Of a DNA stretch of 64,000 bases, positions 1 to 64,000 are shown one piece after another. Made by a program: the position numbers and the translations under genes. Location: NCBI GenBank assembly GCA_019057775.1, contig JAHLWT010000260.1:6915-70914 (forward strand), given 5' to 3'. How positions within the stretch are numbered: position 1 is the stretch's first letter; every line of letters starts with the position of its first letter. The notes under the pieces were generated by a model. The model had not been told where the DNA came from, did no database searches, and saw only the letters and a program-made list of their open reading frames with translations. This DNA comes from Promethearchaeota archaeon (GTDB lineage Archaea; Asgardarchaeota; Lokiarchaeia; Sigynarchaeales; SOKP01).

Positions 1-2055
1 TACTTCAATCTTACCTATTGGTGGCGTGTACTTAATTGCATTAGTGAGCAAATTTGAAAGAACGTCGTGAATCTCCTCTTTTTCAATATTAGCATATAAT
101 TCGCTGTGTATATCTAATTTAATTGACTGATTTCTTCTTTCTGACAGCGATCCCAATTCATGTACGCAAAATTTAATGAGAAATGATAAATCTTCTTTTT
201 GAAATTTTGGTTTCAATTCAGGTGATTCTAATCGAGACGCTTTTAAAAGGTTGTTTATAATATTCTGAAGTCTTTCGCACCCATCATTTATCTCTCTTAT
301 TTTTGATATAATAACAGGATCTAATTGATCAGCATATAAAGATAAAATAAGATCAGAGAAACCTTTAATTGAAATGAGGGGGGTTTTTAATTCATGCGAA
401 GCTCTTCTAAGAAATTCGGACTTCATTATACTTAATTCTTCTAATTTTTTTTCTGATTTTTTAAGTTCGGTGATGTCAGTAGCTATTGTAATTAAATGTA
501 GTTTATTGTTTAACCTAATAATCTCCCCTGAAAAAAGTGTTGGGAGGATTTGACCAGATTTCGTTCTTATTTGCACTTCAAGCTCTTTAGCTCTTTTTTT
601 TTCCTTTAATACGTTTAAAAACCTATTTCTTTCATCGGGATCTACCCATATTTTCAAATCAATAGTGGTTTTACCAATAACATCTTCACGAGTATACCCT
701 AGAGTTAGTAAAAATCCTTCATTCACATTTACAATTTCATCATCTTCCATTTTAGTTATCGCTAGCAAATTTGGACTTGAATGAAAAGCTTTTCTGAATT
801 TTTCTTCTGATTCTATCAATTTTTTCTCTACTAACCTTCTTTTAGTGATATCTGCGCAAAATGCCATACTGCCTTCATAATTTCCATCATCATTAAAAAT
901 GGGAGATGCTCTAACTCTCAAATAAACTTTTGTTCCATTATTGTGAATCATTTTAACATCTCTCTCCGCTGAAATTCCCATTTCTCTTTTTTTTAGATGA
1001 GATTTTGTAATTTTTGCTTCTTTTTCATCCATAAATGAAAAAAATGATCTCCCAATCATATTTTCAACTGTATACCCTAGAATTTTTGCCATACTTGGAT
1101 TAACAAAAGAAGTTATTGCATCTGAATCTACTACCCAAACACCTTCTAATGAATTTTCGATTAATCTTCGATATTTTTCCTCAGATTCTTTTAACCTTTG
1201 CATCATTTCTTTTTTCTCAGTAATATCTGTGATCACTTTAATGCTACCAATTAATTTTCCTTTATAACCTAAATGAGGATAAGTTGTTATTATAAAATGG
1301 TTAGAAGATCCTTTGTAATGTTTCTTTTCTATTTCATAATCATAAGAGTCAAATCCTTCCTTTATTTTTATTAGAGAACATTTATCTGTGCTACACAATG
1401 GGCTTTTCCAGATAGTAGAGCACAATTTGCCTATGACATCACTCTTTTTAAAGTTAAAGGAAGATAAGAACCGTTCGTTTACCCGAATAATAACACCTTC
1501 TGTATCAGTAATAAATGTTGGGGAAAATTTGTTATATATTTGATCCAATTCGCCATAAACTTTATTGAGTTTTATTATCTGTTTTTTTCTTTCTGTGATA
1601 TCGACTTTTTCTTGAGCTATTATCTTCCTCAAAATTAAAAATATTATACTTTTACCAGATTCATCTTTAAAACTTTTACCTCTTATCCCATACCGCAGCC
1701 ACTGCCCATTCCTATGCTTTAGCAGTCCCTTATATTTTGCTTCATGAGTTTCTAAGATATTAGTTAAAAATTGAGAGAAGTTATCAAACTCACTTGGATG
1801 AATAAGATCCCAAATCGCATTCCCTATCAATCTATCCCTTGAATGCCCTATTTGATTTAAGTGATTTGTTTCATTAATATATTCAATCTCAAATTTATCA
1901 TTAATAATTTGAATTAAATCATTGGAACTTTCTGCTAGAAATTTAAAACACTGATTTGAGTAATGTGATAAACATCCTGCAAATTCGTATCCATTAATAT
2001 TTAGTGAAGTGATAATGCCCCCCCCATTCTTTAGTGATTTCTTTAGGATTTTCAA
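1..2055 (-). CDS. multi-PAS sensor histidine kinase (C-terminus cut by window edge)
   Basis: Reading the minus strand gives one open frame from position 2055 to the window edge. It encodes about four PAS domains joined by DIT(E/K)-type linkers, then a HisKA H-box (SHELKTPL, around position 380-400) and the start of the HATPase domain; the edge cuts it just after the N-box (NAIKYTPP). The second PAS (around 1380-1500) carries a C-x8-C-x4-C cluster matching the one in the kinase at 6432-9818. No transmembrane segment is visible, so it is probably a cytoplasmic sensor. The frame has no ATG near its 5' end: I chose TTG at 2055, after an in-frame TGA at 2068-2070. A G8 tract (plus-strand C8 at 2018-2025 region) lies just inside; one more G would put an ATG in frame at that tract. 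No receiver gene is adjacent. Confidence 0.85.
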   Translation of the reverse strand, partial: MKILKKSLKNGGGIITSLNINGYEFAGCLSHYSNQCFKFLAESSNDLIQIINDKFEIEYINETNHLNQIGHSRDRLIGNAIWDLIHPSEFDNFSQFLTNILETHEAKYKGLLKHRNGQWLRYGIRGKSFKDESGKSIIFLILRKIIAQEKVDITERKKQIIKLNKVYGELDQIYNKFSPTFITDTEGVIIRVNERFLSSFNFKKSDVIGKLCSTIWKSPLCSTDKCSLIKIKEGFDSYDYEIEKKHYKGSSNHFIITTYPHLGYKGKLIGSIKVITDITEKKEMMQRLKESEEKYRRLIENSLEGVWVVDSDAITSFVNPSMAKILGYTVENMIGRSFFSFMDEKEAKITKSHLKKREMGISAERDVKMIHNNGTKVYLRVRASPIFNDDGNYEGSMAFCADITKRRLVEKKLIESEEKFRKAFHSSPNLLAITKMEDDEIVNVNEGFLLTLGYTREDVIGKTTIDLKIWVDPDERNRFLNVLKEKKRAKELEVQIRTKSGQILPTLFSGEIIRLNNKLHLITIATDITELKKSEKKLEELSIMKSEFLRRASHELKTPLISIKGFSDLILSLYADQLDPVIISKIREINDGCERLQNIINNLLKASRLESPELKPKFQKEDLSFLIKFCVHELGSLSERRNQSIKLDIHSELYANIEKEEIHDVLSNLLTNAIKYTPPIGKIEV

Positions 2056-2540
2056 AACTACAAAGTTTCAAATAAATTAGATAAATAATTCAACCTTAAC
2101 TCTTATATTGTGAATAATCTTTTTATATGTGGCGTTTGTTTCTTATTTTATAATAAATCCAATGAAATTATTGGATTTACCAATCTGATTTGAGATTAAT
2201 TAATTATTATTGTATAATTCTTTTAATGTTTTATTATATAGTATAATAAAAATTTAATTTATAACTTTTGTTATAATTCTCACATATTAAAAATTATATA
2301 AAAAAATGAAATATTATCATTATTTTCACAGAAAGATTTTTATTATAACTCTTTTGATTTATTTTAAACTGCTCTACAATAATTATATCTAAGAGAGAAA
2401 TTATTAGATGAAATGAGTATACCAACTAATTTAACCGAGAAAGATAACGAAGATAGATTATAGCAAAATTGAATTTAATGATATAATATGATATTTTTTT
2501 AAAGTTCATATTAATAAAAAAATTTGAAATATAAATAGAA

Positions 2541-2615
2541 TTTAGGGGTTTATCTTTTATAAGATAAACCCCAGGGAGCTAGCGAGGAAGATTTTTAAGG
2601 ATTAGCTCGCTTAAC
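2541..2615 (+). ncRNA. candidate structured RNA, two adjacent hairpins
   Basis: A perfect 12-bp stem (GGGGTTTATCTT at 2545-2556, loop TTAT, complement at 2561-2572) is followed by AGCGAG (2581-2586) that pairs with CTCGCT (2606-2611). GAGCT (2576-2580) can alternatively pair with AGCTC (2604-2608), so the second part has two competing folds. The patch is richer in G and C than its surroundings. It is too far (over 240 bases) from the chemoreceptor stop to be its obvious terminator. The strand is a guess, since the first hairpin is symmetric. It could also be a transcriptional punctuation element. Confidence 0.35.
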
Positions 2616-2723
2616 TGAAGATTTCTAATTATATTAATAATAATCTACTAATGGAATTAATATTATAATCATTATTTATGGGATCATTAAATTTCCTTAG
2701 TTCACTATTTTTACATATGATTG

Positions 2724-2782
2724 ATAAAAAAAAAATAAAGAATTAAGCCCACCTGAAGAATTTAAATCTTTTTCTGGCTTAA
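2724..2782 (-). terminator. terminator-like stem plus T-tract after the chemoreceptor gene
   Basis: On the minus strand downstream of the stop at 2816, TTAAGCC/GGCTTAA (2743-2749 with 2776-2782) can form a 7-bp stem with a 26-base loop, followed by a run of about ten T. Archaeal termination relies mainly on the T-tract, which is the stronger part of this call. Confidence 0.35.
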
Positions 2783-2815
2783 CTTTTCTTTAAGAAATAT
2801 TTAGTTTTTTGATTT

Positions 2816-4495
2816 CTATTCTTGGTTTACTCCTCTTTTTTTAAAAGTCGTAGGAATTTTCAAGGTTTTTTTTTGTTTAGTCTTCCCACCAGTACTAAAT
2901 TCTGTTAATTTTCCTCTTAGACTATCAGCAAGTTCTCCAAGTTTATTAGCTGTTGATGTGACTTCTTCCATTGAAGCAGTTTGTTGTTCGGAAGATGCAC
3001 TAATACCTTCCATTGCTCGAGAATTTTCTTGACCTGCACGAGTCGCTCCTTCTATATCAGTTGTAATGGTCGATATTAACTGAACCGTATTTGAAATTCT
3101 ATTTGTAATTTCTCCCATTTTTATGTTTGTGTCACTGACTGCATTTTGAGATTCTTCAGCAAGCTTCCTAACTTCATCAGCTACAACAGCAAAACCTCGA
3201 CCGTGTTCACCTGCCCTCCCCGCTTCAATACTTGCATTAAGTGCAAGTAGGTTTGTTTGATCAGAGATACTTGTGATTAGATCCATGACTCTATTAATAT
3301 CTTCAGTCGATTCCATAACTTGATGAGCTAAAGTGTTCATTTCATTGGCCATATTATTAATTTCTATTAGCGAGTTAACTTGATTCTCGGTATTCTGAGA
3401 AATTTCCTGCGTAGTGCTAGCAATTTCTTCGGAAGGAGCATTTACTTCACTTGAGCTCGCAGCTAATTCTGTAGCCATATTTGCTACATCTACACTAGCC
3501 TCAGAACCTGCTTTTAACACATTTTCCATATTTTTGGTGACTTTAGAGATACCTCTGACAGTAGGGATTGCCAGAATTATACTTAATACAATAGAAACGG
3601 CAATAACAGTACCTAAGATAATAATTGCGGTTGTAACACTTTGAAGAGCAGCACTGGTCGCTGCTTCTATGTTTTCATCTACACTATTCGTAATATCTGC
3701 TAAAATTCCTAGCAAATCGGGAAACTCTGTATGTATTACCTCCGAACCTGCGACAGCTTGCTCTATTGAGTCGAATAACCCCGTACCTGTCGTATTTAAT
3801 AAAGCTACAAAATATCCATGCCACGTACTTATTTTGTTAACTAGGGTAACATTATTACTTCCAGCAAGTAGGTTGGTTAGAAAAGAGTTAAAAGCTGTAA
3901 CTTCATTAGCAAATTTAGTACTAGTACCAAGAATATTGAATTCCAAATAATGATGCATCATATGAATTTGAAAGTCGAAACTATATTTTAATGAACTAGC
4001 ATTTAGCATCATATCAAAATCTGTTTCATCATCAATTAAATTTGACATATCCTGCATCCAACCTCCAAAATTTAAATGAATCTCATCAGATATCTCCGCA
4101 GCGTGTTCTATGCTATCAAAAATTCCTGTATTTGATGTGTTACAAAGAGTAACTATATTATCATAGTATCCATTTAAGGTTAGCAATTGCTCATCATACT
4201 CAGTGGTTAAAGCTTCAAGAGTTGCAAAATGAGTTGCAAATTCTACAGCATGAGTAGTAAATTTGTCTCTTACCCCTGCTGTATTAAATTCGAGATAATG
4301 ATGCATCATATGTAACATGAAATCTGAGTGATAATTTAATTCATTTGAATTATCAATAGTTTGCATCTGCTTATTAGCAAGAGAATCAATATCATCATTC
4401 AGATCTAAGATTTGGATAATAGCTATAATTCCAATTATACTTCCCAATGCTATTAATACTGAATATCCCACTATCATTCTTCTACTTATATTCAT
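2816..4495 (-). CDS. methyl-accepting chemotaxis protein with duplicated His-rich sensor
   Basis: A 559-residue chemoreceptor: short cytoplasmic N-terminus, TM1 about 8-30, extracytoplasmic sensor about 31-287, TM2 about 288-310, then a cytoplasmic signalling coiled coil. The hairpin tip is canonical ([20 protein letters not shown]), the surface that binds CheA/CheW. The sensor is an internal duplication: [10 protein letters not shown] occurs at 62-71 and 178-187, each followed by a second element ending in (I/L)FDSIE(H/Q)A, so the repeat is about 116 residues. Repeated His and Met residues suggest metal or heme binding, but this is inference. I see no clear HAMP domain between TM2 and the signalling helices. 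ATG start with GAGGGAG about ten bases upstream. No cheA, cheW or archaellum gene lies in the window, so partners must be elsewhere. Confidence 0.9.
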
Positions 4496-4870
4496 ATTTC
4501 TTTCTCCCTCGTTTAAAATTTATTAATTTTTAATTTAGAATTTCTCATTAGTTTTGTTATAATTTTTTAATAACAATTTTTCTTTGTACCCAAAATATAA
4601 TAATTATTTTTGATTCATTATAATTATTTGTAAATTAACATATATTATGGTTACATATTTTAATTAAATTTAGAAAAGGTATAACAAAACTTATATTTAA
4701 ATATTTGTTATTCAAAAAAATTAATATATATGCATAAAATATGATAATAAAAACAAGTATATATAGAAAATGTTAATATTTATTTCATGAAATACTAATC
4801 TAATAAAAAAATATGAGTAATTAGAAAAGTTTAAAGAATAATTGAATAAATAAAACTCTGATCTAATGTG
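4496..4870. other. 375-base AT-rich gap between divergent genes
   Basis: The gap separates the chemoreceptor start from a small gene on the other strand, so it should contain both promoters. The sequence is almost all A and T, and TATA-like stretches are too frequent to choose one. No hairpin or coding pattern stands out. Confidence 0.4.
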
Positions 4871-5140
4871 ATGAATGTGTGGTATAAACAAATTGAAAAA
4901 GAATTAGAAATGGAATATAAGATATTTATCGATTTTGATCCTACACACAAAATTTTTTATTATAATTTTTATTTTAATGAATTTAAATTTGTATTAAAAA
5001 TTGCGATATCTCCATCATTAATTGATAAGGTTTACCATTGCGATGATAATTTGGAGGAAAGAATAAGCGAGAGTGCAATAGTTCTAAAAATTGAAAAATT
5101 TGATCTTACAAAATATGTATATTTACTTCATTTTGAATAG
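4871..5140 (+). CDS. hypothetical small protein (89 aa)
   Basis: I do not recognise this family. The product is about 89 residues, rich in aromatic and charged residues, with alternating patterns (for example IFYYNFYFNEF, then ALVLKIEKF-like segments) that suggest a small alpha/beta fold. There is no signal peptide or transmembrane helix. A GTG directly precedes the ATG (GTG ATG at 4868), so translation could begin three bases earlier. It stands alone between the chemoreceptor and the degenerate regulator at 5484, with more than 300 bases of AT-rich sequence on each side. It could be a lineage-specific gene; codon use resembles its neighbours. Confidence 0.5.
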   Translation: MNVWYKQIEKELEMEYKIFIDFDPTHKIFYYNFYFNEFKFVLKIAISPSLIDKVYHCDDNLEERISESAIVLKIEKFDLTKYVYLLHFE

Positions 5141-5483
5141 AATATAAAATATCTAAGATATTAATTAATTAATAAGTATGAGTTTGGAATAGTTATCAAT
5201 TCTTTGAATAGCTAGAAACACAAATATCCCTTTTCTATAATTTTATAGCAACCTGTTTTTCATAAATAAGACTTTTTTAATGCAATTTATATGTAATTCT
5301 ATAAGTAATAGTAAAACTATTATAATAGATAGGCAAAATCTTATTTTATTATAATAAAAAGTTAAAAATTTAAATAGAAGAACACCGATAGTAATAATAA
5401 ATAACAAAATATATAAAAAATGTTAATTTATTTAATATGATTTTACTATAATAATAATCATTTCAATTAAAAAGTTTAAAAAT
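5141..5483. other. 343-base AT-rich gap
   Basis: I see no coding pattern or stable hairpin here. It probably carries the promoter of the gene starting at 5484, but no TATA box can be singled out in such AT-rich sequence. Confidence 0.4.
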
Positions 5484-6326
5484 ATGAGTAAAAATGAAAA
5501 AAGGACTGATGAAATAAGAAATTATGAAAGAGATACAGGGAAACATGCTATTTGGAAGGGAGTTGTAACTGAAGGTTTTAAAAAATGGCAAAAAGGAGAG
5601 AATGTTCCTGAAATAGTAAAAGAAAGGATAACTACTTTAGTATCTCCAGAAAATAAAAAAAAATGGCAAAAATATATCGAAAGGAACAATATCTCCACAA
5701 TTTCAAAATTAGTAAGAAATTCTGTAGAGTTTTATATAAAAATCGAACCAAAATTATCTTATTTAGAAGACATTTCTAGCCTTGCTAAAGACCTTAAAAC
5801 TCCCTTAACTCCCATTAAAGGGTTTTCCCAAATTATTATTGAAAATTATTCAGAGAAATTGGAACCAGATATTCTATTAAAAATTAAAGAAATATATTCT
5901 CAAAGTCTGCAACTCGAAAACAAAATAAATGAAATTCTATCAGTATTAGAACCTGAAAAATCTAAAGAAGATTATGACATTTTAATTATTGATAACAGTA
6001 TATCAACAATTACTGTGCTTAAAGACTTCTTTGAATTAAATGAATATACCTGCAAGGGGGTCACAACTGGGACAAAAGGATTAGAGGAATTAAAAAGGAC
6101 AACGCCTAAACTAATTCTCGTGAGTATTATTTTACCAGATATCAAGGGAAATGACGTATTAAATAAAATAAAATCTTACAACAACTTTAAGGATGTTCCA
6201 ATTTTCTATATAACTGTGTTGTCCGAAGCAGAAGCTAAAAAAATAACAGGTCAAACAAATGCTACAGGATATTTCTTAAAACCTTTTGATTTTGCTAAAG
6301 TTAAAAGAGTATTTGATTATTTATAA
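5484..6326 (+). CDS. RHH-like / pseudo-HisKA / pseudo-receiver protein
   Basis: A 280-residue protein in three parts. Residues about 50-85 resemble a ribbon-helix-helix or similar small helical module (ISTISKLVRNSV). Residues about 95-155 match a HisKA dimerisation helix pair, including KTPLTPIKGF, but the phosphoacceptor His of the usual S-H-E-L-K-T-P-L box is Lys102. Residues about 163-280 form a receiver fold (start DYDILIIDNS, end GYFLKPFDFAKVK), but the phosphoacceptor Asp is Ser214 (ILVSIILPD). The conserved Lys and Thr of the receiver remain. So both phosphotransfer sites are gone and the protein probably works as a phosphorylation-independent binding module. It converges on the next kinase (gap 105 bases), which has also lost its His. 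No membrane segment. Confidence 0.75.
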   Translation: MSKNEKRTDEIRNYERDTGKHAIWKGVVTEGFKKWQKGENVPEIVKERITTLVSPENKKKWQKYIERNNISTISKLVRNSVEFYIKIEPKLSYLEDISSLAKDLKTPLTPIKGFSQIIIENYSEKLEPDILLKIKEIYSQSLQLENKINEILSVLEPEKSKEDYDILIIDNSISTITVLKDFFELNEYTCKGVTTGTKGLEELKRTTPKLILVSIILPDIKGNDVLNKIKSYNNFKDVPIFYITVLSEAEAKKITGQTNATGYFLKPFDFAKVKRVFDYL

Positions 6327-6431
6327 AATATCGAATGTGATTATTTCTTCAATTTTATATATTTAATGATATAAATAGAAATAGGAAGATTATATTTCTT
6401 ATTAATAAAGATAAAACACAATTTTTTATTT

Positions 6432-9400
6432 TTAAATTTTTTGTCTTGCTATTAGTGGAAGTTTAATTACGACGATAGAACCTTGATTTCTTCCTTCAGA
6501 CTCAACCCAAATTTTCCCTCCGTGTAATTCTACAATATTTTTAGAAATATATAATCCGAGTCCCATACCATCTGTTATTATATCCATTCCTTTCCCATAT
6601 CTTTCGATTTTACCGAATTCTTTAAAGACTTTCGTTTTTTCTGCTTCTGTAAATCCAACACCGGTATCTTTTATTATTACATTAATGTAATCAGAATATT
6701 TTTGTAAATTAATTGATATTATTCCATTTGGAGGAGTATTATGTATAGCATTCAAAATTATTTCCGAAATCACTTGTTTAATTTTGTATTTATCAATGTA
6801 AATATATATGATTTCATCAACGAGGACATTTAAAAATTGTTCTCGCTCAGAAGCTAGATATGATAACTCATTAATACATTCATGGATTATTTTACTAATA
6901 TTCAAAAATTCAACATTTAACTCTAATTTTTTAGATTTAATTTTTGAAATTTCAGTTAAATTCAAAATCAAAGTTTTTAGTCTTTTTCCTCCCTTATAAA
7001 TAATTTTAAGTAATTCAACGGCTCTTTCTTCCAATTGATTTGTATAATTTTTTAATAGGATCTCTGAAGCATTGTAAATAGATGTTAATGGAGTTTTTAA
7101 CTCATAGGAGGATCTTACTATTAAATTATTCTTGATTTTATTTAATTCCTTTAATTTTGCATTTTCTTCTTTTATAAGATCTTCTGCTTTCTTGCGCTTG
7201 GAAATATTTCTAACTATTGCCCACATCCCTTTATTATTTCCTTGGTCATCTTTAATTAACCATACATTAATTGATATTGGAAAGATTGTTCCATCCTTCC
7301 TAATGTACTCTTTTTCAAACTCCCCAGAATAACCTCTTGGTAAAAATCGATTATTGAAGATACCTGCTTCCATTTCATGCCATTTCTCTGGTGTTAGCTG
7401 TTGATATGTAAACTCTTTAATTTCTTCTAGAGTATATCCAAGCATATCTAGATAAGCTTGATTGCAATCTAATATTTTCCCTTTCATACTTGTAAAAATA
7501 ATTCCATCTTTACTGGACTCAAATAATGTACGGTACTTTTCTTCCGATTCAATTAATTTATTCCGAGAATTCAATCTTGTAAGTTCAATTGAAGCAGATT
7601 GTGATAATATCTTAAGGATATTTATATCATTTTCGCTCATTTCCCGGTTATCCATATAAATAACGCAGAATGTAGCTATTGGTATTTTATTAAACCTTAC
7701 AATAAAGCTAACGTATTGCTTTAAATTGTATTTTAGAACATTACCATCGGTTTTTGCATATTTTGACTTGTCTAAATTTCTTAAAATGACTACTCCATCA
7801 ATATTATCACTAATTCTATCTGTACAAATATGCCCTTCTGCTTCACTTTCTTTAGTAAAACCAGGAGGTTCTTTATAAATGGCAACTGTTTCCAATATCT
7901 CTTTCCCATTTACTTTTTTTAATATGTTAAACATAGCACAATCTGCTTTTAGTAAGATTCCTGCTGTGTTGATTAATATTTGGAAATTAAAGAGAGGGTC
8001 ATCTGTAAATTTAAAAAAGGCATCATTTATTTTTTTTAAATTCTCCTCGGATTCTTTTAATTCTATTGTTCTTTTCTGAACAAGTTCTTCTAAATTTTTA
8101 TTGAAAGCTTTCAGCCTTTCTTCTGATTCCTTTAGATTTATTTCAGCAGTTCTACGTTCAGTAATGTCTGTTATTACTCTTATTATGCCAATGAGTTTTC
8201 CTTCATGATTTTGATGAGGATAGCTTGTTGCTAAAAAATAGATTATTGATCCATTATCGAGTTTTTTTTCAATTTCATATTTAGCTGATCCTAATCCTCT
8301 TTTTATTTTTTTTAGAGAACATTCTTCTGTGTTACACCATGGATTACACCAGATTTCACAGCAATTTTTGCCAATAAATTCATTTATATTTAGATTAAAG
8401 AAAGTTAAAAATCTCTTGTTAACTTTAGTTATGGTACCTTCTAAATCTGTAAGATACATTGGTGAAGCTTTGTTAAATATTTGATCCAGTTCAGAATGAG
8501 CTCGATTACGATCAATTTCTACCTTTTTACGTTCAGTAACATCTCTTGATATATTTAGAACTTTCTTATTGCCTTTAATATCATAGAAATTTTTAGAAGT
8601 AACTTCTAACCACTTATAATCACCATTTTTGGTTTTAAATCTTACTTGGTGCGAACCTTCACCTTTTCTGAGAATTCTACTTGTAGCTATTACAGTCTTT
8701 TTTCGATCATTAGGATGGATAAGTTCCAAATTTGTAGTTCCAATCAGATCTTTTTTGGAATATCCTAATAATTTCAGGTGAACATTTTCATTAATATATT
8801 CATATACAAATTTGTCATTAAGAACTGCAATCATATCCGTAGCATTTTCCGAAATTAGACGATAAATTTCTTCCGATTTGAGTAATTCTTGAGTTCTTTT
8901 TTCTACTTTCTGTTCTAATTCTCTATTTAATATTTTTAATTTTTCTTGTGTTTCTTCTAATTTTTGCTTGGTAATTTTAGGCTCCGTAATGTCTAATGAA
9001 ATAATTTGAACTGCTTTTATGTTGCCGTTTATATCTTCTACTGGTTGTTCACTTGTATATAAAGTTCTTGTACCTGTAGGTAAGTTAAGTGTATGTTCAA
9101 ATGTGATTCCTTTTCCCGACTTAAAAATACCTTGATGCACTTTAATATATTTTTCGGCAACATCCTTCGGAAATATATCAGTTAAAGATTTTCCAATAAA
9201 ATCTGTAGGTTTTCCACCCATACTTTCTGCTGCTTTTTCGTTTACTACTTGAAAGATTTCATCTCTATCTATAATCATAAGAAGCATTCCTAAATGTTCG
9301 ATTAAATTTTTATAATTCATCTCAGATTTACTTAATTTTTGTTCCAAATCTTCTTTAAGTTTTCTTGATTTTTCTTCCAATTGTGATAGTCTTAATTCTG

Positions 9401-9818
9401 TTTCTTTGTTATCAGTATAATTATTTATAATAACTTGAACTGCAGTTTTACTCTGATATTGAATAGAATTTGAAGTGGATTCGACCCATTTAATTTTCCC
9501 AGTTCCTGTCAATATTCTATAAATATATTTATTTGATTTACTTGACCCCTCTTCTTGTCCTTTCCTAAAAGGTTTAAGAAATATCTTTCGATCTTCTTTA
9601 TAAATTATACCGAGAAAGTCATCAATTGACCATTGTTGAATATCATGAATTGGGTATTCGAATATATCAGCTCCAGCGTCATTTATATATTTTACACAAT
9701 CATCTTGAAAAATAATGATACCAGTTAATAATTGATCAACGATATTTTTAAAATCATTAGTTTTCTTGTCTATATTTTGCTCAATTAAAATTTTAATCAC
9801 CTTTGAATATTTATTCAC
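6432..9818 (-). CDS. multi-PAS/GAF sensor kinase lacking the phosphoacceptor His
   Basis: A 1128-residue cytoplasmic sensor. Order: PAS about 20-140, PAS about 170-285, PAS about 320-435, PAS about 445-560 with a Cys cluster (CCEIWCNPWCNTEECSL), GAF about 605-755, PAS about 765-880, HisKA about 895-960, HATPase about 1000-1125. Coiled linkers join the sensors. The ATP site looks intact (N-box NAIHNTPP, G1 DTGVGF, G2 GMGLGLYISK). The H-box reads SYELKTPL: the phosphoacceptor His is Tyr at about residue 905, while the other kinases in this window have SHELKTPL. It may bind ATP but should not autophosphorylate on His. It converges with the pseudo-receiver at 5484-6326. A sequence error is possible but would need a specific codon change. 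Confidence 0.85.
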   Translation of the reverse strand: MNKYSKVIKILIEQNIDKKTNDFKNIVDQLLTGIIIFQDDCVKYINDAGADIFEYPIHDIQQWSIDDFLGIIYKEDRKIFLKPFRKGQEEGSSKSNKYIYRILTGTGKIKWVESTSNSIQYQSKTAVQVIINNYTDNKETELRLSQLEEKSRKLKEDLEQKLSKSEMNYKNLIEHLGMLLMIIDRDEIFQVVNEKAAESMGGKPTDFIGKSLTDIFPKDVAEKYIKVHQGIFKSGKGITFEHTLNLPTGTRTLYTSEQPVEDINGNIKAVQIISLDITEPKITKQKLEETQEKLKILNRELEQKVEKRTQELLKSEEIYRLISENATDMIAVLNDKFVYEYINENVHLKLLGYSKKDLIGTTNLELIHPNDRKKTVIATSRILRKGEGSHQVRFKTKNGDYKWLEVTSKNFYDIKGNKKVLNISRDVTERKKVEIDRNRAHSELDQIFNKASPMYLTDLEGTITKVNKRFLTFFNLNINEFIGKNCCEIWCNPWCNTEECSLKKIKRGLGSAKYEIEKKLDNGSIIYFLATSYPHQNHEGKLIGIIRVITDITERRTAEINLKESEERLKAFNKNLEELVQKRTIELKESEENLKKINDAFFKFTDDPLFNFQILINTAGILLKADCAMFNILKKVNGKEILETVAIYKEPPGFTKESEAEGHICTDRISDNIDGVVILRNLDKSKYAKTDGNVLKYNLKQYVSFIVRFNKIPIATFCVIYMDNREMSENDINILKILSQSASIELTRLNSRNKLIESEEKYRTLFESSKDGIIFTSMKGKILDCNQAYLDMLGYTLEEIKEFTYQQLTPEKWHEMEAGIFNNRFLPRGYSGEFEKEYIRKDGTIFPISINVWLIKDDQGNNKGMWAIVRNISKRKKAEDLIKEENAKLKELNKIKNNLIVRSSYELKTPLTSIYNASEILLKNYTNQLEERAVELLKIIYKGGKRLKTLILNLTEISKIKSKKLELNVEFLNISKIIHECINELSYLASEREQFLNVLVDEIIYIYIDKYKIKQVISEIILNAIHNTPPNGIISINLQKYSDYINVIIKDTGVGFTEAEKTKVFKEFGKIERYGKGMDIITDGMGLGLYISKNIVELHGGKIWVESEGRNQGSIVVIKLPLIARQKI

Positions 9819-10416
9819 AAAGGAATAGAAAAATAGATTTTCAATTACTTGAAATATGTCCTTTTTTATAATGCCAAATCATGAACAAATTTGTTATTAT
9901 TTAAGTCTTTATTTTAAAATGATTAACTTAGAAAAAATCTTAGGGGATATAAATTATGGTTGAAATATTTTCATGTTAATTCCTACTTCAATAGATCTTT
10001 ATTCAGTTGTGTAAATAATCTTTTTCAATACTCTCAACCATTAGATCAAAGATCGGTATAATGCTTGAAATTAACTTTCTTGTCCCCAGTGGCCCCCAGA
10101 TTAATTGTAGTCTTCTGGTTAGTGCTAATTCCCATGCTTTTTTTTGTATCTCATGAGTAATAATATTAAAAAAATTGGATTATTTGGTCTCGTAATAGCT
10201 TATAAATATAAAATAAAGAGTAAGTTTACTAAGAAAGGAATGGCTAGGAAGTTTCTAAAACATATCAAATAAAATTCGATTTTTGATAGGAGTAATTTTT
10301 TTACTAAGAGTAATTTTTTTAAAGATTGCGATTGATCTATTTTAAACAATTAATTTTTATTAAATGATAAATAAATTTCAATTCATTAGAAAAAATATAT
10401 TTCTTGGTAAATAATC
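9819..10416. other. 598-base gap with a gene remnant
   Basis: The gap between divergent genes holds the decayed reading frame at 10003-10179 (listed separately) and a direct repeat of TACTAAGAGTAATTTTTTT-like sequence near 10290-10322. The remainder is AT-rich and unremarkable; the promoter of the gene at 10417 should lie near 10370-10410. Confidence 0.4.
10003..10179 (-). pseudogene. possible gene remnant (58-codon open frame without a start)
   Basis: The minus strand is open from after a TAA near 10180 to a TGA at 10003-10005. The peptide has a natural amino-acid mix, including AWELALTRRLQLIWGPLGTR and then a helical stretch ending near KDYLHN, quite unlike random AT-rich translation. No ATG, GTG or TTG occurs at its 5' end; the first ATG is deep inside. 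I read it as the C-terminal remnant of a protein I cannot name. Chance openness cannot be excluded at this length. Confidence 0.3.
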
Positions 10417-12600
10417 ATGGCCAAAAAAGATAAGAAGAAGAAAGCAACACCCGTAAGAGCAGCTAAACCTAAAACTAAAACTGGCTGGGATGACACCGAA
10501 GCAGATGAAGAAATTATAGCTAATGCATTAAAGAGAAAGGACATGGATACTGGACTTGTTGAATTGATTGATAGAGATACATCAACCCCTATCATTGAGA
10601 CATATGACGAGGATACAGGCAAACTTGAAGGCAGTATTATGCTCAAAGATGGAAATCGAGAAGGACTATTAGCATTAGTGAAAATAATCGAAGGTGTTGA
10701 AGTAAAGCAAGATCACGGAGCAAATATAGAATCTTTTAAATTTAGCGGAAAACTCAATATTGAAAATCCAAGTACTGTAGATAGATTGTGGGATATTGAC
10801 ATTTCACTTGAAAATATTGGAAGTACAGATCTAAAATCAAAGGATATATCAATTAGAGAATTGGGTACTAGCTCTCCAGATAATATTGATTCGAGAGAAT
10901 TCCAAATAAAAAAAGATGTAAAAAACCTGCTTCTCGCTAAGGAGTTTATTTGTACTTTACCTAACGCTGATGATGTTTTAAACATTAATGACATTGAGTC
11001 TGCATTACTGAAACTTAAAGATAAGAAGAGCAAGGCATCTAAAAAAACTACTAAAAAAGAACCAGAGCCTGTTCCTGATGAACCTGAAGTTGTTGATAAA
11101 GAAGATAAAGATGAAGAGGAAGGGGAAACATGGGAAGACGGTGGTACACTCGTTGAGACTGGATTAGAGTCCTGGGGGATCTCTATTGATAAAGAAAATA
11201 CTGTCACCTTTGCTATAGCACTTAGAAGTTTATTTGATAAACCCATCTCTAACATTAGAGTTGTGAAAAATATTGCGGATGAATTTACGAATCCAATGAT
11301 TCGAGATACTACTGAGGGAAGAGCAGAAGTCGAAGGCAACCAGATCGTATGGACAATAGATAAATTGCGTCCTGAATACACTGTTATGCTAAAATTCACA
11401 TGTACCATACTAGTTTCCGATATTATTCAAAGAAGGACAGGAACAATTGAAGTGACCTATCAAGGTGCTTCGTCCTTTGCTGAGGGATTAGCGATAGATA
11501 AATTCGACGCATATACTCGAAATAAATTCTATGTTGACACTGTTGAAAGAGATGAAGAACCTGGTGTATTTGATTGTAAACTTGTCTTTGATAATTCATC
11601 GGAGTTTATTATTCAACTCTTCAATGCTGATGTCTATTCTCCGGGAGATGAAGCAACAAAATTCGTTGATATAGACCCAAATGATGTTCCTCTATTACCT
11701 AGTGGAGCCCAATGGCATTCAATAAAATGGCAGTTTGAAAGTGAAGAATACCCTACTTTCAGAAAGAAGCTAGAATTTCGAGTGATGCCTGATTTCCAAA
11801 CGATTGTAAAAGGGTCAACTTTCTTAGGAGATGTTATATTAGAGATTGGTAGTATTACAGGAGTAATGTCATATAACCTGACAGAAGTACCCACTTATAG
11901 AAAAAAGGATGTAATCGCAAAGCTAAAATTAGTTAACAATGGTTCAGCCCCTCTTAATGATGTAACTGTTATACAAGAGCCGTTCTCTGAAGAATATCAG
12001 CCACCGAAAGCAAACGAAATTAAATTATTATGGGATGGAGAAGAAGTTGAAGTAGCTCCCGGAGCAGTAGAAGTTGAAGGGAGCGTTTTTAAAATTACAC
12101 TTAAGGATCTAAAAGAAAGTAGTACTGGTATGTTTAAACCAGAATCCACTTTAGAGTTCGAATACCCCGTACATTGTCTTAACCCTGCAAGAGAATCTAC
12201 CTTTAGTTCTGAAATAACTTATCTCGCAAATACTTTTCCAATAAGTCAGGAATTAGAATTTAAACCTGAAGTTCCAGTAATTGAAGCTCAACATATTCGT
12301 CGTAGGTTTAGAATAGGTAAAGAAGTAGTACCTATTGGGGATTTAGGAAGTTACAGAATCATTATAACTCTTGAAAACATTGGTGAATCAAAATTATATC
12401 ATATAAATTTACTAGATAAAGTTCCAGATTCGTTCGAATACGGGACTTATTCGCTAAAACCTCAAATCACTGATGAGGTAGGATCAGATACGTTGAAATG
12501 GGAAGTAGATGTATTAGAGATAGGAGATAAATTAGAGATTACATATGAAATTACTGGTACAGGTAAATATTCCGCATCAGACGCTCAATTAGCTTTTTAA
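10417..12600 (+). CDS. cytoplasmic protein of repeated beta-sandwich (DUF11-like) domains
   Basis: A 727-residue protein with a Lys-rich N-terminal tail (about 1-22) and no signal peptide or membrane helix, so it is probably cytoplasmic. Four or more Ig-like modules resemble the DUF11/COG1361 type: strands such as INIENPSTVDRLWDIDISLENIG (about 110-135), VIAKLKLVNNGSAPLNDVTV (about 500) and YRIIITLENIGESKLYHI (about 650), each with the NxG turn typical of these repeats. A highly charged linker (about 200-240, rich in K, E, D and P) separates the first module from the rest. DUF11 proteins are normally secreted, so an intracellular version is odd. The beta-propeller gene follows 148 bases downstream on the same strand and the two may act together as a scaffold; that is inference. 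ATG chosen because the Lys-rich tail follows directly. Confidence 0.65.
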   Translation: MAKKDKKKKATPVRAAKPKTKTGWDDTEADEEIIANALKRKDMDTGLVELIDRDTSTPIIETYDEDTGKLEGSIMLKDGNREGLLALVKIIEGVEVKQDHGANIESFKFSGKLNIENPSTVDRLWDIDISLENIGSTDLKSKDISIRELGTSSPDNIDSREFQIKKDVKNLLLAKEFICTLPNADDVLNINDIESALLKLKDKKSKASKKTTKKEPEPVPDEPEVVDKEDKDEEEGETWEDGGTLVETGLESWGISIDKENTVTFAIALRSLFDKPISNIRVVKNIADEFTNPMIRDTTEGRAEVEGNQIVWTIDKLRPEYTVMLKFTCTILVSDIIQRRTGTIEVTYQGASSFAEGLAIDKFDAYTRNKFYVDTVERDEEPGVFDCKLVFDNSSEFIIQLFNADVYSPGDEATKFVDIDPNDVPLLPSGAQWHSIKWQFESEEYPTFRKKLEFRVMPDFQTIVKGSTFLGDVILEIGSITGVMSYNLTEVPTYRKKDVIAKLKLVNNGSAPLNDVTVIQEPFSEEYQPPKANEIKLLWDGEEVEVAPGAVEVEGSVFKITLKDLKESSTGMFKPESTLEFEYPVHCLNPARESTFSSEITYLANTFPISQELEFKPEVPVIEAQHIRRRFRIGKEVVPIGDLGSYRIIITLENIGESKLYHINLLDKVPDSFEYGTYSLKPQITDEVGSDTLKWEVDVLEIGDKLEITYEITGTGKYSASDAQLAF

Positions 12601-12748
12601 TTTAATACTTTATTTTTAATTTTTTTTTATTTTTTATTTATAATAATTGTTTAATAATTGTAAGATAAATTATTAAAAGAATGAGCAAGAACATTTATTT
12701 TAACTATTACTAATAATATCTATAATTGAAAGGGAATCTTTAGAAATC

Positions 12749-14419
12749 ATGTTAAGGAAACGCTATCAGCTGAATTGGACGTTTGAATGCCCCGATGCGG
12801 TGTTAACTTGTTCTATTCTAAAATGTAATGATACCAATTATTACGTATTTGGAGGGCATGATAAAACACTCTATCTTATGGATGAAAAAAATAATATCAT
12901 TGATGATAGGGTTTTTGATGGATGGGTTCGGTGTAGTTATCCTATTGATCTTGATGGAGATGGCTGTGATGAGATCTTGGTCGGAGCTGGTGATGGTAAT
13001 TTCATGGTCTTAAAATTGAATATCGAAAAGAAAAAGCTAGTAGGGGTAATGCGATATAGGTCCTCTAAGAAGATAGATTGCTGTACTGCAGGTGATTTCA
13101 CTCGAAATGGTAATAATGAGCTTATTTTTGGAAGTGAGGATAAAACTCTTAAAATTTTTGATGATATTAAAGCTAAGGAACCAAAATATATTCTTTATTA
13201 TGATTCATGGGTTACTGCCTGCTGTTTAGGTATTATAAAATTGCGAGATAATAAAATCCCTATATATGGATTATTAGTTGGAACCAAAAATGGTTTAGTT
13301 CAATTAATACAATATGGAGATCAAATGCCAGATATTATATGGCAACATAATTTTAATGCGCAGATTAATGATATTAAGGTTGGGGATGTATCAAACGATG
13401 GGTTTAATGAAATTATTTTAAGTACTGATGATGCGATTATAAAAATTCTGAATAGCGAAGGAGAAATTATGAATGAGATCAACACCGAAGAAGGACGTCC
13501 AATTTCATTATTAATTGAAGATGTAGATGGAGATAATGCTAAAGAAATAGTAGCAGGGTGTGCAGATGGTAATCTAAAAGTCTTCCATAACCCTACTTTA
13601 AATGCTTATGATTTTGAATTAAAATGGAAGACCAAAGTATCAGCATCTATTAAAAATGTATGTTCCTGTTCTGAGAGTTATGGGAATTCATTAAATATAA
13701 TTTTCGGCGGTTATGATCGTACTATTAGAAATGTTTCTGATTTTGAATGGGGCCAAAAAGAAACACTTGAGATTCCTGAACAAATAACGTTACCTGAGAT
13801 AGGAACTGACAAAGAGGAACAACTACTTGAGGAGTTAACTAAAATAGAACCTGTCCCTACTAACATAAGAGAACACATTTTCAATATTTTGCAGAAAAAG
13901 GGAGTATTAACAGATTTAGCTAAGGAATTAAAAGAGCTAGGTTATACTCCAGATGAAGTACGAGATGAGTTAGAAGTTTTAAAGACACAAAAGTCAGTTA
14001 TTTATGAAAAAGTTACTTACCCTGTATGGAGTGCTCCCGGAGAAGAAGAAGTTCTGAAAGAAATTCCTGAAAAGGTTAAAATAGAGACTAAGACTGAGGA
14101 AAAGCCAAAAATCGTAGCACAAGCCATGGTAATAGAAGAATCTGTCAAGACTGATAAAGAAAAATTACACGCAGCTCTCGCAAGCGAACCCAAAGAAGCA
14201 GAACCAGAAGAAAAAATTAGTGTAGGTGGTTCGATGGAAGATATTATAGTAGAATACTTAACTCAAAAGAAAATCGTAGCAACTAAGGCTCTTTTTGTTA
14301 ATGATATTAAGGCAAAAGGTTTCGGTCAGAAAGAAGTTGAAAAAACTATTAATATCCTTAAAGTACAAGGAAAAATCAAGTATTCGCGAGCGGCTCCAAA
14401 AGGATGGAGTTTAGGCTAA
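12749..14419 (+). CDS. beta-propeller protein with C-terminal winged-helix modules
   Basis: A 556-residue protein. Residues about 1-340 form a propeller of six or seven blades whose repeats read F-G-G-H-D-K-T-L-Y, FGSEDKTLKIF, VGTKNGLVQLI, LSTDDAIIKIL and AGCADGNLKVF. Three blades have an FG-GAP-like acidic loop (DLDGDGCDE, DVSNDGFNE, DVDGDNAKE) as in integrin-alpha and related propellers. Residues about 350-430 look like a winged helix (GVLTDLAKELKELGYTPDEV), a charged linker follows, and about 490-556 is a second winged helix ending in KGWSLG. There is no signal peptide. It sits in tandem behind the cytoplasmic beta-sandwich gene. The architecture recalls eukaryotic trafficking or scaffold propellers, but function is unknown. 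Its last 9 bases overlap the convergent gene at 14411. Confidence 0.7.
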   Translation: MLRKRYQLNWTFECPDAVLTCSILKCNDTNYYVFGGHDKTLYLMDEKNNIIDDRVFDGWVRCSYPIDLDGDGCDEILVGAGDGNFMVLKLNIEKKKLVGVMRYRSSKKIDCCTAGDFTRNGNNELIFGSEDKTLKIFDDIKAKEPKYILYYDSWVTACCLGIIKLRDNKIPIYGLLVGTKNGLVQLIQYGDQMPDIIWQHNFNAQINDIKVGDVSNDGFNEIILSTDDAIIKILNSEGEIMNEINTEEGRPISLLIEDVDGDNAKEIVAGCADGNLKVFHNPTLNAYDFELKWKTKVSASIKNVCSCSESYGNSLNIIFGGYDRTIRNVSDFEWGQKETLEIPEQITLPEIGTDKEEQLLEELTKIEPVPTNIREHIFNILQKKGVLTDLAKELKELGYTPDEVRDELEVLKTQKSVIYEKVTYPVWSAPGEEEVLKEIPEKVKIETKTEEKPKIVAQAMVIEESVKTDKEKLHAALASEPKEAEPEEKISVGGSMEDIIVEYLTQKKIVATKALFVNDIKAKGFGQKEVEKTINILKVQGKIKYSRAAPKGWSLG

Positions 14420-14863
14420 GGTATAATCTTTTTTCGTCAAAAATTTTCGAATAACCTCTTCAAATGGCTCAAATTGATTTAATTCTGAGAAATTTACCCC
14501 ATTAAATCTCTGAATGAACAGTTGCAGCATAGGTTCTACTTTTCCAAAGAACTTCTTTACAAGTTTATCTGATTTCTTTTTTGACTTATCTACTAAACCG
14601 TATAAAATTATGGTTTCTTTAACATTATTATCTTCAGATTGAATTTCATCTAATTTAAAAATAAATAGAATATTTCCTGACTCTAAATATTCAAGAGAAG
14701 TTTTATTGAAAGCGGTTTCAGTAAATGCATTTATTGCTGAGATGAATGCTCCCCTAAGATCCTGGTTTATCCCGCTTTTTGCCAGATTTGGTAACTCTTT
14801 TAACGTACATGTGACAAGGACAAATCCCCGGAAAACAAGACCTATTTCATAAACTTCCTTCAA
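14411..14863 (-). CDS. longin/Roadblock-like small protein
   Basis: A 150-residue soluble protein with the strand-strand-helix pattern of longin or Roadblock folds: EIGLVFRGFVLVTCTL (about 6-21), helix GAFISAINAFTETAF (about 39-53), strand NILFIFKLDEI (about 64-74), strand ETIILYGLVDK (about 83-93) and a long C-terminal helix. Asgard genomes encode many such domains, commonly as partners or regulators of Ras-like GTPases, two of which occur in this window. The assignment rests on pattern only, with no diagnostic catalytic residue. It overlaps the convergent propeller gene by 9 bases. ATG start at 14863. Confidence 0.5.
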   Translation of the reverse strand: MKEVYEIGLVFRGFVLVTCTLKELPNLAKSGINQDLRGAFISAINAFTETAFNKTSLEYLESGNILFIFKLDEIQSEDNNVKETIILYGLVDKSKKKSDKLVKKFFGKVEPMLQLFIQRFNGVNFSELNQFEPFEEVIRKFLTKKDYTLA

Positions 14864-15031
14864 ATTAAATCAAAAAAAATAATTCATTGCCTATAGAAAT
14901 TAAAAAGAGTTCTCATATTTAATTTTAGACAAATTCTTTATAACCCTTATATGAGTGAATTAAGAGTTAGTTTAAAGCTTGATTTTAAGGTGCTTTTAAA
15001 TTATATTAATAAAATAAAATAAATAAAATAA

Positions 15032-16894
15032 TTATAAAATTCCAAGTTTTTCTAATTTTTCTTTAGTAGGCCATCCTGTCTCCCAGTCCCAACCACGTTT
15101 TTCATAATAGACTTTTAAGTTTTCTTCTAAATCAACAGCAATTCCAGCTGAACCTCCACTTTCTAAAGCTGTTGATACAATCTTTGGTAAATAATCATCT
15201 TCTCGTTTGCACCCTAGTTTACAAGAGATTAGTCTTTTTAGATTCGAAGCACGTTCTCCTATTTTGAACAAATTTCCACTACTTCCTAAAGATTGAATTC
15301 CAGTAGATGCTTTTAATAACCTTGCTAAAGCTGTGTCATTAAGATGAGTGAAATTACAAATTACAGCAGAATCGTAAATATTTGTTAAATCTTGGTAAAA
15401 CATTATAGCTTTTTCTCTTTTATTTACTGTAAATCTATCTTTTTTTCTAATTTTTTGGAATGAAGCGGCATCACCATCAATATTATAGAAATCACCCTTA
15501 TTATGGTTTGCTCCTGTACAACTTGTCATATAAGAAAGAGCTTGCCCAAGATATGCACGTGGATCATGCATTGGTATTTCTAAACCTTTAACATGAGCAG
15601 CTAATTCGGGATCAACACCCAACTTTTCAGCCATTATTTTTACTCCCTCAGCTAATATGTTCCCAATTCCTTCTCTCCTAATAATTTGGTCTAATAATTT
15701 CAGAACAATTTTCTCATTTCCCCATCGAATTTCTTCAAGATTGATTTCATTTAGATATTTATTAATTTCATCCTTAGCAATGTTATTCTCGACTAAATAT
15801 ATTAAAAATGAGATTGATACTCCACTAGAAATTGTATCTAGCCCTTCAAGATTACATGTATGGTGTGCTTTGATTATTGGTTTAAAATTAAGGATGCCAC
15901 ACATTGGACCATAAGCAGCAGTTGTTTCGTATTCGGGACCATCCACTTCAGTCTCAATCCCATCGATTTCTACGAGAGTTTTTCTCCCACAACCAATAAC
16001 ACATCCTGCACAGGCATACTTTAAAACCACATATTGCTCTTTTAATGCTCGCCCTGTTAGATCCTCTGCTATAAATTCCGTGTTAGTAAAATAGTTTGCT
16101 GGAATATCTCCTATAACCATACCCATATCAGTGTATATTAAAGTTCCATAGTGAGAAAACATATTTGTTACAAAAGGGATCATTACATTTTCTGATGTAG
16201 TTTTTCCTTGATTTCGTAATTCCTCCTTATCGAAATATTCGATTGTTTGGCTTCCTTTGATCGCAATAGCTTTTAATTTCTTTTTACCCATAAGTGCCCC
16301 CAATCCACACCTACCTGCGGCTCTTCCCTCATCATTAATTATTGCAGCATACTTTACTAAATTTTCACCTGCTTTTCCAATACAAGCAATCCTTAGTTTA
16401 TCATCATCTAGAATCTCTCTAATTGACGTTATTGTTTCCCGTGTATTTTTTCCCCAAATATGTGTAGCATCTTTAATTTCGATTTCTCCATTATTAATTT
16501 GAATGAATTTAGGCTGTTCACTTTCACCCGTGATTACTATTGCATCAAATCCACTTCTCTTTAATGCAATCGGAAAAAAACCTCCTGAAGTTGCTTCACC
16601 CCAAATCCCTGTAAGAGGTGAAATCCCTGTAACACAATATCTACTACTAGAAGGTGTAGCAGTTCCTGTTAAAGGCCCTGTTGCAAAAATCAATGGGTTT
16701 TTACTTAACCATGGGTCTTTTTGCAAGGCTTGATAATCATCTTCAGTAAGTAAATCATATGTAAGCTTAGCTGAAAGCCCAGCTCCTCCTAAATAATCCT
16801 CAGCAATTTTCGGATCGAGATTCTTTACTTCTACGTCTAAAGAACTTAAATCAATATACGCTATTTTACCATTATATCCATATAGTTTATCCAT
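15032..16894 (-). CDS. aor: aldehyde:ferredoxin oxidoreductase (tungstopterin)
   Basis: A 620-residue enzyme of the AOR family, which oxidises aldehydes to carboxylates with ferredoxin, using a tungsten bis-pterin and one 4Fe-4S cluster. The N-terminal domain is typical (YNGKIAYIDLSS, then EDYLGGAGLSAKL and GPLTGTATPSSSRY). Pterin-binding segments include GRAAGRCGLGALMGKKKLKA (about 193-212). Cluster ligands are seen in CAGCVIGC (about 293-300). Length is usual for the family. The iron alcohol dehydrogenase lies 12 bases upstream on the same strand, so the two form an operon that can interconvert alcohol, aldehyde and acid; the real substrate is unknown. ATG at 16894 with a purine-rich AGGAGGAAAAG just upstream. 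Confidence 0.93.
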   Translation of the reverse strand: MDKLYGYNGKIAYIDLSSLDVEVKNLDPKIAEDYLGGAGLSAKLTYDLLTEDDYQALQKDPWLSKNPLIFATGPLTGTATPSSSRYCVTGISPLTGIWGEATSGGFFPIALKRSGFDAIVITGESEQPKFIQINNGEIEIKDATHIWGKNTRETITSIREILDDDKLRIACIGKAGENLVKYAAIINDEGRAAGRCGLGALMGKKKLKAIAIKGSQTIEYFDKEELRNQGKTTSENVMIPFVTNMFSHYGTLIYTDMGMVIGDIPANYFTNTEFIAEDLTGRALKEQYVVLKYACAGCVIGCGRKTLVEIDGIETEVDGPEYETTAAYGPMCGILNFKPIIKAHHTCNLEGLDTISSGVSISFLIYLVENNIAKDEINKYLNEINLEEIRWGNEKIVLKLLDQIIRREGIGNILAEGVKIMAEKLGVDPELAAHVKGLEIPMHDPRAYLGQALSYMTSCTGANHNKGDFYNIDGDAASFQKIRKKDRFTVNKREKAIMFYQDLTNIYDSAVICNFTHLNDTALARLLKASTGIQSLGSSGNLFKIGERASNLKRLISCKLGCKREDDYLPKIVSTALESGGSAGIAVDLEENLKVYYEKRGWDWETGWPTKEKLEKLGIL

Positions 16895-16906
16895 ATTCTT
16901 TTCCTC

Positions 16907-18229
16907 CTATTTATAAAATAAATCCATTAGATCTTCTAATTTATTTTCATATGCTATTTCTAATATCTTTCTATATTGTGGGGGATTAATTCTACGAGTA
17001 GAGGATAATGTGCAATAATCATTAAAAGCGAAATCAACCATTTGATCTATTTGTTTTATATATTCTTCCTTTGAGATGTTGGGATTATCAAGCTCTTGGA
17101 TTGATAAAGGACAATTTACCTCGACCATGAAATTCCTTAAACTAACGAGTAAATCTCTCAATATTTCGGCTCTACCTCGATCCTGAATTTTATTTCCAAA
17201 TAGCTTCGTAAGATCAAAGAATCTGTTAGTGACTTTTGCTTGAAAAGCAATAGATGCACATAAAAATAATCCTACACATATCCCATGATGAACGTGGAAT
17301 AGAGCTCCAAACGAATGACCTAATGAATGTTCGATGCCACCAGATATGTTCCCAAAACCTATACCTGCGATGTAAGCTGCTATTTGCATTTTTTCACGGG
17401 CTTCCATATCGTTTCCTCTTTTAACAGAACGAGGTAAATATTTTAAAATCAGCTCAATTGCTTTCAAGTTATGCATATCTGTAAATAATGTACTCATTGT
17501 AAGCATATAAGAACCCATTGAATGAGCAAGTGCGTCTATACCCGTTCCTGTGGTTAAATTAGGGGGCATAGTCTTTACAAAATCGGGATGAAGAATTACA
17601 AAATCTGGACAAAATTCATATAATACAACCTCCGTCTTCTTCGGTGGATCTCTATCTGTGTCTGTTACAACGGCTATAAATGTAGTTTCTGCCCCAGTTC
17701 CAGATGTTGTAGGTATAGCTGCTAATATTTTAACCCTTTTCCGGAGACCGGCGTAGTAGGGAGCACTCATATTGTTGATATTAATTTCTGGTTTTTCATA
17801 AAATAGTAGAATTAATTTTGCTGTATCCATAGCAGATCCTCCTCCAACAGCCAGAATTACTTTCGGATCGTATTCTTCACAAATTTTAGCCCCTTCATTT
17901 ACTGTATACTTAGGAACGTCAGGAAGAACATTATCATAAAATTTACTATCTATATTACGTTTACTCAACCTGTTAGCAACTCTTTCCCCAAACTTGTGTA
18001 AATCCTTATCAACCACAATTAAAACACGCCTATCATCATCAGATAAATAGGCAGAGAGGTGATTAATAAAATCATTTAAACTATTAGTTCCAACAAAAGT
18101 AGTTTTTGGACTTACAATAGGTGAATGGTAACCCCTAAAAGCATTGGAACTTGCTTTGATATACATATCTTTAAGAGTGTCATTCTCATACCACGCAATA
18201 TCTCTTCTTGACATTGGTTTTTCACACAT
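16907..18229 (-). CDS. iron-containing alcohol dehydrogenase
   Basis: A 440-residue group III alcohol dehydrogenase that reduces or oxidises an alcohol/aldehyde pair with NAD(P)H. The nucleotide-binding segment is GGGSAMDTAKL (about 127-137), the TSGTGAE motif follows at about 178, and metal ligands are visible in DALAHSMGSYM (Asp and His) and in HSLGHSFGALFHVHHG (two further His), so the iron site looks complete. The N-terminus is longer than in many members (about 30 extra residues), so an internal start is possible. It is the first gene of a two-gene operon with the aldehyde oxidoreductase. Confidence 0.9.
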   Translation of the reverse strand: MCEKPMSRRDIAWYENDTLKDMYIKASSNAFRGYHSPIVSPKTTFVGTNSLNDFINHLSAYLSDDDRRVLIVVDKDLHKFGERVANRLSKRNIDSKFYDNVLPDVPKYTVNEGAKICEEYDPKVILAVGGGSAMDTAKLILLFYEKPEININNMSAPYYAGLRKRVKILAAIPTTSGTGAETTFIAVVTDTDRDPPKKTEVVLYEFCPDFVILHPDFVKTMPPNLTTGTGIDALAHSMGSYMLTMSTLFTDMHNLKAIELILKYLPRSVKRGNDMEAREKMQIAAYIAGIGFGNISGGIEHSLGHSFGALFHVHHGICVGLFLCASIAFQAKVTNRFFDLTKLFGNKIQDRGRAEILRDLLVSLRNFMVEVNCPLSIQELDNPNISKEEYIKQIDQMVDFAFNDYCTLSSTRRINPPQYRKILEIAYENKLEDLMDLFYK

Positions 18230-18501
18230 TCTTATTTTATTGAAATTATTAGAAGTTATAGATTATGCATAAAATATCGCTTAAAATAATAATTAATATT
18301 TAGATTTGTTTAATACTCTTTTTACATTTCATACAAAAAAGAAGAAAATTCAAATTTCGTTTATAAAGGAAATATCAAAAATTATAAAATGGTTAATTAA
18401 TAACCTTATCGAAATTAAAAATTATTTATATTAGGGTTAGTATATTACAATTATTCATTAAAAAAAAAATTAAAATTTCAATAAATTTAGGGTTAATTAA
18501 G

Positions 18502-18750
18502 ATGTCTGAAGAAGAAGAATCTCGTTTTTGTCCTTATTGCGGAATAGCTCTCCACCATCCATACTGGCAGCATATACAAAAAGAACATCAAGAAAAATAT
18601 ACACAAAAGGAGACGTGGATCTCTTTATATGCAGATTACACCGGGCTTGGAATGGATGAGGCAACCTCTTTAATGGTCATTGGAGAACTATTCAATGCCA
18701 CTACAGAAGAAGTGAAAAGTTTCCTGAAAAATGCAGGGAAGTTAGAATAA
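18502..18750 (+). CDS. C2H2 zinc-finger small protein with helical C-terminal domain
   Basis: An 82-residue protein. Residues 10-29 form a zinc finger with ligands C10, C13, H24 and H29 (CPYCGIALHHPYWQHIQKEH). Residues about 46-79 are a compact helical domain (GLGMDEATSLMVIGELF, then TTEEVKSFLKNA). Asgard archaea carry many such small zinc fingers, possibly for nucleic-acid or protein binding. The helical domain is repeated immediately downstream in another frame (18759-18872), which suggests that the gene was once longer or that translation shifts frame. ATG start with a GGG-containing region about ten bases upstream. Confidence 0.7.
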   Translation: MSEEEESRFCPYCGIALHHPYWQHIQKEHQEKYTQKETWISLYADYTGLGMDEATSLMVIGELFNATTEEVKSFLKNAGKLE

Positions 18751-18758
18751 AGAAACAA

Positions 18759-18872
18759 GATTATACTGGTTTAGGTATGGATGAGGCAACCTCTTTAATG
18801 GTCATTGGAGAATTATTCAATGCCACAAAGGAAGAAGTTAAATCATTTTTAAAAAATGCAAAGGTTATTTAA
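18759..18872 (+). pseudogene. out-of-frame second copy of the helical domain
   Basis: Bases 18759-18860 repeat 18634-18735 without gaps. By my count about 17 of 102 bases differ but only one of 34 residues changes (Thr to Lys), so both copies evolved under protein-level selection. The second copy lies in the -1 frame relative to the zinc-finger gene and has no ATG of its own except an internal one (GGT ATG GAT near 18774). Its stop is TAA at 18870-18872. It is either the tail of the zinc-finger protein, detached by an indel or reached by frameshifting, or the remnant of a tandem paralogue. Confidence 0.6.
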
Positions 18873-18897
18873 CAACTTTTTTTAATCTTTATTTAAT

Positions 18898-20169
18898 CTA
18901 AAGATATGAGCCAAACAAACTTGCCTTTTTTGGAAACATGATTTCAATCAACAATTTTGATGAAATGTTTACTAGAGCATCCTTGATGATGTAATTAATT
19001 TCATCAGTATTTCTGTCTCCCAGTAATAGTTTAAATAAAAGAGCTCCTGGAATGCTAAGATCTGTAATTTTAGGGTTCTGATACTCTTTTTCGATTTCAA
19101 TATTCTTGATTTTTCCATTATCAAAATCTAATTCGATAGTATCAATATAATTACTAATTCTTATAACTTTGGTTAGTCCTTTAAATTCAGAATGTTTTAC
19201 TCTATTTTCAATTATTTTCTTTATTAAATTAAAAAATTTTTCCAAATTTGGAATTTTTACTTGCCACCCATATGTTGAAACAGGTGTCCCTCCTAAAGAT
19301 ATGATATATCTAAACACTGGTGAATGTTCACTGATACTAAGAGTGATGATATCGTTTTCATTATAGTTTCCCATAGTTTTAATGAATTGAAGTAATGTGA
19401 TCATTTCTCTTTTGTTTAAGTCTGGACTATAAATCTCATAATTTCGATTATCATAACTCAATCCAAAAGAAAAGTAATTTTTAGGCACACCAGCCTTATC
19501 AAAAATATAAGTGGATCGGACTTCTGAGTTAAATTGATCCTTTAAATATTTAAACTTAAAACATTCCGGATCGAATCTATTAAAGATGTAGAAGTTCCTA
19601 TGGAATTGAGTATATTTTGATTCAATAAAGGGAATATCGTTAGAATTAGCTTTTCTAATGTTTATACTTTCATATTTCTTTTCGGGGATCTTTGAAGCTG
19701 GTATCGTTATTCTGTCATCGAGAGATGATACATATTCATAACCTAAAGTACGGTAGAAATATGGTATCCCTGTAATAACTGAAAGAATATAGCTATTTTG
19801 GTTCATTATATTTTCATAAAGCTCGTTTAAAATTTTTATAAAACCTTTTCCCCTATATTGTTCAAGAGTTCCAACAAACTCCATTTCACATACGGGTAAT
19901 ATAATGTCTTCAATTTGCCATTCTAACGGAGCTAAACAGATAGAAGAAACCAGCTTATTTTCTTTATTGTCTTTGATATATAACCATAAAGTCTCACTCT
20001 TTCGGGGATACCCTAAAAAAACCTGACGAATAAAAGTTCCTAATATCTCATCTTGATGAATTTCCATATTTAAATTAATGATAGCTTCTATTTCCTCTTC
20101 AGTATCTTCAGCAATATGAATACTGAAGCGATCATCAACTTTAGCGCAATATCCTTTTCCAAATTCCAT
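18898..20169 (-). CDS. GNAT-family acetyltransferase, Eis-like architecture
   Basis: A 423-residue protein. The N-terminal GNAT domain (about 15-150) has the acetyl-CoA loop in EFVGTLEQYRGKGFI (about 97-111; Q-x-x-G-x-G pattern) and a downstream Y-x-x-LGYE motif (about 139). A second, weaker GNAT half follows (about 165-310), and the C-terminal 90 residues resemble the sterol-carrier-like domain found in Eis-type acetyltransferases (SIPGALLFKLLLGDR). Such proteins acetylate amines; the substrate here is unknown. It is soluble and alone in its transcription unit. The ATG at 20169 is well supported because the domain begins soon after. Confidence 0.75.
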   Translation of the reverse strand: MEFGKGYCAKVDDRFSIHIAEDTEEEIEAIINLNMEIHQDEILGTFIRQVFLGYPRKSETLWLYIKDNKENKLVSSICLAPLEWQIEDIILPVCEMEFVGTLEQYRGKGFIKILNELYENIMNQNSYILSVITGIPYFYRTLGYEYVSSLDDRITIPASKIPEKKYESINIRKANSNDIPFIESKYTQFHRNFYIFNRFDPECFKFKYLKDQFNSEVRSTYIFDKAGVPKNYFSFGLSYDNRNYEIYSPDLNKREMITLLQFIKTMGNYNENDIITLSISEHSPVFRYIISLGGTPVSTYGWQVKIPNLEKFFNLIKKIIENRVKHSEFKGLTKVIRISNYIDTIELDFDNGKIKNIEIEKEYQNPKITDLSIPGALLFKLLLGDRNTDEINYIIKDALVNISSKLLIEIMFPKKASLFGSYL

Positions 20170-20456
20170 AACTTTGAAAATTTTTAACTTTATTTCATTC
20201 TTTTTAAACCCTAAATCGCATTTATTTTGCTATCTTTTAATAATTTTGGCTATTATTAATTTAAAGAATAATCAAGAACAAGTTTTTTAAGCTCTGAAAT
20301 TATATTGTAATTAATTTTAGAAAAAAATTTACCAATAAAAAAATTAAGTGAAATTAATCGGAATATATACCATAATTTAGTATAATCAATTCTGTATAAA
20401 GTTTAAAATAAATAAAGAAATAGATTTGATTTAAATTTTAGCTAACATCCTCTAAT

Positions 20457-20747
20457 TTAGAATTCTTCTTCTTCCTCGTCTTCTTTCAAAAGACCTGATT
20501 GTTTAAGTAAATCTTCAACGCTATCCCTTGCTTTTATTACTTGCTCATTTTCTCCTAAATTGAGTTTTTCAATTACGTCATCACTAAATTCCATAAATTT
20601 CTTAATAGCCCCACTACTGAAATCTTTTACTTTTTCAGTGGTCTCCTCAATAAAATCTTTTCCAGATTCTCCAAAAACACTTCCTACGAAATCTGCGAAT
20701 GACTTATTCATCTTTTCAATGAAATTTTCTTTTTCATCATTACCCAT
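20457..20747 (-). CDS. small acidic amphipathic-helix protein
   Basis: I do not recognise the family. The product is about 96 residues, nearly all helical, with amphipathic segments (FADFVGSVFGESGKDFIEE, then AIKKFMEFSDDVIEKL) and a strongly acidic C-terminus (DEEEEEF). The open frame extends to an ATG at 20804, but I prefer the ATG at 20747: it follows AAGGTATATCAAA and the extra N-terminal residues do not look like part of the helical protein. It could be a membrane-surface or granule-associated helper, though nothing proves that. Confidence 0.5.
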   Translation of the reverse strand: MGNDEKENFIEKMNKSFADFVGSVFGESGKDFIEETTEKVKDFSSGAIKKFMEFSDDVIEKLNLGENEQVIKARDSVEDLLKQSGLLKEDEEEEEF

Positions 20748-20974
20748 TTTGATATACCTTGAATGGTGGTAAGTTAAATAATCTTTATAAATATTAAAAT
20801 TCATATATTTTAAACCATAAAGAAAAACTAGATAAGAAAGGAAAAGAAATAAGTTCCTTTGATAATCGATACTAAAGGGAAAAATTATAATTTTGAGGAT
20901 ATTTGCTAAAATTTAAATCAAGTAATCAAAATTGTAAAAGCATATTTATTATATAAAAAATGAGGTATGCTTAA

Positions 20975-22411
20975 ATGAAAAAGAATATGAATGTAGAAGG
21001 GAGCTCAAAACAGGTCGAATTTGAGGAACATGTTCCCCTTAAATCGAAATTTGGTGTTGGTTTTGCTAATATGGGAAGTTCATTTATGTCCGCAATTGGA
21101 TTAGGAACGATAGATGTGTATTACCTTAAAGTATACGGTGCAAATCCATCTCTCTTAGCTTTATCTTGGTTATTCTTCATAGTATGGAACATGATAAACG
21201 ATCCCATCATCGGCATCCTTGAAGAAAGAACTAAAACAAGATGGGGTCGAAGAATCCCATATTTACGGTTTGGTGCCATCCCATACACTTTATCGTTCAT
21301 TTTGGTATGGTTTCCATTTATGCAAGGAGAGTTTGGTCTTTTTTTCAATCATTTATTGATGTTGTTTATATTTGACACGTTTTTCAGCATGATAGGCTTA
21401 ATTACATTTAGTTTGCCCGCTGAAATGGCAGTTACTGCCAAGGAAAGAACTAATATTACCTTATTTACTGTAGCTTTTGGAACCATTGGAATGATATCTC
21501 GTTGGATTATAGAGCCTGTGTTTTTATCGGGTGATAATCCAAATCAACTCTTATTTCAAATCGTTGTTACAATATTTGGTATTATTTCTGGCCTGCTAAT
21601 ATTTTATAGCAGTTATCTAATTAAAGAAAGGCTCTACACGCAAAAAGAAGAAGCTTTTGGATTTGTTGAGAGCATCACTGAAACGCTAAAAAATAAACCA
21701 TTTTTGATAATAGAAGTCGCTATTTTTTTCATGACTATCATGACTGAGATGCTATTCAACGGATTTATCTACTTGTTTGATTACGTTTTTGTATTTAGCG
21801 AACTTACAATTTTCTTTTTTATCCCCGCTCTAATTATTTTAATAGTGCTAGGAATTTGGGCGAATAGCAAGATTGGAACGTGGGGCCTCAAGAAAGTGAT
21901 GATCTTAGGAGGTTTAATAGCATTGATTGGTTATGTCATGATATTTTTCATTGGATTGGCATTGAACTCAAAAATTCCGTTTGAAATTGGTTCACTTGGG
22001 ATAGCCTTCATCGGTTTGGGTTTACTAATGTTTATGGTGAATCAATCGCCACTCATGGGAGAGGCTATAGATAACGACGAGATTCGAACAGGTAAGAGAA
22101 GGGAAACCACGTATTCAGGAGTAAACGCTCTAATCACCAAACCCGCAGTTTCAATTGCTCACTCTTTATTATTAGGAGTAATTGGACTATTCGGATATCA
22201 ACAAGGCGTTAAGGTTTCAGATCAACCAGCGACTGTCGCCACGGGAGTTTTAATTGCGTTAACGATCGTACCTATTATATGCATCATTATTGCTGTTATA
22301 GCATTATATTTTAACCCTCTTGAGGGGGAAGAATGGCAAGCGCAAAAACGACACTTACAAAAGATACACATGCAAAAAGAGAAAGATTATCTGGAAGGAT
22401 TAGAATGCTAA
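20975..22411 (+). CDS. GPH-family sugar:cation symporter (MFS)
   Basis: A 478-residue membrane protein with about twelve transmembrane helices. It matches the glycoside-pentoside-hexuronide:cation symporter family, with the conserved loop NDPIIGILEERTKTRWGRR (about 71-89) after TM2 followed by PYLRFGAIPY. The N- and C-termini are hydrophilic and cytoplasmic. It probably imports a sugar or glycoside with Na+ or H+, but substrate cannot be read from sequence and no glycoside hydrolase is adjacent. ATG at 20975, with a GAGGTATGC stretch just upstream. Single-gene unit, convergent with the CoA-transferase remnant. Confidence 0.87.
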   Translation: MKKNMNVEGSSKQVEFEEHVPLKSKFGVGFANMGSSFMSAIGLGTIDVYYLKVYGANPSLLALSWLFFIVWNMINDPIIGILEERTKTRWGRRIPYLRFGAIPYTLSFILVWFPFMQGEFGLFFNHLLMLFIFDTFFSMIGLITFSLPAEMAVTAKERTNITLFTVAFGTIGMISRWIIEPVFLSGDNPNQLLFQIVVTIFGIISGLLIFYSSYLIKERLYTQKEEAFGFVESITETLKNKPFLIIEVAIFFMTIMTEMLFNGFIYLFDYVFVFSELTIFFFIPALIILIVLGIWANSKIGTWGLKKVMILGGLIALIGYVMIFFIGLALNSKIPFEIGSLGIAFIGLGLLMFMVNQSPLMGEAIDNDEIRTGKRRETTYSGVNALITKPAVSIAHSLLLGVIGLFGYQQGVKVSDQPATVATGVLIALTIVPIICIIIAVIALYFNPLEGEEWQAQKRHLQKIHMQKEKDYLEGLEC

Positions 22412-22443
22412 GAAATTTCTGAACTTGTAATTTTATTATCACT

Positions 22444-22949
22444 TTATATTATTTTGTTTTTTTTCCATTCTTTCATCTCATCTTCACTATATCCAAGGAG
22501 GTCACAAAATATTTCTTCATTGTTTTCCCCAAATTCGGGTCCTGGAGCTTCTACTGAGCCTTTAGTTTCGGAAAAATGTATCAACTTATTTGGAATTGTT
22601 GCTTTTTCAACACCCCATTTAGAGAAATCAAAGTGGTCAACCAACATTCCCCTTGCTTTCAGATTTGGGTGAGAATGTACTTCTTCCAAAGTATAAGTCT
22701 TTCCACACGGGATTCGTACTGCTTTTAATTGTTCTATTGCTTCATCTCTAGTTAAAGAATTACTCCTAAAGAACAAATGATCGGAATGCTTCTCCAAAGG
22801 GTGGGGGTTGTAGTATTGAAAGCGAATTGATTTCAGATTTCTACCTTAATAACTTCAGCACCCTGATCGGCAAAAAAAGTTGATGTCCACGGACCAGAAA
22901 TAAATTGAGAACAATCAAGTATCCTTACATCTTCAAATATTTTAACCAT
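22444..22949 (-). pseudogene. family III CoA-transferase (CaiB/BaiF) deleted in the middle
   Basis: Two pieces of one CoA-transferase remain. From ATG at 22949 to TGA at 22833-22835 the minus strand encodes the family N-terminus (VRILDCSQFISGPW, then ADQGAEVIKVE). The second piece, open in another frame and reading to 22444, encodes the C-terminus (KAVRIPCGKTYTLEEVHSHP, then LLGYSEDEMKEW). The family is normally about 400 residues; here roughly 250 from the centre are missing, including the catalytic Asp region, and the pieces are in different frames. So this is a broken gene. It may still be transcribed, but a working transferase is not possible. Confidence 0.8.
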
Positions 22950-23025
22950 GAAAAATCAAATTAAAACTTTTTAAAATACTTTTTTAAAGATAATAATTAT
23001 TTAGAATTCCAATCATCTATACTTT

Positions 23026-23172
23026 ATGTCAATCCAATGGACTTTAATAGCCCGTGGTCTAAAAAACTCAGAAAAAAATGGAGCTATACTTTATAAATTT
23101 TGGGATAGACCCGTAAATGCCCTTGCGAAAGTTTGTGAATATGTAGAATATAGAAAAAATATTCCGCCTTAG
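23026..23172 (+). CDS. possible small protein (48 aa)
   Basis: ATG at 23026 opens a 48-codon frame ending TAG at 23170-23172. The peptide (starts MSIQWTLIARGLKNSEKNGA, later LYKFWDRPVNALAKV) has a natural composition unlike the AT-rich background. Its stop overlaps the end of the convergent oppF gene. I do not recognise it; it may be a genuine lineage-specific gene or a remnant. No clear ribosome binding site. Confidence 0.4.
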   Translation: MSIQWTLIARGLKNSEKNGAILYKFWDRPVNALAKVCEYVEYRKNIPP

Positions 23173-24473
23173 TGTTTCACGCACCAAATAAAATGTCCTT
23201 TCTCAACCTCAACTTTATTAGGAAAATTAATTTCACAGTTCGAGGTTCTAGCATCAGAAGAACACCGAGGATTAAATGAGCAGCCCAAAGGGGGGAATAA
23301 TGGACTTGGAACTTCACCTTCAATGACATAACTAATCTCTTGATTATCAGGATCTATTTCAGTACGTGATGCTAAAAGAGCTTTGGTGTATGGATGGGTC
23401 GGATTCTCAAAAATTTGATTTGTATCTCCACTTTCTACAAATTTTCCAAGATACATAACTCCTACTCGATCAGCAATATGATTTACAACTGCTAAATTAT
23501 GCGTTATAAAAAGGAAACCATATCCATAAGTTTTTTGAAGATGTTTTAATAAATTAAGAATTTGTGCCTGAACAGATACATCAAGAGCGGATGTAGGTTC
23601 ATCTAATATTATTAATTCTGGATTACATGATAATGCTCTAGCTATTACGATTCTTTGCTTTTGTCCTCCTGAGAATTCATGTGGATATCGATCTAAATGT
23701 TCTCTTTTTAAAGATACTTCTTCCATTAATTTCAATACAATCTTTCTGATCTCGTCTTTTTTGGTCATACCCATTAAATTCTTTAGAGGTTCTGCTATAA
23801 TATCTATAACTTTCATTCTTGGATTCAAAGAAGCGTCAGGATCCTGGAAGACTATTTGGATATTCCGGCGTAAATAGCTAGGATATTCTTGTGGAATAAG
23901 TTTTTGATGAAAATATATTTCTCCATCCATTTTTTCTATTAATCCTAAAAGAGCTTTAGCAACAGTCGTTTTTCCGCAACCACTTTCTCCTACTAAGCCA
24001 AATGTTTCGCCTGATTTTATATCAAATGTAATACCATTAACGGCTTTAACAGCACCAACTTGTCTCTTAATTAATCCCTTGTAAAAAGGGTAATGAACAA
24101 CTAGATTTTTAACGAGCAATAAGTTAGCCCCTTTTTCAAAAACAGATAATTCCCTGATTCCCTGATAAGATATAGTATTAAATGCGATTAGTTTTAATAT
24201 AAAAGCTAAAATGATTGAAAAAGCTAAAGGTAATATTATATTCAGAGCAAAATTGGCGTAGTACTCTGTAAATTGGTTTAAAAAGAAAATAGTTGAGGTT
24301 ATTATCCCCGGGATTATACTAATTAAAGCCAACCATTTTTTTCTTCTTATAAGCTGAATTCTATCCCCCCAGTACACAAAAAAGAGAGTTACACCAATTA
24401 TAATAATTAAGGAAAGAGAAAACATAAATACAGAAGCAACTGTTTCATTGTTATTAATTTGATAAATCATCAT
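23169..24473 (-). CDS. oppF: Opp ATPase (OppF-type) with N-terminal membrane segments
   Basis: A 434-residue peptide-transporter ATPase. The ABC domain (about 115-434) has Walker A GESGCGKTT (about 163), signature LSGGQKQR, Walker B LIILDEPTSALD and the C-terminal oligopeptide-family Cys motif (GCSFNPRCSS...C...C). It powers import through OppB/OppC. The oddity is the first 100 residues, which hold three predicted transmembrane helices (for example SLSLIIIIGVTLFFVYW) instead of starting at the NBD. OppD next to it has the same kind of extension. Gene order on the minus strand is oppA-oppB-oppC-oppD-oppF; its start overlaps the oppD stop by four bases (ATGA-type). Confidence 0.9.
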   Translation of the reverse strand: MMIYQINNNETVASVFMFSLSLIIIIGVTLFFVYWGDRIQLIRRKKWLALISIIPGIITSTIFFLNQFTEYYANFALNIILPLAFSIILAFILKLIAFNTISYQGIRELSVFEKGANLLLVKNLVVHYPFYKGLIKRQVGAVKAVNGITFDIKSGETFGLVGESGCGKTTVAKALLGLIEKMDGEIYFHQKLIPQEYPSYLRRNIQIVFQDPDASLNPRMKVIDIIAEPLKNLMGMTKKDEIRKIVLKLMEEVSLKREHLDRYPHEFSGGQKQRIVIARALSCNPELIILDEPTSALDVSVQAQILNLLKHLQKTYGYGFLFITHNLAVVNHIADRVGVMYLGKFVESGDTNQIFENPTHPYTKALLASRTEIDPDNQEISYVIEGEVPSPLFPPLGCSFNPRCSSDARTSNCEINFPNKVEVEKGHFIWCVKH

Positions 24474-26404
24474 ACTTCACCTCCTACTTCTTCATTTGTT
24501 TCTAGGGCCTCTACTTTCTTTATAGAATCCTCAGCTAAATTTTTATATCTGGGATCAAAAAGATGACAGGCTACAAAATAATTTTCTTTAATTTCAATAT
24601 TTTTTGGTATCTCAGAATCACATGGTTTAAAGCGATACTTGCAACGGGGATGAAACCGGCATCCTAAAGGAGGATATATTAAATTAGGAACCATACCAGG
24701 AATTACTTCAAGTTCTTCTCTCTTTTTTCCCACAATAGGTACTGAAGCAATAAGACTGTGAGTATAAGGATGCTTAGGATTTCGAAACAGTTCTTTATTT
24801 GCACCATATTCAACAATAAAACCACTATACATTACGGCTACTCGATCACACATTTTTGATATTATCCCAAGATCGTGAGTTATAAATAAGATCGAAATAT
24901 TATATCTTTCCTTTAGCTCTTTCATTAACTTAAGAATTTGATTTTGGATTGTAACATCTAAAGCAGTAGTTGGCTCATCTGCTATTAATAACTTAGGACC
25001 ACAAGCAAGTCCTATTGCAATTTGAACCCTTTGTCGCATACCTCCACTTAATTCATGAGGATACCTATCAAAAATTAGTTCTGGGCTAGGAATGTTTAAA
25101 TTTTTTAACAATTGGTTAGTCCATTCTCGTGCAACACTATAAATACTCTTGTCAGTATATTTAGAGGCTTCAATTAATAACTGATCTTCCATATGTAACA
25201 AAAAGACTTCGGAGATTTGATCCCCTACTTTATATACTGGATTTAAAGAATTAAGGGGATCTTGAAAAATCATGGTAATATCTTTTCCACGATATTTCAC
25301 CATTTCTGACTGAGATTTATCAAGTAAATTCTCATTGTTGAATAGAATCCTACCACTTTCAATTTTTCCAGGTGGTGGTATTAATTGTAATATAGATAGT
25401 GCAGTAACTGATTTTCCACAGCCAGTTTCTCCAACCAAGCCAAGAACCTCCCCTTCAAAAACCTTAAATGAAATAGTTTCTACTGCTTTTACTATTCCTT
25501 CTTCAGTATAAAAATAAGTTGTAAGGTCTTGGACATCCAAAATGACATTATTTCCACCTTCTTTAAATTTATCATCTTTATTAGTATCCATCTTTTTCAG
25601 AGCAATATCGATTTTACGGTTACTTTTCTCTACTGCTTCAGGTAAGAATTTTATTTTTAACAAAACTAAAAAAGAGATGGTATAAATTCCCGATACTACT
25701 AAAATTAAAATTCTAATATCTTGCTCTACAGAAACTATAGTTAATCTTTTCAAATATAACTCAACAACAATTAACTGAATAGCCCATATTCCAAATGCAA
25801 TAATACTTCCTAATATCATTCCTTTTTTGAGAACTTCCTGTTGAATTCTCTTATCAATTGGTATAAACTTGTTTATTAGGTATGTAAGAATTAGATCAAA
25901 AATAATAACAAAAAAAGCCCATTCAAAACCAAGTAAGAATGTGTCATATAAAGGATTAGAAGTCATTTCGATATTTAATAAGATAATCGAAAGAAAAACT
26001 AATGCAACAATCCAGATTATTCCAAGTACAATATTGAAAATTCTCGTAAGATTCCTGCTTAAATCTGTTATGCCAAATCTTACTAAAAAAAATCTGTATG
26101 ATGGATAAAAAATAGAAGCCATTAAGCCAAAGTAAAAAGGTACAAGCCAATGATCATAATCAATGAACCGGTAAATTCCAAAAATATATCGAAAAAGTAA
26201 TATTATTCCAAAAGCTATTAATGAACTCACGATGAGAGATCTAACATTTTCAACTCTATTAATTTGTTTCACTTTTGGAAGTGCATTATTTATTAAATTA
26301 AAAATTAAAACTAAAATGATACTCCCTATTGCGGTTTCAATTAGGATCATCCCATAATTTATTCCAATCCAAGTTTGGAGAATAATATAGATAATTATTA
26401 CCAC
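24470..26404 (-). CDS. oppD: Opp ATPase (OppD-type) with large N-terminal membrane domain
   Basis: A 644-residue protein. Residues about 285-644 are a standard OppD ATPase: Walker A GETGCGKSV, signature LSGGMRQR, Walker B LLIADEPTTALD, and the Cys-rich C-terminal motif (GCRFHPRCKYRFKPC). Residues 1-255 are a polytopic membrane domain of about seven or eight helices (for example SLIVSSLIAFGIILLFRYIF), which normal OppD proteins (about 330 residues) lack. OppB and OppC are present as separate genes, so this domain is an addition, not a replacement permease. It lies two bases from oppC and overlaps oppF. The fused domain may anchor or regulate the ATPases. Confidence 0.9.
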   Translation of the reverse strand: MVIIIYIILQTWIGINYGMILIETAIGSIILVLIFNLINNALPKVKQINRVENVRSLIVSSLIAFGIILLFRYIFGIYRFIDYDHWLVPFYFGLMASIFYPSYRFFLVRFGITDLSRNLTRIFNIVLGIIWIVALVFLSIILLNIEMTSNPLYDTFLLGFEWAFFVIIFDLILTYLINKFIPIDKRIQQEVLKKGMILGSIIAFGIWAIQLIVVELYLKRLTIVSVEQDIRILILVVSGIYTISFLVLLKIKFLPEAVEKSNRKIDIALKKMDTNKDDKFKEGGNNVILDVQDLTTYFYTEEGIVKAVETISFKVFEGEVLGLVGETGCGKSVTALSILQLIPPPGKIESGRILFNNENLLDKSQSEMVKYRGKDITMIFQDPLNSLNPVYKVGDQISEVFLLHMEDQLLIEASKYTDKSIYSVAREWTNQLLKNLNIPSPELIFDRYPHELSGGMRQRVQIAIGLACGPKLLIADEPTTALDVTIQNQILKLMKELKERYNISILFITHDLGIISKMCDRVAVMYSGFIVEYGANKELFRNPKHPYTHSLIASVPIVGKKREELEVIPGMVPNLIYPPLGCRFHPRCKYRFKPCDSEIPKNIEIKENYFVACHLFDPRYKNLAEDSIKKVEALETNEEVGGEV

Positions 26405-26405
26405 C

Positions 26406-27398
26406 TCAAATTCTCCTTTTCAAACGCGGATCTAAAGCATCTCGTAATCCATCACCTACTAACATAAAACCAAGAACTGTTATACCTATAAAAATACCTG
26501 GCCATAGAGACACCCAGAGTCCGGAAGGATTATCTCTAGCATAATTAATATCTGTCCCCCAATCTGCAACAGTTTGATCACCTAAACCTAAAAAAGCTAA
26601 TCCCGCAAATCCTAAGATCGCTGCCCCTATCGCACCAAAGAAAGATACTATTAAAGGTGATATTGCATTTGGAAAAATATGCCGAAACATAATTTTGAAT
26701 TTTTGAGCACCTCCGGCTACTGCTGCTTCAATATAAACGTTCTGCTTTATTTGGAGTACAGTAGAACGCATAAATCTGGCGTAACCGGGAATCCCAAAGA
26801 CTCCAAATATAAATAATATATTTTGCAAATTATTACCCAAAACATCAACTAATAATATGACTATTATCAAAGTTGGAAACACTAGTATCACATCACTTAT
26901 TCGCATTATCACCGAATCAACTCTTCCCCCAAAGTAGGCGCTTATTATTCCGATTACTACTCCTCCGGCAGCAGCGATTATTATTGTCGTAATACTTAAT
27001 GTTAGTGTTGTCCTAGATCCCCAAATTAATCTTGCTAAGATATCATAACCGTTTTTAGTAGTACCTAACGGATGATCATGTGATGGAGATCTAAATTCAT
27101 GCCCGGCTAAAAAGGGAAACGTAATTTCATGTAATTGGTATGGTGTAAGCCAAGAAGCAAAAATCGCTATGAAAGTAATGATAAATAATATTACAAGACC
27201 TGTAATCGTTAATGGAGTAATAAGACGCCTGAAAAATCGTCTTTTTGATTTTACTTTTGCAATCTCATATTCCTCTCTTGAAAACTCAGGATCCCGCCAA
27301 CCAGGAATTAAAAAAAATTTTATCCATCGTGTTACTTTTCCTGTATGATTTGATGTTAAATCTTTATTTCTTGATCTTTTTATAGATATTTGAGACAT
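26406..27398 (-). CDS. oppC: oligopeptide ABC permease, OppC type
   Basis: A 330-residue permease with an N-terminal cytoplasmic stretch, a first helix near 55-80, a periplasmic loop and a five-helix core. The EAA loop that contacts the ATPase is seen in EAAVAGGAQKFKIMFRHIFPN (about 224-244; shown in part). It also has the OppC-typical segment GTDINYARDNPSGLW. It pairs with OppB. The ATG follows a short gap (21 bases) after oppB. Confidence 0.92.
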   Translation of the reverse strand: MSQISIKRSRNKDLTSNHTGKVTRWIKFFLIPGWRDPEFSREEYEIAKVKSKRRFFRRLITPLTITGLVILFIITFIAIFASWLTPYQLHEITFPFLAGHEFRSPSHDHPLGTTKNGYDILARLIWGSRTTLTLSITTIIIAAAGGVVIGIISAYFGGRVDSVIMRISDVILVFPTLIIVILLVDVLGNNLQNILFIFGVFGIPGYARFMRSTVLQIKQNVYIEAAVAGGAQKFKIMFRHIFPNAISPLIVSFFGAIGAAILGFAGLAFLGLGDQTVADWGTDINYARDNPSGLWVSLWPGIFIGITVLGFMLVGDGLRDALDPRLKRRI

Positions 27399-27419
27399 AT
27401 ATAACCACTTTGATAATCA

Positions 27420-28502
27420 TTAAGTATATATTATTCTGGGATCGATTACTGTATACATGACATCGGCAATTAGTATTCCTGAAAGAATTATAATTGATGA
27501 GAATACCAATAATCCACTTATCAGGAGATAATCGTTAACATAAATCGCTTGTATCATCCAATATCCCATACCTGTATAGTTAAAAGCAATCTCTAGTAAG
27601 AGGGAACCTGTTAAGCTTGCCGCAATTCCTCCAATAATTAAATTACTTGTTGGAATCAGGGCGTTTCTAAGTGCATGTTTATTTAAAACAACTTGTTCTT
27701 CAACTCCTTTAGCTCGAGCTGTTCTAATATAATCTTGCTCCATAACTTCTAGCATACTCGCTCTAGTTTGCCGTGTTATACTTGCTAAAGAAACGATTGT
27801 AATACAAATTGTAGGAAGTATCAAATGCAAAAGAGTGTCTTGCAAATACACTTGATCATTGTATAATAAACTATCAATTATTCGGAATCCTGTTCGAAAT
27901 GATCCGGAAGGAGCAGGATAATTAAGTCCTGAAGAATTAGGTCCCAAAACAGAAAGATCTAGCATTCCATAAGTAAAATCCTCTACAATTCTTCCAACAA
28001 ATATTTGAAGTAGGATTGCAATCCAAAAAACAGGAAATGCCGTTCCTAAGATTGCAAAACCTCGAACAAATGTATCCTTAGGTTTATCTTTATGTTTTGT
28101 AGAAACAATCCCTAGCTTAACAGCAATAAAGGGTACTATAACAATAGGGAAAATAACAAGTTCGATAGTTTTGGGAAAAATTTCGGCTATAATATCCAAA
28201 ATTGGTCTTCCATTAAGCAAGATATACGATTTTCCCCAATCACCCGTAAAAAAACTCAATAGATACTTACCAATTTGTAGATACAGTGGATCATAATACC
28301 CAAGTCTTTCTTTTTCAGCTTCAATAATATCGGGATTAAACAAACCCCCCATTTTAGCTAAAACAGGATCTATTAGTAGAAAACGACCAATAAACCAGAT
28401 AAATAGTAAAACAAGGATTAAAGTAGGGAAAAAATAAACGATTCTCTTGAATATATATTTTACCATATTTTGAGCTTTACGAGCCATATTTTCAATCCCC
28501 AA
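27420..28502 (-). CDS. oppB: oligopeptide ABC permease, OppB type
   Basis: A 360-residue permease. TM1 is at about 15-35, followed by the OppB-type extracellular segment with the GDWGKSY motif (about 90-97), then five more helices. The EAA loop reads YIRTARAKGVEEQVVLNKHALRN (about 250-272; core ARAKGV). The start could be the ATG used here or an internal Met at residue 6 or 13. It follows oppA after a poly-A tract. Confidence 0.92.
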   Translation of the reverse strand: MGIENMARKAQNMVKYIFKRIVYFFPTLILVLLFIWFIGRFLLIDPVLAKMGGLFNPDIIEAEKERLGYYDPLYLQIGKYLLSFFTGDWGKSYILLNGRPILDIIAEIFPKTIELVIFPIVIVPFIAVKLGIVSTKHKDKPKDTFVRGFAILGTAFPVFWIAILLQIFVGRIVEDFTYGMLDLSVLGPNSSGLNYPAPSGSFRTGFRIIDSLLYNDQVYLQDTLLHLILPTICITIVSLASITRQTRASMLEVMEQDYIRTARAKGVEEQVVLNKHALRNALIPTSNLIIGGIAASLTGSLLLEIAFNYTGMGYWMIQAIYVNDYLLISGLLVFSSIIILSGILIADVMYTVIDPRIIYT

Positions 28503-28537
28503 ACTTTAAAATGCTAAAAAAAAAAAAAAAAATTTAT

Positions 28538-29155
28538 TTATGTTGATTTCTTCTTTCTCAGAGTTAACACCACAAAAGTGACAGTAACAAAAGAGCACAG
28601 TATAATTGGAAAAACAGGATAACCTGGAATAGGTTGATATACTGAAAGTTCTCCGCTAAATTCGAAGCCAGCATAGTAGGGCTGGAAATTATAATAGGTT
28701 ACATTCCATTCGATACCAGCTGCCCAACCTGAGATATATTGACCTATAAATAGCCAAGGATAGTGGTAATTCTGTATTCGATCAGCAAATAAGTTATAAT
28801 AATGTTGCTTTACTGTTTCATTCCCGAAATAAATCTGTGTAATATATTCATCAAGGAGGGGATCAAACAACCCACTTCCAGCAACAATATGATATGCCGA
28901 ATCTGTATCAAAATATGCCCGTAAAAAGGGGTAAGGATCCCACCAATTGTTAGGCCATATAAAGGGGAATGCATCTTGAAACACGATAAGCCCTGTCGAT
29001 ACATAGTTTAACCAAAGAGTTGAAGTTGAACTTCCGCTTGCTTCACAACCAATATCCCTAAGAGCCGATTGCAACGTTCCAAATGTTTCATCACCCACGT
29101 TATATACGATGGATACTTCAGCTATAGGATCTCCTGAATCCGCCAAGCTCTCCAT
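28538..29155 (-). pseudogene. oppA: C-terminal part of split oppA
   Basis: This frame encodes the C-terminal third of the peptide-binding protein (205 residues from an in-frame ATG that is probably not a real start). It contains FIWPNNWWDPYPFLRAYF, typical of the hinge and second lobe of such proteins, and ends in a membrane anchor (about 180-198) with a positive tail (RKKKST), as expected for an archaeal binding protein tethered by its C-terminus. It lies in the -1 frame of the upstream part and overlaps it by 34 bases. See the N-terminal part for the joint. Confidence 0.75.
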
Positions 29156-30495
29156 TCTTCTGTAGTATTAGTCATGCCCAGATTCTTTATTCCTGCTAAA
29201 CCCTCATCTACGAGTACTTGTCTTGCGATTGTAAGATTATGATAGGCTTGAGGGATACTTGCATTATAGTAAGCACATAATGTGCTTAAAACTCCTCCAG
29301 CTCTTAGAGCCCTACCATTCCATACCGTTGTAAGAAAAGAATCATAATCGAATGCATAAGATAATGCTTTCCTGATCGTACGACTAATCCCCCCTCCATA
29401 GGTGTTAGTATGTAGCATGGTAACCCCTATAATATCATCCTCAAGGTCCCTTTCTTGGTATTTAAGCTTTGGATCACTTAAAACAGAGGCGACATCAAGA
29501 GGTTGTTGAGGGGTATCCATGACAAAATCTATATCACCAGTAATTAATGCAGTATCCCTTGTTGAAAGATCAGTATAGTCAATTAGATGAACTTCATCAA
29601 CCCCAGGAGAATAGTTCGAGTAATTCCACCAATTTTCGTTAACGATCAATTTTCCTCCCGCTGGCGAGCCCGTTTCAGTATGTCCTTGGAAGATATAGGG
29701 TCCAGTTCCAATCATATCTTTCAATATTAATGTAGAACCAGAATAATATGCGGGATCTTCGTATCCTTCAATCGGCTCATCAGTTTCATATGCTTCCATC
29801 GAGATCATGTTTGAACCCGCCGCAGCTCCAGTGAATCTTGCCAGCATGGTATCATTCCATCCATTAAAGTACACTTTAATTCTCCCTCCTGAAGGTAAAT
29901 CTTCTAAAATTATAGTTCTGTTAATAAGGGGGGCTTTACCTGCTGTGTTTGGGTTAATCGAGACCCAGGGATCATTAAGTGCCCATGTTAGATTCCAGTT
30001 AGCAGTAAAGTTGTACTGAAATTCTGTGACATCAAACCAACTACCGTCCATCCAACCACCAGCGGGAGTGTTTCCATAAAAGTCAGCTGAAAGCCTCCAG
30101 TTACGATCCAGGTTCCATTTTGCTACTGTCGCGTTCCAATCGGATCCATCGTGAAAAGTAACATTTTTTCGAAGTTCAAATGTAATAGCAGCTTCACCAT
30201 TATAATGACCTCCTTCATCAGGTCGAGTGTGAACTGTCCAATTTGTTGCAAGAACGGGAGTTATATTTCCAGCATCGTTGGCACCTACTAATGATTCAAG
30301 ACAATTCGGTGTATAGAAATTAATGCTACTACTTTGATATATAGCAGGATCCCAATTTCCTGCCGTTCCAATCATTCCAAATTTTAAAATTACTTTTTGT
30401 GTCGCCGAAGTTTTTACTGCTCCAATAGTGTTTCTAGGAAATATTATTGAGGTTAAAATTATAAAAAATAGAAATATATAGCTCTTTTTCTTCAT
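29122..30495 (-). CDS. oppA: N-terminal part of oligopeptide-binding protein, frame-split
   Basis: A 457-residue part of a family 5 solute-binding protein. It begins with a signal peptide (MKKKSYIFLFFIILTS, cleavage near 27) and then shows the typical pattern: NITPVLATNW, ITFELRKNVTFHDGSDWNA (about 115) and further ligand-binding lobe segments. It runs out of frame at about residue 446 (after EEWRAW) and stops at 29122; the C-terminal third continues in the -1 frame. Joined, the protein would be about 650 residues with a C-terminal anchor, the usual archaeal length. There is no slippery heptamer at the joint, so an indel or a sequencing error is more likely than programmed shifting. First gene of the opp operon. 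Confidence 0.85.
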   Translation of the reverse strand: MKKKSYIFLFFIILTSIIFPRNTIGAVKTSATQKVILKFGMIGTAGNWDPAIYQSSSINFYTPNCLESLVGANDAGNITPVLATNWTVHTRPDEGGHYNGEAAITFELRKNVTFHDGSDWNATVAKWNLDRNWRLSADFYGNTPAGGWMDGSWFDVTEFQYNFTANWNLTWALNDPWVSINPNTAGKAPLINRTIILEDLPSGGRIKVYFNGWNDTMLARFTGAAAGSNMISMEAYETDEPIEGYEDPAYYSGSTLILKDMIGTGPYIFQGHTETGSPAGGKLIVNENWWNYSNYSPGVDEVHLIDYTDLSTRDTALITGDIDFVMDTPQQPLDVASVLSDPKLKYQERDLEDDIIGVTMLHTNTYGGGISRTIRKALSYAFDYDSFLTTVWNGRALRAGGVLSTLCAYYNASIPQAYHNLTIARQVLVDEGLAGIKNLGMTNTTEEWRAWRIQEIL

Positions 30496-30930
30496 TTTGT
30501 ATATTCACATTTTTTGTTAAATTTATAATCAATAATTTAAGTTCTATTTATTTATTCATTGCAACTACTTAAAAGGTTTTTTCACATCTTGACCTTTTTT
30601 AAATTCAAAAAGTTTTTGATAATTAACTAATAAAAATTTAATAAAAAGCCGGTATAAATTTTCCTCAGGAACAACCTCTACTACGCATTTATCTGTTGTA
30701 TTTGATGAAATTGGCTATAGAGTTAACATATTATTAAGGGGGAGATCAATTTCAGAACTCCTGGAAAGGAGAAGAAAGAATAAGTAACACGACTATCGAT
30801 AATATTCAATTAATAATAAAATAAAAAAAAAGATAAGGTTCGATAACACTCGTAAAAAGAAGTTTTTACAAATTATTATTTACTTCTTAAAATACATTAT
30901 TCCAATTGTAGATTTATAAATTTCTTTATC
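30496..30930. other. 435-base gap
   Basis: The gap lies between the start of oppA and the stop of the cold-shock gene. It has a small hairpin CTCCT-GGAA-AGGAG (30758-30771) and an AAAGGT/ACCTTT pair (around 30572-30598). The opp promoter should be near 30510-30560. No coding pattern. Confidence 0.35.
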
Positions 30931-31206
30931 TTAAAAGCGGAAATCCCTTCTGCCGCCTCTATTATATGGGTTAGGAGGAGCTTTCTCAGTAATAACTACA
31001 TTACTCGCTTGAGGTCCTTTTTGACCTTCAGTTATTTCAAACTCAACTTTGTCATTTTCATTTAATGTCTTATATTCGTCATCTCTTCCGCTTAAAGCTG
31101 TATAATGAACAAAGACATCAGTACCTTCTTCAGTGCTTATAAATCCGAAGCCTTTTCGGCTATTAAACCATTTTACAGTTCCGTTTACCAAAATTTTTTC
31201 ACTCAA
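30931..31206 (-). CDS. csp: cold-shock domain protein
   Basis: A 91-residue protein with one cold-shock (OB-fold) domain at about 7-72. RNP1 is KGFGFI (18-23) and RNP2 is VFVHY (31-35); both bind single-stranded nucleic acid. A C-terminal RGG-like tail ([11 protein letters not shown]) extends the bacterial CspA length by about 20 residues and may add RNA binding. Such proteins act as RNA chaperones. Cold-shock proteins are patchy in archaea, so ancient transfer from bacteria is likely. It is monocistronic. Confidence 0.92.
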
Positions 31207-31411
31207 AAAAATATTAATTTTTTAAAAAAATACTTTATTTTTAAAAGTATTATTTATGAAAACACATCAAGAATTATAAGTTTTGACTTTTTTGAGATTA
31301 ATTGGTTAAAACAGTCATAAGAATTTGGGAACGAGTGTCCTAAGATTGGAGTCTTACAAAAAAAATGAGAAATTTTACATTTTTTTATTCTAAATTTACT
31401 TTCAATACTTT

Positions 31412-34400
31412 TTAACTTTTAATTATGGGGAGTGAGAAAAAGAACTTGGCACCTCTGTTTCTTCCTTCTGATTCTACCCAAATCTTTCCTCCATGCAATT
31501 CAATAATTTTTTTTGAAATATATAATCCTAATCCTGAACCTTCAGAAATTATATCATAGCCTTGACCAAATCTTTCAATTTTTCCAAATTGAGTAAATAT
31601 AGAACTTTGTTCTTCTTGGGTTAGCCCTATACCATTATCTTTTATAGAAACTATTATGTAATCGCCCGTAAGCTTGGACTCAATTTCAATTCTGCCATAT
31701 GGAGGAGTGTATTTTATTGCATTACTTAAAATATTGCTTATAACTTGGTGGATTTGCTCTTTTTCGAAATATCCTACTAAGTTGTTGTCTACCTTCATCA
31801 TTATTAGATGCTTCCGTAATTCTGAAAATCCTCGTGATTCACTAATGCATAATTTAATCAGGAAAGATAAATTTTCTTCAGTTTTATGTAATCGGACTGA
31901 CCCAAATTCCAGTTCAGATGTTTTTAATATATCACCTATTAGAGTTTCAAGGCGAGAACAACCTTGTTTGATCTCTGTTATAGTATCAACTACAAAATCC
32001 TCTAATTTATCACTATGTAATTCTAATAAAAGATCTGCGAACCCTTTGATGGAAACAAGAGGCGTTTTTAACTCATGAGAAGTTCTTCTAAGTAAATCAG
32101 CTTTCATTTTATCTAACTTCATTAATTCTTGCTCAGCCTTTTTTGTTTTCGTAATGTCAACAAAGGTAACTAAATCTGCTGGTTTTCCTTCATACATAAT
32201 AGATTGCGTAAAATTATCTATCCAAATAATTTCTCCTGTCTTTTTTACACCTCGGAATTGATATTGTCTCATGTAATCTTCTAATCCTAATTGTTTATTC
32301 CTCACTTGTTCAAGTACAAAATCTCTATCATCTGGATGGACCGTTATCTGGAATTTAAGAGAAGGCCAATTTTTCATTTCTTCAATAGAATATCCAAACA
32401 TATCAGCTAAACCTTTATTACAATATTTTATAATGTCGTCTTGTACAATTCCAATTCCAATTAAAGACTGTTCTGCTATAGTTCTGAATTTTTCTTCAGA
32501 TTCTCGTAATTTTTCTTCTGCTTCTTTTATGTTGGAAATGTCGATCATTGTGATTAAATCAGCAAAATTCCCTCTGTAATTTATACCGTTTGAATAAATT
32601 TCCACCCATATAATCTGATTCTGTTTCGTAATTCCTCTGAATTGGTAATGAACGACAGCTCCTGGTTCTCCCAATTGTTTTTTTCGGGCCTGTTCTAAAG
32701 CCATTTCTTTATCGTCAGGATGTATTAATTTTGCATATCCTAATCTTCCCCAAGACATCATTTCTTCTATCGTATAACCAAATAAATCTGCTATTTGTTG
32801 ATTTACATATTCAAATATATCATTCTGTAGAATTGCTATGCCCATCAATGATTGTTCTGTAATTGTCCTGAATTTTTCTTCCGATTCTTTAAGTTTTTGT
32901 TCTGCCTTTTTCTTATCAGTTATATCATAAAAAATAGCGAAAATTGCTTCTTTTCCTTGGTAAAGAACCATCTTTGAGGAGATCTCAAGCCATTTAATTT
33001 TTCCAGATTTTGTTATTGCTCTTACTGAATATTGAATTTGGGGTTCTTTCCCTTCTTGTCTTTTTTTTTGCAGTTCATAAATAATAGGTAGGTCCTCAGG
33101 ATAGACGAATTTGAATAAATCCTCATATTCCCATGCTTTCATTTCTTGAACTGAGAATTCGAGAATCTTACATGCAGCTTCATTTACGTATTTAATTTTA
33201 CCATCTTGAACTATTTCAATACCCATGAAAGATTGTTCTGCTATTGTTCTGAATTTCTCCTCAGATTCTTTTATTTTCTGTTCTGCTTTCTTAAGGGCGG
33301 TGATATCACGTGAAATTCCAAAAAGTCCTTGTATATTACCCTCTTTATCAAACCACGGCAGTTTTGTAGTTAAAACCCATGTATCTCCGCTGCTTTCTTC
33401 TTTATTAATTAATGGCATCCCTGTTTGTATAATATTAAGATCCTCAGAATGCGTCTGCTTTGCAATCTCTTCTGGAAATAGCTCTAGGTCAGTTTTACCA
33501 ATGATGTCCTCCTTACTTCGCCCAAAAAAATCATAAAAACGCTTGCTGATATGTTGGAATCTAGCTTTGCTGTCTTTAAAGTAAATGAAATCTGGATGGT
33601 TATCTAAAAGAGTTCGTATAAGATCACGTTCATGATATAAAACCTCCTCTACTTTCTTGCGATCAGTTATATCTTGAACTGTACCTATCAGCATTACAAT
33701 TTTACCAGTTTCATCTCTAGTTGCTTCTCCCATTGCATGAACCCACTTTTCAGTACCATCCTTGCATATTAAGCGATGCTCTATGTTCCAACTCTCCCCT
33801 GTCTCCATTCCTCTATTTATATGATAAAAATCATATTCTCTATCGTCGGGGTGAACAATATTAGCAAATGCGTCAAGATTAGCTTCATCTTGGTTGAGTT
33901 CAAAAATTTTAAAGAGTTCATCGGAACCGGATACTTCTAAAGTTGTGGTATCGAGTTTAAAATGCCCTAAATGAGCTATTGATTGAGCCTCTTTGAGGGC
34001 TCGTTCATTTTCTTTTAAAATATCTTGAACTTTTGTCCGCTCTGTGATGTCTCTACCGATTGCTACAATATATTTAAGATTTCCCTCATCAGTAAAAATT
34101 CCTGAGGCAGCATACTCAAAAGGTATCAAATTTTTCTCCTTAGTAATCAGAAAAAGTTCATTTATTGCAGTTCCTCCTTGTTCAATTAATTCAGTTGCTC
34201 CAACTAATTGATTTAAATCTTCCTCTCTATAATATGATCCAGGAGTTTTTAGTTTACTTATCTCTTCATCACTATAACCAGAAAATTCCTTGAAAGCATT
34301 ATTCCATCTTACTGCTTTACCAGTTGAAGGCTCAAATATGAAAAACGTATCTCTTTGTGCATTTAAAGCTGTGTCAGTGAATTTTTTTTCTCTAAGAAAT

Positions 34401-35350
34401 GCTTCTTCTACTTCTTTTTGCTTTGTTATATCTACTAATATAACTAAATTTGCGGGTTTACCCTCATATGTTATCGAATTCGAAAATTGATCTACCCATA
34501 TAATTTCCCCAGATTTTTTGATGCCACAATATTGATAATTCACAACAACATCCTTTTCTCCTCTCTGCTTTTTGGCTAGTTGATCTATCGCAAAAATCCT
34601 ATCATCAGGATGTATAGCATTAATACCGTCCCTCATCTCCCAATTCATCATCTCCTCAACTGTGTATCCAAATATATCAGAATAAGCTTTGTTGATATAC
34701 TTAATTTTGTTATCTTGTGCAATACAAATACCCATCAAAGATTGTTCACTAATAGTCCTGAATTTTTCTTCAGACTCTTTTAATTTTTGTTCTGCTTTTC
34801 TACGTTCTGTTATATCACGGAATGTTCCCCAAACTCGTAGAAGATTACCATTCTCAATAACTCCATGACCGTTGTTAAGGAAGTAACGTTCATCACCGTT
34901 TGGGAGCTTTTCAATCCCTATACCATCAACAATATGATAATCACTCTTAATTAAGTTATTAAATAGGTTATCTAAACTATCCGATGTAGTTCCGAAAAGC
35001 TCAGTGAGTTTACGGCCTATAACATCTTCCACTCGCTCGTATCCATAGGATCTCGCACAAACAATATTACATTCAACTAATACACAGCTATATAGAAGTT
35101 TTACTTGTTCTTTAATTGGTAAGTTAATCGGGATCGGAGGGTCATATTCATAACAAAATACCGCATCAGTGGTTTGTTCAATCATGGATCTATATCTTTC
35201 TTCAGATTCTTTTAGGTGGCTTGTAGTTTTTTCAACTTTTTTTTTTAGGAATGAAATAATTTCTTGTAAATCTTTTTCTGGATTTTTTAATAGACTCTTT
35301 AATCTCTCACTTTCAGAAAAAGAAATAACATCTAATCGTGTACTTGTCAT
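31412..35350 (-). CDS. eight-PAS sensor histidine kinase
   Basis: A 1312-residue soluble kinase. I count eight PAS domains: about 55-185, 195-315, 320-440, 445-565, 570-690, 700-815, 820-940 and 945-1065, then HisKA (SHELKTPLVSIKGF, about 1080-1145) and HATPase (N-box NAIKYTPP, G2 GSGLGLYISKKIIELHG). PAS 2, 6, 7 and 8 begin with nearly the same words (EEKFRTI(S/A/T)EQS), which shows recent internal duplication. The phosphoacceptor His is present. No receiver domain and no adjacent regulator. Most of its PAS linkers end in KKAEQ/KKVEE coiled segments. Confidence 0.9.
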   Translation of the reverse strand: MTSTRLDVISFSESERLKSLLKNPEKDLQEIISFLKKKVEKTTSHLKESEERYRSMIEQTTDAVFCYEYDPPIPINLPIKEQVKLLYSCVLVECNIVCARSYGYERVEDVIGRKLTELFGTTSDSLDNLFNNLIKSDYHIVDGIGIEKLPNGDERYFLNNGHGVIENGNLLRVWGTFRDITERRKAEQKLKESEEKFRTISEQSLMGICIAQDNKIKYINKAYSDIFGYTVEEMMNWEMRDGINAIHPDDRIFAIDQLAKKQRGEKDVVVNYQYCGIKKSGEIIWVDQFSNSITYEGKPANLVILVDITKQKEVEEAFLREKKFTDTALNAQRDTFFIFEPSTGKAVRWNNAFKEFSGYSDEEISKLKTPGSYYREEDLNQLVGATELIEQGGTAINELFLITKEKNLIPFEYAASGIFTDEGNLKYIVAIGRDITERTKVQDILKENERALKEAQSIAHLGHFKLDTTTLEVSGSDELFKIFELNQDEANLDAFANIVHPDDREYDFYHINRGMETGESWNIEHRLICKDGTEKWVHAMGEATRDETGKIVMLIGTVQDITDRKKVEEVLYHERDLIRTLLDNHPDFIYFKDSKARFQHISKRFYDFFGRSKEDIIGKTDLELFPEEIAKQTHSEDLNIIQTGMPLINKEESSGDTWVLTTKLPWFDKEGNIQGLFGISRDITALKKAEQKIKESEEKFRTIAEQSFMGIEIVQDGKIKYVNEAACKILEFSVQEMKAWEYEDLFKFVYPEDLPIIYELQKKRQEGKEPQIQYSVRAITKSGKIKWLEISSKMVLYQGKEAIFAIFYDITDKKKAEQKLKESEEKFRTITEQSLMGIAILQNDIFEYVNQQIADLFGYTIEEMMSWGRLGYAKLIHPDDKEMALEQARKKQLGEPGAVVHYQFRGITKQNQIIWVEIYSNGINYRGNFADLITMIDISNIKEAEEKLRESEEKFRTIAEQSLIGIGIVQDDIIKYCNKGLADMFGYSIEEMKNWPSLKFQITVHPDDRDFVLEQVRNKQLGLEDYMRQYQFRGVKKTGEIIWIDNFTQSIMYEGKPADLVTFVDITKTKKAEQELMKLDKMKADLLRRTSHELKTPLVSIKGFADLLLELHSDKLEDFVVDTITEIKQGCSRLETLIGDILKTSELEFGSVRLHKTEENLSFLIKLCISESRGFSELRKHLIMMKVDNNLVGYFEKEQIHQVISNILSNAIKYTPPYGRIEIESKLTGDYIIVSIKDNGIGLTQEEQSSIFTQFGKIERFGQGYDIISEGSGLGLYISKKIIELHGGKIWVESEGRNRGAKFFFSLPIIKS

Positions 35351-35574
35351 ATTATCTCAATTGAAGGCCTTTAATTAAAATTAGATAAATAAAATTTTGA
35401 ATTGTTAATAATCGTAATAATCGAATTTATTATTAAATATTTTCTTATCGGTGAATAAGTAAGTTAGATATATACAACACTGATAAGTGAGAAAAGGAAA
35501 AAAAGGATTTTAGAACTGAATTAGGAGTAATTATTAATAACCAGCTTAAAACTTAAAAAACAACTAAAAATAAG

Positions 35575-37029
35575 TTATTTTAGATTATTTAGTGCTTCTT
35601 TTAGAACACTCTCAAATTTATCACATATGAAATCGGCATCGTTTTCAGTAATCACGAGGGGAGGTTTGATTTTAATTAAATTTCTCATTATAAACTTACC
35701 TGTACCAGTAAGATATGGCATACTCGGTCCAAAGAATATTTCTTGTCTTACACCTTCATGAAGCATTTCTTCCATAAGTTCTGTGAAAGGTTTCCTAGAT
35801 TCTTGATCTTTAACAAGTTCAATTCCAATAAAAAGTCCCGGACCGCGAATATCACCTATTACATCATGTTTTTCTTGCAATTCTTTTAGTCGTTTCGTGA
35901 TTTGAACTCCCCTTTTTTCGCAGTTATCTCCAATTTTAGCTTTTTCAATGACTTTAAATGACGCAAGCCCCGCAGTGCACCCAATAGGGGTGTTGCAAAA
36001 TGTAGTATGGTCTTCTGCGGCAATAAATCTCTTTTTAATTCTTTTCGATGCGATCATTGCCCCTAATGGAAATCCTCCACCAATAGCTTTCGTGAAACAC
36101 ATCATATCAGGAGAGACATCAATCCCTAATTCTTTTTCATATTTCTCCGTAAGTGAAAAATATTTTCCTGTTCTCCACACAGCTGTTTGAGACTCATCAT
36201 ATATTATGAAAATCTTTTCTTGCTCACAAGCTTCTCTTAATTTCAATAGATAACCTGGTGGAAACGGAATATGCCCCCCGGCAGCCTGCCATGGTTCCAA
36301 TAAAACTCCTGCAAGCTTTCTTGTGGTTAAGCCCATCAAATATTCATTGGTCAGATTAAAACATTCTAAATTACAATCAGGATCTTTCTTGCCATATAAA
36401 CCATTTTTATAATTCCATAAGCATCGATAGCAATAAGGCTGTGGAATCCTCGTAAAATAATCGATCCCAAAAGGTCTAAACCTTGTTATTGTATGAAAAG
36501 GTTGAGATGCTGTTAACATAGCTAGCGTATTCCCATGATACCCTCCCCGAAAAGTTAAAAAATGATCTCTTCCTCGTGAAGCGATCATCGCAAGCTTTAT
36601 CGCAGCTTCAATTGCCAAACTACCGCCTTCATTATTGGTATGTACCCTTCCTCCTTTTAACTTGCCAGGAGCTAAATCGGATAATTTATTAACAAATTTA
36701 GCTCGTGAAGGTGAAACAGAGTCCGATTTTATATGAGTTAAACGCTTCATTTGTTCCGCAACAGCATAGTTTACATCAGGATTTGCGAAACCAAGATTTA
36801 GCGCCCAATTTTGAGAGGTACAATCAATTATCTCTGTTTGTTCTCCTGTAGTAAAATCTTTTACAATGACCCAAGGAGAACCCGGTTCTTTTGCTTCGAT
36901 CAAAACCTTATTTTCATAAAAGTTGTTTAAACAGTGCTTGTCAAATAACAGTAATTCTTCTTCATTTATACCAGCAGAAATTGCACGCAATTCTTCTTTA
37001 CTTACAACTTGTGGATTAAAATCAACCAT
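35575..37029 (-). CDS. class III aminotransferase (PLP)
   Basis: A 484-residue aminotransferase of the omega-amino-acid / 4-aminobutyrate group. Catalytic landmarks: FRGGYHGNT (about 160), the PLP Asp in IIYDESQTA (about 275), and the Schiff-base Lys in FTKAIGGGFPLGAM (about 313). A four-Cys insertion (PYCYRCLW...DCNLEC, about 208-232) is typical of one subgroup and may bind a metal. The substrate could be an omega-amino acid, a beta-amino acid or a dialkylglycine; sequence does not decide. The divergent SDR gene starts 188 bases away and may share its promoter region. Confidence 0.88.
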   Translation of the reverse strand: MVDFNPQVVSKEELRAISAGINEEELLLFDKHCLNNFYENKVLIEAKEPGSPWVIVKDFTTGEQTEIIDCTSQNWALNLGFANPDVNYAVAEQMKRLTHIKSDSVSPSRAKFVNKLSDLAPGKLKGGRVHTNNEGGSLAIEAAIKLAMIASRGRDHFLTFRGGYHGNTLAMLTASQPFHTITRFRPFGIDYFTRIPQPYCYRCLWNYKNGLYGKKDPDCNLECFNLTNEYLMGLTTRKLAGVLLEPWQAAGGHIPFPPGYLLKLREACEQEKIFIIYDESQTAVWRTGKYFSLTEKYEKELGIDVSPDMMCFTKAIGGGFPLGAMIASKRIKKRFIAAEDHTTFCNTPIGCTAGLASFKVIEKAKIGDNCEKRGVQITKRLKELQEKHDVIGDIRGPGLFIGIELVKDQESRKPFTELMEEMLHEGVRQEIFFGPSMPYLTGTGKFIMRNLIKIKPPLVITENDADFICDKFESVLKEALNNLK

Positions 37030-37217
37030 TTATATCCCTACTTGTTTTTTATTATTATTTTATATAAATAGATTCTATTTTTTCTTACATATTAGGATTT
37101 CTAAAAATTAATAAGGCTATATTCAATTAATTCATCCTTGTAATCATCTGTATTGCAAAAATACTTATTATTTAATTTATTAAATTAATTAAATTAAGAC
37201 CTATAAGTGAAATTATA

Positions 37218-38060
37218 ATGAAAATGAAAAATGAAACCGCAATAATTACTGGTTCCACATCAGGGATCGGGAAAAAAATAGCTGAACTTCTTCTTAGGGA
37301 GGGATGTAAGGTAGCTATTTGCTCAAGAAAAGAAAAGAATGTTAATCAAACACTTGCCGATTTTAAAGAAGAATTTGGAGACTCTGTTATTGGAGTAGTA
37401 TGTGATGTTTCAGACCCTAAAGCAGTTCAAGCTCTCATTGATAAAACGGTGGATGCATTTGGTTCAGTTCGGATTTTAGTCGCGAACGCTGGAGTAAACT
37501 TATCATATGGTCCATTAGAATATCTCTCTTTAGATAAAGTAAATTCGTTAGCAAAATCTATGATCGAAATTAATTTATTGGGAATCATTCACTCAGTCGC
37601 ATCAGTATTACCACAAATGATCAAACAAGGATATGGAAGAATAATTACGCTATCTGGAGGAGGTGCTGAAAGACCAGTAGAACATATGACTCTTTACTCG
37701 GCATCTAAGGGAGGAGTCCTTGCGTTTTCCAAGTGCTTATCAAAGGAACTAGAAAAAAATGAAAATGATATTAAGATAAATATCTTCAATCCAGGTATGG
37801 TTGATACAAATTTAAGTACAGGTGCCCTATTAACTGAAGGTTGGAAAGACAAGGAGACCTACGAACGCGAATTTGAGTTAATCAAGAAATTTGTTATGAC
37901 GGATGTCGAAGAAAGCTGTAAGAATGTTATCCCTTTTGTATTATCCACGTGTAAAAAAAATGGCGAATATTTCAAGGGTTTTTCTGGTAGGAAACTTGGG
38001 ATGGGTTTTATGAAGGTTTCAAAAGAGTTAAAAAAAATGAGAGCAGAAAATCCACAATAG
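37218..38060 (+). CDS. short-chain dehydrogenase/reductase
   Basis: A 280-residue classical SDR. The Rossmann motif is TGSTSGIG (11-18), NAG is at about 89-91, the catalytic Ser is in TLSGGG (about 146) and the active-site pair is Y-x-x-x-K in LYSASKGG (about 159-165). It oxidises or reduces an alcohol/ketone with NAD(P)(H); the substrate is unknown. The C-terminal extension after FNPGMVDTNLS is longer than usual and may shape the pocket. ATG at 37218 (an alternative Met is at residue 3). Confidence 0.9.
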   Translation: MKMKNETAIITGSTSGIGKKIAELLLREGCKVAICSRKEKNVNQTLADFKEEFGDSVIGVVCDVSDPKAVQALIDKTVDAFGSVRILVANAGVNLSYGPLEYLSLDKVNSLAKSMIEINLLGIIHSVASVLPQMIKQGYGRIITLSGGGAERPVEHMTLYSASKGGVLAFSKCLSKELEKNENDIKINIFNPGMVDTNLSTGALLTEGWKDKETYEREFELIKKFVMTDVEESCKNVIPFVLSTCKKNGEYFKGFSGRKLGMGFMKVSKELKKMRAENPQ

Positions 38061-38080
38061 TTTCTTCAAATCCTTATCTT

Positions 38081-39532
38081 TTATTTTTTTAGATTTTCCC
38101 TTTGCTTTCGGTATTCCAATATATCATCAGAATATAATTTAAAAAACCATTCAATTTGATTTTGGAAAAAAAACCTCTCACGTAACACATCGTAGTGAGA
38201 TTTATCTTTTAAACTCGTTAACTTTGCAATATCTTCTGATTTCATCTTACCTTTATCGATTAATTCCATTCGGCACCTAAACTGATCGATCAAATCTATT
38301 GGTCTTAAGATGATTATTATTGCTTTTTCAATTTCATTTATTAAATCTTGAAGTTTTGCTTCTTGAAAGTCGGAATGATCTTTTATTTCATTTAAAAATT
38401 GTGTTATTCTCTTTACTATTAAGTCTTTTTTAAAATAATTAATAAATTCATCTGGTTTTAAGACTTCTGATAGAAAATCCATGATTCTCGTAATTTTTTT
38501 GGTTTTGATGTGTTTTCTTGCCATTTCCATTCTAAGCTTTACTAGAAATTGCCGTTTTAAGAATTCTTTATACTTTACGATTATCGCTTCATTCTCTTTT
38601 CGGTCACTACATATTTCAATCACCTCACCTCTGGGTGTTGAATATGTAAAACCGTGCCCTTGAGGTCCTAATCCTCCCAGTAATACCATTGATAAATTGT
38701 AAAAATTGTAGTGATCCCTACTTGTAAGTATGTTATCTATATTTTTCTCAATATTATTCAATGAGACTATATGGGTTCTTTTCCTAAAATTGAATTCTAT
38801 TAAGTTGAGATCATTGTCAATTATTCTATTTTCCGTACTATTCCCATACTCTCGAAACCTATTGATATATTCTTCTACAGTTCCTAATTTCTCAACTCTT
38901 AGACCATACATAGGGTAAGAATCTATAATTCTAAGGAGATCCTCTTTATTGTAAAAAATTCTAACGTACTCTTCTGATGCTTCAGGGGAATGAAGCCAAT
39001 GTAAAAATAACCTAAAGATATTTTCTATCATTGAACTAAATGTGTAATATATTAAAGAATTCGTTACTTTTTTGAATATATCGTGTAAATTCGTGATTAA
39101 CAACTTATTACTTTTAATTTTTTCAATAAGTTCTAAATCTTCTCTAGAAAATTCTCTTTCAAGTAACCCAGTGTCGTTAAAAAATCTAATAACCTCAAAA
39201 ATTTCTCCTATTTGACCTGATGTAATCCCGTTTAAATGGATTTTAGAGAGGAATTCAAACCGTTTGGGAATTTTATGAATATCGATATGTATATCTAATT
39301 TATAGGAATAATCAATTAACTTCTTAAAATTTTCAAGTTGTCCTCTTTCAAGAAATAAATTTAGTTGTCTGTAATAATTTTTTTCAATTTTATTTCTATT
39401 TTTTTTATTGGAATCAAGTTCTGATAAGTATACATAATTATCATCCATGAGAAGAAGAATTGACTTTTCCAGTTTGATGAAATCTCCTGATTTTAAAGAT
39501 TCAACTATTTTTTCGATTACTGTAAAAGACAT
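38081..39532 (-). CDS. hypothetical protein, mainly helical (483 aa)
   Basis: I do not recognise this family. It is soluble, rich in Lys, Glu, Ile and Leu, and almost entirely helical, with amphipathic segments through 1-180 and 330-483. The only non-helical part is about 280-310, where GGLGPQGHGFTYSTPRGEV looks like a small Gly-rich beta element. There is no catalytic motif I can name. It lies convergent with the SDR gene (20-base gap) and upstream of a PAS kinase. It may be an Asgard-specific protein. Confidence 0.6.
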   Translation of the reverse strand: MSFTVIEKIVESLKSGDFIKLEKSILLLMDDNYVYLSELDSNKKNRNKIEKNYYRQLNLFLERGQLENFKKLIDYSYKLDIHIDIHKIPKRFEFLSKIHLNGITSGQIGEIFEVIRFFNDTGLLEREFSREDLELIEKIKSNKLLITNLHDIFKKVTNSLIYYTFSSMIENIFRLFLHWLHSPEASEEYVRIFYNKEDLLRIIDSYPMYGLRVEKLGTVEEYINRFREYGNSTENRIIDNDLNLIEFNFRKRTHIVSLNNIEKNIDNILTSRDHYNFYNLSMVLLGGLGPQGHGFTYSTPRGEVIEICSDRKENEAIIVKYKEFLKRQFLVKLRMEMARKHIKTKKITRIMDFLSEVLKPDEFINYFKKDLIVKRITQFLNEIKDHSDFQEAKLQDLINEIEKAIIIILRPIDLIDQFRCRMELIDKGKMKSEDIAKLTSLKDKSHYDVLRERFFFQNQIEWFFKLYSDDILEYRKQRENLKK

Positions 39533-39714
39533 ATTTCTCCAAATTATAAAAAAAAATTGATATTAATATTATTTTACAAAGTGAATTTTATAAAGTTAAG
39601 TTGGTGAATATTTATATAGATTTAAGAAAAATCCTAATAAAAAATGACCCAATCAAAAATATAACTTATTTAATTAAAAAAACAAAAATTGATTGTGAAA
39701 AATAATTTCAATGA

Positions 39715-41592
39715 CTAGGTTAAATCTCCTTTAATAATTGGCAGCGTAAAATAAAATGTAGAACCTCTATTTCTTCCCTCTGATTCTACACCGATTTCAC
39801 CGCCATGTAGTTCTATTATTTTTTTTGAAATATATAATCCCAGACCAGAACCATCAGATATAATATCTAATCCTTGTCCGTATCTTTCGATTTTTCCGAA
39901 TTGTGTAAATAAATTTTCTTTTTCTTGCGAGGTTATTCCAATCCCATTATCTTTAATTGAAATTTTAATGGATTGATTATTGATTTCTGATTTAATTTCA
40001 ATAGTACCCTCAGGAGGGGTATATTTGATGGCATTATTTATTAAATTACTTATAACTTGATGAACCTGTTCTTGTTCAAAGTTCGTTGTTAATTTATCGT
40101 GAATTTTTAGATTAATTGAATGGTTTCTCAATTTCATTAATCCTTGCGATTCCCTAATACTCAATTTTATTAAGAAGGATAAATCCCCTTCTGTTTTTTT
40201 TAATTGAGTTGCGCCTGGTTCTAATTCTGATGTTTTTAGAATATCCTGTATAAGATTTTCAAGTCTTTCACATCCAAGTTTAATTTCATGAACCGTAGCT
40301 AAAACATAATCATCAAGTTTTTCCTTGTGAACACTTAATAATAGATCAGTGAATCCTTTTATCGAAACTAAAGGAGTTTTTAATTCATGTGATGTTCTTC
40401 TCAGCAACTCTGATTTTAAGCTATTTAGCTTTATTAATTCCTTTTCAGCTTCTTTTTTTTCTGTGATATCCATAATCGTAATCAACTCTACACGGTTTCC
40501 CATATAAATAATAGGCCTTGAGAATTGATCGATCCACTTTAATTTATTTGATTTCGTGAAAACTCTATAAGAATAATAGGGTTTGATATTGGGATCGTCC
40601 GCTTGTAGTTTCTTGCGATAATTTCTTAAATATTGTAAATCGTCAGGATGAATTATTTTTAATAGATCATCTTTTACCCAATTATCTATTTCTTCAATTG
40701 AGTATTCAAAAATTTGAAGTAAGGCATTATTCACATACTCAACTTTCTCATTTTGAATTATTAAAATACCCATAAACGCTTGATCAGCTATAGTTCTAAA
40801 ATTTTCTTCAGATTCTTGAATTTTTTGTTCTGCTAATTTCATCTCATTTATATTTCTTGATACGCACAGGAGTTTATCTTCCCCATTATCATCGGTAAAT
40901 GTCTTACCTGTAACTTCAAACCATAAATAATTCCCTTGCTGATGCTTTAACCTGAATTGATAATAATAGCTTCCTTTTTCTAATCCGTCTTTTATAGAAT
41001 TTCCAGCAATTTCTCTATCATCTTCATGAACCATCGTATCTCTAAAAGATTTGTCTATAAAATTCTCAATATTATAACCTAAAACCCTTGAATGGGTTTC
41101 TGCATTGAGATATTCTATTTTTTCATCTTCATTATAAACTGCAATTAAATCATCTGTATTTTCTGAAATTAATCGATATTTTTCTTCTGATTCTTTTAAT
41201 TTCTGTGCAGCAATTTTCTGTTCAGAAATATCCCTTATAACATGAACTGCTCCGTTTATTTTTCCTTCATCATCAAAGACAGGATCTGCTGAAATTTCGA
41301 CCAATCTTCCGTTCATTTTTTGTACACTAACCTCTTTATGACCAGATTCATGCATCCTCTTTACAGGACACCAATCAACTTGTTCAGAGGTACCATGTAC
41401 TAAGTCCCAGCAAGAGTGACCTATAACATCTTTATATTTTGACTTCCCTAAAATATCAAGAGTTGCTTTATTACATTGAATAATTTTGTTATCTAAATCA
41501 ATGAGAGTAATGGATACACTGATAGCATCAAGAATTGTATACCATAGTTTAGTACCTTCAGTAATTTGTTTACCTTTAATAGATTCTTTCAA
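39715..41592 (-). CDS. three-PAS sensor histidine kinase
   Basis: A 625-residue soluble kinase: PAS about 15-130 with a two-Cys segment (HSCWDLVHGT...VDWCP), PAS about 145-255, PAS about 265-380, HisKA (SHELKTPLVSIKGF, about 395-460) and HATPase (NAIKYTPP; GSGLGLYISK). The first PAS resembles archaeal PAS domains with a conserved C...hg...C motif that may sense redox or bind a cofactor. The phosphoacceptor His is present. HisKA and HATPase are close to those of the kinases at 31412 and 46334, so the three are paralogues. No partner receiver nearby. Confidence 0.9.
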   Translation of the reverse strand: MKESIKGKQITEGTKLWYTILDAISVSITLIDLDNKIIQCNKATLDILGKSKYKDVIGHSCWDLVHGTSEQVDWCPVKRMHESGHKEVSVQKMNGRLVEISADPVFDDEGKINGAVHVIRDISEQKIAAQKLKESEEKYRLISENTDDLIAVYNEDEKIEYLNAETHSRVLGYNIENFIDKSFRDTMVHEDDREIAGNSIKDGLEKGSYYYQFRLKHQQGNYLWFEVTGKTFTDDNGEDKLLCVSRNINEMKLAEQKIQESEENFRTIADQAFMGILIIQNEKVEYVNNALLQIFEYSIEEIDNWVKDDLLKIIHPDDLQYLRNYRKKLQADDPNIKPYYSYRVFTKSNKLKWIDQFSRPIIYMGNRVELITIMDITEKKEAEKELIKLNSLKSELLRRTSHELKTPLVSIKGFTDLLLSVHKEKLDDYVLATVHEIKLGCERLENLIQDILKTSELEPGATQLKKTEGDLSFLIKLSIRESQGLMKLRNHSINLKIHDKLTTNFEQEQVHQVISNLINNAIKYTPPEGTIEIKSEINNQSIKISIKDNGIGITSQEKENLFTQFGKIERYGQGLDIISDGSGLGLYISKKIIELHGGEIGVESEGRNRGSTFYFTLPIIKGDLT

Positions 41593-42050
41593 GATATAAT
41601 AAACCCTATTTTCAAAAATAGTTACTTTTATTAAATGATAAAAACCTTAAAAATAAAAATTAGGAATTGTATTTAATCATTTTCACTTTATTTTAAAATA
41701 ATATTACCAAGTAATATATTCGATTCTACAACTCGTCTTGGGTGTTTTATTGTACCCTCCCCTAAGAAGATTTTAATATTATGAAATGTAATAATTCTTG
41801 AGCAATGATTACAAATATAACTGCAGCAGTGAAATTTACAAGGGAAAAATTGCCCCTAGTTGATTTACTCTCCGTTTTATTGTTATTATTATGAGTGAAA
41901 CAAATCCAGAACTCTTTTTCTTTTAAAGTTTCCACGGGTTTGTTTGCTTGGCTGGCAGTTTTAACTGAAAAAGATTATTGATACTTTTTTTACTCAAAGA
42001 ATAATCAGAATAGATGAAATTGAATAAAAAACCAAAATAGTGTTAAATGA
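41593..42050. other. 458-base gap upstream of leuS
   Basis: The gap separates a divergent kinase from leuS. A 29-codon frame at 41805-41894 (starts MITNITAAVKFTREKL) is open but ends in a run of Leu codons and I do not accept it as a gene. No T-box or other known riboswitch fold is visible. The leuS promoter should lie near 41960-42010. Confidence 0.4.
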
Positions 42051-44945
42051 ATGTACAATCCTAAATTAATTGAGAAGAAATGGCAGGATAAATGGGCTGA
42101 TTCTAAGATTTTTGAAGCAGATCCAGATCTGGATAAAGATAAGATATTTATAACTATACCCTATCCATATCCTTCTGGACCGCTACATATAGGACATGGG
42201 AGAAGTTATGTAAACGGAGATATCTTTACTAGGTATTATCGGGCAAAGGGTTATAATGTTCTGTTACCAATGGCATTTCATATAACAGGAACTCCAGTTT
42301 TAGCAATATCTTCGTCTATTAAGCGAAATGATCGAGAAACAATTGAGAGGATGAAAGAGTACGTATCTTTACATACAGCAGATAGAAAAACCGTAGATAA
42401 TATCATTCAGAGTTTTAAAGATCCTTGGAATGTTGTTAAATATTTTTCAGATAAGATTAAAGTAGACTTTAAGTCGATCGGAATGAGTATAGATTGGAGG
42501 AGAGAGTTTACCACGGGGGATAAGGAATATAATAAGTTCATCGAGTGGCAGTATCATCATCTAAAAGAAATGGGATATATTGAAAAAGGAGAATATCCGA
42601 TTCTATATTGCCCTCAAGATCAAAATGCAGTAGGAGAAGATGACATTTCAAGTGGAGATGAATTGGATTTAAGTATTAATGAATTTGTTTGTATTAAATT
42701 CCCCTACAAAGATGGTTATTTAGTAGCCTCCACATTACGGCCAGAGACAATTTATGGAATTACTAATATGTGGATAAATCCAGAAGGGGATTATGTAAAA
42801 GTTGTAATTAATGAAGAATTTTGGTATATCTCTGAAGAAGCTATATTTTTATTAGAAAACCAAAATAAAGATTTAAAAATTGTCGAAAAATTTAAAGGAA
42901 AACGCCTGATTGGTAAGAAAGCCTACGATGTTTATAGAATTAAAAAAATTCCAATCTTACCAGGCAGTTTTGTTGATACGTCCACAGCTACAGGTGTTGT
43001 TTATTCTGTTCCTGGTCATGCGCCATATGACTATATAGCATTAATTGATTTGCAAAAAGACACTAAACTAATAGAGAAATTTGATTTAAACCAAAGAGAT
43101 ATTGAATTAATAATTCCAATTCCAATAATTGATTTAAAGGGAGTAATGGAATACCCTGCGAAATATTACTGTGATAAATATCAGGTCAGGACACAAAAAG
43201 ATAAAGAAAAACTTGATAAAGCTACAAGTGAAAATTACAAGGAGGAATTTTATAGTGGGATTCTAAATGAAAGATGTGGAAAATACCAAGGAATGGTTGT
43301 TAGTGAAGCAGCACAAAAAGTGACTCTGGACTTGATTAAGGAGAACCTGGCTGATAAATTATATATTCCTGTTTCCAAAAATCTAAAATGCAAATGTGGA
43401 GCTAAAGTCATTGTTTCTATCTTAAAAGATCAATGGTTCCTCAATTTCAATGCAGGAAATTGGAAGGATAAGGCAAATAAATGTTTGGATAATATGGAAA
43501 TAATACCTCGTAAATATCGATTAACCTTCGAAAATGTTTTTAATTGGCTTGAGAAGCGTCCCTGCGCAAGAAAGAGAGGATTGGGTACAAAATTACCTTT
43601 TAATAAAGATTGGATAATAGAATCTCTTAGTGATTCAACAATATATATGGCTTTTTATACTATAATTCATAAAATTAAAGAATATAATATACATCCTGAA
43701 CAGTTAAGCTTAGAATTTTTCGATTACGTGTTTCTTGGAAAGGGTGATATCAATAAAATATCAAATCAAACCAATCTTGATAAATCTATTTTAGAGAATA
43801 TTCAGGAAGAGTTTTTTTACTGGTATCCTGTTGATCATAGGCACACAGCTATAATGCATATTTCAAATCATTTAAGTTTCTTTATATTTCATCATGTCGC
43901 GATATTTCCTGAAAAGCATTGGCCAAAGAAAATTTCTTTAATAGAACCCCTCATAAGAGAAGGGCAAAAAATGGGGAAATCTAAAGGAAACATAATTTCA
44001 TTAGCAGATATACAAGTAAAATATTCATCTGATTTATTTCGGTTCTATATTTCTCATAGTGCTGATCTTGGCGTTACACTAGATTGGAGAGAAAAAAAGA
44101 TCCAAATTCTAAAAGGGCATATATTAAGATTTTATAAGTTTGTCTCCAATCATATTAAAAACTTGAATGGCGGTAAGGGTGACCACAAGAATCTTCAAGA
44201 CACATATTCAAAATTAGTTTTATCACGCCTCTTTAAGAACATAAGTATTGCAAGAGAAGCACTTGATCAACTTAATCTCAGAAAATATTTACAGATATCC
44301 TTCTATGAAATTTCAAATTTACTTCAAGAATTCTTCCGAATATCAAATTTTGAAAAAGATAAATATGAAATTGCTAAATTAATTTTTCCCTCGTGGTTCC
44401 AAATGCTCTCATTTACCATGCCTCATTTATGTGAAGAAATGTGGGAGCAATTAGGAAATGATGAACTTCTTTCAAGTCTACCTTTACTAGTGATTAACAG
44501 CGAATTTGTACGAGACGATCTAGATGAGGGTTTTGAATACATAACAAATGTTGTTGAAGATATATTGAATATTAAGAAGATAATTAAATTTACTGGATCT
44601 AATAATATCTATATTTATACAGCTCCTAGATGGAAATATGATGTTCAAAATGTAGTATATTTAAAAAAAGGAAATTTCAAAGCCATCATGGATGAGTTAA
44701 AAGACAACAAAATTATCATTAAGAATAAACAGTTACTCCCATATATTAAATTTCAAATTAAAGAGAGAATTTGGGAAAGGCATTTATCACAACTAGATGA
44801 GTCTAATCTGTTACATGAATATAAGGTTTATATTGAAACAAGAGTTTCTGATAAAATAGTTATTAATTCCGAATTTGATCCTCAACAAAAATCACTCAAA
44901 ACACTACCTTTAAAACCAGCAATATATATTGAAACGAATAGCTAA
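42051..44945 (+). CDS. leuS: leucyl-tRNA synthetase (archaeal type)
   Basis: A 964-residue class I aminoacyl-tRNA synthetase that charges tRNA-Leu with leucine. The HIGH motif is PLHIGHGRS (46-49) and the KMSKS equivalent is MGKSKGN (about 641-647). The CP1 editing domain lies between, with the specificity segment STLRPETIYG (about 226-235) and its Thr-rich editing pocket. A Cys pair (KCKCGAK, about 445) and the archaeal C-terminal tail are present. Length matches archaeal LeuRS. ATG at 42051. It converges with the Roadblock-GTPase (gap 9 bases). Confidence 0.95.
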   Translation: MYNPKLIEKKWQDKWADSKIFEADPDLDKDKIFITIPYPYPSGPLHIGHGRSYVNGDIFTRYYRAKGYNVLLPMAFHITGTPVLAISSSIKRNDRETIERMKEYVSLHTADRKTVDNIIQSFKDPWNVVKYFSDKIKVDFKSIGMSIDWRREFTTGDKEYNKFIEWQYHHLKEMGYIEKGEYPILYCPQDQNAVGEDDISSGDELDLSINEFVCIKFPYKDGYLVASTLRPETIYGITNMWINPEGDYVKVVINEEFWYISEEAIFLLENQNKDLKIVEKFKGKRLIGKKAYDVYRIKKIPILPGSFVDTSTATGVVYSVPGHAPYDYIALIDLQKDTKLIEKFDLNQRDIELIIPIPIIDLKGVMEYPAKYYCDKYQVRTQKDKEKLDKATSENYKEEFYSGILNERCGKYQGMVVSEAAQKVTLDLIKENLADKLYIPVSKNLKCKCGAKVIVSILKDQWFLNFNAGNWKDKANKCLDNMEIIPRKYRLTFENVFNWLEKRPCARKRGLGTKLPFNKDWIIESLSDSTIYMAFYTIIHKIKEYNIHPEQLSLEFFDYVFLGKGDINKISNQTNLDKSILENIQEEFFYWYPVDHRHTAIMHISNHLSFFIFHHVAIFPEKHWPKKISLIEPLIREGQKMGKSKGNIISLADIQVKYSSDLFRFYISHSADLGVTLDWREKKIQILKGHILRFYKFVSNHIKNLNGGKGDHKNLQDTYSKLVLSRLFKNISIAREALDQLNLRKYLQISFYEISNLLQEFFRISNFEKDKYEIAKLIFPSWFQMLSFTMPHLCEEMWEQLGNDELLSSLPLLVINSEFVRDDLDEGFEYITNVVEDILNIKKIIKFTGSNNIYIYTAPRWKYDVQNVVYLKKGNFKAIMDELKDNKIIIKNKQLLPYIKFQIKERIWERHLSQLDESNLLHEYKVYIETRVSDKIVINSEFDPQQKSLKTLPLKPAIYIETNS

Positions 44946-44954
44946 ATAGAAAAG

Positions 44955-46124
44955 TTATAATTTATTTTTTTCTATTACTTTTAAGATATCTAAATATTTA
45001 ACGATATTTTCCGTATCACTTTTTCCGACGCAGTAATCCAGCTGCTTAGTAAAATAATCATTTATTAATTTTATCTGAGCAGCAGAAATAATAAATTTAT
45101 AGTTCTCCTCAATAGCTTTGTTCTCTTTCGATTCCCTTACCTTTTCAACATTTTGATTAATGATTTGGAGTGCTATCCACTCAAAAACTTCACCGATGTT
45201 CTCGTTGTTTTTTACTGAAGTTTCCATATAATAGATATTTAACTCTTTTGCTAAATCCATACCCTCAGTTGTAGAAACTTCCCTGGAATTCTTTAAATCC
45301 ACTTTATTTCCCACAAGTATTAAGATTACGTTTGGATCTGCTACTCTAGTAATGATTTCATACCACTTTCCTACATGTTCGAAAGATTTTTTGTCAGTAA
45401 TATCAAATATAATAATTCCTGCACGGGTCTCTGTCATATAATCAGGCCAAAGACGCTGAAACTGATCTTGGCCCGCTAAGTCCCAGATAATAAATTTTAC
45501 TGATGTATTTAATTTTTCAAAATGACATTCCTTTTTTGAAATAAATGTTCCGATGGTTGCTTTGTAGTCCGCCTTAAAAACTCCATGAACATAGCGTTGA
45601 GCCATACTTGTCTTTCCAACACCACCGTCTCCAATTAAACTCAGTTTATACACGTAATCCGGAGAATGAGAAGTTTTCTGATAATAATCTAATTTTCGCT
45701 TTAATCTTTCTATTTCTGTATCTCTCCTAATCTTTGGGATTACAGGACTAACGGGTAATTCTCCATCCACAATACGTGCAACCTTATCTGCTGCTATAAA
45801 AGTATAAGGAAAAATATCATCAACAAATGCTCCTGGTTTAAGGATTGTAACTAAGACATACTCAGAACCAGATTCACAAAATATGAAACGATACTTATCA
45901 GTATCAAAAGTTCCAGCACCAAAAGTTCCAAGATCAAAATCTAAAGTTAACTTTTTAAGAATTACCTCAACCAATGAACTAAATGCACCGATAAACTTTT
46001 TTTCATCTGTTTTTTCACTATCTCTAGTGAATATGTCTACTACTAAACCATCCCGTCCTACAACTAGAACTGATACTAAGTTTTCGCCTACCTCTTGCAT
46101 ATACCATTTAAATAATGCTTGCAA
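44955..46124 (-). CDS. Roadblock/LC7-Ras-like GTPase fusion
   Basis: A 389-residue fusion. Residues about 1-125 form a Roadblock/LC7-like (or longin-like) domain (starts with a helix, then SVLVVGRDGLVVDIF). After a coiled linker, about 158-330 is a Ras/Rab-like GTPase: G1 GDGGVGKTS (165-173), G2 Thr in KATIGTF, G3 DLAGQ, G4 NKVD, G5 TSVKN. A helical tail of about 55 residues follows, with no prenylation Cys. Fusions of this type are an Asgard hallmark; Roadblock proteins often act as GTPase-activating partners, so this may be a self-regulating switch. No membrane anchor is visible. Confidence 0.93.
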   Translation of the reverse strand: MQALFKWYMQEVGENLVSVLVVGRDGLVVDIFTRDSEKTDEKKFIGAFSSLVEVILKKLTLDFDLGTFGAGTFDTDKYRFIFCESGSEYVLVTILKPGAFVDDIFPYTFIAADKVARIVDGELPVSPVIPKIRRDTEIERLKRKLDYYQKTSHSPDYVYKLSLIGDGGVGKTSMAQRYVHGVFKADYKATIGTFISKKECHFEKLNTSVKFIIWDLAGQDQFQRLWPDYMTETRAGIIIFDITDKKSFEHVGKWYEIITRVADPNVILILVGNKVDLKNSREVSTTEGMDLAKELNIYYMETSVKNNENIGEVFEWIALQIINQNVEKVRESKENKAIEENYKFIISAAQIKLINDYFTKQLDYCVGKSDTENIVKYLDILKVIEKNKL

Positions 46125-46333
46125 TTTCTCCTTATCTATATAAGCAATAATGAGGACCTTTGATAATTTTTATAATTTAATTTCTGAATTACTCATTTTC
46201 AAGGTATATAACATTAATAGAGTTTACCTATTTGAATTCTTTTAAAAGGAAAGAATCAAAAGAAATAAACACTAGTTTTTTGAAAATAAGCTAATTAAAG
46301 TATCATAAATTCAACATATAATCTACACTCTGT

Positions 46334-49300
46334 TTAATCAACCATTATTGGTAATGAGAAGTAAAATGTAGAACCTTTATCCTGGCCTTTAGATTCTGCC
46401 CAAATCTGGCCTCCATGCAACTCTATTATTCCTTTTGAAATATAAAGGCCTAAGCCTGATCCTTCAGAAACAACATCTAATCCCTTACCATATCGCTCAA
46501 TTTTACCAAATTTTTTGAAGATCTTATTTCGTTCTTCTTCTGAAAAACCAATGCCATTATCTTCAATTGAAATTATATATTGATTGTTTTCTATTTTGGA
46601 TCCTAGCTTGATTATACCTTGAGGAGGTGTATACTTTATAGCGTTACTTAATAGGTTAACTATCACTTCGTATATCCTTTCCTTTTCAAACATAGTAATC
46701 ATGTTATCATCAATATCGATCAAAACCTCATGTTTTCTGATATTGGCTAAGCCTTGTAAATCTTTCATACAAAACTTGATTAGGAACGATAAATCTTCTT
46801 TATATTTCTTTAGTTCAATAGATCCAGAATCTAATTTAGACGTCTCTAACAAGTCTTTTATTAAAGACTCTAACCTTACACATCCCTGACGTATCTCCCC
46901 TAGCATGGAGATAGTGTAAAAATCCAGGTGATCGTAGTGAACTTGCAATAATAAGTCAACATAACCCTTGATTGAAACGAGAGGCGTTTTTAACTCATGG
47001 GAAGTTCTGCTTAAAAGTTCAGACTTCAAATTACTTACTTCTTTTAATTCTTCTTCCACTTCTTTTTTTATTGTTATGTCTATCATTGAGATTAGGACAG
47101 CACGTTTGTCTAGAAATTTTATAGGTTTAGACATTACTTCAATCCACTTTAAATTTCCATTTTTAGTTGTTATTCTGCATTCATAGCTGATTATTGTAGC
47201 GTAATCGTCTTCATTACGCGCTATCGATTTTTCTATTATTTGTTCTAAATCATCAACATGGATTATTTTTAAGGTGTCTTCAGCCGTCCAATTATTAATT
47301 TCTTCTATAGGGTATTCGAGAATATTTGAAACCGCAGGTGATACAAACTTTATAAGCCCTTCCTGTTGTATTATTACACCTAAGGTTGATTGCTCTGCAA
47401 TAGTTCTAAACTTTTCTTCTGATTCCTTTAATTTCTGTTCTGCTATAATTCGATCAGTTATATCTAGAAGTGAGACAATCACTTTTGACCAACTATTTTC
47501 ATATCCAGGAATAATCACTGTTTTCATGTAAACATAAATTTTTTCACCCGTAAAGGTTTTAATGACAACTTCTGATTCGAACGTAGTATCGCCTTTTATT
47601 AAAGATCGTATTTCTCTCTTATTGGCTAAAAGTACCTCTGGAGGTATATCTTGGAAATTTTTTTTCTCTATCTGATGTTTCCTTACAATGAAATCATCCT
47701 TGTTTTGAGCCTTGTATAGCTCTAATGCTTTCTTATTTACTTCAACTAAATTGATCATAAATGAGAAATTTATTATTTCCTCAGGATTCTCATCTAAATA
47801 TTTTTCAAAATCAATTACTCCTGAAGCTTTTAAATTAATTAAATAGCTTTTTAGTTCAGAAAAATCTTGTTCAAATAAAGCAACTGGAGAATTTTCAAAT
47901 ATCTCTCGATATCTCTCTTCCGATTCTTTTAATTCTTGTTCTGCTTTCATGCGATCAGTGATATCAGCAGCCATTCCAATGATCCCTATTACATTTTTAT
48001 TACTATCAAATATAGGAATTTTACTTGTGCTAACCCATCTTTTTCCTTCACCTGTTTCATAAGGTTCTACTATATTCAATTTTGGCTTTCCACTTTTAGC
48101 AACTTCTAAATCATCATCCCAATATGCTTGAGCATCTTCTTTTGGAAATAATTCGAGCATATTTTTGCCTTTTAGATCATCTTTAGATGCATTCATAGAA
48201 TCCGCTAGGTATTTATTTACTTGAATATAATTATTTTCCAAATCTTTATAGAATATTACTGCCGGAGTATTATCTAAAATCAATTCCGACTCTAAGCTTA
48301 AATTTTTATATTTTTCTTCAGATTCTATTAAATTTTGTTCAGCATGCATTCGATCAGTAATATCAATTAAACTGATAAGGACCAAATCCTCTCCATCAAA
48401 TTTCAATGGGACGGTAGAAATAAGTAAATGTACATTATCTATGTCGCCACCTGGTAATAGATAGAGTGTAGCTTCTATATTAATGTGAGGGATTTTAGTT
48501 TTAAAGGTATCAAGAACAGTATTGCGAATTGTGCAATCTTGACAATCCTCACTAAAACCACATCCTCTAGGATCTTTGATTGAATATAAACATCGAAGAG
48601 CTTCACCTCCATGGATACCAAATACTTCCTCTTCTTTACGATCGGTAAACTTCAATGCGAACTTATTAATTTTTCTAATTCGTCGCTCATTATCTACTAG
48701 AAGTATTGCTATTGGGGTATAATTATAGATAGCAGCTAATTCAGCTTCACTCTGCTGAATTTTAATTTCAGCTAGTTTACGATCTGTGATGTCTTGAAAT
48801 GAGTTAATGTATGTTGTTTGATCTCCCATCTTTTGGGCAATAGAAGTAATTGAGCACCAGAAGATTGATCCATCTTTTCGCTTAAATTCCACCTCAAAAT
48901 CTTTTACTACCCCTCCTCTATCATGTAGTTCAATAAACCTTTCTCTATCGCTTGGATTATAGTATAAATCTACAACTGGGGTCCTTAAACATTCTTCTTT
49001 TGAATTGTATCCACTTATTTGGAATGCTTTTGAATTGCATTCAATAATTTTAGCTTCAGTAAAACCTTCGCCCTCTTTAAATACTTTCTTGAAAGCCTGG
49101 ATTATTTTTTCTTTATCATCTGGGTGAATTAAATCGAATACACTTTGATACATTAGATCATTATGTGAATACCCCATTACTTTCGTATGAGCTTCTTCAT
49201 TGATATATTCAACTTGTCCTTTATCATTTACAACAGTAATTATGTCATTAAGATTTTCTGCAAGAAGTCGATATTTTCCTTCAGATTTCCTTAATTTTTC

Positions 49301-49771
49301 AGTTCTTTCTTCTATTCTATGTTCTAATTCCTCGTTTAAATCTATTAATTTGCGCTCTGCTATTTTCTGATCCGTTATTTCTCGAATTTGAACTAAGTAA
49401 TTACTTATAGATTTATCCTCTCTAGCATATAAAGGTGTAATAAGGACATCAAGATAAATTTTACCCGATTTATTAGTTCTGTACAAATTTTTATCCTTAA
49501 CTAGCTCAAAATCAAATACGCTTTCAAAATTTACAGTTTCTCGTCGTTTTAACTTAGTTAGATGCTCTGTAGGTATGTTTGGATCATTTAATAGATTAAA
49601 TCCCTTTATGTCATCCTTGCTTGATACACCAAACAATTCCATACATGATTTATTTAAATCAATTAATTTTCCATTAGAATCATAGAGTTCTATTCCAATT
49701 GGAGAATCATTATAAATTGTTCTGAATAAATCATCCGCAAAATTGAGTTTACTTTCACCCATTTCAATCAA
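46334..49771 (-). CDS. multi-PAS sensor histidine kinase with a chimeric PAS
   Basis: A 1145-residue soluble kinase. PAS about 10-140; a chimeric PAS pair about 165-340; a PAS with Cys cluster (RCLYSIKDPRGCG...CQDC) about 345-475; PAS about 490-610; an atypical insertion-bearing PAS about 615-775; PAS about 785-905; then HisKA (SHELKTPLVSIKGY) and HATPase (NAIKYTPP; GSGLGLYISKGIIELHG). In the chimeric part a PAS that starts normally (YRLLAENLNDIITVV) loses its last strands near KIIECNSKAF and joins the middle of a second PAS. The frame stays open, so the deletion was in frame. The His is present. Paralogous to the kinases at 31412 and 39715. Confidence 0.88.
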   Translation of the reverse strand: MIEMGESKLNFADDLFRTIYNDSPIGIELYDSNGKLIDLNKSCMELFGVSSKDDIKGFNLLNDPNIPTEHLTKLKRRETVNFESVFDFELVKDKNLYRTNKSGKIYLDVLITPLYAREDKSISNYLVQIREITDQKIAERKLIDLNEELEHRIEERTEKLRKSEGKYRLLAENLNDIITVVNDKGQVEYINEEAHTKVMGYSHNDLMYQSVFDLIHPDDKEKIIQAFKKVFKEGEGFTEAKIIECNSKAFQISGYNSKEECLRTPVVDLYYNPSDRERFIELHDRGGVVKDFEVEFKRKDGSIFWCSITSIAQKMGDQTTYINSFQDITDRKLAEIKIQQSEAELAAIYNYTPIAILLVDNERRIRKINKFALKFTDRKEEEVFGIHGGEALRCLYSIKDPRGCGFSEDCQDCTIRNTVLDTFKTKIPHINIEATLYLLPGGDIDNVHLLISTVPLKFDGEDLVLISLIDITDRMHAEQNLIESEEKYKNLSLESELILDNTPAVIFYKDLENNYIQVNKYLADSMNASKDDLKGKNMLELFPKEDAQAYWDDDLEVAKSGKPKLNIVEPYETGEGKRWVSTSKIPIFDSNKNVIGIIGMAADITDRMKAEQELKESEERYREIFENSPVALFEQDFSELKSYLINLKASGVIDFEKYLDENPEEIINFSFMINLVEVNKKALELYKAQNKDDFIVRKHQIEKKNFQDIPPEVLLANKREIRSLIKGDTTFESEVVIKTFTGEKIYVYMKTVIIPGYENSWSKVIVSLLDITDRIIAEQKLKESEEKFRTIAEQSTLGVIIQQEGLIKFVSPAVSNILEYPIEEINNWTAEDTLKIIHVDDLEQIIEKSIARNEDDYATIISYECRITTKNGNLKWIEVMSKPIKFLDKRAVLISMIDITIKKEVEEELKEVSNLKSELLSRTSHELKTPLVSIKGYVDLLLQVHYDHLDFYTISMLGEIRQGCVRLESLIKDLLETSKLDSGSIELKKYKEDLSFLIKFCMKDLQGLANIRKHEVLIDIDDNMITMFEKERIYEVIVNLLSNAIKYTPPQGIIKLGSKIENNQYIISIEDNGIGFSEEERNKIFKKFGKIERYGKGLDVVSEGSGLGLYISKGIIELHGGQIWAESKGQDKGSTFYFSLPIMVD

Positions 49772-50064
49772 TTTGAACCCACTCCAAAAATTAACAGAAT
49801 TTTTACAAAGATAAAATTCTTATACCTAATATTAACAGAAGAAATTATATATAACACTTTGGTTTAGGAATGATTTGTGCTAATAAAAATTAGATTTTGT
49901 ACCAAATACGTAAGTGTCTTCTATTTAAAATAAAACCGCAGCTAATAATTTAAACAATATAATTTCTTAAGGTTTAGAAATGCTCAAAGTTAAAAGATTT
50001 AAAACTAAAATTCTTTAAGAAAATTTCATTAGATTTCATAAAATAAAACTTTAAGTGAAAAAAA

Positions 50065-51411
50065 ATGGCAGAACCAATTAGTATGTATGAAAAATACTTC
50101 AAAAATCCAAGCAGGGAACCAGTATTAATAGATTATGTGAGAACACCTATTGGAAGACGAAGAGGTACAATTGTTCACCATCGAGGTGATGATTTAGTTG
50201 CTCATTGTTATAAAACTTTAGTTGAGAGGACTAAGATCGATCCTCACATCATTGGTGATTCTATTGTTTCATGTAATAGTCAAATTGGGGATTGTGCTTT
50301 AGATATCGGCAGAACTGCTGCACTTACGGCTCACTTACCTGTTTCGGTTCCAGGATGTTCCATTAATAGACAGTGTGCGAGTGGTGCGCAAGCGGTTATT
50401 TCTGGATGGCAAGCAATTGCATCAGGAATACATGATTGTGTGATCTGTGGGGGTGTGGAAGTACAAAATAAATACCCTATCATGTCCGATGCCTTTATTT
50501 TTGATAAAGAACAAAATAAACCTGTAATGATTGCTCCTAACAAGAAAATATTATCACATCCTGAAGTTGCTGCTAAATTAAAAGAATATAGAACAAGTTT
50601 TGCAGGTCAAATACAATCTGCTCATGATATGGGGCAAGTGTGGATGAAAAAAGAGGGCTTGACTCTTGAAGAATATAGAAACGATGTTGATAGCTTATCA
50701 TTACACTCTCATACAAAAGCGTGTGCAACGTGGGATGAAAGGGGAAAAGAGATTGAACCAATTTGGTGTCCTAAACTTGACGAAGATGGGAAGCCACTAT
50801 TAGATGAGAATAATAATATCGCTCAAGATTCAAGTTTATCGGTATTAACAAAGAAAGATGAATCACCTCGTCCAGGTACGTCAATGGAAAAATTAGCAAC
50901 TCTGAGAACGATAGTTGGAAGGAAAAGTAAGGCATTTCTAACAGCAGGAAATAGTTGTCCAACTAGTGATGGAGCTACTGCTCAATTATGGATGACGAGA
51001 GAGTTAGCAGAACAATTAGGACTTAAAATAAGAGCAACAATTGTGAATTTTGCTTCAGTTGGAACTGATCCTGTATTACAACTTACTGGACCAATAAAAG
51101 CTATGCCTGAAGCACTAAAGAGAGCAAATATGACATTTGATGATATGAGTTTCATTGAAATAAATGAAGCCTTTAGTTCTGTAATTCATGCTTGTTGCTA
51201 TGATTTAGGATTAGATTGGAATGACGATAGATTTAATCCATGGGGTGGTGCTATAGCACTCGGGCATCCTACTGGGGCCACTGGTAATAGGTTGATTGGA
51301 ACCAATGTCCATCAATTGGAAAAGTCAGGCAAGGAATTCGCTATTAGTTCAATGTGCGTAGGATTGGGGATGGCCTTAGCCACAATCATAAAAAATGAAC
51401 ACCCTAAATAG
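50065..51411 (+). CDS. thiolase (acetyl-CoA acyltransferase)
   Basis: A 448-residue thiolase of the acyltransferase type, which either splits 3-oxoacyl-CoA or condenses two acetyl-CoA. The nucleophile is Cys104 in NRQCASGAQ. The second catalytic set is EINEAFSSV (His/Glu loop), GGAIALGHPTGATG (catalytic His) and the C-terminal Cys in SMCVGLGMA. All essential residues are present. The next gene (51502) is a thiolase-like protein without the nucleophile, 90 bases downstream, so the pair is probably co-transcribed. ATG at 50065. Confidence 0.93.
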   Translation: MAEPISMYEKYFKNPSREPVLIDYVRTPIGRRRGTIVHHRGDDLVAHCYKTLVERTKIDPHIIGDSIVSCNSQIGDCALDIGRTAALTAHLPVSVPGCSINRQCASGAQAVISGWQAIASGIHDCVICGGVEVQNKYPIMSDAFIFDKEQNKPVMIAPNKKILSHPEVAAKLKEYRTSFAGQIQSAHDMGQVWMKKEGLTLEEYRNDVDSLSLHSHTKACATWDERGKEIEPIWCPKLDEDGKPLLDENNNIAQDSSLSVLTKKDESPRPGTSMEKLATLRTIVGRKSKAFLTAGNSCPTSDGATAQLWMTRELAEQLGLKIRATIVNFASVGTDPVLQLTGPIKAMPEALKRANMTFDDMSFIEINEAFSSVIHACCYDLGLDWNDDRFNPWGGAIALGHPTGATGNRLIGTNVHQLEKSGKEFAISSMCVGLGMALATIIKNEHPK

Positions 51412-51501
51412 ATATATTTTCTTTTTTATTATATTATTATTATTATTTTTAATTAAAAACTGAGATATACCCTATAAGATCGAATTTACAGAGGATTTAA
51501 T

Positions 51502-52725
51502 ATGAATAAGGTTGCAATAATTGGAGTCGGACACACAAAATTTGGACGATTACAAACTAAAGGATTAATGGATTTACTATGTGATGCCTCCCTCGAAGCA
51601 ATTAGAAATTCAAATACTAATGATGAAATGTTTGATTCTGTTTATGTTGGAGCAATGAGTCCTAATGTTTTCAACCAAATATCGGGGGTTGCCAGTATGT
51701 TAGTTGATAAATTGAGTTTAATACCTGCCGCAGCAGATCACATTAAGAACGGTCCTGCGAGTGGAGGATCAGCAGTCAAGGCAGGATTTCAAGCAATTGC
51801 CTCTGGTATGAGTGACTTAGTTTTAGTAGTTGGAGGGGAAAAAATGACTCATATAACAACTCCTGGATATGTCACCTCAAACGTAGCAACATTAACACAT
51901 CCAGAAGCTGAAAGACGACACGGTGTCTCACTTCCTTCATTTGCGGGATTACTAACGAGAGCATATCTTGAGAAATATGATGCAAAACTAGAATGGATTT
52001 CCGATATCGCAATTAAAAACCATAAGAATGGGGCTTTAAATCCAAATGCTCATTTTCAGAGAACTATTGATAATTTTATGGAAAGCGCAATCAATAAAGG
52101 AAAAGGAACTTGGGAGAAAGTACATGATTTCCTAAATGACGATAAAACAAATCCTATAATTGCAGATCCACTGAGACTTTTTCATATTTGCCCGATTTCG
52201 GATGGCGCTGCTGCTTTAGTTTTATGTAATACTGAAAAGTCAAAAGAATATTGTGATACACCTATTTTAATTTCTGGTATTGGACAAGCAACAGATACTC
52301 AAATAGTATTTGAACGAGAGGAACTTACCACCCTGAAAGCTTTACGAATATGTTCTGATCAAGCTTATAAAATGGCTAATAAAACCCCAGAAGATATGGA
52401 TGTAGCCGAATTACATGATGCTTTTGAAATTCTTGAGGCAGTACAGAGTGAGGATATAGGCTTCTTTCATAAAGGCGAGGGTGCTAAAGCTGCGCATGAA
52501 GGCCAAACCGAGATTGGAGGTAAAATCCCTATTAATCCATCAGGAGGATTGAAAGCAAGAGGTCATCCACTTGGAGCCACTGGAGTCGCTCAGGTTGTAG
52601 AATTGGTGTGGCAATTAAGGGGAGATGCTGGTAAAAGACAAGTTGATGGTGCAGAAAATGGAATCACATGTAATTTCGGAGGTTTTGGTAACAATATAAT
52701 CTCTATACTTGTTGAAAGAATGTGA
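51502..52725 (+). CDS. SCP-x-like thiolase homologue lacking the nucleophilic Cys
   Basis: A 407-residue protein of the archaeal/SCP2-type thiolase family. The N-terminus is typical (VAIIGVGHTKFGRL) and later motifs are intact: AELHDAFEILE (about 310), GGLKARGHPLGATG (catalytic His, about 351) and CNFGGFGNN at the C-terminus. Where the family has N-A-C-A-S-G it reads NGPASGG, so the nucleophile is Pro85. Classical thiolysis is therefore not expected; it may be a structural partner of the active thiolase upstream or catalyse another CoA reaction. A DUF35 protein, the usual companion of such thiolases, occurs at 60350. Confidence 0.85.
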   Translation: MNKVAIIGVGHTKFGRLQTKGLMDLLCDASLEAIRNSNTNDEMFDSVYVGAMSPNVFNQISGVASMLVDKLSLIPAAADHIKNGPASGGSAVKAGFQAIASGMSDLVLVVGGEKMTHITTPGYVTSNVATLTHPEAERRHGVSLPSFAGLLTRAYLEKYDAKLEWISDIAIKNHKNGALNPNAHFQRTIDNFMESAINKGKGTWEKVHDFLNDDKTNPIIADPLRLFHICPISDGAAALVLCNTEKSKEYCDTPILISGIGQATDTQIVFEREELTTLKALRICSDQAYKMANKTPEDMDVAELHDAFEILEAVQSEDIGFFHKGEGAKAAHEGQTEIGGKIPINPSGGLKARGHPLGATGVAQVVELVWQLRGDAGKRQVDGAENGITCNFGGFGNNIISILVERM

Positions 52726-52787
52726 TTTTTCTTACCATTCCTCTTCAAGCTATATAAGTGATTAAGTAGTGTTCTTTTTTCGATTCA

Positions 52788-53186
52788 TCATTTTATTAAA
52801 GATAGGCGTTCTTTATTACTTGAAAATTGGTTAGATAGTATACGATACTTACAATCGTCCCATTTTTTGCGAAATTCGTAAAAATATTCTGAAATATCTA
52901 ACAAATCTCCAAAAACTACTAAGTAATTTTCAATTATATAAATTTGGATATAAATAGGAAATAATTCAAAAACATGAATGTCAAATTTTAAAGGAAACTT
53001 TCCCAGCAGTTCCTCTTGCAGTTTCAAATTTTTATCTCTATCTTTATCCAAAGAAAGTATTGCGATATCAATATCCGAGGTTGGACGTATTCCTCCTTCC
53101 ACATGAGATCCAAACAACACTACATCATGTTTATCCTTCAAATAAATTAAATCCTTTCTCAATTGCGTAAGCTCAATTGATTTCAT
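52788..53186 (-). CDS. mntA: MntA-type nucleotidyltransferase antitoxin
   Basis: A 132-residue minimal nucleotidyltransferase. The motif is G26-S27 then D38-x-D40 (GSHVEGGIRPTSDID), with a third acidic residue in KFDIHVFE (about 68). In the HEPN-MNT family, MntA AMPylates a Tyr of HepT and neutralises it. Its start lies inside the 3' end of hepT (14-base overlap), which implies translational coupling. Length is typical for an MNT antitoxin. Likely function: defence or stress toxin-antitoxin module. Confidence 0.87.
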   Translation of the reverse strand: MKSIELTQLRKDLIYLKDKHDVVLFGSHVEGGIRPTSDIDIAILSLDKDRDKNLKLQEELLGKFPLKFDIHVFELFPIYIQIYIIENYLVVFGDLLDISEYFYEFRKKWDDCKYRILSNQFSSNKERLSLIK

Positions 53187-53577
53187 TTAGAATTTCCTCC
53201 GTGATATCTATCCATTCATATAAAAGATCTTTAATTTCTTTCACTGAATTTAGAATTTTTTGTTCTTCAAAAGAATTGTATCTATGGACTAACATATTTC
53301 GCAATCCATTAGCTTTTTTTAACTTTTCTCCTAAATCTGGTTTTAACTTCTTAAATTTAACGATTTCTGAGATATTTGTGAAGTCCTCTTTAACTGGGAT
53401 TCCTACATCTTTTACAAGCATCGCAACTAAATCAATTATTGCTTCGATTGAAGTTTGAAGAGAATAAAAGATCCCTCGTTTTTCAAACTCATTCTTAGGT
53501 TCTAACGGCAAATCTTTTAAATAATCTGTAGTATGATTTATTTTGTCGCGATATCGTTTGATTCTCATCTCATCCAT
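53173..53577 (-). CDS. hepT: HepT-type HEPN toxin
   Basis: A 134-residue all-helical HEPN protein (DUF86 type), an RNase toxin. The active motif R-x4-H-x-Y is R93, H98 and Y100 in RNMLVHRY; the Tyr is the residue AMPylated by MntA in characterised pairs. The start at 53577 follows a GAGGGAA box. The IS630 element begins only about 100 bases upstream of it, so the insertion may have altered the promoter. Confidence 0.88.
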   Translation of the reverse strand: MDEMRIKRYRDKINHTTDYLKDLPLEPKNEFEKRGIFYSLQTSIEAIIDLVAMLVKDVGIPVKEDFTNISEIVKFKKLKPDLGEKLKKANGLRNMLVHRYNSFEEQKILNSVKEIKDLLYEWIDITEEILNEIN

Positions 53578-53677
53578 ATAAATTCCCTCGGAAATTTTCT
53601 CTTTTTCTATCCTTCTTCAATATATAAAATCCCCTTCCTCATATTTATATTATATTTAAAGATAAAATTTTATTCTA

Positions 53678-53704
53678 TTTATGGCGAAATAAATAATTTG
53701 GCAT
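53678..53704 (+). repeat. IS630 left terminal inverted repeat
   Basis: Starts TTTATGGCG and ends ATAATTTGGCAT. It matches the reverse complement of 54812-54838 at 24 of 27 positions by my count; the differences are in the middle six bases. Confidence 0.9.
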
Positions 53705-53776
53705 CCTCACGACTTCTCCTCTCATATCACCTGGATATCACACCCTTTCAAGAAGCTTTTTTCTGCTTTTAAATTC

Positions 53777-54310
53777 ATGAAAAAACTTCAAATAACCAGG
53801 AGCTCACCCGATCACGATAAACTGGTCGAGCTCTACAAGAAAGAGCCCAAGGTAAAGCTGAAGGAGCGATACCAGGGGCTTTATTTAATGATTGAACTCG
53901 GAAATTGTACTAAAGTCGCAGAATTGATAAAAAAGTCCAGGAATACTGTACAAGCATGGGTAAAACTTTTTAATGAGAGGGGGTTAGAAGCTATCGCTCC
54001 AAATTCACCTCCTGGGAGGCCATCCAGGCTTTCAGATGATCAAAAGGAAGAGATAAAAGCGGATGTCATGAGACACCCGCGTGAGTTGGACTACGATTTT
54101 AGCAACTGGGAAGGAAAATCCGTTGCAGAACACATTCATATCAAGTTTGGTGTGTCGTTTTCCGTGCGCGCAGCTCAAAAACTCCTTCATTCACTAGGAT
54201 TTTCGCTTCAACGTCCGAAATATAAATTTCCTAAAGCAGATCCCGAAAAGCAGGAAGAATTTATTCGAGAGTTTAAAAAAAACTGGATTCTCTTGAACCA
54301 TACGACGTAG
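53777..54310 (+). CDS. IS630 transposase, N-terminal frame (HTH)
   Basis: 177 codons encode the DNA-binding part: a helix-turn-helix region (KVAELIKKSRNTVQAWVKLF, about 52-71), then the GRPSRLSD linker and a second helix-turn-helix (VSFSVRAAQKLLHSLGF). The frame ends TAG at 54308-54310. Just before, at 54272-54283, TTTAAAAAAAAC (eight A at 54275-54282) is a -1 slippery site. Shifting there continues as DSLEPYDVVLFQDEA, the normal IS630 catalytic-domain start. So the full transposase is made by programmed -1 frameshifting. Confidence 0.9.
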   Translation: MKKLQITRSSPDHDKLVELYKKEPKVKLKERYQGLYLMIELGNCTKVAELIKKSRNTVQAWVKLFNERGLEAIAPNSPPGRPSRLSDDQKEEIKADVMRHPRELDYDFSNWEGKSVAEHIHIKFGVSFSVRAAQKLLHSLGFSLQRPKYKFPKADPEKQEEFIREFKKNWILLNHTT

Positions 54311-54354
54311 TCCTCTTCCAAGATGAGGCAAGCGTTCAATTCTCTCCGAGTACC

Positions 54355-54837
54355 ATGCGCATGTGGTCTCTGAAAGGACATCAGCCGGAGATTTACACGT
54401 ACGGCGGTCGGAAACGGCAACACCTAATAGGGACTGTCGAACCCCTTGAAGGAAATTTGCATGTGGCATTTTCTGAAACTTTAAAAGCTCCACAGTTTCA
54501 GCATTATTTAGAAGGGCTACTTGCCAGATATCCAGCACCTAAGAAGCTCATCATAGTCTTGGATAATGCTCGGGCGCATCATTCAAAAGAGCTGAAACCG
54601 TTTTTAAAGACAAATGAGGAAAGGCTCGAACTGGTGTTTTTACCACCATATTCTCCCGATTTAAATCCCATGGAATGGTTCTGGAAATTTCTAAGAAAAA
54701 TGGTCACGCATAATACCTTTTTTCCGACGTTTAAGGATTTCCAGCGCGCTTTGATAAAATTCATCCTGAAACATAAAACATCTTCACCAGAAATTAAGAC
54801 TCGTTGCAGTTATGCCAAATTATTTTGTACGCCATAA
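54355..54837 (+). CDS. IS630 transposase, catalytic (DDE) frame
   Basis: The catalytic frame is -1 relative to the HTH frame. Its first in-frame ATG is 54355, but the real reading starts at the shift site near 54282, so that the first Asp (FQDEASV) is included. The second Asp lies in VLDNARAHHS and the Glu in PPYSPDLNPMEWFW, the classical IS630 D-D-E set. The stop TAA (54835-54837) lies inside the right inverted repeat. Alone from 54355 the protein would lack the first catalytic Asp. Confidence 0.9.
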   Translation: MRMWSLKGHQPEIYTYGGRKRQHLIGTVEPLEGNLHVAFSETLKAPQFQHYLEGLLARYPAPKKLIIVLDNARAHHSKELKPFLKTNEERLELVFLPPYSPDLNPMEWFWKFLRKMVTHNTFFPTFKDFQRALIKFILKHKTSSPEIKTRCSYAKLFCTP

Positions 54838-54838
54838 A
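54812..54838 (-). repeat. IS630 right terminal inverted repeat
   Basis: Read on the minus strand it starts TTTATGGCG and ends ATAATTTGGCAT, mirroring 53678-53704. It contains the transposase stop codon, and TA (54839-54840) follows. Confidence 0.9.
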
Positions 54839-54843
54839 TAATA

Positions 54844-56799
54844 TTAAAAATCTTCAACTAGCACCTTGATCTCTTTGATGAAGGGTTTAGCATAAGAGTG
54901 CCACATCTGTTTTGTATCAAGATCACTTGGAGATTGATCGATAAGATCTCTTCCTTTCGTTAGATGCTCAAATGCTAAATCATAATCATCCAGCGCTCTA
55001 TAACAAATTCCAAGTTTAATATAAGTTTGATAAATATACCAACTATTTGGATCCAGTTCTATTGCCCTTTGAAATTTATCTATAGCTAATTCGTGGTCAT
55101 TAAAAGCCATCAGAATTTCACCATATGAATCGATATAAATTCCATTATCTGGCTCTCGCTTTATGAGTTTTTGGATAATTTTTAAGGCTTCTTCCTTATT
55201 ATTTAAGTATTGGTACCAGAACGCTTTGTAATTGAGAAGATCATTATCTTCTGGGTATTTAACAATCAATTCATCGATAATTTCCAATCCTCCATCAAGA
55301 TCTCTCATTCCTTTAAGAATAGAGGCTTTTTTCATTTTGAGATCTTTTTCATGTTTAGGAAAATCTTTTACCATTCCATCTAAGAGGATTAAGGCTTCAT
55401 TATATCTATCAAAATAAATTAGAATCTTACTTTTAATATAATACAGATCGAGTTCTTTAGGGTTTCGTTTAATGGCTTTGTTGATTTTTTCAAAAGCTTC
55501 CTCAAAACTCTTAGCAGGATCTAAATAAAACTCAAGCTCACTTCTCTTATCAGACTGCCCTTGTACTTCAGAAAGATAGAATGTCTGGATCTCTTTCCAT
55601 ATTAATCCTTCTAATTTGTCAAAAGTATCAAAAAGTTTTCTTTCTTTCTCAATTTTATACGCCAAATAGTTGATATAATTTGGTAAGAAATTTCTTAACA
55701 CTTCTATTAATCCTTTGTTAAACAGGCTTTCAACTATCTCCTCTAATATTGCCTCTACTGTGCCTTCCATTGTTAACAGATGGGCTCCTTCAGACGTTTC
55801 CTCATATAAATTTTTTAAATACGTGAATTTAGTAACGTGATCTTCAACAATTACATTAAGCATCCGTTCTAATTTTTCATTTACTTGAAAATAAAATGTC
55901 TCTCCATCGGCTAAACCTAATTCTAATTTAAAAAATTTTATTGGAAAGATGTTTTCTTCAACAATTCGAAGAATAACAAAGTTAAGTTTAACCAGATTGA
56001 TGTCATACTTTTTAGAAAACTCCTCTGGAGATATGTAATGAGGAAATCGGTCTGGATGATTTATAGACAGATAAAGTAAAACTTTTTCAAACTCTTCTTC
56101 ACTATCTAAAGTAGACTCGACCTTTTCATATGGTAGCTTTAATTTATTGTTTAAAAACCGAAATTTAATATCAATATCTTCGATGTTATACTCTTTAAAG
56201 AAACTTGTGGTGCTTTTAGTAATTTCTTTAATCCGTTTGCTTTCTTCCTCTAAGATTGATTGTCTATCTAGATCATATAGTCTTAGCATATTTGAGTATT
56301 CTGTCTTACCTAACCGAGTTATCCTATATTCTCTTTCTTCCTTTCTTACAAATTCCTTATCTAATAATGAATTCAAATTTTTAGATAAAGAAGATTGATT
56401 GATCGAAAGGGGAGGCTCAAGAAAATCCGCCCATTTGCAATAGTTATTGTTATATACCATCCAAAGAATCCAGTGGTCATAATTCCTCCTTCTAAGAATA
56501 ACATCGGGAGGGGAACTTAATTTTCTCTTTTTTTGCCGTACTTCAGAGAGTTCATAATACCTATCCTTACCTTTAGATGTAATTTTATACTGATTGAACT
56601 CCGCCTTCTCAATGTATCCTCTATCCTTAAGTCTGTTGAGGTAGATTGATAAGGTGGAATGCTTAATTTTTTCTTTCAGATTTGCCCAAGAGCATACATC
56701 ATTATTGTTTAAAATCCATAATAAGATAAATTCGAAGTTAGGTTTACCAAAAATTGGTTTTATAATCTCTTCAGGAGGATAATTACATGTAGAAACCAC
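54844..56799 (-). CDS. winged-helix / TPR protein
   Basis: A 651-residue soluble protein. Two winged-helix domains are at about 12-75 (ILLWILNNNDVCSWANLKEK; YIEKAEFNQYKITSKG) and 88-165 (HWILWMVYNNNYCKWADFLE; YRITRLGKTEY). A helical middle region (about 180-420) follows, and 430-640 holds five or six TPR repeats (for example NEALILLDGMVKDFP, HELAIDKFQRAIELDPNSW). DNA-binding plus TPR is the layout of peptide-responsive regulators such as the bacterial RRNPP group, but similarity there is architectural only. Starts at GTG (56799). It diverges from the first tiny-ORF cassette with 140 bases between, and its 3' end abuts the IS630 element. Confidence 0.75.
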   Translation of the reverse strand: MVSTCNYPPEEIIKPIFGKPNFEFILLWILNNNDVCSWANLKEKIKHSTLSIYLNRLKDRGYIEKAEFNQYKITSKGKDRYYELSEVRQKKRKLSSPPDVILRRRNYDHWILWMVYNNNYCKWADFLEPPLSINQSSLSKNLNSLLDKEFVRKEEREYRITRLGKTEYSNMLRLYDLDRQSILEEESKRIKEITKSTTSFFKEYNIEDIDIKFRFLNNKLKLPYEKVESTLDSEEEFEKVLLYLSINHPDRFPHYISPEEFSKKYDINLVKLNFVILRIVEENIFPIKFFKLELGLADGETFYFQVNEKLERMLNVIVEDHVTKFTYLKNLYEETSEGAHLLTMEGTVEAILEEIVESLFNKGLIEVLRNFLPNYINYLAYKIEKERKLFDTFDKLEGLIWKEIQTFYLSEVQGQSDKRSELEFYLDPAKSFEEAFEKINKAIKRNPKELDLYYIKSKILIYFDRYNEALILLDGMVKDFPKHEKDLKMKKASILKGMRDLDGGLEIIDELIVKYPEDNDLLNYKAFWYQYLNNKEEALKIIQKLIKREPDNGIYIDSYGEILMAFNDHELAIDKFQRAIELDPNSWYIYQTYIKLGICYRALDDYDLAFEHLTKGRDLIDQSPSDLDTKQMWHSYAKPFIKEIKVLVEDF

Positions 56800-56863
56800 A
56801 CTTAGTACTCCATATTTAATGTTCTTTAATAGAATAGAATATAAAAATCTATTTATACTTTAT

Positions 56864-56914
56864 GATCCATAGTTAATCCAAGACTCCAAATAAAGTTCTG
56901 TAAAGTAAACTATA
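56864..56914 (+). promoter_or_regulatory. upstream box, tiny-ORF cassette A
   Basis: Core: GATCCAT, then about ten bases, then GACTCCAAATAAAGTTC and an AAACTATAA segment. It is homologous to the boxes at 57414 and 58166. It lies in the divergent gap between the winged-helix/TPR gene and the first tiny ORF and could serve both. The ACTCC...AAGTT pair is a weak dyad and might be a regulator site. Confidence 0.45.
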
Positions 56915-56939
56915 AGTATACTCTTTCACTAATAAAATT

Positions 56940-57032
56940 ATGACACAAAAAGAAGATAAGAAATGGAAGGAATCAATGGGTAATTATCTTTTGAATGGGT
57001 CCAAATTTCAGTTCTCATTAAAAGATCTATAA
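56940..57032 (+). CDS. tiny ORF A1 (30 aa)
   Basis: ATG at 56940, TAA at 57030-57032. The peptide begins MTQKEDKKWKESMG and ends KFQFSLKDL. It is 24 of 30 identical (by my count) to the peptide at 57546-57638, and several base changes between them are silent, which supports translation of both. Both share about 20 bases after the stop, ending in a T-tract. There is no hydrophobic leader, so no signal peptide. Function unknown. Confidence 0.55.
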   Translation: MTQKEDKKWKESMGNYLLNGSKFQFSLKDL

Positions 57033-57077
57033 TTTTACAATATTTTTTTTTTTAAACAACAAAATAATAAAAAAAGG

Positions 57078-57164
57078 ATGTGTGAAAAAATGAAAAAAAA
57101 TCAAAAAAATCCCAGACCAAGATTATTTTATGACCCTGTTTGGAATCAAATGGGAGATCTTTAA
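57078..57164 (+). CDS. tiny ORF A2 (24 or 28 aa)
   Basis: Two in-frame ATGs occur: 57078 (28 aa) and 57090 (24 aa); AAAAAAAGG precedes the first, so I list it. The peptide is basic at the start (KKNQKNPRPRLF) and ends YDPVWNQMGDL before TAA at 57162-57164. It lies 45 bases after A1 in the same cassette. The short acidic-Leu C-terminus (GDL) echoes KDL of A1 and B1, but that is weak evidence for kinship. Not recognised. Confidence 0.4.
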   Translation: MCEKMKKNQKNPRPRLFYDPVWNQMGDL

Positions 57165-57236
57165 TTCTAATATTTTTTAATGTTTGATAAACTATTACTT
57201 TACTTTAAGCTTATTTCATTAGTTTTTCTTTTCCAT

Positions 57237-57298
57237 TGAGAGAATGGGGCGAAAAGGCCTCCTAGTAACACTCGTTGCTAGGAGGTTATACCCTCTCA
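57237..57298 (+). ncRNA. long two-part hairpin between cassettes
   Basis: An inner stem CCTCCTAGTAAC (57258-57269) pairs with 57274-57285 through one G-U pair and a four-base loop (ACTC). An outer stem TGAGAG (57237-57242) pairs with CTCTCA (57293-57298), and GGG/CCC can extend it. The patch is GC-rich in AT-rich surroundings. An overlapping 36-codon frame (57244-57354, starts MGRKGLLV) exists, but pairing explains the sequence better. It may be a small structured RNA or part of a decayed mobile element. Confidence 0.4.
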
Positions 57299-57413
57299 TA
57301 AAAAAATATACCATCCATTTTAATTTCATGATACTATCTAAATCCTCCTTATAACCTTATTCTAACAATGAATTAACTTTGTTGTGAGTTCTCCTGGAAA
57401 CTTAAATGCTTAA

Positions 57414-57515
57414 GATCCATTAAAATTTAATTAGTCCAAAATGAGTACAAGACTCCAGATAAAGTTCCACAACTCAAACTAAATATAACAATGAAATAAT
57501 ATTAAAATTAAGAAA
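57414..57515 (+). promoter_or_regulatory. upstream box, tiny-ORF cassette B
   Basis: Begins GATCCATTAAAATTT and contains GACTCCAGATAAAGTTCC, then ACAACTCAAACTAAATATA, then AACAATGAAATAATAT. It matches the box at 58166 for about 100 bases and the box at 56864 over the core. The CTAAATATA segment could be a TATA box, about 45-60 bases before the start. Confidence 0.5.
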
Positions 57516-57536
57516 AAAAAAACAAAAACAATCGAG

Positions 57537-57638
57537 ATGAAAAGAATGGCAAGTAAAGAAGATAAGAAATGGAAGAAATCTATGGGCTGTTATCTTTTGG
57601 ATGGGAAGAAATTTCAATTCTCATTAAAAGATCTTTAA
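57537..57638 (+). CDS. tiny ORF B1 (33 or 30 aa)
   Basis: ATG at 57537 gives 33 residues; the in-frame ATG at 57546 gives 30 and aligns exactly with A1 (MASKEDKKWKKSMG...KFQFSLKDL). The stop TAA is at 57636-57638, followed by the same T-tract region as in A1. The shared core is EDKKW, a middle YLL and the KFQFSLKDL end. No signal peptide. It lies in front of the 93-residue gene at 57704, as A1 lies in front of A2. Confidence 0.55.
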   Translation: MKRMASKEDKKWKKSMGCYLLDGKKFQFSLKDL

Positions 57639-57703
57639 TTTTACAATATTTTTTTTTAATTTTTTAAAAATTACAAACTAATAAAATTGAGATGATAAAA
57701 TAA

Positions 57704-57985
57704 TTGACTCAACAATTAAAAGAACCAGAAAGAGATTATGAGGGCATAGAATTTCAGGTAGAGAGCTCTGATGGTTCTGATGTAGTTATATCGAGCCAAT
57801 CGAAATTGGAAAATAGGGGAAAAAAAAGAAATTCGCGATTTGCTAAGAAAAAACTGCAAGAATTAGTTGAAGAATCAAGATTTAATCCAAAATACTTTGA
57901 AAACAGAATGACTCTGAAAATAGCTAAACAAAAACAATTGGCTCGATATAATGAAGCCGAGTATAAGAGGGCATCCGGGGTTTAG
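57704..57985 (+). CDS. basic hypothetical protein, TTG start (93 aa)
   Basis: I do not recognise this protein. From TTG at 57704 it reads 93 residues: an acidic N-terminal third (PERDYEGIEFQVESSDGSD) and a strongly basic C-terminal part (KKRNSRFAKKKLQEL and later ENRMTLKIAKQKQLARY). No earlier in-frame ATG is possible, since TAA precedes the TTG. It is 65 bases behind tiny ORF B1 and probably in the same transcript. An 8-bp hairpin follows at 58002-58022. The charge split suggests nucleic-acid binding, which is inference. Confidence 0.5.
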   Translation: MTQQLKEPERDYEGIEFQVESSDGSDVVISSQSKLENRGKKRNSRFAKKKLQELVEESRFNPKYFENRMTLKIAKQKQLARYNEAEYKRASGV

Positions 57986-58001
57986 GTTAGGCTTGTTTTT
58001 T

Positions 58002-58022
58002 GAAGGTTTTTTTTAAACCTTC
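58002..58022 (+). terminator. hairpin after the 93-aa gene
   Basis: GAAGGTTT (58002-58009), loop TTTTT, AAACCTTC (58015-58022): a perfect 8-bp stem 16 bases after the stop. It may end cassette B transcription or protect its 3' end. Confidence 0.45.
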
Positions 58023-58165
58023 TCAAAACTTTCCGATTCTGTCTCCTTATTTCTAATTATGTATTTCTTATTATTATATGATTCAACTATTTTTGAATTA
58101 TCTCTTAAATTTTGATTTATTATCTGATTTTTATTGTAACCAGGATAGAATGCTTTTATTTAAAA

Positions 58166-58270
58166 AATCCATTAATTTTTAAATTGTCCAAATAAAATCC
58201 AAAACTCCATCTGAAGTTCTACAACTCAAACTAAATATAACAATAAAATAATATAAAATTAATAAACAAA
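58166..58270 (+). promoter_or_regulatory. upstream box, tiny-ORF cassette C
   Basis: Begins AATCCATTAATTTTT and contains AAACTCCATCTGAAGTTC, then TACAACTCAAACTAAATA and further matching sequence. It is the closest copy to the box at 57414. AACT...AGTT flanks the core as a small inverted repeat. Confidence 0.5.
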
Positions 58271-58300
58271 ATAAAAAAACAAAAAGAGTGAATAAAAAAA

Positions 58301-58390
58301 ATGAAAACCCCAAATAGAAAGCATGAGAAAGAAAGAATTAAAGCTATGCGAATCAATATAAGAGGACCAGAATATCCTTTTGGTCTTTAA
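58301..58390 (+). CDS. tiny ORF C1 (29 aa)
   Basis: ATG at 58301, TAA at 58388-58390. The peptide is basic at first (MKTPNRKHEKERIKAM) and ends RGPEYPFGL. It does not align clearly with A1 or B1, but it sits behind a homologous upstream box at a similar distance and ends in Leu. No leader peptide. Function unknown; translation is plausible because of the box, not proven. Confidence 0.4.
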   Translation: MKTPNRKHEKERIKAMRINIRGPEYPFGL

Positions 58391-58516
58391 ATGACCTTCT
58401 TTTTTTAAAATTTTTGACTTTTTGAAATTTTTCCTTAAACCGTTTTAAGAGTGAGATATTTGTTAGGTGATTTGAACTTACACCTCAGGAAAAATTTGAA
58501 AAATCAAGTCAAGTTG

Positions 58517-58579
58517 CTGAATTGAAAGATTTACCTCAAGGTAACAATTACAGAAAAAGATCTTTACTCAAAAATTAAA
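58517..58579 (+). repeat. 63-bp direct repeat, copy 1 (with 14-bp dyad)
   Basis: Starts CTGAATTGAAAGATTTACC and contains TTACCTCAAGGTAA (58531-58544), a perfect inverted repeat with a two-base centre, then ends near CTCAAAAATTAAA. It matches 59270-59332 at 62 of 63 positions. The dyad lies about 73 bases before the antitoxin-like start and looks like an operator. The repeat also reads as an open frame (ELKDLPQG..., ending LLKN and stop) in both copies, so it may instead be a duplicated gene end. Confidence 0.7.
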
Positions 58580-58616
58580 TTAATTTAGGTGGGTTTCCTT
58601 TTATTAATTAATCATT

Positions 58617-58850
58617 ATGACTCAAGTTAAATTAGATAAATCTCTGGTTGAAGATTTAATTACTTCAAAATTAAGAATTTTAAAACAATATATAAATGAG
58701 ATTTTAACACGTTGGAATGAATCATCCACTAAAAACTTTTTAGAAAAAGCACGTACGGGAATTTATGACAATGCTGAAGATGATGCTGTGGAATTACAGC
58801 AATTATTATTAGACTATTCAAAATTACAAGAGATTTTAAATAAACTATAA
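58617..58850 (+). CDS. helical small protein, candidate antitoxin (77 aa)
   Basis: A 77-residue, wholly helical protein (SLVEDLITSKLRILKQYINE, then DDAVELQQLLLDYSKLQEIL) with no catalytic motif. It is 22 bases upstream of a TumE-like toxin candidate, in the order expected of an antitoxin-toxin pair. I do not recognise the family; the call comes from position and size. Confidence 0.5.
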   Translation: MTQVKLDKSLVEDLITSKLRILKQYINEILTRWNESSTKNFLEKARTGIYDNAEDDAVELQQLLLDYSKLQEILNKL

Positions 58851-58872
58851 AATTATTTGTAGATGCATTTAA

Positions 58873-59235
58873 ATGGATTCTCGAAAGAATCTTGAATTAG
58901 CACGCAATATTATAATAAAAGACTATAGCACGCTTATAAGGAAAATTATCCTTGATAAAGACCGTCCAGTCTTAAAAGCGGTCTTCAATAATGAAGTTAA
59001 TCTCTATATTCGCTATAACGATTACGGAGAATACTCCTATTCTGTTATTTTTTCTCCTAATCCTGATGATCAAATGCGCTTTGATAATTATGATGATATA
59101 TGGGATGTAAAAACACGTCCTCATCATTTTCATCAGAGAAGAATGCAATCAATTGTAGAAAGTCCGATGATGGGAGAACCAAAGCATGATATTTCTATTC
59201 TTTTAAAAAATATTTTAGATTCTCTTAAGAAATAA
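58873..59235 (+). CDS. TumE/DUF6516-like toxin candidate
   Basis: A 120-residue protein whose core matches the pattern of TumE/DUF6516-type toxins: a beta strand set (NLYIRYNDYGEYSYSVIFSP, 43-62), then RFDN (69-72), PHHFH (83-87) and ESP...I..LL near the end. In that family the His/Arg set is thought to serve a nuclease or nucleotide function. The preceding helical gene is the likely antitoxin. The pair is framed by 63-bp direct repeats. A short open frame continues past the stop into the second repeat. The family assignment is from memory of the pattern, not a search. Confidence 0.55.
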   Translation: MDSRKNLELARNIIIKDYSTLIRKIILDKDRPVLKAVFNNEVNLYIRYNDYGEYSYSVIFSPNPDDQMRFDNYDDIWDVKTRPHHFHQRRMQSIVESPMMGEPKHDISILLKNILDSLKK

Positions 59236-59269
59236 CCTTTTTATAAATTTATTCTTCGGGATTTCACGT

Positions 59270-59332
59270 CTGAATTGAAAGATTTACCTCAAGGTAAGAA
59301 TTACAGAAAAAGATCTTTACTCAAAAATTAAA
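59270..59332 (+). repeat. 63-bp direct repeat, copy 2 (with 14-bp dyad)
   Basis: Matches 58517-58579 with one difference (C to G). The dyad is at 59284-59297. It lies 35 bases after the toxin stop and 157 bases before the Ras-like GTPase gene. After it, TTCCTTAAACTGTTTAAA resembles TTCCTTAAACCGTTTTAAG at 58428-58450, so more than the 63 bases is duplicated. Confidence 0.7.
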
Positions 59333-59488
59333 ACTTTCCTTAAACTGTTTAAATTTTTGAATTTTCATTAGGAAAAGTACCAGTACTAATTTTTTTATAC
59401 AAAAGCTTTAAATTAAAATAAATCTAATCTTAATTTAAAATCTTAATTTAAAGATAACAATTTTACCTCATTTCAGAGAAGAGATTAG

Positions 59489-60049
59489 ATGAACGACGAG
59501 ATAGGAAAGAAATTCAGGTTTAAGATTACCATTATTGGTGATGGAATGGTCGGAAAGACCTCACTAATCAAAAAATTCACAAAAGGTTCGTTTAGACAGG
59601 ATTATGTGAAGACTATAGGAGCCCAATTTTCTGTATATGATAAGGAAATTAATGAGGATAAGATTAGGTTATTATTTTGGGATATTGCTGGTCAAGTAGA
59701 TTTTAATTTTTTACGACCCTCCTTTTTCAATAATAGTCGAGCAGCTATAATCGTCTATTCTTTGGAAGATAGTAATCTCGGAAAAAAAAGTTTTAAGCAT
59801 ATTGTTGATTGGTATAAGGATATCTCGCAACACTGTGGTGAGATTCCTATCGTAATATTTGCGAATAAAGTCGATTTGGTTGATGAGGACAATTTAGATG
59901 ATTCTAAAATCCAAAAATTAGTAGAAAAGCACAACTTTCTTGGGTATTATAAGACAAGTGCTAAAACGGGGAACGGAGTTATTGAAGCTTTTAATGCGAT
60001 TATTGAGAAACTGTATCATAAATATAAGGCATTATCTGCAGAATTATAA
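59489..60049 (+). CDS. Ras/Rab-like small GTPase
   Basis: A 186-residue GTPase, essentially one G domain. G1 GDGMVGKTS (17-25), G2 Thr in VKTIGAQF, G3 WDIAGQ (about 68-73), G4 ANKVDL (about 130), G5 TSAKTG (about 156). The switch residues and the Gln of DIAGQ are intact, so GTP hydrolysis is expected. There is no C-terminal Cys for a lipid anchor. Such eukaryote-like GTPases are abundant in Asgard archaea and probably work with Roadblock or longin partners. ATG with AGAGAAGAG upstream. It borders the accessory island. Confidence 0.93.
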   Translation: MNDEIGKKFRFKITIIGDGMVGKTSLIKKFTKGSFRQDYVKTIGAQFSVYDKEINEDKIRLLFWDIAGQVDFNFLRPSFFNNSRAAIIVYSLEDSNLGKKSFKHIVDWYKDISQHCGEIPIVIFANKVDLVDEDNLDDSKIQKLVEKHNFLGYYKTSAKTGNGVIEAFNAIIEKLYHKYKALSAEL

Positions 60050-60173
60050 CATACTATTGAAAAGTCTTTTAAGGGAAAGGGTTTTTTTCTGTATTAGAAT
60101 TTAGAACAAAGTATCAATTGAAAGGAAATTCAACATCTCAATAGTTCTTACTTAATAAAAAGTATAAGGTAAA

Positions 60174-60302
60174 ATGCCCGATTCAGAATTAGCTCGTGCA
60201 TTGGAACTCATGAATAATGCTTAGGATGAGGAATTAGAATTAGAAACAGTTTTATTATTAGAATATCATCTGTTCCAAAATCTTTTAAATGAGACAATAT
60301 AA
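60174..60302 (+). pseudogene. 42-codon frame interrupted by TAG
   Basis: ATG at 60174 opens 16 codons, then TAG at 60222-60224; the same frame continues for 25 helical codons (DEELELETVLLLEYHLFQNL) to TAA at 60300-60302. The composition on both sides of the TAG looks coding. It could be a small gene broken by one point mutation, a 16-residue peptide, or a read-through/pyrrolysine site. No Pyl machinery is in the window. Confidence 0.35.
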
Positions 60303-60349
60303 TGCCATATTATATGTCAGTAGGTTTTTGGAATTTATAAATTTCAAAT

Positions 60350-60712
60350 GTGAGATTAGTGAATACTGAAGAAAATATTGTTTGGAGTAAATGTAAAAAT
60401 TGTGGATTATTGCAGCATAGCACCCATGTTAGATGTTTAAAATGTAAGAATGATGATTTTGAGAAAGTAGAAGCTTTTGGATCTTGTAAACTACTCACTT
60501 ATACCATCTTGAAAGCACCTCCCGCGGAATTTCGAGATAAAATCTCGTATGCTCTTGGAGTTGTGGAGTTTGAAAATGGTGTAAAAGGGTTAGGTCAACT
60601 CACAACTCAAGATAATTTAAAGATAGGAATGACATTAAAACCAATTTATAAAAAAATTTGTGAAAATTTGGATGGCAAGGAAGTATATACTTATGTATTC
60701 GAACCAAATTAA
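60350..60712 (+). CDS. DUF35 zinc-ribbon/OB-fold protein
   Basis: A 120-residue protein with a rubredoxin-like zinc ribbon (C15, C18, C29, C32) followed by an OB-fold (YALGVVEFENGVKGLGQLTT). DUF35 proteins partner with thiolases and CoA-acylating enzymes in archaea and help transfer acyl groups. Here it stands 8 bases before the acyl-CoA mutase gene and may be translationally linked to it. The start is GTG at 60350 (a second GTG at 60359 is possible); no ATG fits. The thiolases at 50-52 kb are possible partners. Confidence 0.85.
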   Translation: MRLVNTEENIVWSKCKNCGLLQHSTHVRCLKCKNDDFEKVEAFGSCKLLTYTILKAPPAEFRDKISYALGVVEFENGVKGLGQLTTQDNLKIGMTLKPIYKKICENLDGKEVYTYVFEPN

Positions 60713-60720
60713 TCAGATTT

Positions 60721-62412
60721 ATGGAGAATAAAATAATGTTTAAAAATGATGAACTTCAAAAAATTAAAAGCAAAAGGTCTGAATGGGAAGAAAATAATTT
60801 ATCAAAATTTGTCCAAAGAGGAGAGCGAGAGCAAAAATTTGAAACTCCTTCGGGAATTCCTCTAAAAAATGTTTATGGGCCAGAGGATATTGAAGATCTT
60901 GATTATCTAGAGGATCTCGGATTCCCTGGGGCACAACCTTTCACTAGAGGCGTGTATCCAAATATGTATAGAGGACGGATTTGGAGCATGAGACAGTATA
61001 GTGGTTTTGCTGATGCGCGTAAAACGAATGAACGATTTAAGTATTTAGTATCTCAAGGTCAAAAAGGGCTTTCAATAGCTTTTGATCTTCCTACTCAAAT
61101 GGGGTATAATTCAGATAATAAGATTTGTTTAGGTGAAGTAGGACGAATTGGCGTCACTGTTAATTCATTGAAGGATTTCGAAAAGGTTTTTAAAGGTATA
61201 GCTTTAGATAAGATTTCAACCAGTATGACGATAAACGCACCAACATCAATACTATTAGCAATGTATATCGCGATAGGAGAAAAACATGGTGTTAAACAAG
61301 AACAATTAACCGGTACACTTCAAAATGATATTTTGAAAGAATATGTTGCAAGGGGAGCATATATCTATCCCCCCAAGCCATCTTTAAGATTAACCGCAGA
61401 TGTAATTGAATATTGTTCTAAAAATTTGCCAAGATTTAATACAATCAGTATATGTGGTTACCATATGCGTGATGCTGGGAGTACTGCTGTTCAGGAATTA
61501 GCATTTACTTTAGCTGATGGTATTTCATATGTTGAAGAGGTTCTCGAAAGGGGCATTGATATTGATGATTTTGCTCCAAGGTTATCCTTTTTCTTTACCA
61601 CTCATAATAATTTTTTTGAGGAGATCGCGAAATTAAGAGCGGCAAGAAGATTATGGGCGAAACTCATGAAGGATCGGTTTAATGCTAAAAATCCTAACTC
61701 ATTAAGGTTAAGGTTTCACATTCATACTTCGGGGAGCACATTGACAGCCCAACAACCTCAAGTTAATATTATTAGAGCTACTCTTCAATCATTAGCCGCT
61801 ATATTAGGAGGGACTCAATCTCTTCATACTTGTGGCGCTGATGAGGCTTTGGCTATCCCTACTGAAGATTCAGCCAGACTTTCATTAAGAACACAACAAG
61901 TGCTTGCATATGAAACGGGAGTTACGGATGTTGTTGATCCATTAGGTGGATCTTATTATATTGAACATTTGACAAATAAATTAGAAGAGAAAGCATTGGA
62001 ATATATTGATAAAATAGATAAAATGGGTGGCATGCCTGTTGCCATTGAAAATGCTTTTATTCAAAAAGAAATTCTAAATAATGCTTATATGGAACAAAAG
62101 CGGATTGATGATGGAAGTAGAAAAGTCATTGGAGTAAATATATTTTGCACTGATGACGAATATAAAATAGATACGTTCAAATATGATAAGGAATCTGAGA
62201 AAAGAATCAAAGAAGCGCTAAAAAATTTAAAGGAAGTCCGAAATGAAAACTTCGTTAGGGAAAAATTAAAAAAATTAAAAAAAGTTGCTGAGTCTTCTGA
62301 AAATATTATGCCGATTATGATTGAGACAGTTAAAACTTACGCTACTATACAAGAAATTTGCGATGTACTACGAGAAGTATTTGGAGAATATCAGTCTCCT
62401 CAAATATTTTAG
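60721..62412 (+). CDS. mcmA1: acyl-CoA mutase catalytic subunit (methylmalonyl-CoA mutase type)
   Basis: A 563-residue B12-dependent acyl-CoA mutase large domain. Motifs: MRQYSGFADARKTNERF (about 95), GLSIAFDLPTQMGY, GTLQNDILKEYVARGAYIY (about 200), GYHMRDAGSTAVQELAFTL (about 244; catalytic His) and TAQQPQVN...GGTQSLHT (about 340-375). It rearranges methylmalonyl-CoA and succinyl-CoA or a related pair (isobutyryl or ethylmalonyl). The B12-binding domain is missing, as in archaea where it is a separate subunit, which must be encoded elsewhere. With the adjacent 2-oxoacid oxidoreductase it suggests propionate or amino-acid carbon flowing through succinyl-CoA. Confidence 0.92.
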   Translation: MENKIMFKNDELQKIKSKRSEWEENNLSKFVQRGEREQKFETPSGIPLKNVYGPEDIEDLDYLEDLGFPGAQPFTRGVYPNMYRGRIWSMRQYSGFADARKTNERFKYLVSQGQKGLSIAFDLPTQMGYNSDNKICLGEVGRIGVTVNSLKDFEKVFKGIALDKISTSMTINAPTSILLAMYIAIGEKHGVKQEQLTGTLQNDILKEYVARGAYIYPPKPSLRLTADVIEYCSKNLPRFNTISICGYHMRDAGSTAVQELAFTLADGISYVEEVLERGIDIDDFAPRLSFFFTTHNNFFEEIAKLRAARRLWAKLMKDRFNAKNPNSLRLRFHIHTSGSTLTAQQPQVNIIRATLQSLAAILGGTQSLHTCGADEALAIPTEDSARLSLRTQQVLAYETGVTDVVDPLGGSYYIEHLTNKLEEKALEYIDKIDKMGGMPVAIENAFIQKEILNNAYMEQKRIDDGSRKVIGVNIFCTDDEYKIDTFKYDKESEKRIKEALKNLKEVRNENFVREKLKKLKKVAESSENIMPIMIETVKTYATIQEICDVLREVFGEYQSPQIF

Positions 62413-62542
62413 AAACATAATAGTTTTATTATTTTCTGCTTTTTCCTATTTAAATATTTATGTAATGGTGTAGAATTATGGAAGATTATAAATTTGTTTT
62501 ACCATAAAAAATTTCAAGTTACATTTATTATTAGAAATATTC

Positions 62543-63109
62543 ATGAAATTAAAATTGCGATTTTCCGGTCGCGGCGGGCAAGGTATCAAATTTCTGGGAA
62601 GTGTATTAGTTCGAGTTGCAATGGCTGCTGAGTACTATGCAACACTAACAGTTGATTACACACCTTCCGTTCGTGGGGGTCCTATTTTTTGTGATGTTGT
62701 ACTTAGCTCCGAGCCCATTTCTTATCCCTTCTGTGATAAAGACGCTGATATTTTTATTGCACTAGATCAAAAAGGATTTACTCGCGCAAGCGAATGCACT
62801 TGGGAGAAAACTGCGTCATTTATTGATATAAACACGGTTGATAATGCTGAAGAAATCATTCAAAAAGGTACTCTTCACAGGGTTCCGATTACCAAACGAG
62901 CTGATGAGAAAAAAGTTGCTAAAGCTACTAACATACTCTCCTTAGGATTTATTTCTCAATATCTTAGTGATAGAGGGAAGATTGAGATAAAGGAAGAGCA
63001 TTACAGCCAAGTTCTAAATAGTATGCCAGAACGGGTTAGAGACATCAATAATCGAAGCTTTCAGCTCGGAAAAGATTTATATCAAGAGATATTCGTCGAT
63101 TCCACTTGA
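62543..63109 (+). CDS. korC: 2-oxoacid:ferredoxin oxidoreductase, gamma subunit
   Basis: A 188-residue gamma subunit of a pyruvate/2-oxoglutarate:ferredoxin oxidoreductase. The typical start is present (RFSGRGGQGIKFLGSVL, 6-22), and so is the TVDYTPSVRGGPIFCDVV segment. It belongs to the complex that converts a 2-oxoacid plus CoA to acyl-CoA plus CO2 with reduced ferredoxin. Order here is gamma, delta, alpha, with beta presumably beyond the window. Substrate (2-oxoglutarate or another acid) cannot be decided. Confidence 0.9.
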   Translation: MKLKLRFSGRGGQGIKFLGSVLVRVAMAAEYYATLTVDYTPSVRGGPIFCDVVLSSEPISYPFCDKDADIFIALDQKGFTRASECTWEKTASFIDINTVDNAEEIIQKGTLHRVPITKRADEKKVAKATNILSLGFISQYLSDRGKIEIKEEHYSQVLNSMPERVRDINNRSFQLGKDLYQEIFVDST

Positions 63110-63230
63110 AATAGATCCTCTAAAATAGGACTTATGAAAAAGTAAATTAAAATGATAAATTATTATTTTAAAGCAATATTTAAAAAAAATAAGTTATAAG
63201 AGGTTTTCACATAACCAAGAGGAAGAATAA

Positions 63231-63518
63231 ATGTTAAAATCGAAAAGAGTTCCTATCTTAAAACCTCCTCACCTTCAAAAAAAATATGAAGTAATTTTAG
63301 ATTCCGAACATTGCGATGGTTGTGGATTATGTATAGAATTTTGTCCGAAAGAATTATTAGGAACGGATGTTGATAAATTTAACAGTCGCATGCTTCATTA
63401 CGCCGTCATAGTTACCTCAGAAGAATGTGTAGGATGCAGACAGTGCGAACGATTGTGTCCCACAGCTTCAGTATTTATCAAGGAAACGGACATAGAGGAG
63501 GATGCTAGAAATGAATAA
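63231..63518 (+). CDS. korD: 2-oxoacid:ferredoxin oxidoreductase, delta subunit (2x4Fe-4S)
   Basis: A 95-residue ferredoxin-like subunit with two 4Fe-4S motifs: C28, C31, C34, C38 (CDGCGLCIEFCP) and C66, C69, C72, C76 (CVGCRQCERLCP). It transfers electrons from the thiamine centre to ferredoxin. The next subunit starts within its last codons (8-base overlap, ATG at 63511), so the two are coupled. Confidence 0.93.
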   Translation: MLKSKRVPILKPPHLQKKYEVILDSEHCDGCGLCIEFCPKELLGTDVDKFNSRMLHYAVIVTSEECVGCRQCERLCPTASVFIKETDIEEDARNE

Positions 63519-64000
63519 AGCAGTTACTCAGCAAAAAGCGATCCTAAAAACTGGAAATGCAGCCTCAGCGGAGGGAGCAATCACAGCTGGTTGTTTATAT
63601 TTTGCTGGGTATCCTATTACTCCTTCCTCAGAGATTGCTGCTTATATGTCAAAACGTCTTCCCGAAGTTAATGGAACATTCATACAGATGGAAGACGAAT
63701 TAGCTTCAATTACTTCTTGTCTCGGAGCTTCTTATACGGGTAAAAAGGTTATGACTGCGACTTCGGGACCTGGTTTTTCACTTATGGCTGAAAGTATTGG
63801 TTTAGGTGTAATGCTGGAAGCTCCAATGGTCATAGTAACCATTATGAGAGGCGGTCCAAGCACGGGCCAACCTACTAATGCATCTCAATCTGATATTTAT
63901 CAAACGAGATATGCTTCTCATGGAGATTACGAAATTATTGTTCTGGCACCATCTACAGTTCAAGAGATGTATGATTTAACCATTCGTGCCTTTAATTTAG
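63511..64000 (+). CDS. korA: 2-oxoacid:ferredoxin oxidoreductase, alpha subunit (cut by window edge)
   Basis: Reading from ATG at 63511, about 163 residues are visible before the right edge. They contain GYPITPSSEIAAYM (about 28-41), MEDELASITSCLGASYTGKK and TSGPGFSLMAESIG, typical of KorA/PorA alpha subunits (the pyrimidine-binding part). It overlaps korD by 8 bases. The rest of the gene and probably korB lie outside the window. Confidence 0.92.
   Translation, partial: MNKAVTQQKAILKTGNAASAEGAITAGCLYFAGYPITPSSEIAAYMSKRLPEVNGTFIQMEDELASITSCLGASYTGKKVMTATSGPGFSLMAESIGLGVMLEAPMVIVTIMRGGPSTGQPTNASQSDIYQTRYASHGDYEIIVLAPSTVQEMYDLTIRAFNL

Follow-up and report, generated by a model that had tools for sequence, protein, structure and literature searches.

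Tiny-protein genes of a Lokiarchaeal array share a promoter box linked to a divergent HTH-TPR regulator

An array of tiny-protein genes and its neighbours

We interrogated an array of tiny-protein genes in a window of 64,000 nt from Promethearchaeota archaeon (assembly GCA_019057775.1, contig JAHLWT010000260.1, positions 6,915-70,914, forward strand); all coordinates below are those of this window. The module exceeds the array, as it includes a divergent gene for a 651-aa HTH-TPR regulator and a gene for a Ras-like GTPase (Table 1). A preliminary description, made from the sequence alone, had reported three homologous upstream boxes and five small ORFs as a real system. The boxes and ORFs were recovered as it described them and its view of a real system holds up, but it had missed the larger unit with the regulator, the GTPase, and the link between box and regulator. 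A2 is probably co-transcribed with A1. In B1, the start that gives 30 aa and is homologous to that of A1 lies at 57546.

Table 1 Features of the array and its flanking genes in window coordinates
Feature	Position	Strand	Basis
HTH-TPR regulator, 651 aa	54844..56799	-	Pfam; divergent from array
Box A, imperfect dyad AAGACTCC-AAATA-AAGTTC, 8 nt, TATA	56880..56916	+	PWM 35.5 bits
A1, 30 aa, F1	56940..57032	+	F1 HMM E=4e-17 (A1 itself in model)
A2, 28 aa, without own box	57078..57164	+	ORF; coding status uncertain
G+C-rich stem-loop between cassettes A and B	57237..57298	+	57235-57310 folds at -29.3 kcal/mol
Box B, dyad and TATA	57449..57485	+	PWM 36.2 bits
B1, 33 aa, F1	57537..57638	+	F1 HMM E=2e-16 (B1 itself in model)
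B2, 93 aa, TTG start	57704..57985	+	Seven relatives; alignment with F2/F3/F4 examples
Box C, dyad and TATA	58201..58237	+	PWM 35.3 bits
C1, 29 aa, tiny basic peptide	58301..58390	+	ORF; ATG 63 nt past box C 37-mer
Ras-like GTPase, 186 aa, recurrent module partner gene	59489..60049	+	Pfam Ras E=3e-40

A shared promoter box and the small proteins behind it

The three upstream boxes represent a single promoter element, in which an imperfect inverted repeat is followed after 8 nt by a TATA box. They belong to a 47-nt repeat family (56866, 57435 and 58187; the later copies 72-74% identical to the first), and a 125-nt direct repeat at 57412 and 58164 is 78% identical. The core ACTCCNNNTNAAGTTC occurs with zero mismatches three times in the window (56883, 57452 and 58204), always in the array, and the genome-wide excess of boxes is large, so chance repeats were ruled out. 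With a refined 37-mer (dyad, 8 nt, AAACTATATA), boxes A, B and C score 35-36 bits, and the distance from its end to the ATG is 23 nt for A1 and 51 nt for B1.

Of 30 residues, 24 are identical in A1 and B1. The 15 differences among their 90 bases include about 4.8 synonymous ones over 14.8 synonymous sites, in keeping with the silent changes pointed out earlier. Relatives of this pair, family F1, were found in 31 of 227 Asgard genomes, and a protein database holds 251 F1-like predicted proteins. Their C-terminal tail, with the consensus WKxSxxYYLLNPxKFxFGLKDL, has a dN/dS of about 0.19 (37 sequences), indicating codon-level constraint. The preliminary description, which had proposed both the Asgard search and the dN/dS comparison, would have given up the system if related genomes had no homologous cassettes or if codons were unconstrained; given the spread of F1 and the constraint on its codons, neither of these sequence-based grounds applies. 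Its suggestion of recent amplification suits the A1/B1 pair (80% identical proteins) but not the boxes and the F1 family, which are divergent and spread over the clade.

At the level of sequence the F1 tail is portable. It is also found on 65-112-aa proteins, which is easier to reconcile with a docking tail than with a dedicated free ligand, and a 296-aa protein of one genome ends in it, the 18 relatives with ends compared having other C-termini. Short conserved C-terminal motifs are present throughout small proteins F1 to F6. B2 has seven metagenomic relatives (51-92% identity) conserved across its length, and in an alignment with F2/F3/F4 examples its motif FNPKYFE resembles NPRYFE of F3/F4. 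Homologue searches gave no significant relative for A2 and none for C1, though the size, charge and promoter of C1 are like those of F5 peptides. The motif [LYF]NPx[FYIK] occurs in 17 of 44 box-driven small ORFs, against 0.006 in shuffled peptides; F1 and F4 relatives are counted repeatedly here, and we therefore do not base any claim about ligands on it.

The earlier impression that the small proteins fall in no known family agrees with our scans. Pfam gave no match for B2 and two weak matches, both below cut-off, for five F1 relatives, and NCBIfam gave none for B2, one F1, one F2 and one F4 protein (A1, A2, B1 and C1 themselves were not among the queries). A search for a published description of the tiny proteins found none.

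By manual count, the 31 F1 genomes contain 115 of the 137 strict boxes and the remaining 196 genomes contain 22, while the reversed-pattern control gave 5 and 34, respectively. An ATG-started ORF of 20-100 aa lies 45-70 nt past 44 of 87 boxes, compared with 341 of 4000 random positions. Other boxes in the clade precede additional tiny basic peptides and 59-95-aa proteins; the box-driven genes are a clade-wide regulon. Among paralogues one half-site is ACTCC or AACTTC, and the other, AGTTY, is more constant. The type ii box reads CGAACTTC. The box also led us to several more peptide families in the clade.

Seven boxes in relatives precede a conserved GAGAGCTC...GAGCTCTC-type hairpin, with no small ORF there, and a model of this hairpin (R1) matches 15 of 227 genomes. 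Together with the strong hairpin in the window, these cases are what would be expected if the boxes were real promoters of the regulator family and the tiny ORFs mostly leaders or by-products, the functional product being an RNA or the downstream gene. We consider this quite improbable in view of the low dN/dS of F1, its many predicted proteins in the database and the full-length conservation of B2 relatives. The relatives' hairpin was rejected as a counterpart of the window stem-loop, where R1 has no match. Rfam gave no gathering-score match in the window, and the four weak matches that permissive settings gave in 56800-58500 (E 1.9-3.8) were put down to chance. The window stem-loop is possibly an RNA element or a terminator.

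Linkage of the box to the HTH-TPR regulator

RRNPPA regulators are of TPR type, with an HTH_3-like N-terminal HTH followed by the TPR. The 651-aa regulator is predicted to contain two winged helices (about residues 20-90 and 100-175), a middle region, and a TPR superhelix (415-651). Its Pfam matches above cut-off are HTH_45, HTH_34 and TPR, with MarR-like matches below cut-off, and HTH_3 is not among the families listed (25 of 26 in the Pfam result). No RRNPPA receptor appears by name among the 60 sequence matches listed or the 50 structure matches listed for the TPR, which excludes nothing. The AlphaFold2 model has a mean pLDDT of 82 and a pTM of 0.41. In this model the TPR domain is similar in fold to the peptide-binding TPRs of HOP (TPR2A with MEEVD) and CHIP (rmsd 1.9-2.0 Å over 124-127 residues), proteins that are co-chaperones. 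The TPR A helices are more conserved than the B helices (entropy 0.90 versus 1.42, p=0.0001 if residues are treated as independent), and the groove-lining helices are conserved.

The HTH-TPR family is present in 50 of 227 Asgard genomes (E<=1e-60, among the matches listed), including all 31 F1 genomes. Strikingly often the box lies beside it: 41 of 130 strict boxes are within 400 nt upstream of a listed HTH-TPR start, all divergent, where 0.05 would be expected. This count used 130 of 137 strict-box rows, leaving out the seven of G069, G099, G105, G107, G175, G180 and G210 (no listed HTH-TPR), and 141 HTH-TPR rows, leaving out G101, G110, G111, G112, G114, G116, G122 and G154 (no strict box). 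The distances cluster at 56-57, 81-88 and 93-101 nt, and box A, at a calculated 82 nt from the start of the regulator, falls in the second cluster. Similarly, 28 of 55 F1 rows lie within 3 kb upstream of a listed HTH-TPR start, all divergent, with 0.15 expected, as counted against the 45 HTH-TPR rows on contigs with an F1 row; both expected values assume 43 genomes of 3.6 Mb. Eight of these 28 are within 300 nt. A small-protein gene next to the regulator gene is a feature shared with RRNPPA systems. The other 27 F1 rows have no HTH-TPR within 3 kb upstream among the matches listed (at most five candidates per genome were scored). Among 55 HTH-TPR genes, 37 have a box and 18 none above 15 bits, a proportion inflated because loci L111-L160 were chosen for their boxes; the count of 41 in 130 is less biased.

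Box distances also covary with distances between the regulators' N-terminal sequences (Mantel r=0.60, reached by 0 of 2000 permutations). The box types are best separated by 18 columns, 14 of them in residues 20-90, the first winged helix; since box types also follow paralogue ancestry, this is not proof of contact. Together, these results indicate that the HTH-TPR family probably controls the tiny-protein genes through the common box.

Candidate partners of the small proteins

Among 53 F1 copies in the fetched loci, 32 have a GTPase of the same superfamily as the window GTPase within 5 kb, compared with 28 for HTH-TPR. Regulator, microprotein and GTPase form compact modules at L007, L018 and L009, and at L071, L079, L098 and L099 the F1 copies are near a longer GTPase of 344-356 aa (Ras by Pfam in L071 and L079), with no HTH-TPR in the fetched stretch. 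The small proteins of this regulon could thus be partners or regulators of the Ras-like GTPases (effector peptides, adaptors or nucleotide-exchange regulators), HTH-TPR only controlling their expression. F1 distances correlate with those of the GTPase at 0.40, of the TPR at 0.42 and of the middle region at 0.44 (22 triples); as these values are alike and the partial correlations low (0.22 and 0.15), they do not single out the TPR as the binding partner of F1. Small GTPases may, however, be common in these genomes, and the 2.8-4.2 kb read around the box-driven peptides of L142, L151, L156, L158 and L159 contain no gene related to the window GTPase. We regard the GTPase as an unlikely primary partner.

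Of 14 HTH-TPR genomes holding PepF, 10 have the gene for this PepF-type M3 oligopeptidase next to an HTH-TPR gene; in 9 of the 10 loci it is convergent, its start or end 9-26 nt from the HTH-TPR stop, and three of these neighbours match Pfam Peptidase_M3. In Streptococcus salivarius, PepF degrades the ComRS pheromone XIP inside the cell (PMC9173638, drawn on in part). An oligoendopeptidase F is tied to a peptide-regulator circuit in both cases, but degradation is demonstrated there, whereas here the tie is one of gene neighbourhood and the window has no PepF-type gene. Such a gene is among the features expected if the tiny peptides were exported, processed and re-imported to bind the TPR, an archaeal parallel of RRNPPA quorum sensing; others are the HTH and TPR domains of the regulator, the adjoining tiny genes with a regulator-linked operator before them, and peptides with a basic N-terminus and a diverse C-terminal part. 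We find this reading rather improbable. On the Kyte-Doolittle scale, a crude measure, mean hydropathy over 11 residues peaks at -0.4 to 1.6 in 26 box-driven tiny peptides, with no hydrophobic signal segment, as the preliminary description had noted for the array. F1 tails are conserved between species, not hypervariable, and stand on longer proteins as well; only 14 of the 50 HTH-TPR genomes hold PepF (E<=1e-100), as do 18 others that lack HTH-TPR; and no exporter was recognised by eye among the 40 neighbour clusters listed, mostly unannotated. The module was not assigned to RRNPPA, given the winged-helix type of DNA-binding domain and the lack of a Sec-like signal by this crude measure.

A proposed circuit and its relation to known systems

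The reading we prefer, and hold tentatively, is an autoregulated Lokiarchaeal module in which the array supplies the small proteins. The dyad box would be bound by the divergent HTH-TPR protein through its two winged helices, the first reading the paralogue-variable half-site and the nearly invariant second the more constant one. Because the box is directly upstream of the TATA box, binding would most likely activate the small-protein genes, and because box A lies between regulator and A1, the regulator probably controls its own gene too. The small proteins would most likely remain intracellular, probably as ligands that dock their C-terminal tails in the TPR groove, and this feedback would set the output of the regulon. 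The portability of the F1 tail and the PepF-type neighbour of HTH-TPR genes also speak for this reading. A co-encoded effector or input is the role we propose for the linked Ras-like GTPase. The tiny proteins may serve the regulator or this GTPase as signals or as partners.

By analogy, the module may work somewhat like Rgg-SHP of streptococci, in which the regulator binds the promoter of the peptide gene and the small ORFs were missed by annotation (PMC3150281, as are the Rgg-SHP features below, from part of that account). Both place a DNA-binding regulator, here a predicted one, beside a small peptide gene that annotation overlooks, and binding of the kind known there is suggested here, indirectly, by box linkage and covariation. 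SHP pheromones are short, hydrophobic, and Opp- and Eep-dependent, whereas the Lokiarchaeal peptides are basic and non-hydrophobic, several families share one operator type, the predicted DNA-binding part consists of two winged helices, and the module has a linked Ras-like GTPase. RRNPPA peptide genes directly adjoin their receptors, and duplicated pheromone units occur, much as duplicated peptide genes lie beside a TPR-type regulator here; the propeptides of Phr/PapR/AimP type, in Bacillota, are 50-120 aa and Sec-exported (PMC11343458, in part), in contrast to proteins of 22-33 or 59-112 aa with no Sec-like segment in Asgard archaea. AfsR of Streptomyces, a SARP, NOD and TPR protein, similarly combines DNA-binding and TPR domains in a transcription regulator, but no linked tiny-peptide regulon figures in the AfsR system as described in the part of the account used (PMC10936776).

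A more speculative extension, which we consider doubtful, is a Lokiarchaeal peptide-code network in which paralogous HTH-TPR receptors, each with its own operator variant, control families of tiny proteins and are tuned by them through C-terminal tails that dock in the TPR grooves. Neighbouring PepF-type peptidases would remove peptides in some members of the clade, and dedicated Ras-like GTPases would be coupled to the circuit. If true, it would be a case of archaeal peptide-receptor regulation that evolved independently of RRNPPA, and would put small GTPases into a signalling circuit tied to transcription in these relatives of eukaryotes.

Lokiarchaea are microbial relatives of the ancestors of complex cells. 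To our knowledge, the roles of the many small GTPases and of proteins below 100 aa in Asgard archaea are largely unknown. The regulator, operator, tiny proteins and Ras-like GTPase described here make up a defined, testable circuit in this group, and the box offers a simple sequence-based way to find tiny genes overlooked by annotation. If the tails bind the TPR, the module would add to archaeal gene control a peptide-ligand layer of which we found no earlier report in the literature searched.

Layout of the array and the F1 family

The window sequence bears out the preliminary description of three homologous boxes with five small ORFs; all lie on the + strand. The locus reads regulator, box-A1-A2, box-B1-B2, box-C1, an apparent insertion and GTPase. 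A contig search with the 651-aa regulator as query gave 22 loci, each with Lokiarchaeota or Lokiarchaeia in its title.

Features of the window and of related Asgard loci (L handles are fetched contig stretches)
Feature	Location	Size or context	Basis or motif
Array of three boxes and five small ORFs	window 56864-58390	+ strand	
HTH-TPR regulator, two winged-helix regions and C-terminal TPR	window 54844-56799	651 aa; divergent, directly upstream of array	domain match
Ras-like GTPase	window 59489-60049	downstream of array, beyond apparent two-gene insertion	domain match
77-aa and 120-aa ORFs	window 58517-59332	between C1 and GTPase	
63-nt direct repeat	window 58517 and 59270	flanks these two ORFs	98% identical
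Nucleotidyltransferase (Polbeta) and HepT-like HEPN pair	window 52788-53577	near regulator	
Two ORFs resembling halves of IS630-like transposase	window 53777-54837	neighbouring ORFs	helix-turn-helix part by Pfam; catalytic-looking part by eye
G+C-rich strong stem-loop	window 57237-57298	between cassettes A and B	begins GAGAGAATGGGG
PepF-type M3 oligopeptidase	L001:7838-9628, L007:14170-15960, L094:12786-14576 and others		
B12-binding radical SAM protein	e.g. L007:4106-6343 (-)		
Hairpin RNA	e.g. L001:5623-5714 (-)		
F1		box-driven family	
F2		about 84 aa	...YNAKYLEE...IHYRNYGNF
F3 and F4		59-95 aa	NPRYFEE in most
Tiny basic peptides		22-29 aa	e.g. MKKNAKEGLIKINNYGQNPLFRDLLK, MNKKEKRVSKVIAGYNPVIQSFIR, MKRKVNAQIIIKNAEFAFQSITR

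The array had been proposed to be a real system, to be probed through homologues and codon-level constraint. Using tblastn and an iterated profile, we found relatives of A1 and B1 in the loci of relatives of the 651-aa protein. A 17-sequence alignment then retrieved 55 rows of this family, F1, from 31 of 227 Asgard genomes (species representatives; E<=0.001), with one to five per genome. What stays constant in F1 is the C-terminal tail, about 24-30 residues long, which evolves under constraint (pS 0.546, pN 0.165, dN/dS about 0.19; 37 distinct sequences, 247 non-independent pairs). A1 and B1 alone differ at about 4.8 of 14.8 synonymous and 10.2 of 75.2 nonsynonymous sites, which are small counts. 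Homology and codon pattern thus indicate that A1 and B1 are members of a real family. Three small tiny-peptide sets of F5 and F6 gave weak dN/dS estimates of 0.11, 0.31 and 0.29 (one, three and one pairs).

F1 members in the fetched loci are 26 to 112 aa long, with a single exception of 296 aa. The body of this longer protein has relatives in 66 of the 227 genomes, and the tail is absent from the C-terminus of all 18 readable relatives (20 loci fetched, leaving out L161, the query genome itself, and L162, which has no readable ORF). A protein search with 18 longer F1 members matched 251 proteins; among the 120 matches listed, none carries a Pfam domain, and the names given are those of hypothetical proteins of Asgard archaea.

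The 120-aa ORF matches toxin TumE (PF20126) exactly at the cut-off. With the 77-aa ORF and the flanking repeat, it gives the impression of a toxin-antitoxin element inserted in the module. The Polbeta/HEPN pair is likely an MNT-HEPN toxin-antitoxin system.

A promoter box and the genes behind it

We defined the box from aligned upstream regions of A1/B1 relatives, followed by an iterated PWM. It is a 37-mer in which an imperfect dyad is followed by 8 nt and then AAACTATATA; the dyad resembles AAGACTCC-N5-RAGTTY in type i and CGAACTTC-N5-AAGTTC in type ii. Archaeal activators usually bind immediately upstream of TATA. A strict pattern has 137 matches in 47 of the 227 genomes. Counted by hand, the 31 genomes with F1 account for 115 of these (30 of the 31 have at least one) and the remaining 196 genomes for 22; the reversed-pattern control has 5 and 34 matches, respectively. 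An ATG-started ORF of 20-100 aa lies 45-70 nt downstream of 44 of 87 distinct boxes in fetched loci, against 341 of 4000 random positions, and 38 of these ORFs start at 47-57 nt. We read the box as a promoter element shared across a regulon. Larger genes follow some boxes, namely those for a histidine-kinase-like protein of 242-254 aa, for a 133-aa protein and for a few more.

In 20 further box-centred regions (about 2.7-6.3 kb read each), an ATG-started ORF of 20-100 aa begins 45-70 nt after the box in 14. Neither the window HTH-TPR nor the window GTPase has a relative in 19 of the regions, so the regulon reaches beyond regulator loci; the remaining region holds a GTPase relative of 35% identity.

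No homologues of A2 and C1 were detected. By its size, charge and promoter C1 fits the tiny basic group, to which A2 might belong too. For the 93-aa B2 we found seven further relatives (51-92% identity, metagenome sources), and it can be aligned with F3/F4 examples around NPKYFE. Most of these relatives start four codons earlier (such as MIKKLTQQ...); window 57692-57706 reads ATG ATA AAA TAA TTG, and the B2 ORF is therefore taken from TTG.

L056, L057, L063, L109, L003, L005, L055, L001 and L004 share a conserved hairpin RNA (GGAGAGCTC...GAGCTCTCC) whose 5' part is purine-rich; in seven cases it was seen behind a box. Its model, R1, matches 15 of the 227 genomes (E<=0.01), one weakly (E 0.009), and 3 of its 16 pairs show compensatory change. 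The start of the window stem-loop recalls the 5' part of this RNA; R1 has no match there.

Linkage of box and regulator

Comparing 130 box rows with 141 HTH-TPR genes (at most five scored candidates per genome), we found that 41 boxes precede an HTH-TPR start by no more than 400 nt, all divergent, where 0.05 would be expected. In the fetched loci, a set biased towards box-bearing loci, a divergent box above 15 bits lies within 420 nt of 37 of 55 distinct HTH-TPR genes, compared with 0 of 1100 mononucleotide shuffles. Box distance correlates with winged-helix sequence distance (r=0.60, reached by 0 of 2000 permutations), a value inflated by related genes, of which the permutations take no account; among pairs less than 70% identical, r is still 0.40. 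Paralogues of one genome bear different box types (e.g. L007 and L018). Of the 18 columns by which the two types are best told apart, 14 lie in the first winged helix (residues 20-90); the second winged helix is almost identical in both types. Very probably, the box is read by the HTH-TPR protein.

Module neighbours and a possible role for the tails

Of 53 F1 copies, 32 have a Ras-superfamily GTPase within 5 kb, 28 an HTH-TPR gene and 18 F2 (median distance 32 nt). Since the presence of HTH-TPR guided part of the choice of loci, a less biased linkage figure comes from the F1 rows: 28 of the 55 lie no more than 3 kb upstream of HTH-TPR, all divergent, with 0.15 expected. The compact modules comprise the regulator, one 26-30-aa microprotein and the GTPase (L007, L018, L009). 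As for the tails, the main alternative to binding by the TPR domain is that they bind the GTPase.

Other genes also neighbour F1. In L001, L002, L004 and L007, one gene no more than 5 kb away from F1 copies encodes a B12-binding radical SAM protein (about 745 aa). F1 and F2 pairs adjoin genes that, by eye, are 3-hydroxyacyl-CoA dehydrogenase-like and SDR-like in L082, L084, L085, L088 and L102-L105, whose fetched stretches contain no HTH-TPR or GTPase.

In nine of ten loci holding it, a convergent PepF-type M3 oligopeptidase lies 9-26 nt past the HTH-TPR stop (M3 by Pfam for three; best NCBIfam match M3_fam_3, under its cut-off). It occurs in 32 of 227 genomes (E<=1e-100), including 14 of the 50 HTH-TPR genomes, and is within 50 nt of an HTH-TPR gene in 10 of those 14 (coordinates compared by hand). 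The peptidase is absent from the window, where the transposase and MNT-HEPN pair take its place on that side of the regulator. In another system, a peptidase of this type clears an intracellular pheromone (PMC9173638).

Among the papers listed in searches of the open-licence literature, judged by titles and abstract openings, none describes the HTH-TPR/box/tiny-protein system; Rgg-SHP (PMC3150281) and RRNPPA receptors (PMC11343458) served for comparison.

An AlphaFold2 model of the 651-aa regulator (mean pLDDT 82, pTM 0.41) has good local confidence and, because pTM is low, an unreliable domain arrangement. Many TPR structures resemble its TPR part, among them peptide-bound HOP TPR2A and CHIP. 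A helices line the groove of TPR superhelices, and in the regulator their conservation exceeds that of the B helices. Given these matches, this conservation and the frequent neighbour of pheromone-clearing type, binding to the TPR domain is the role that we tentatively favour for the tails.
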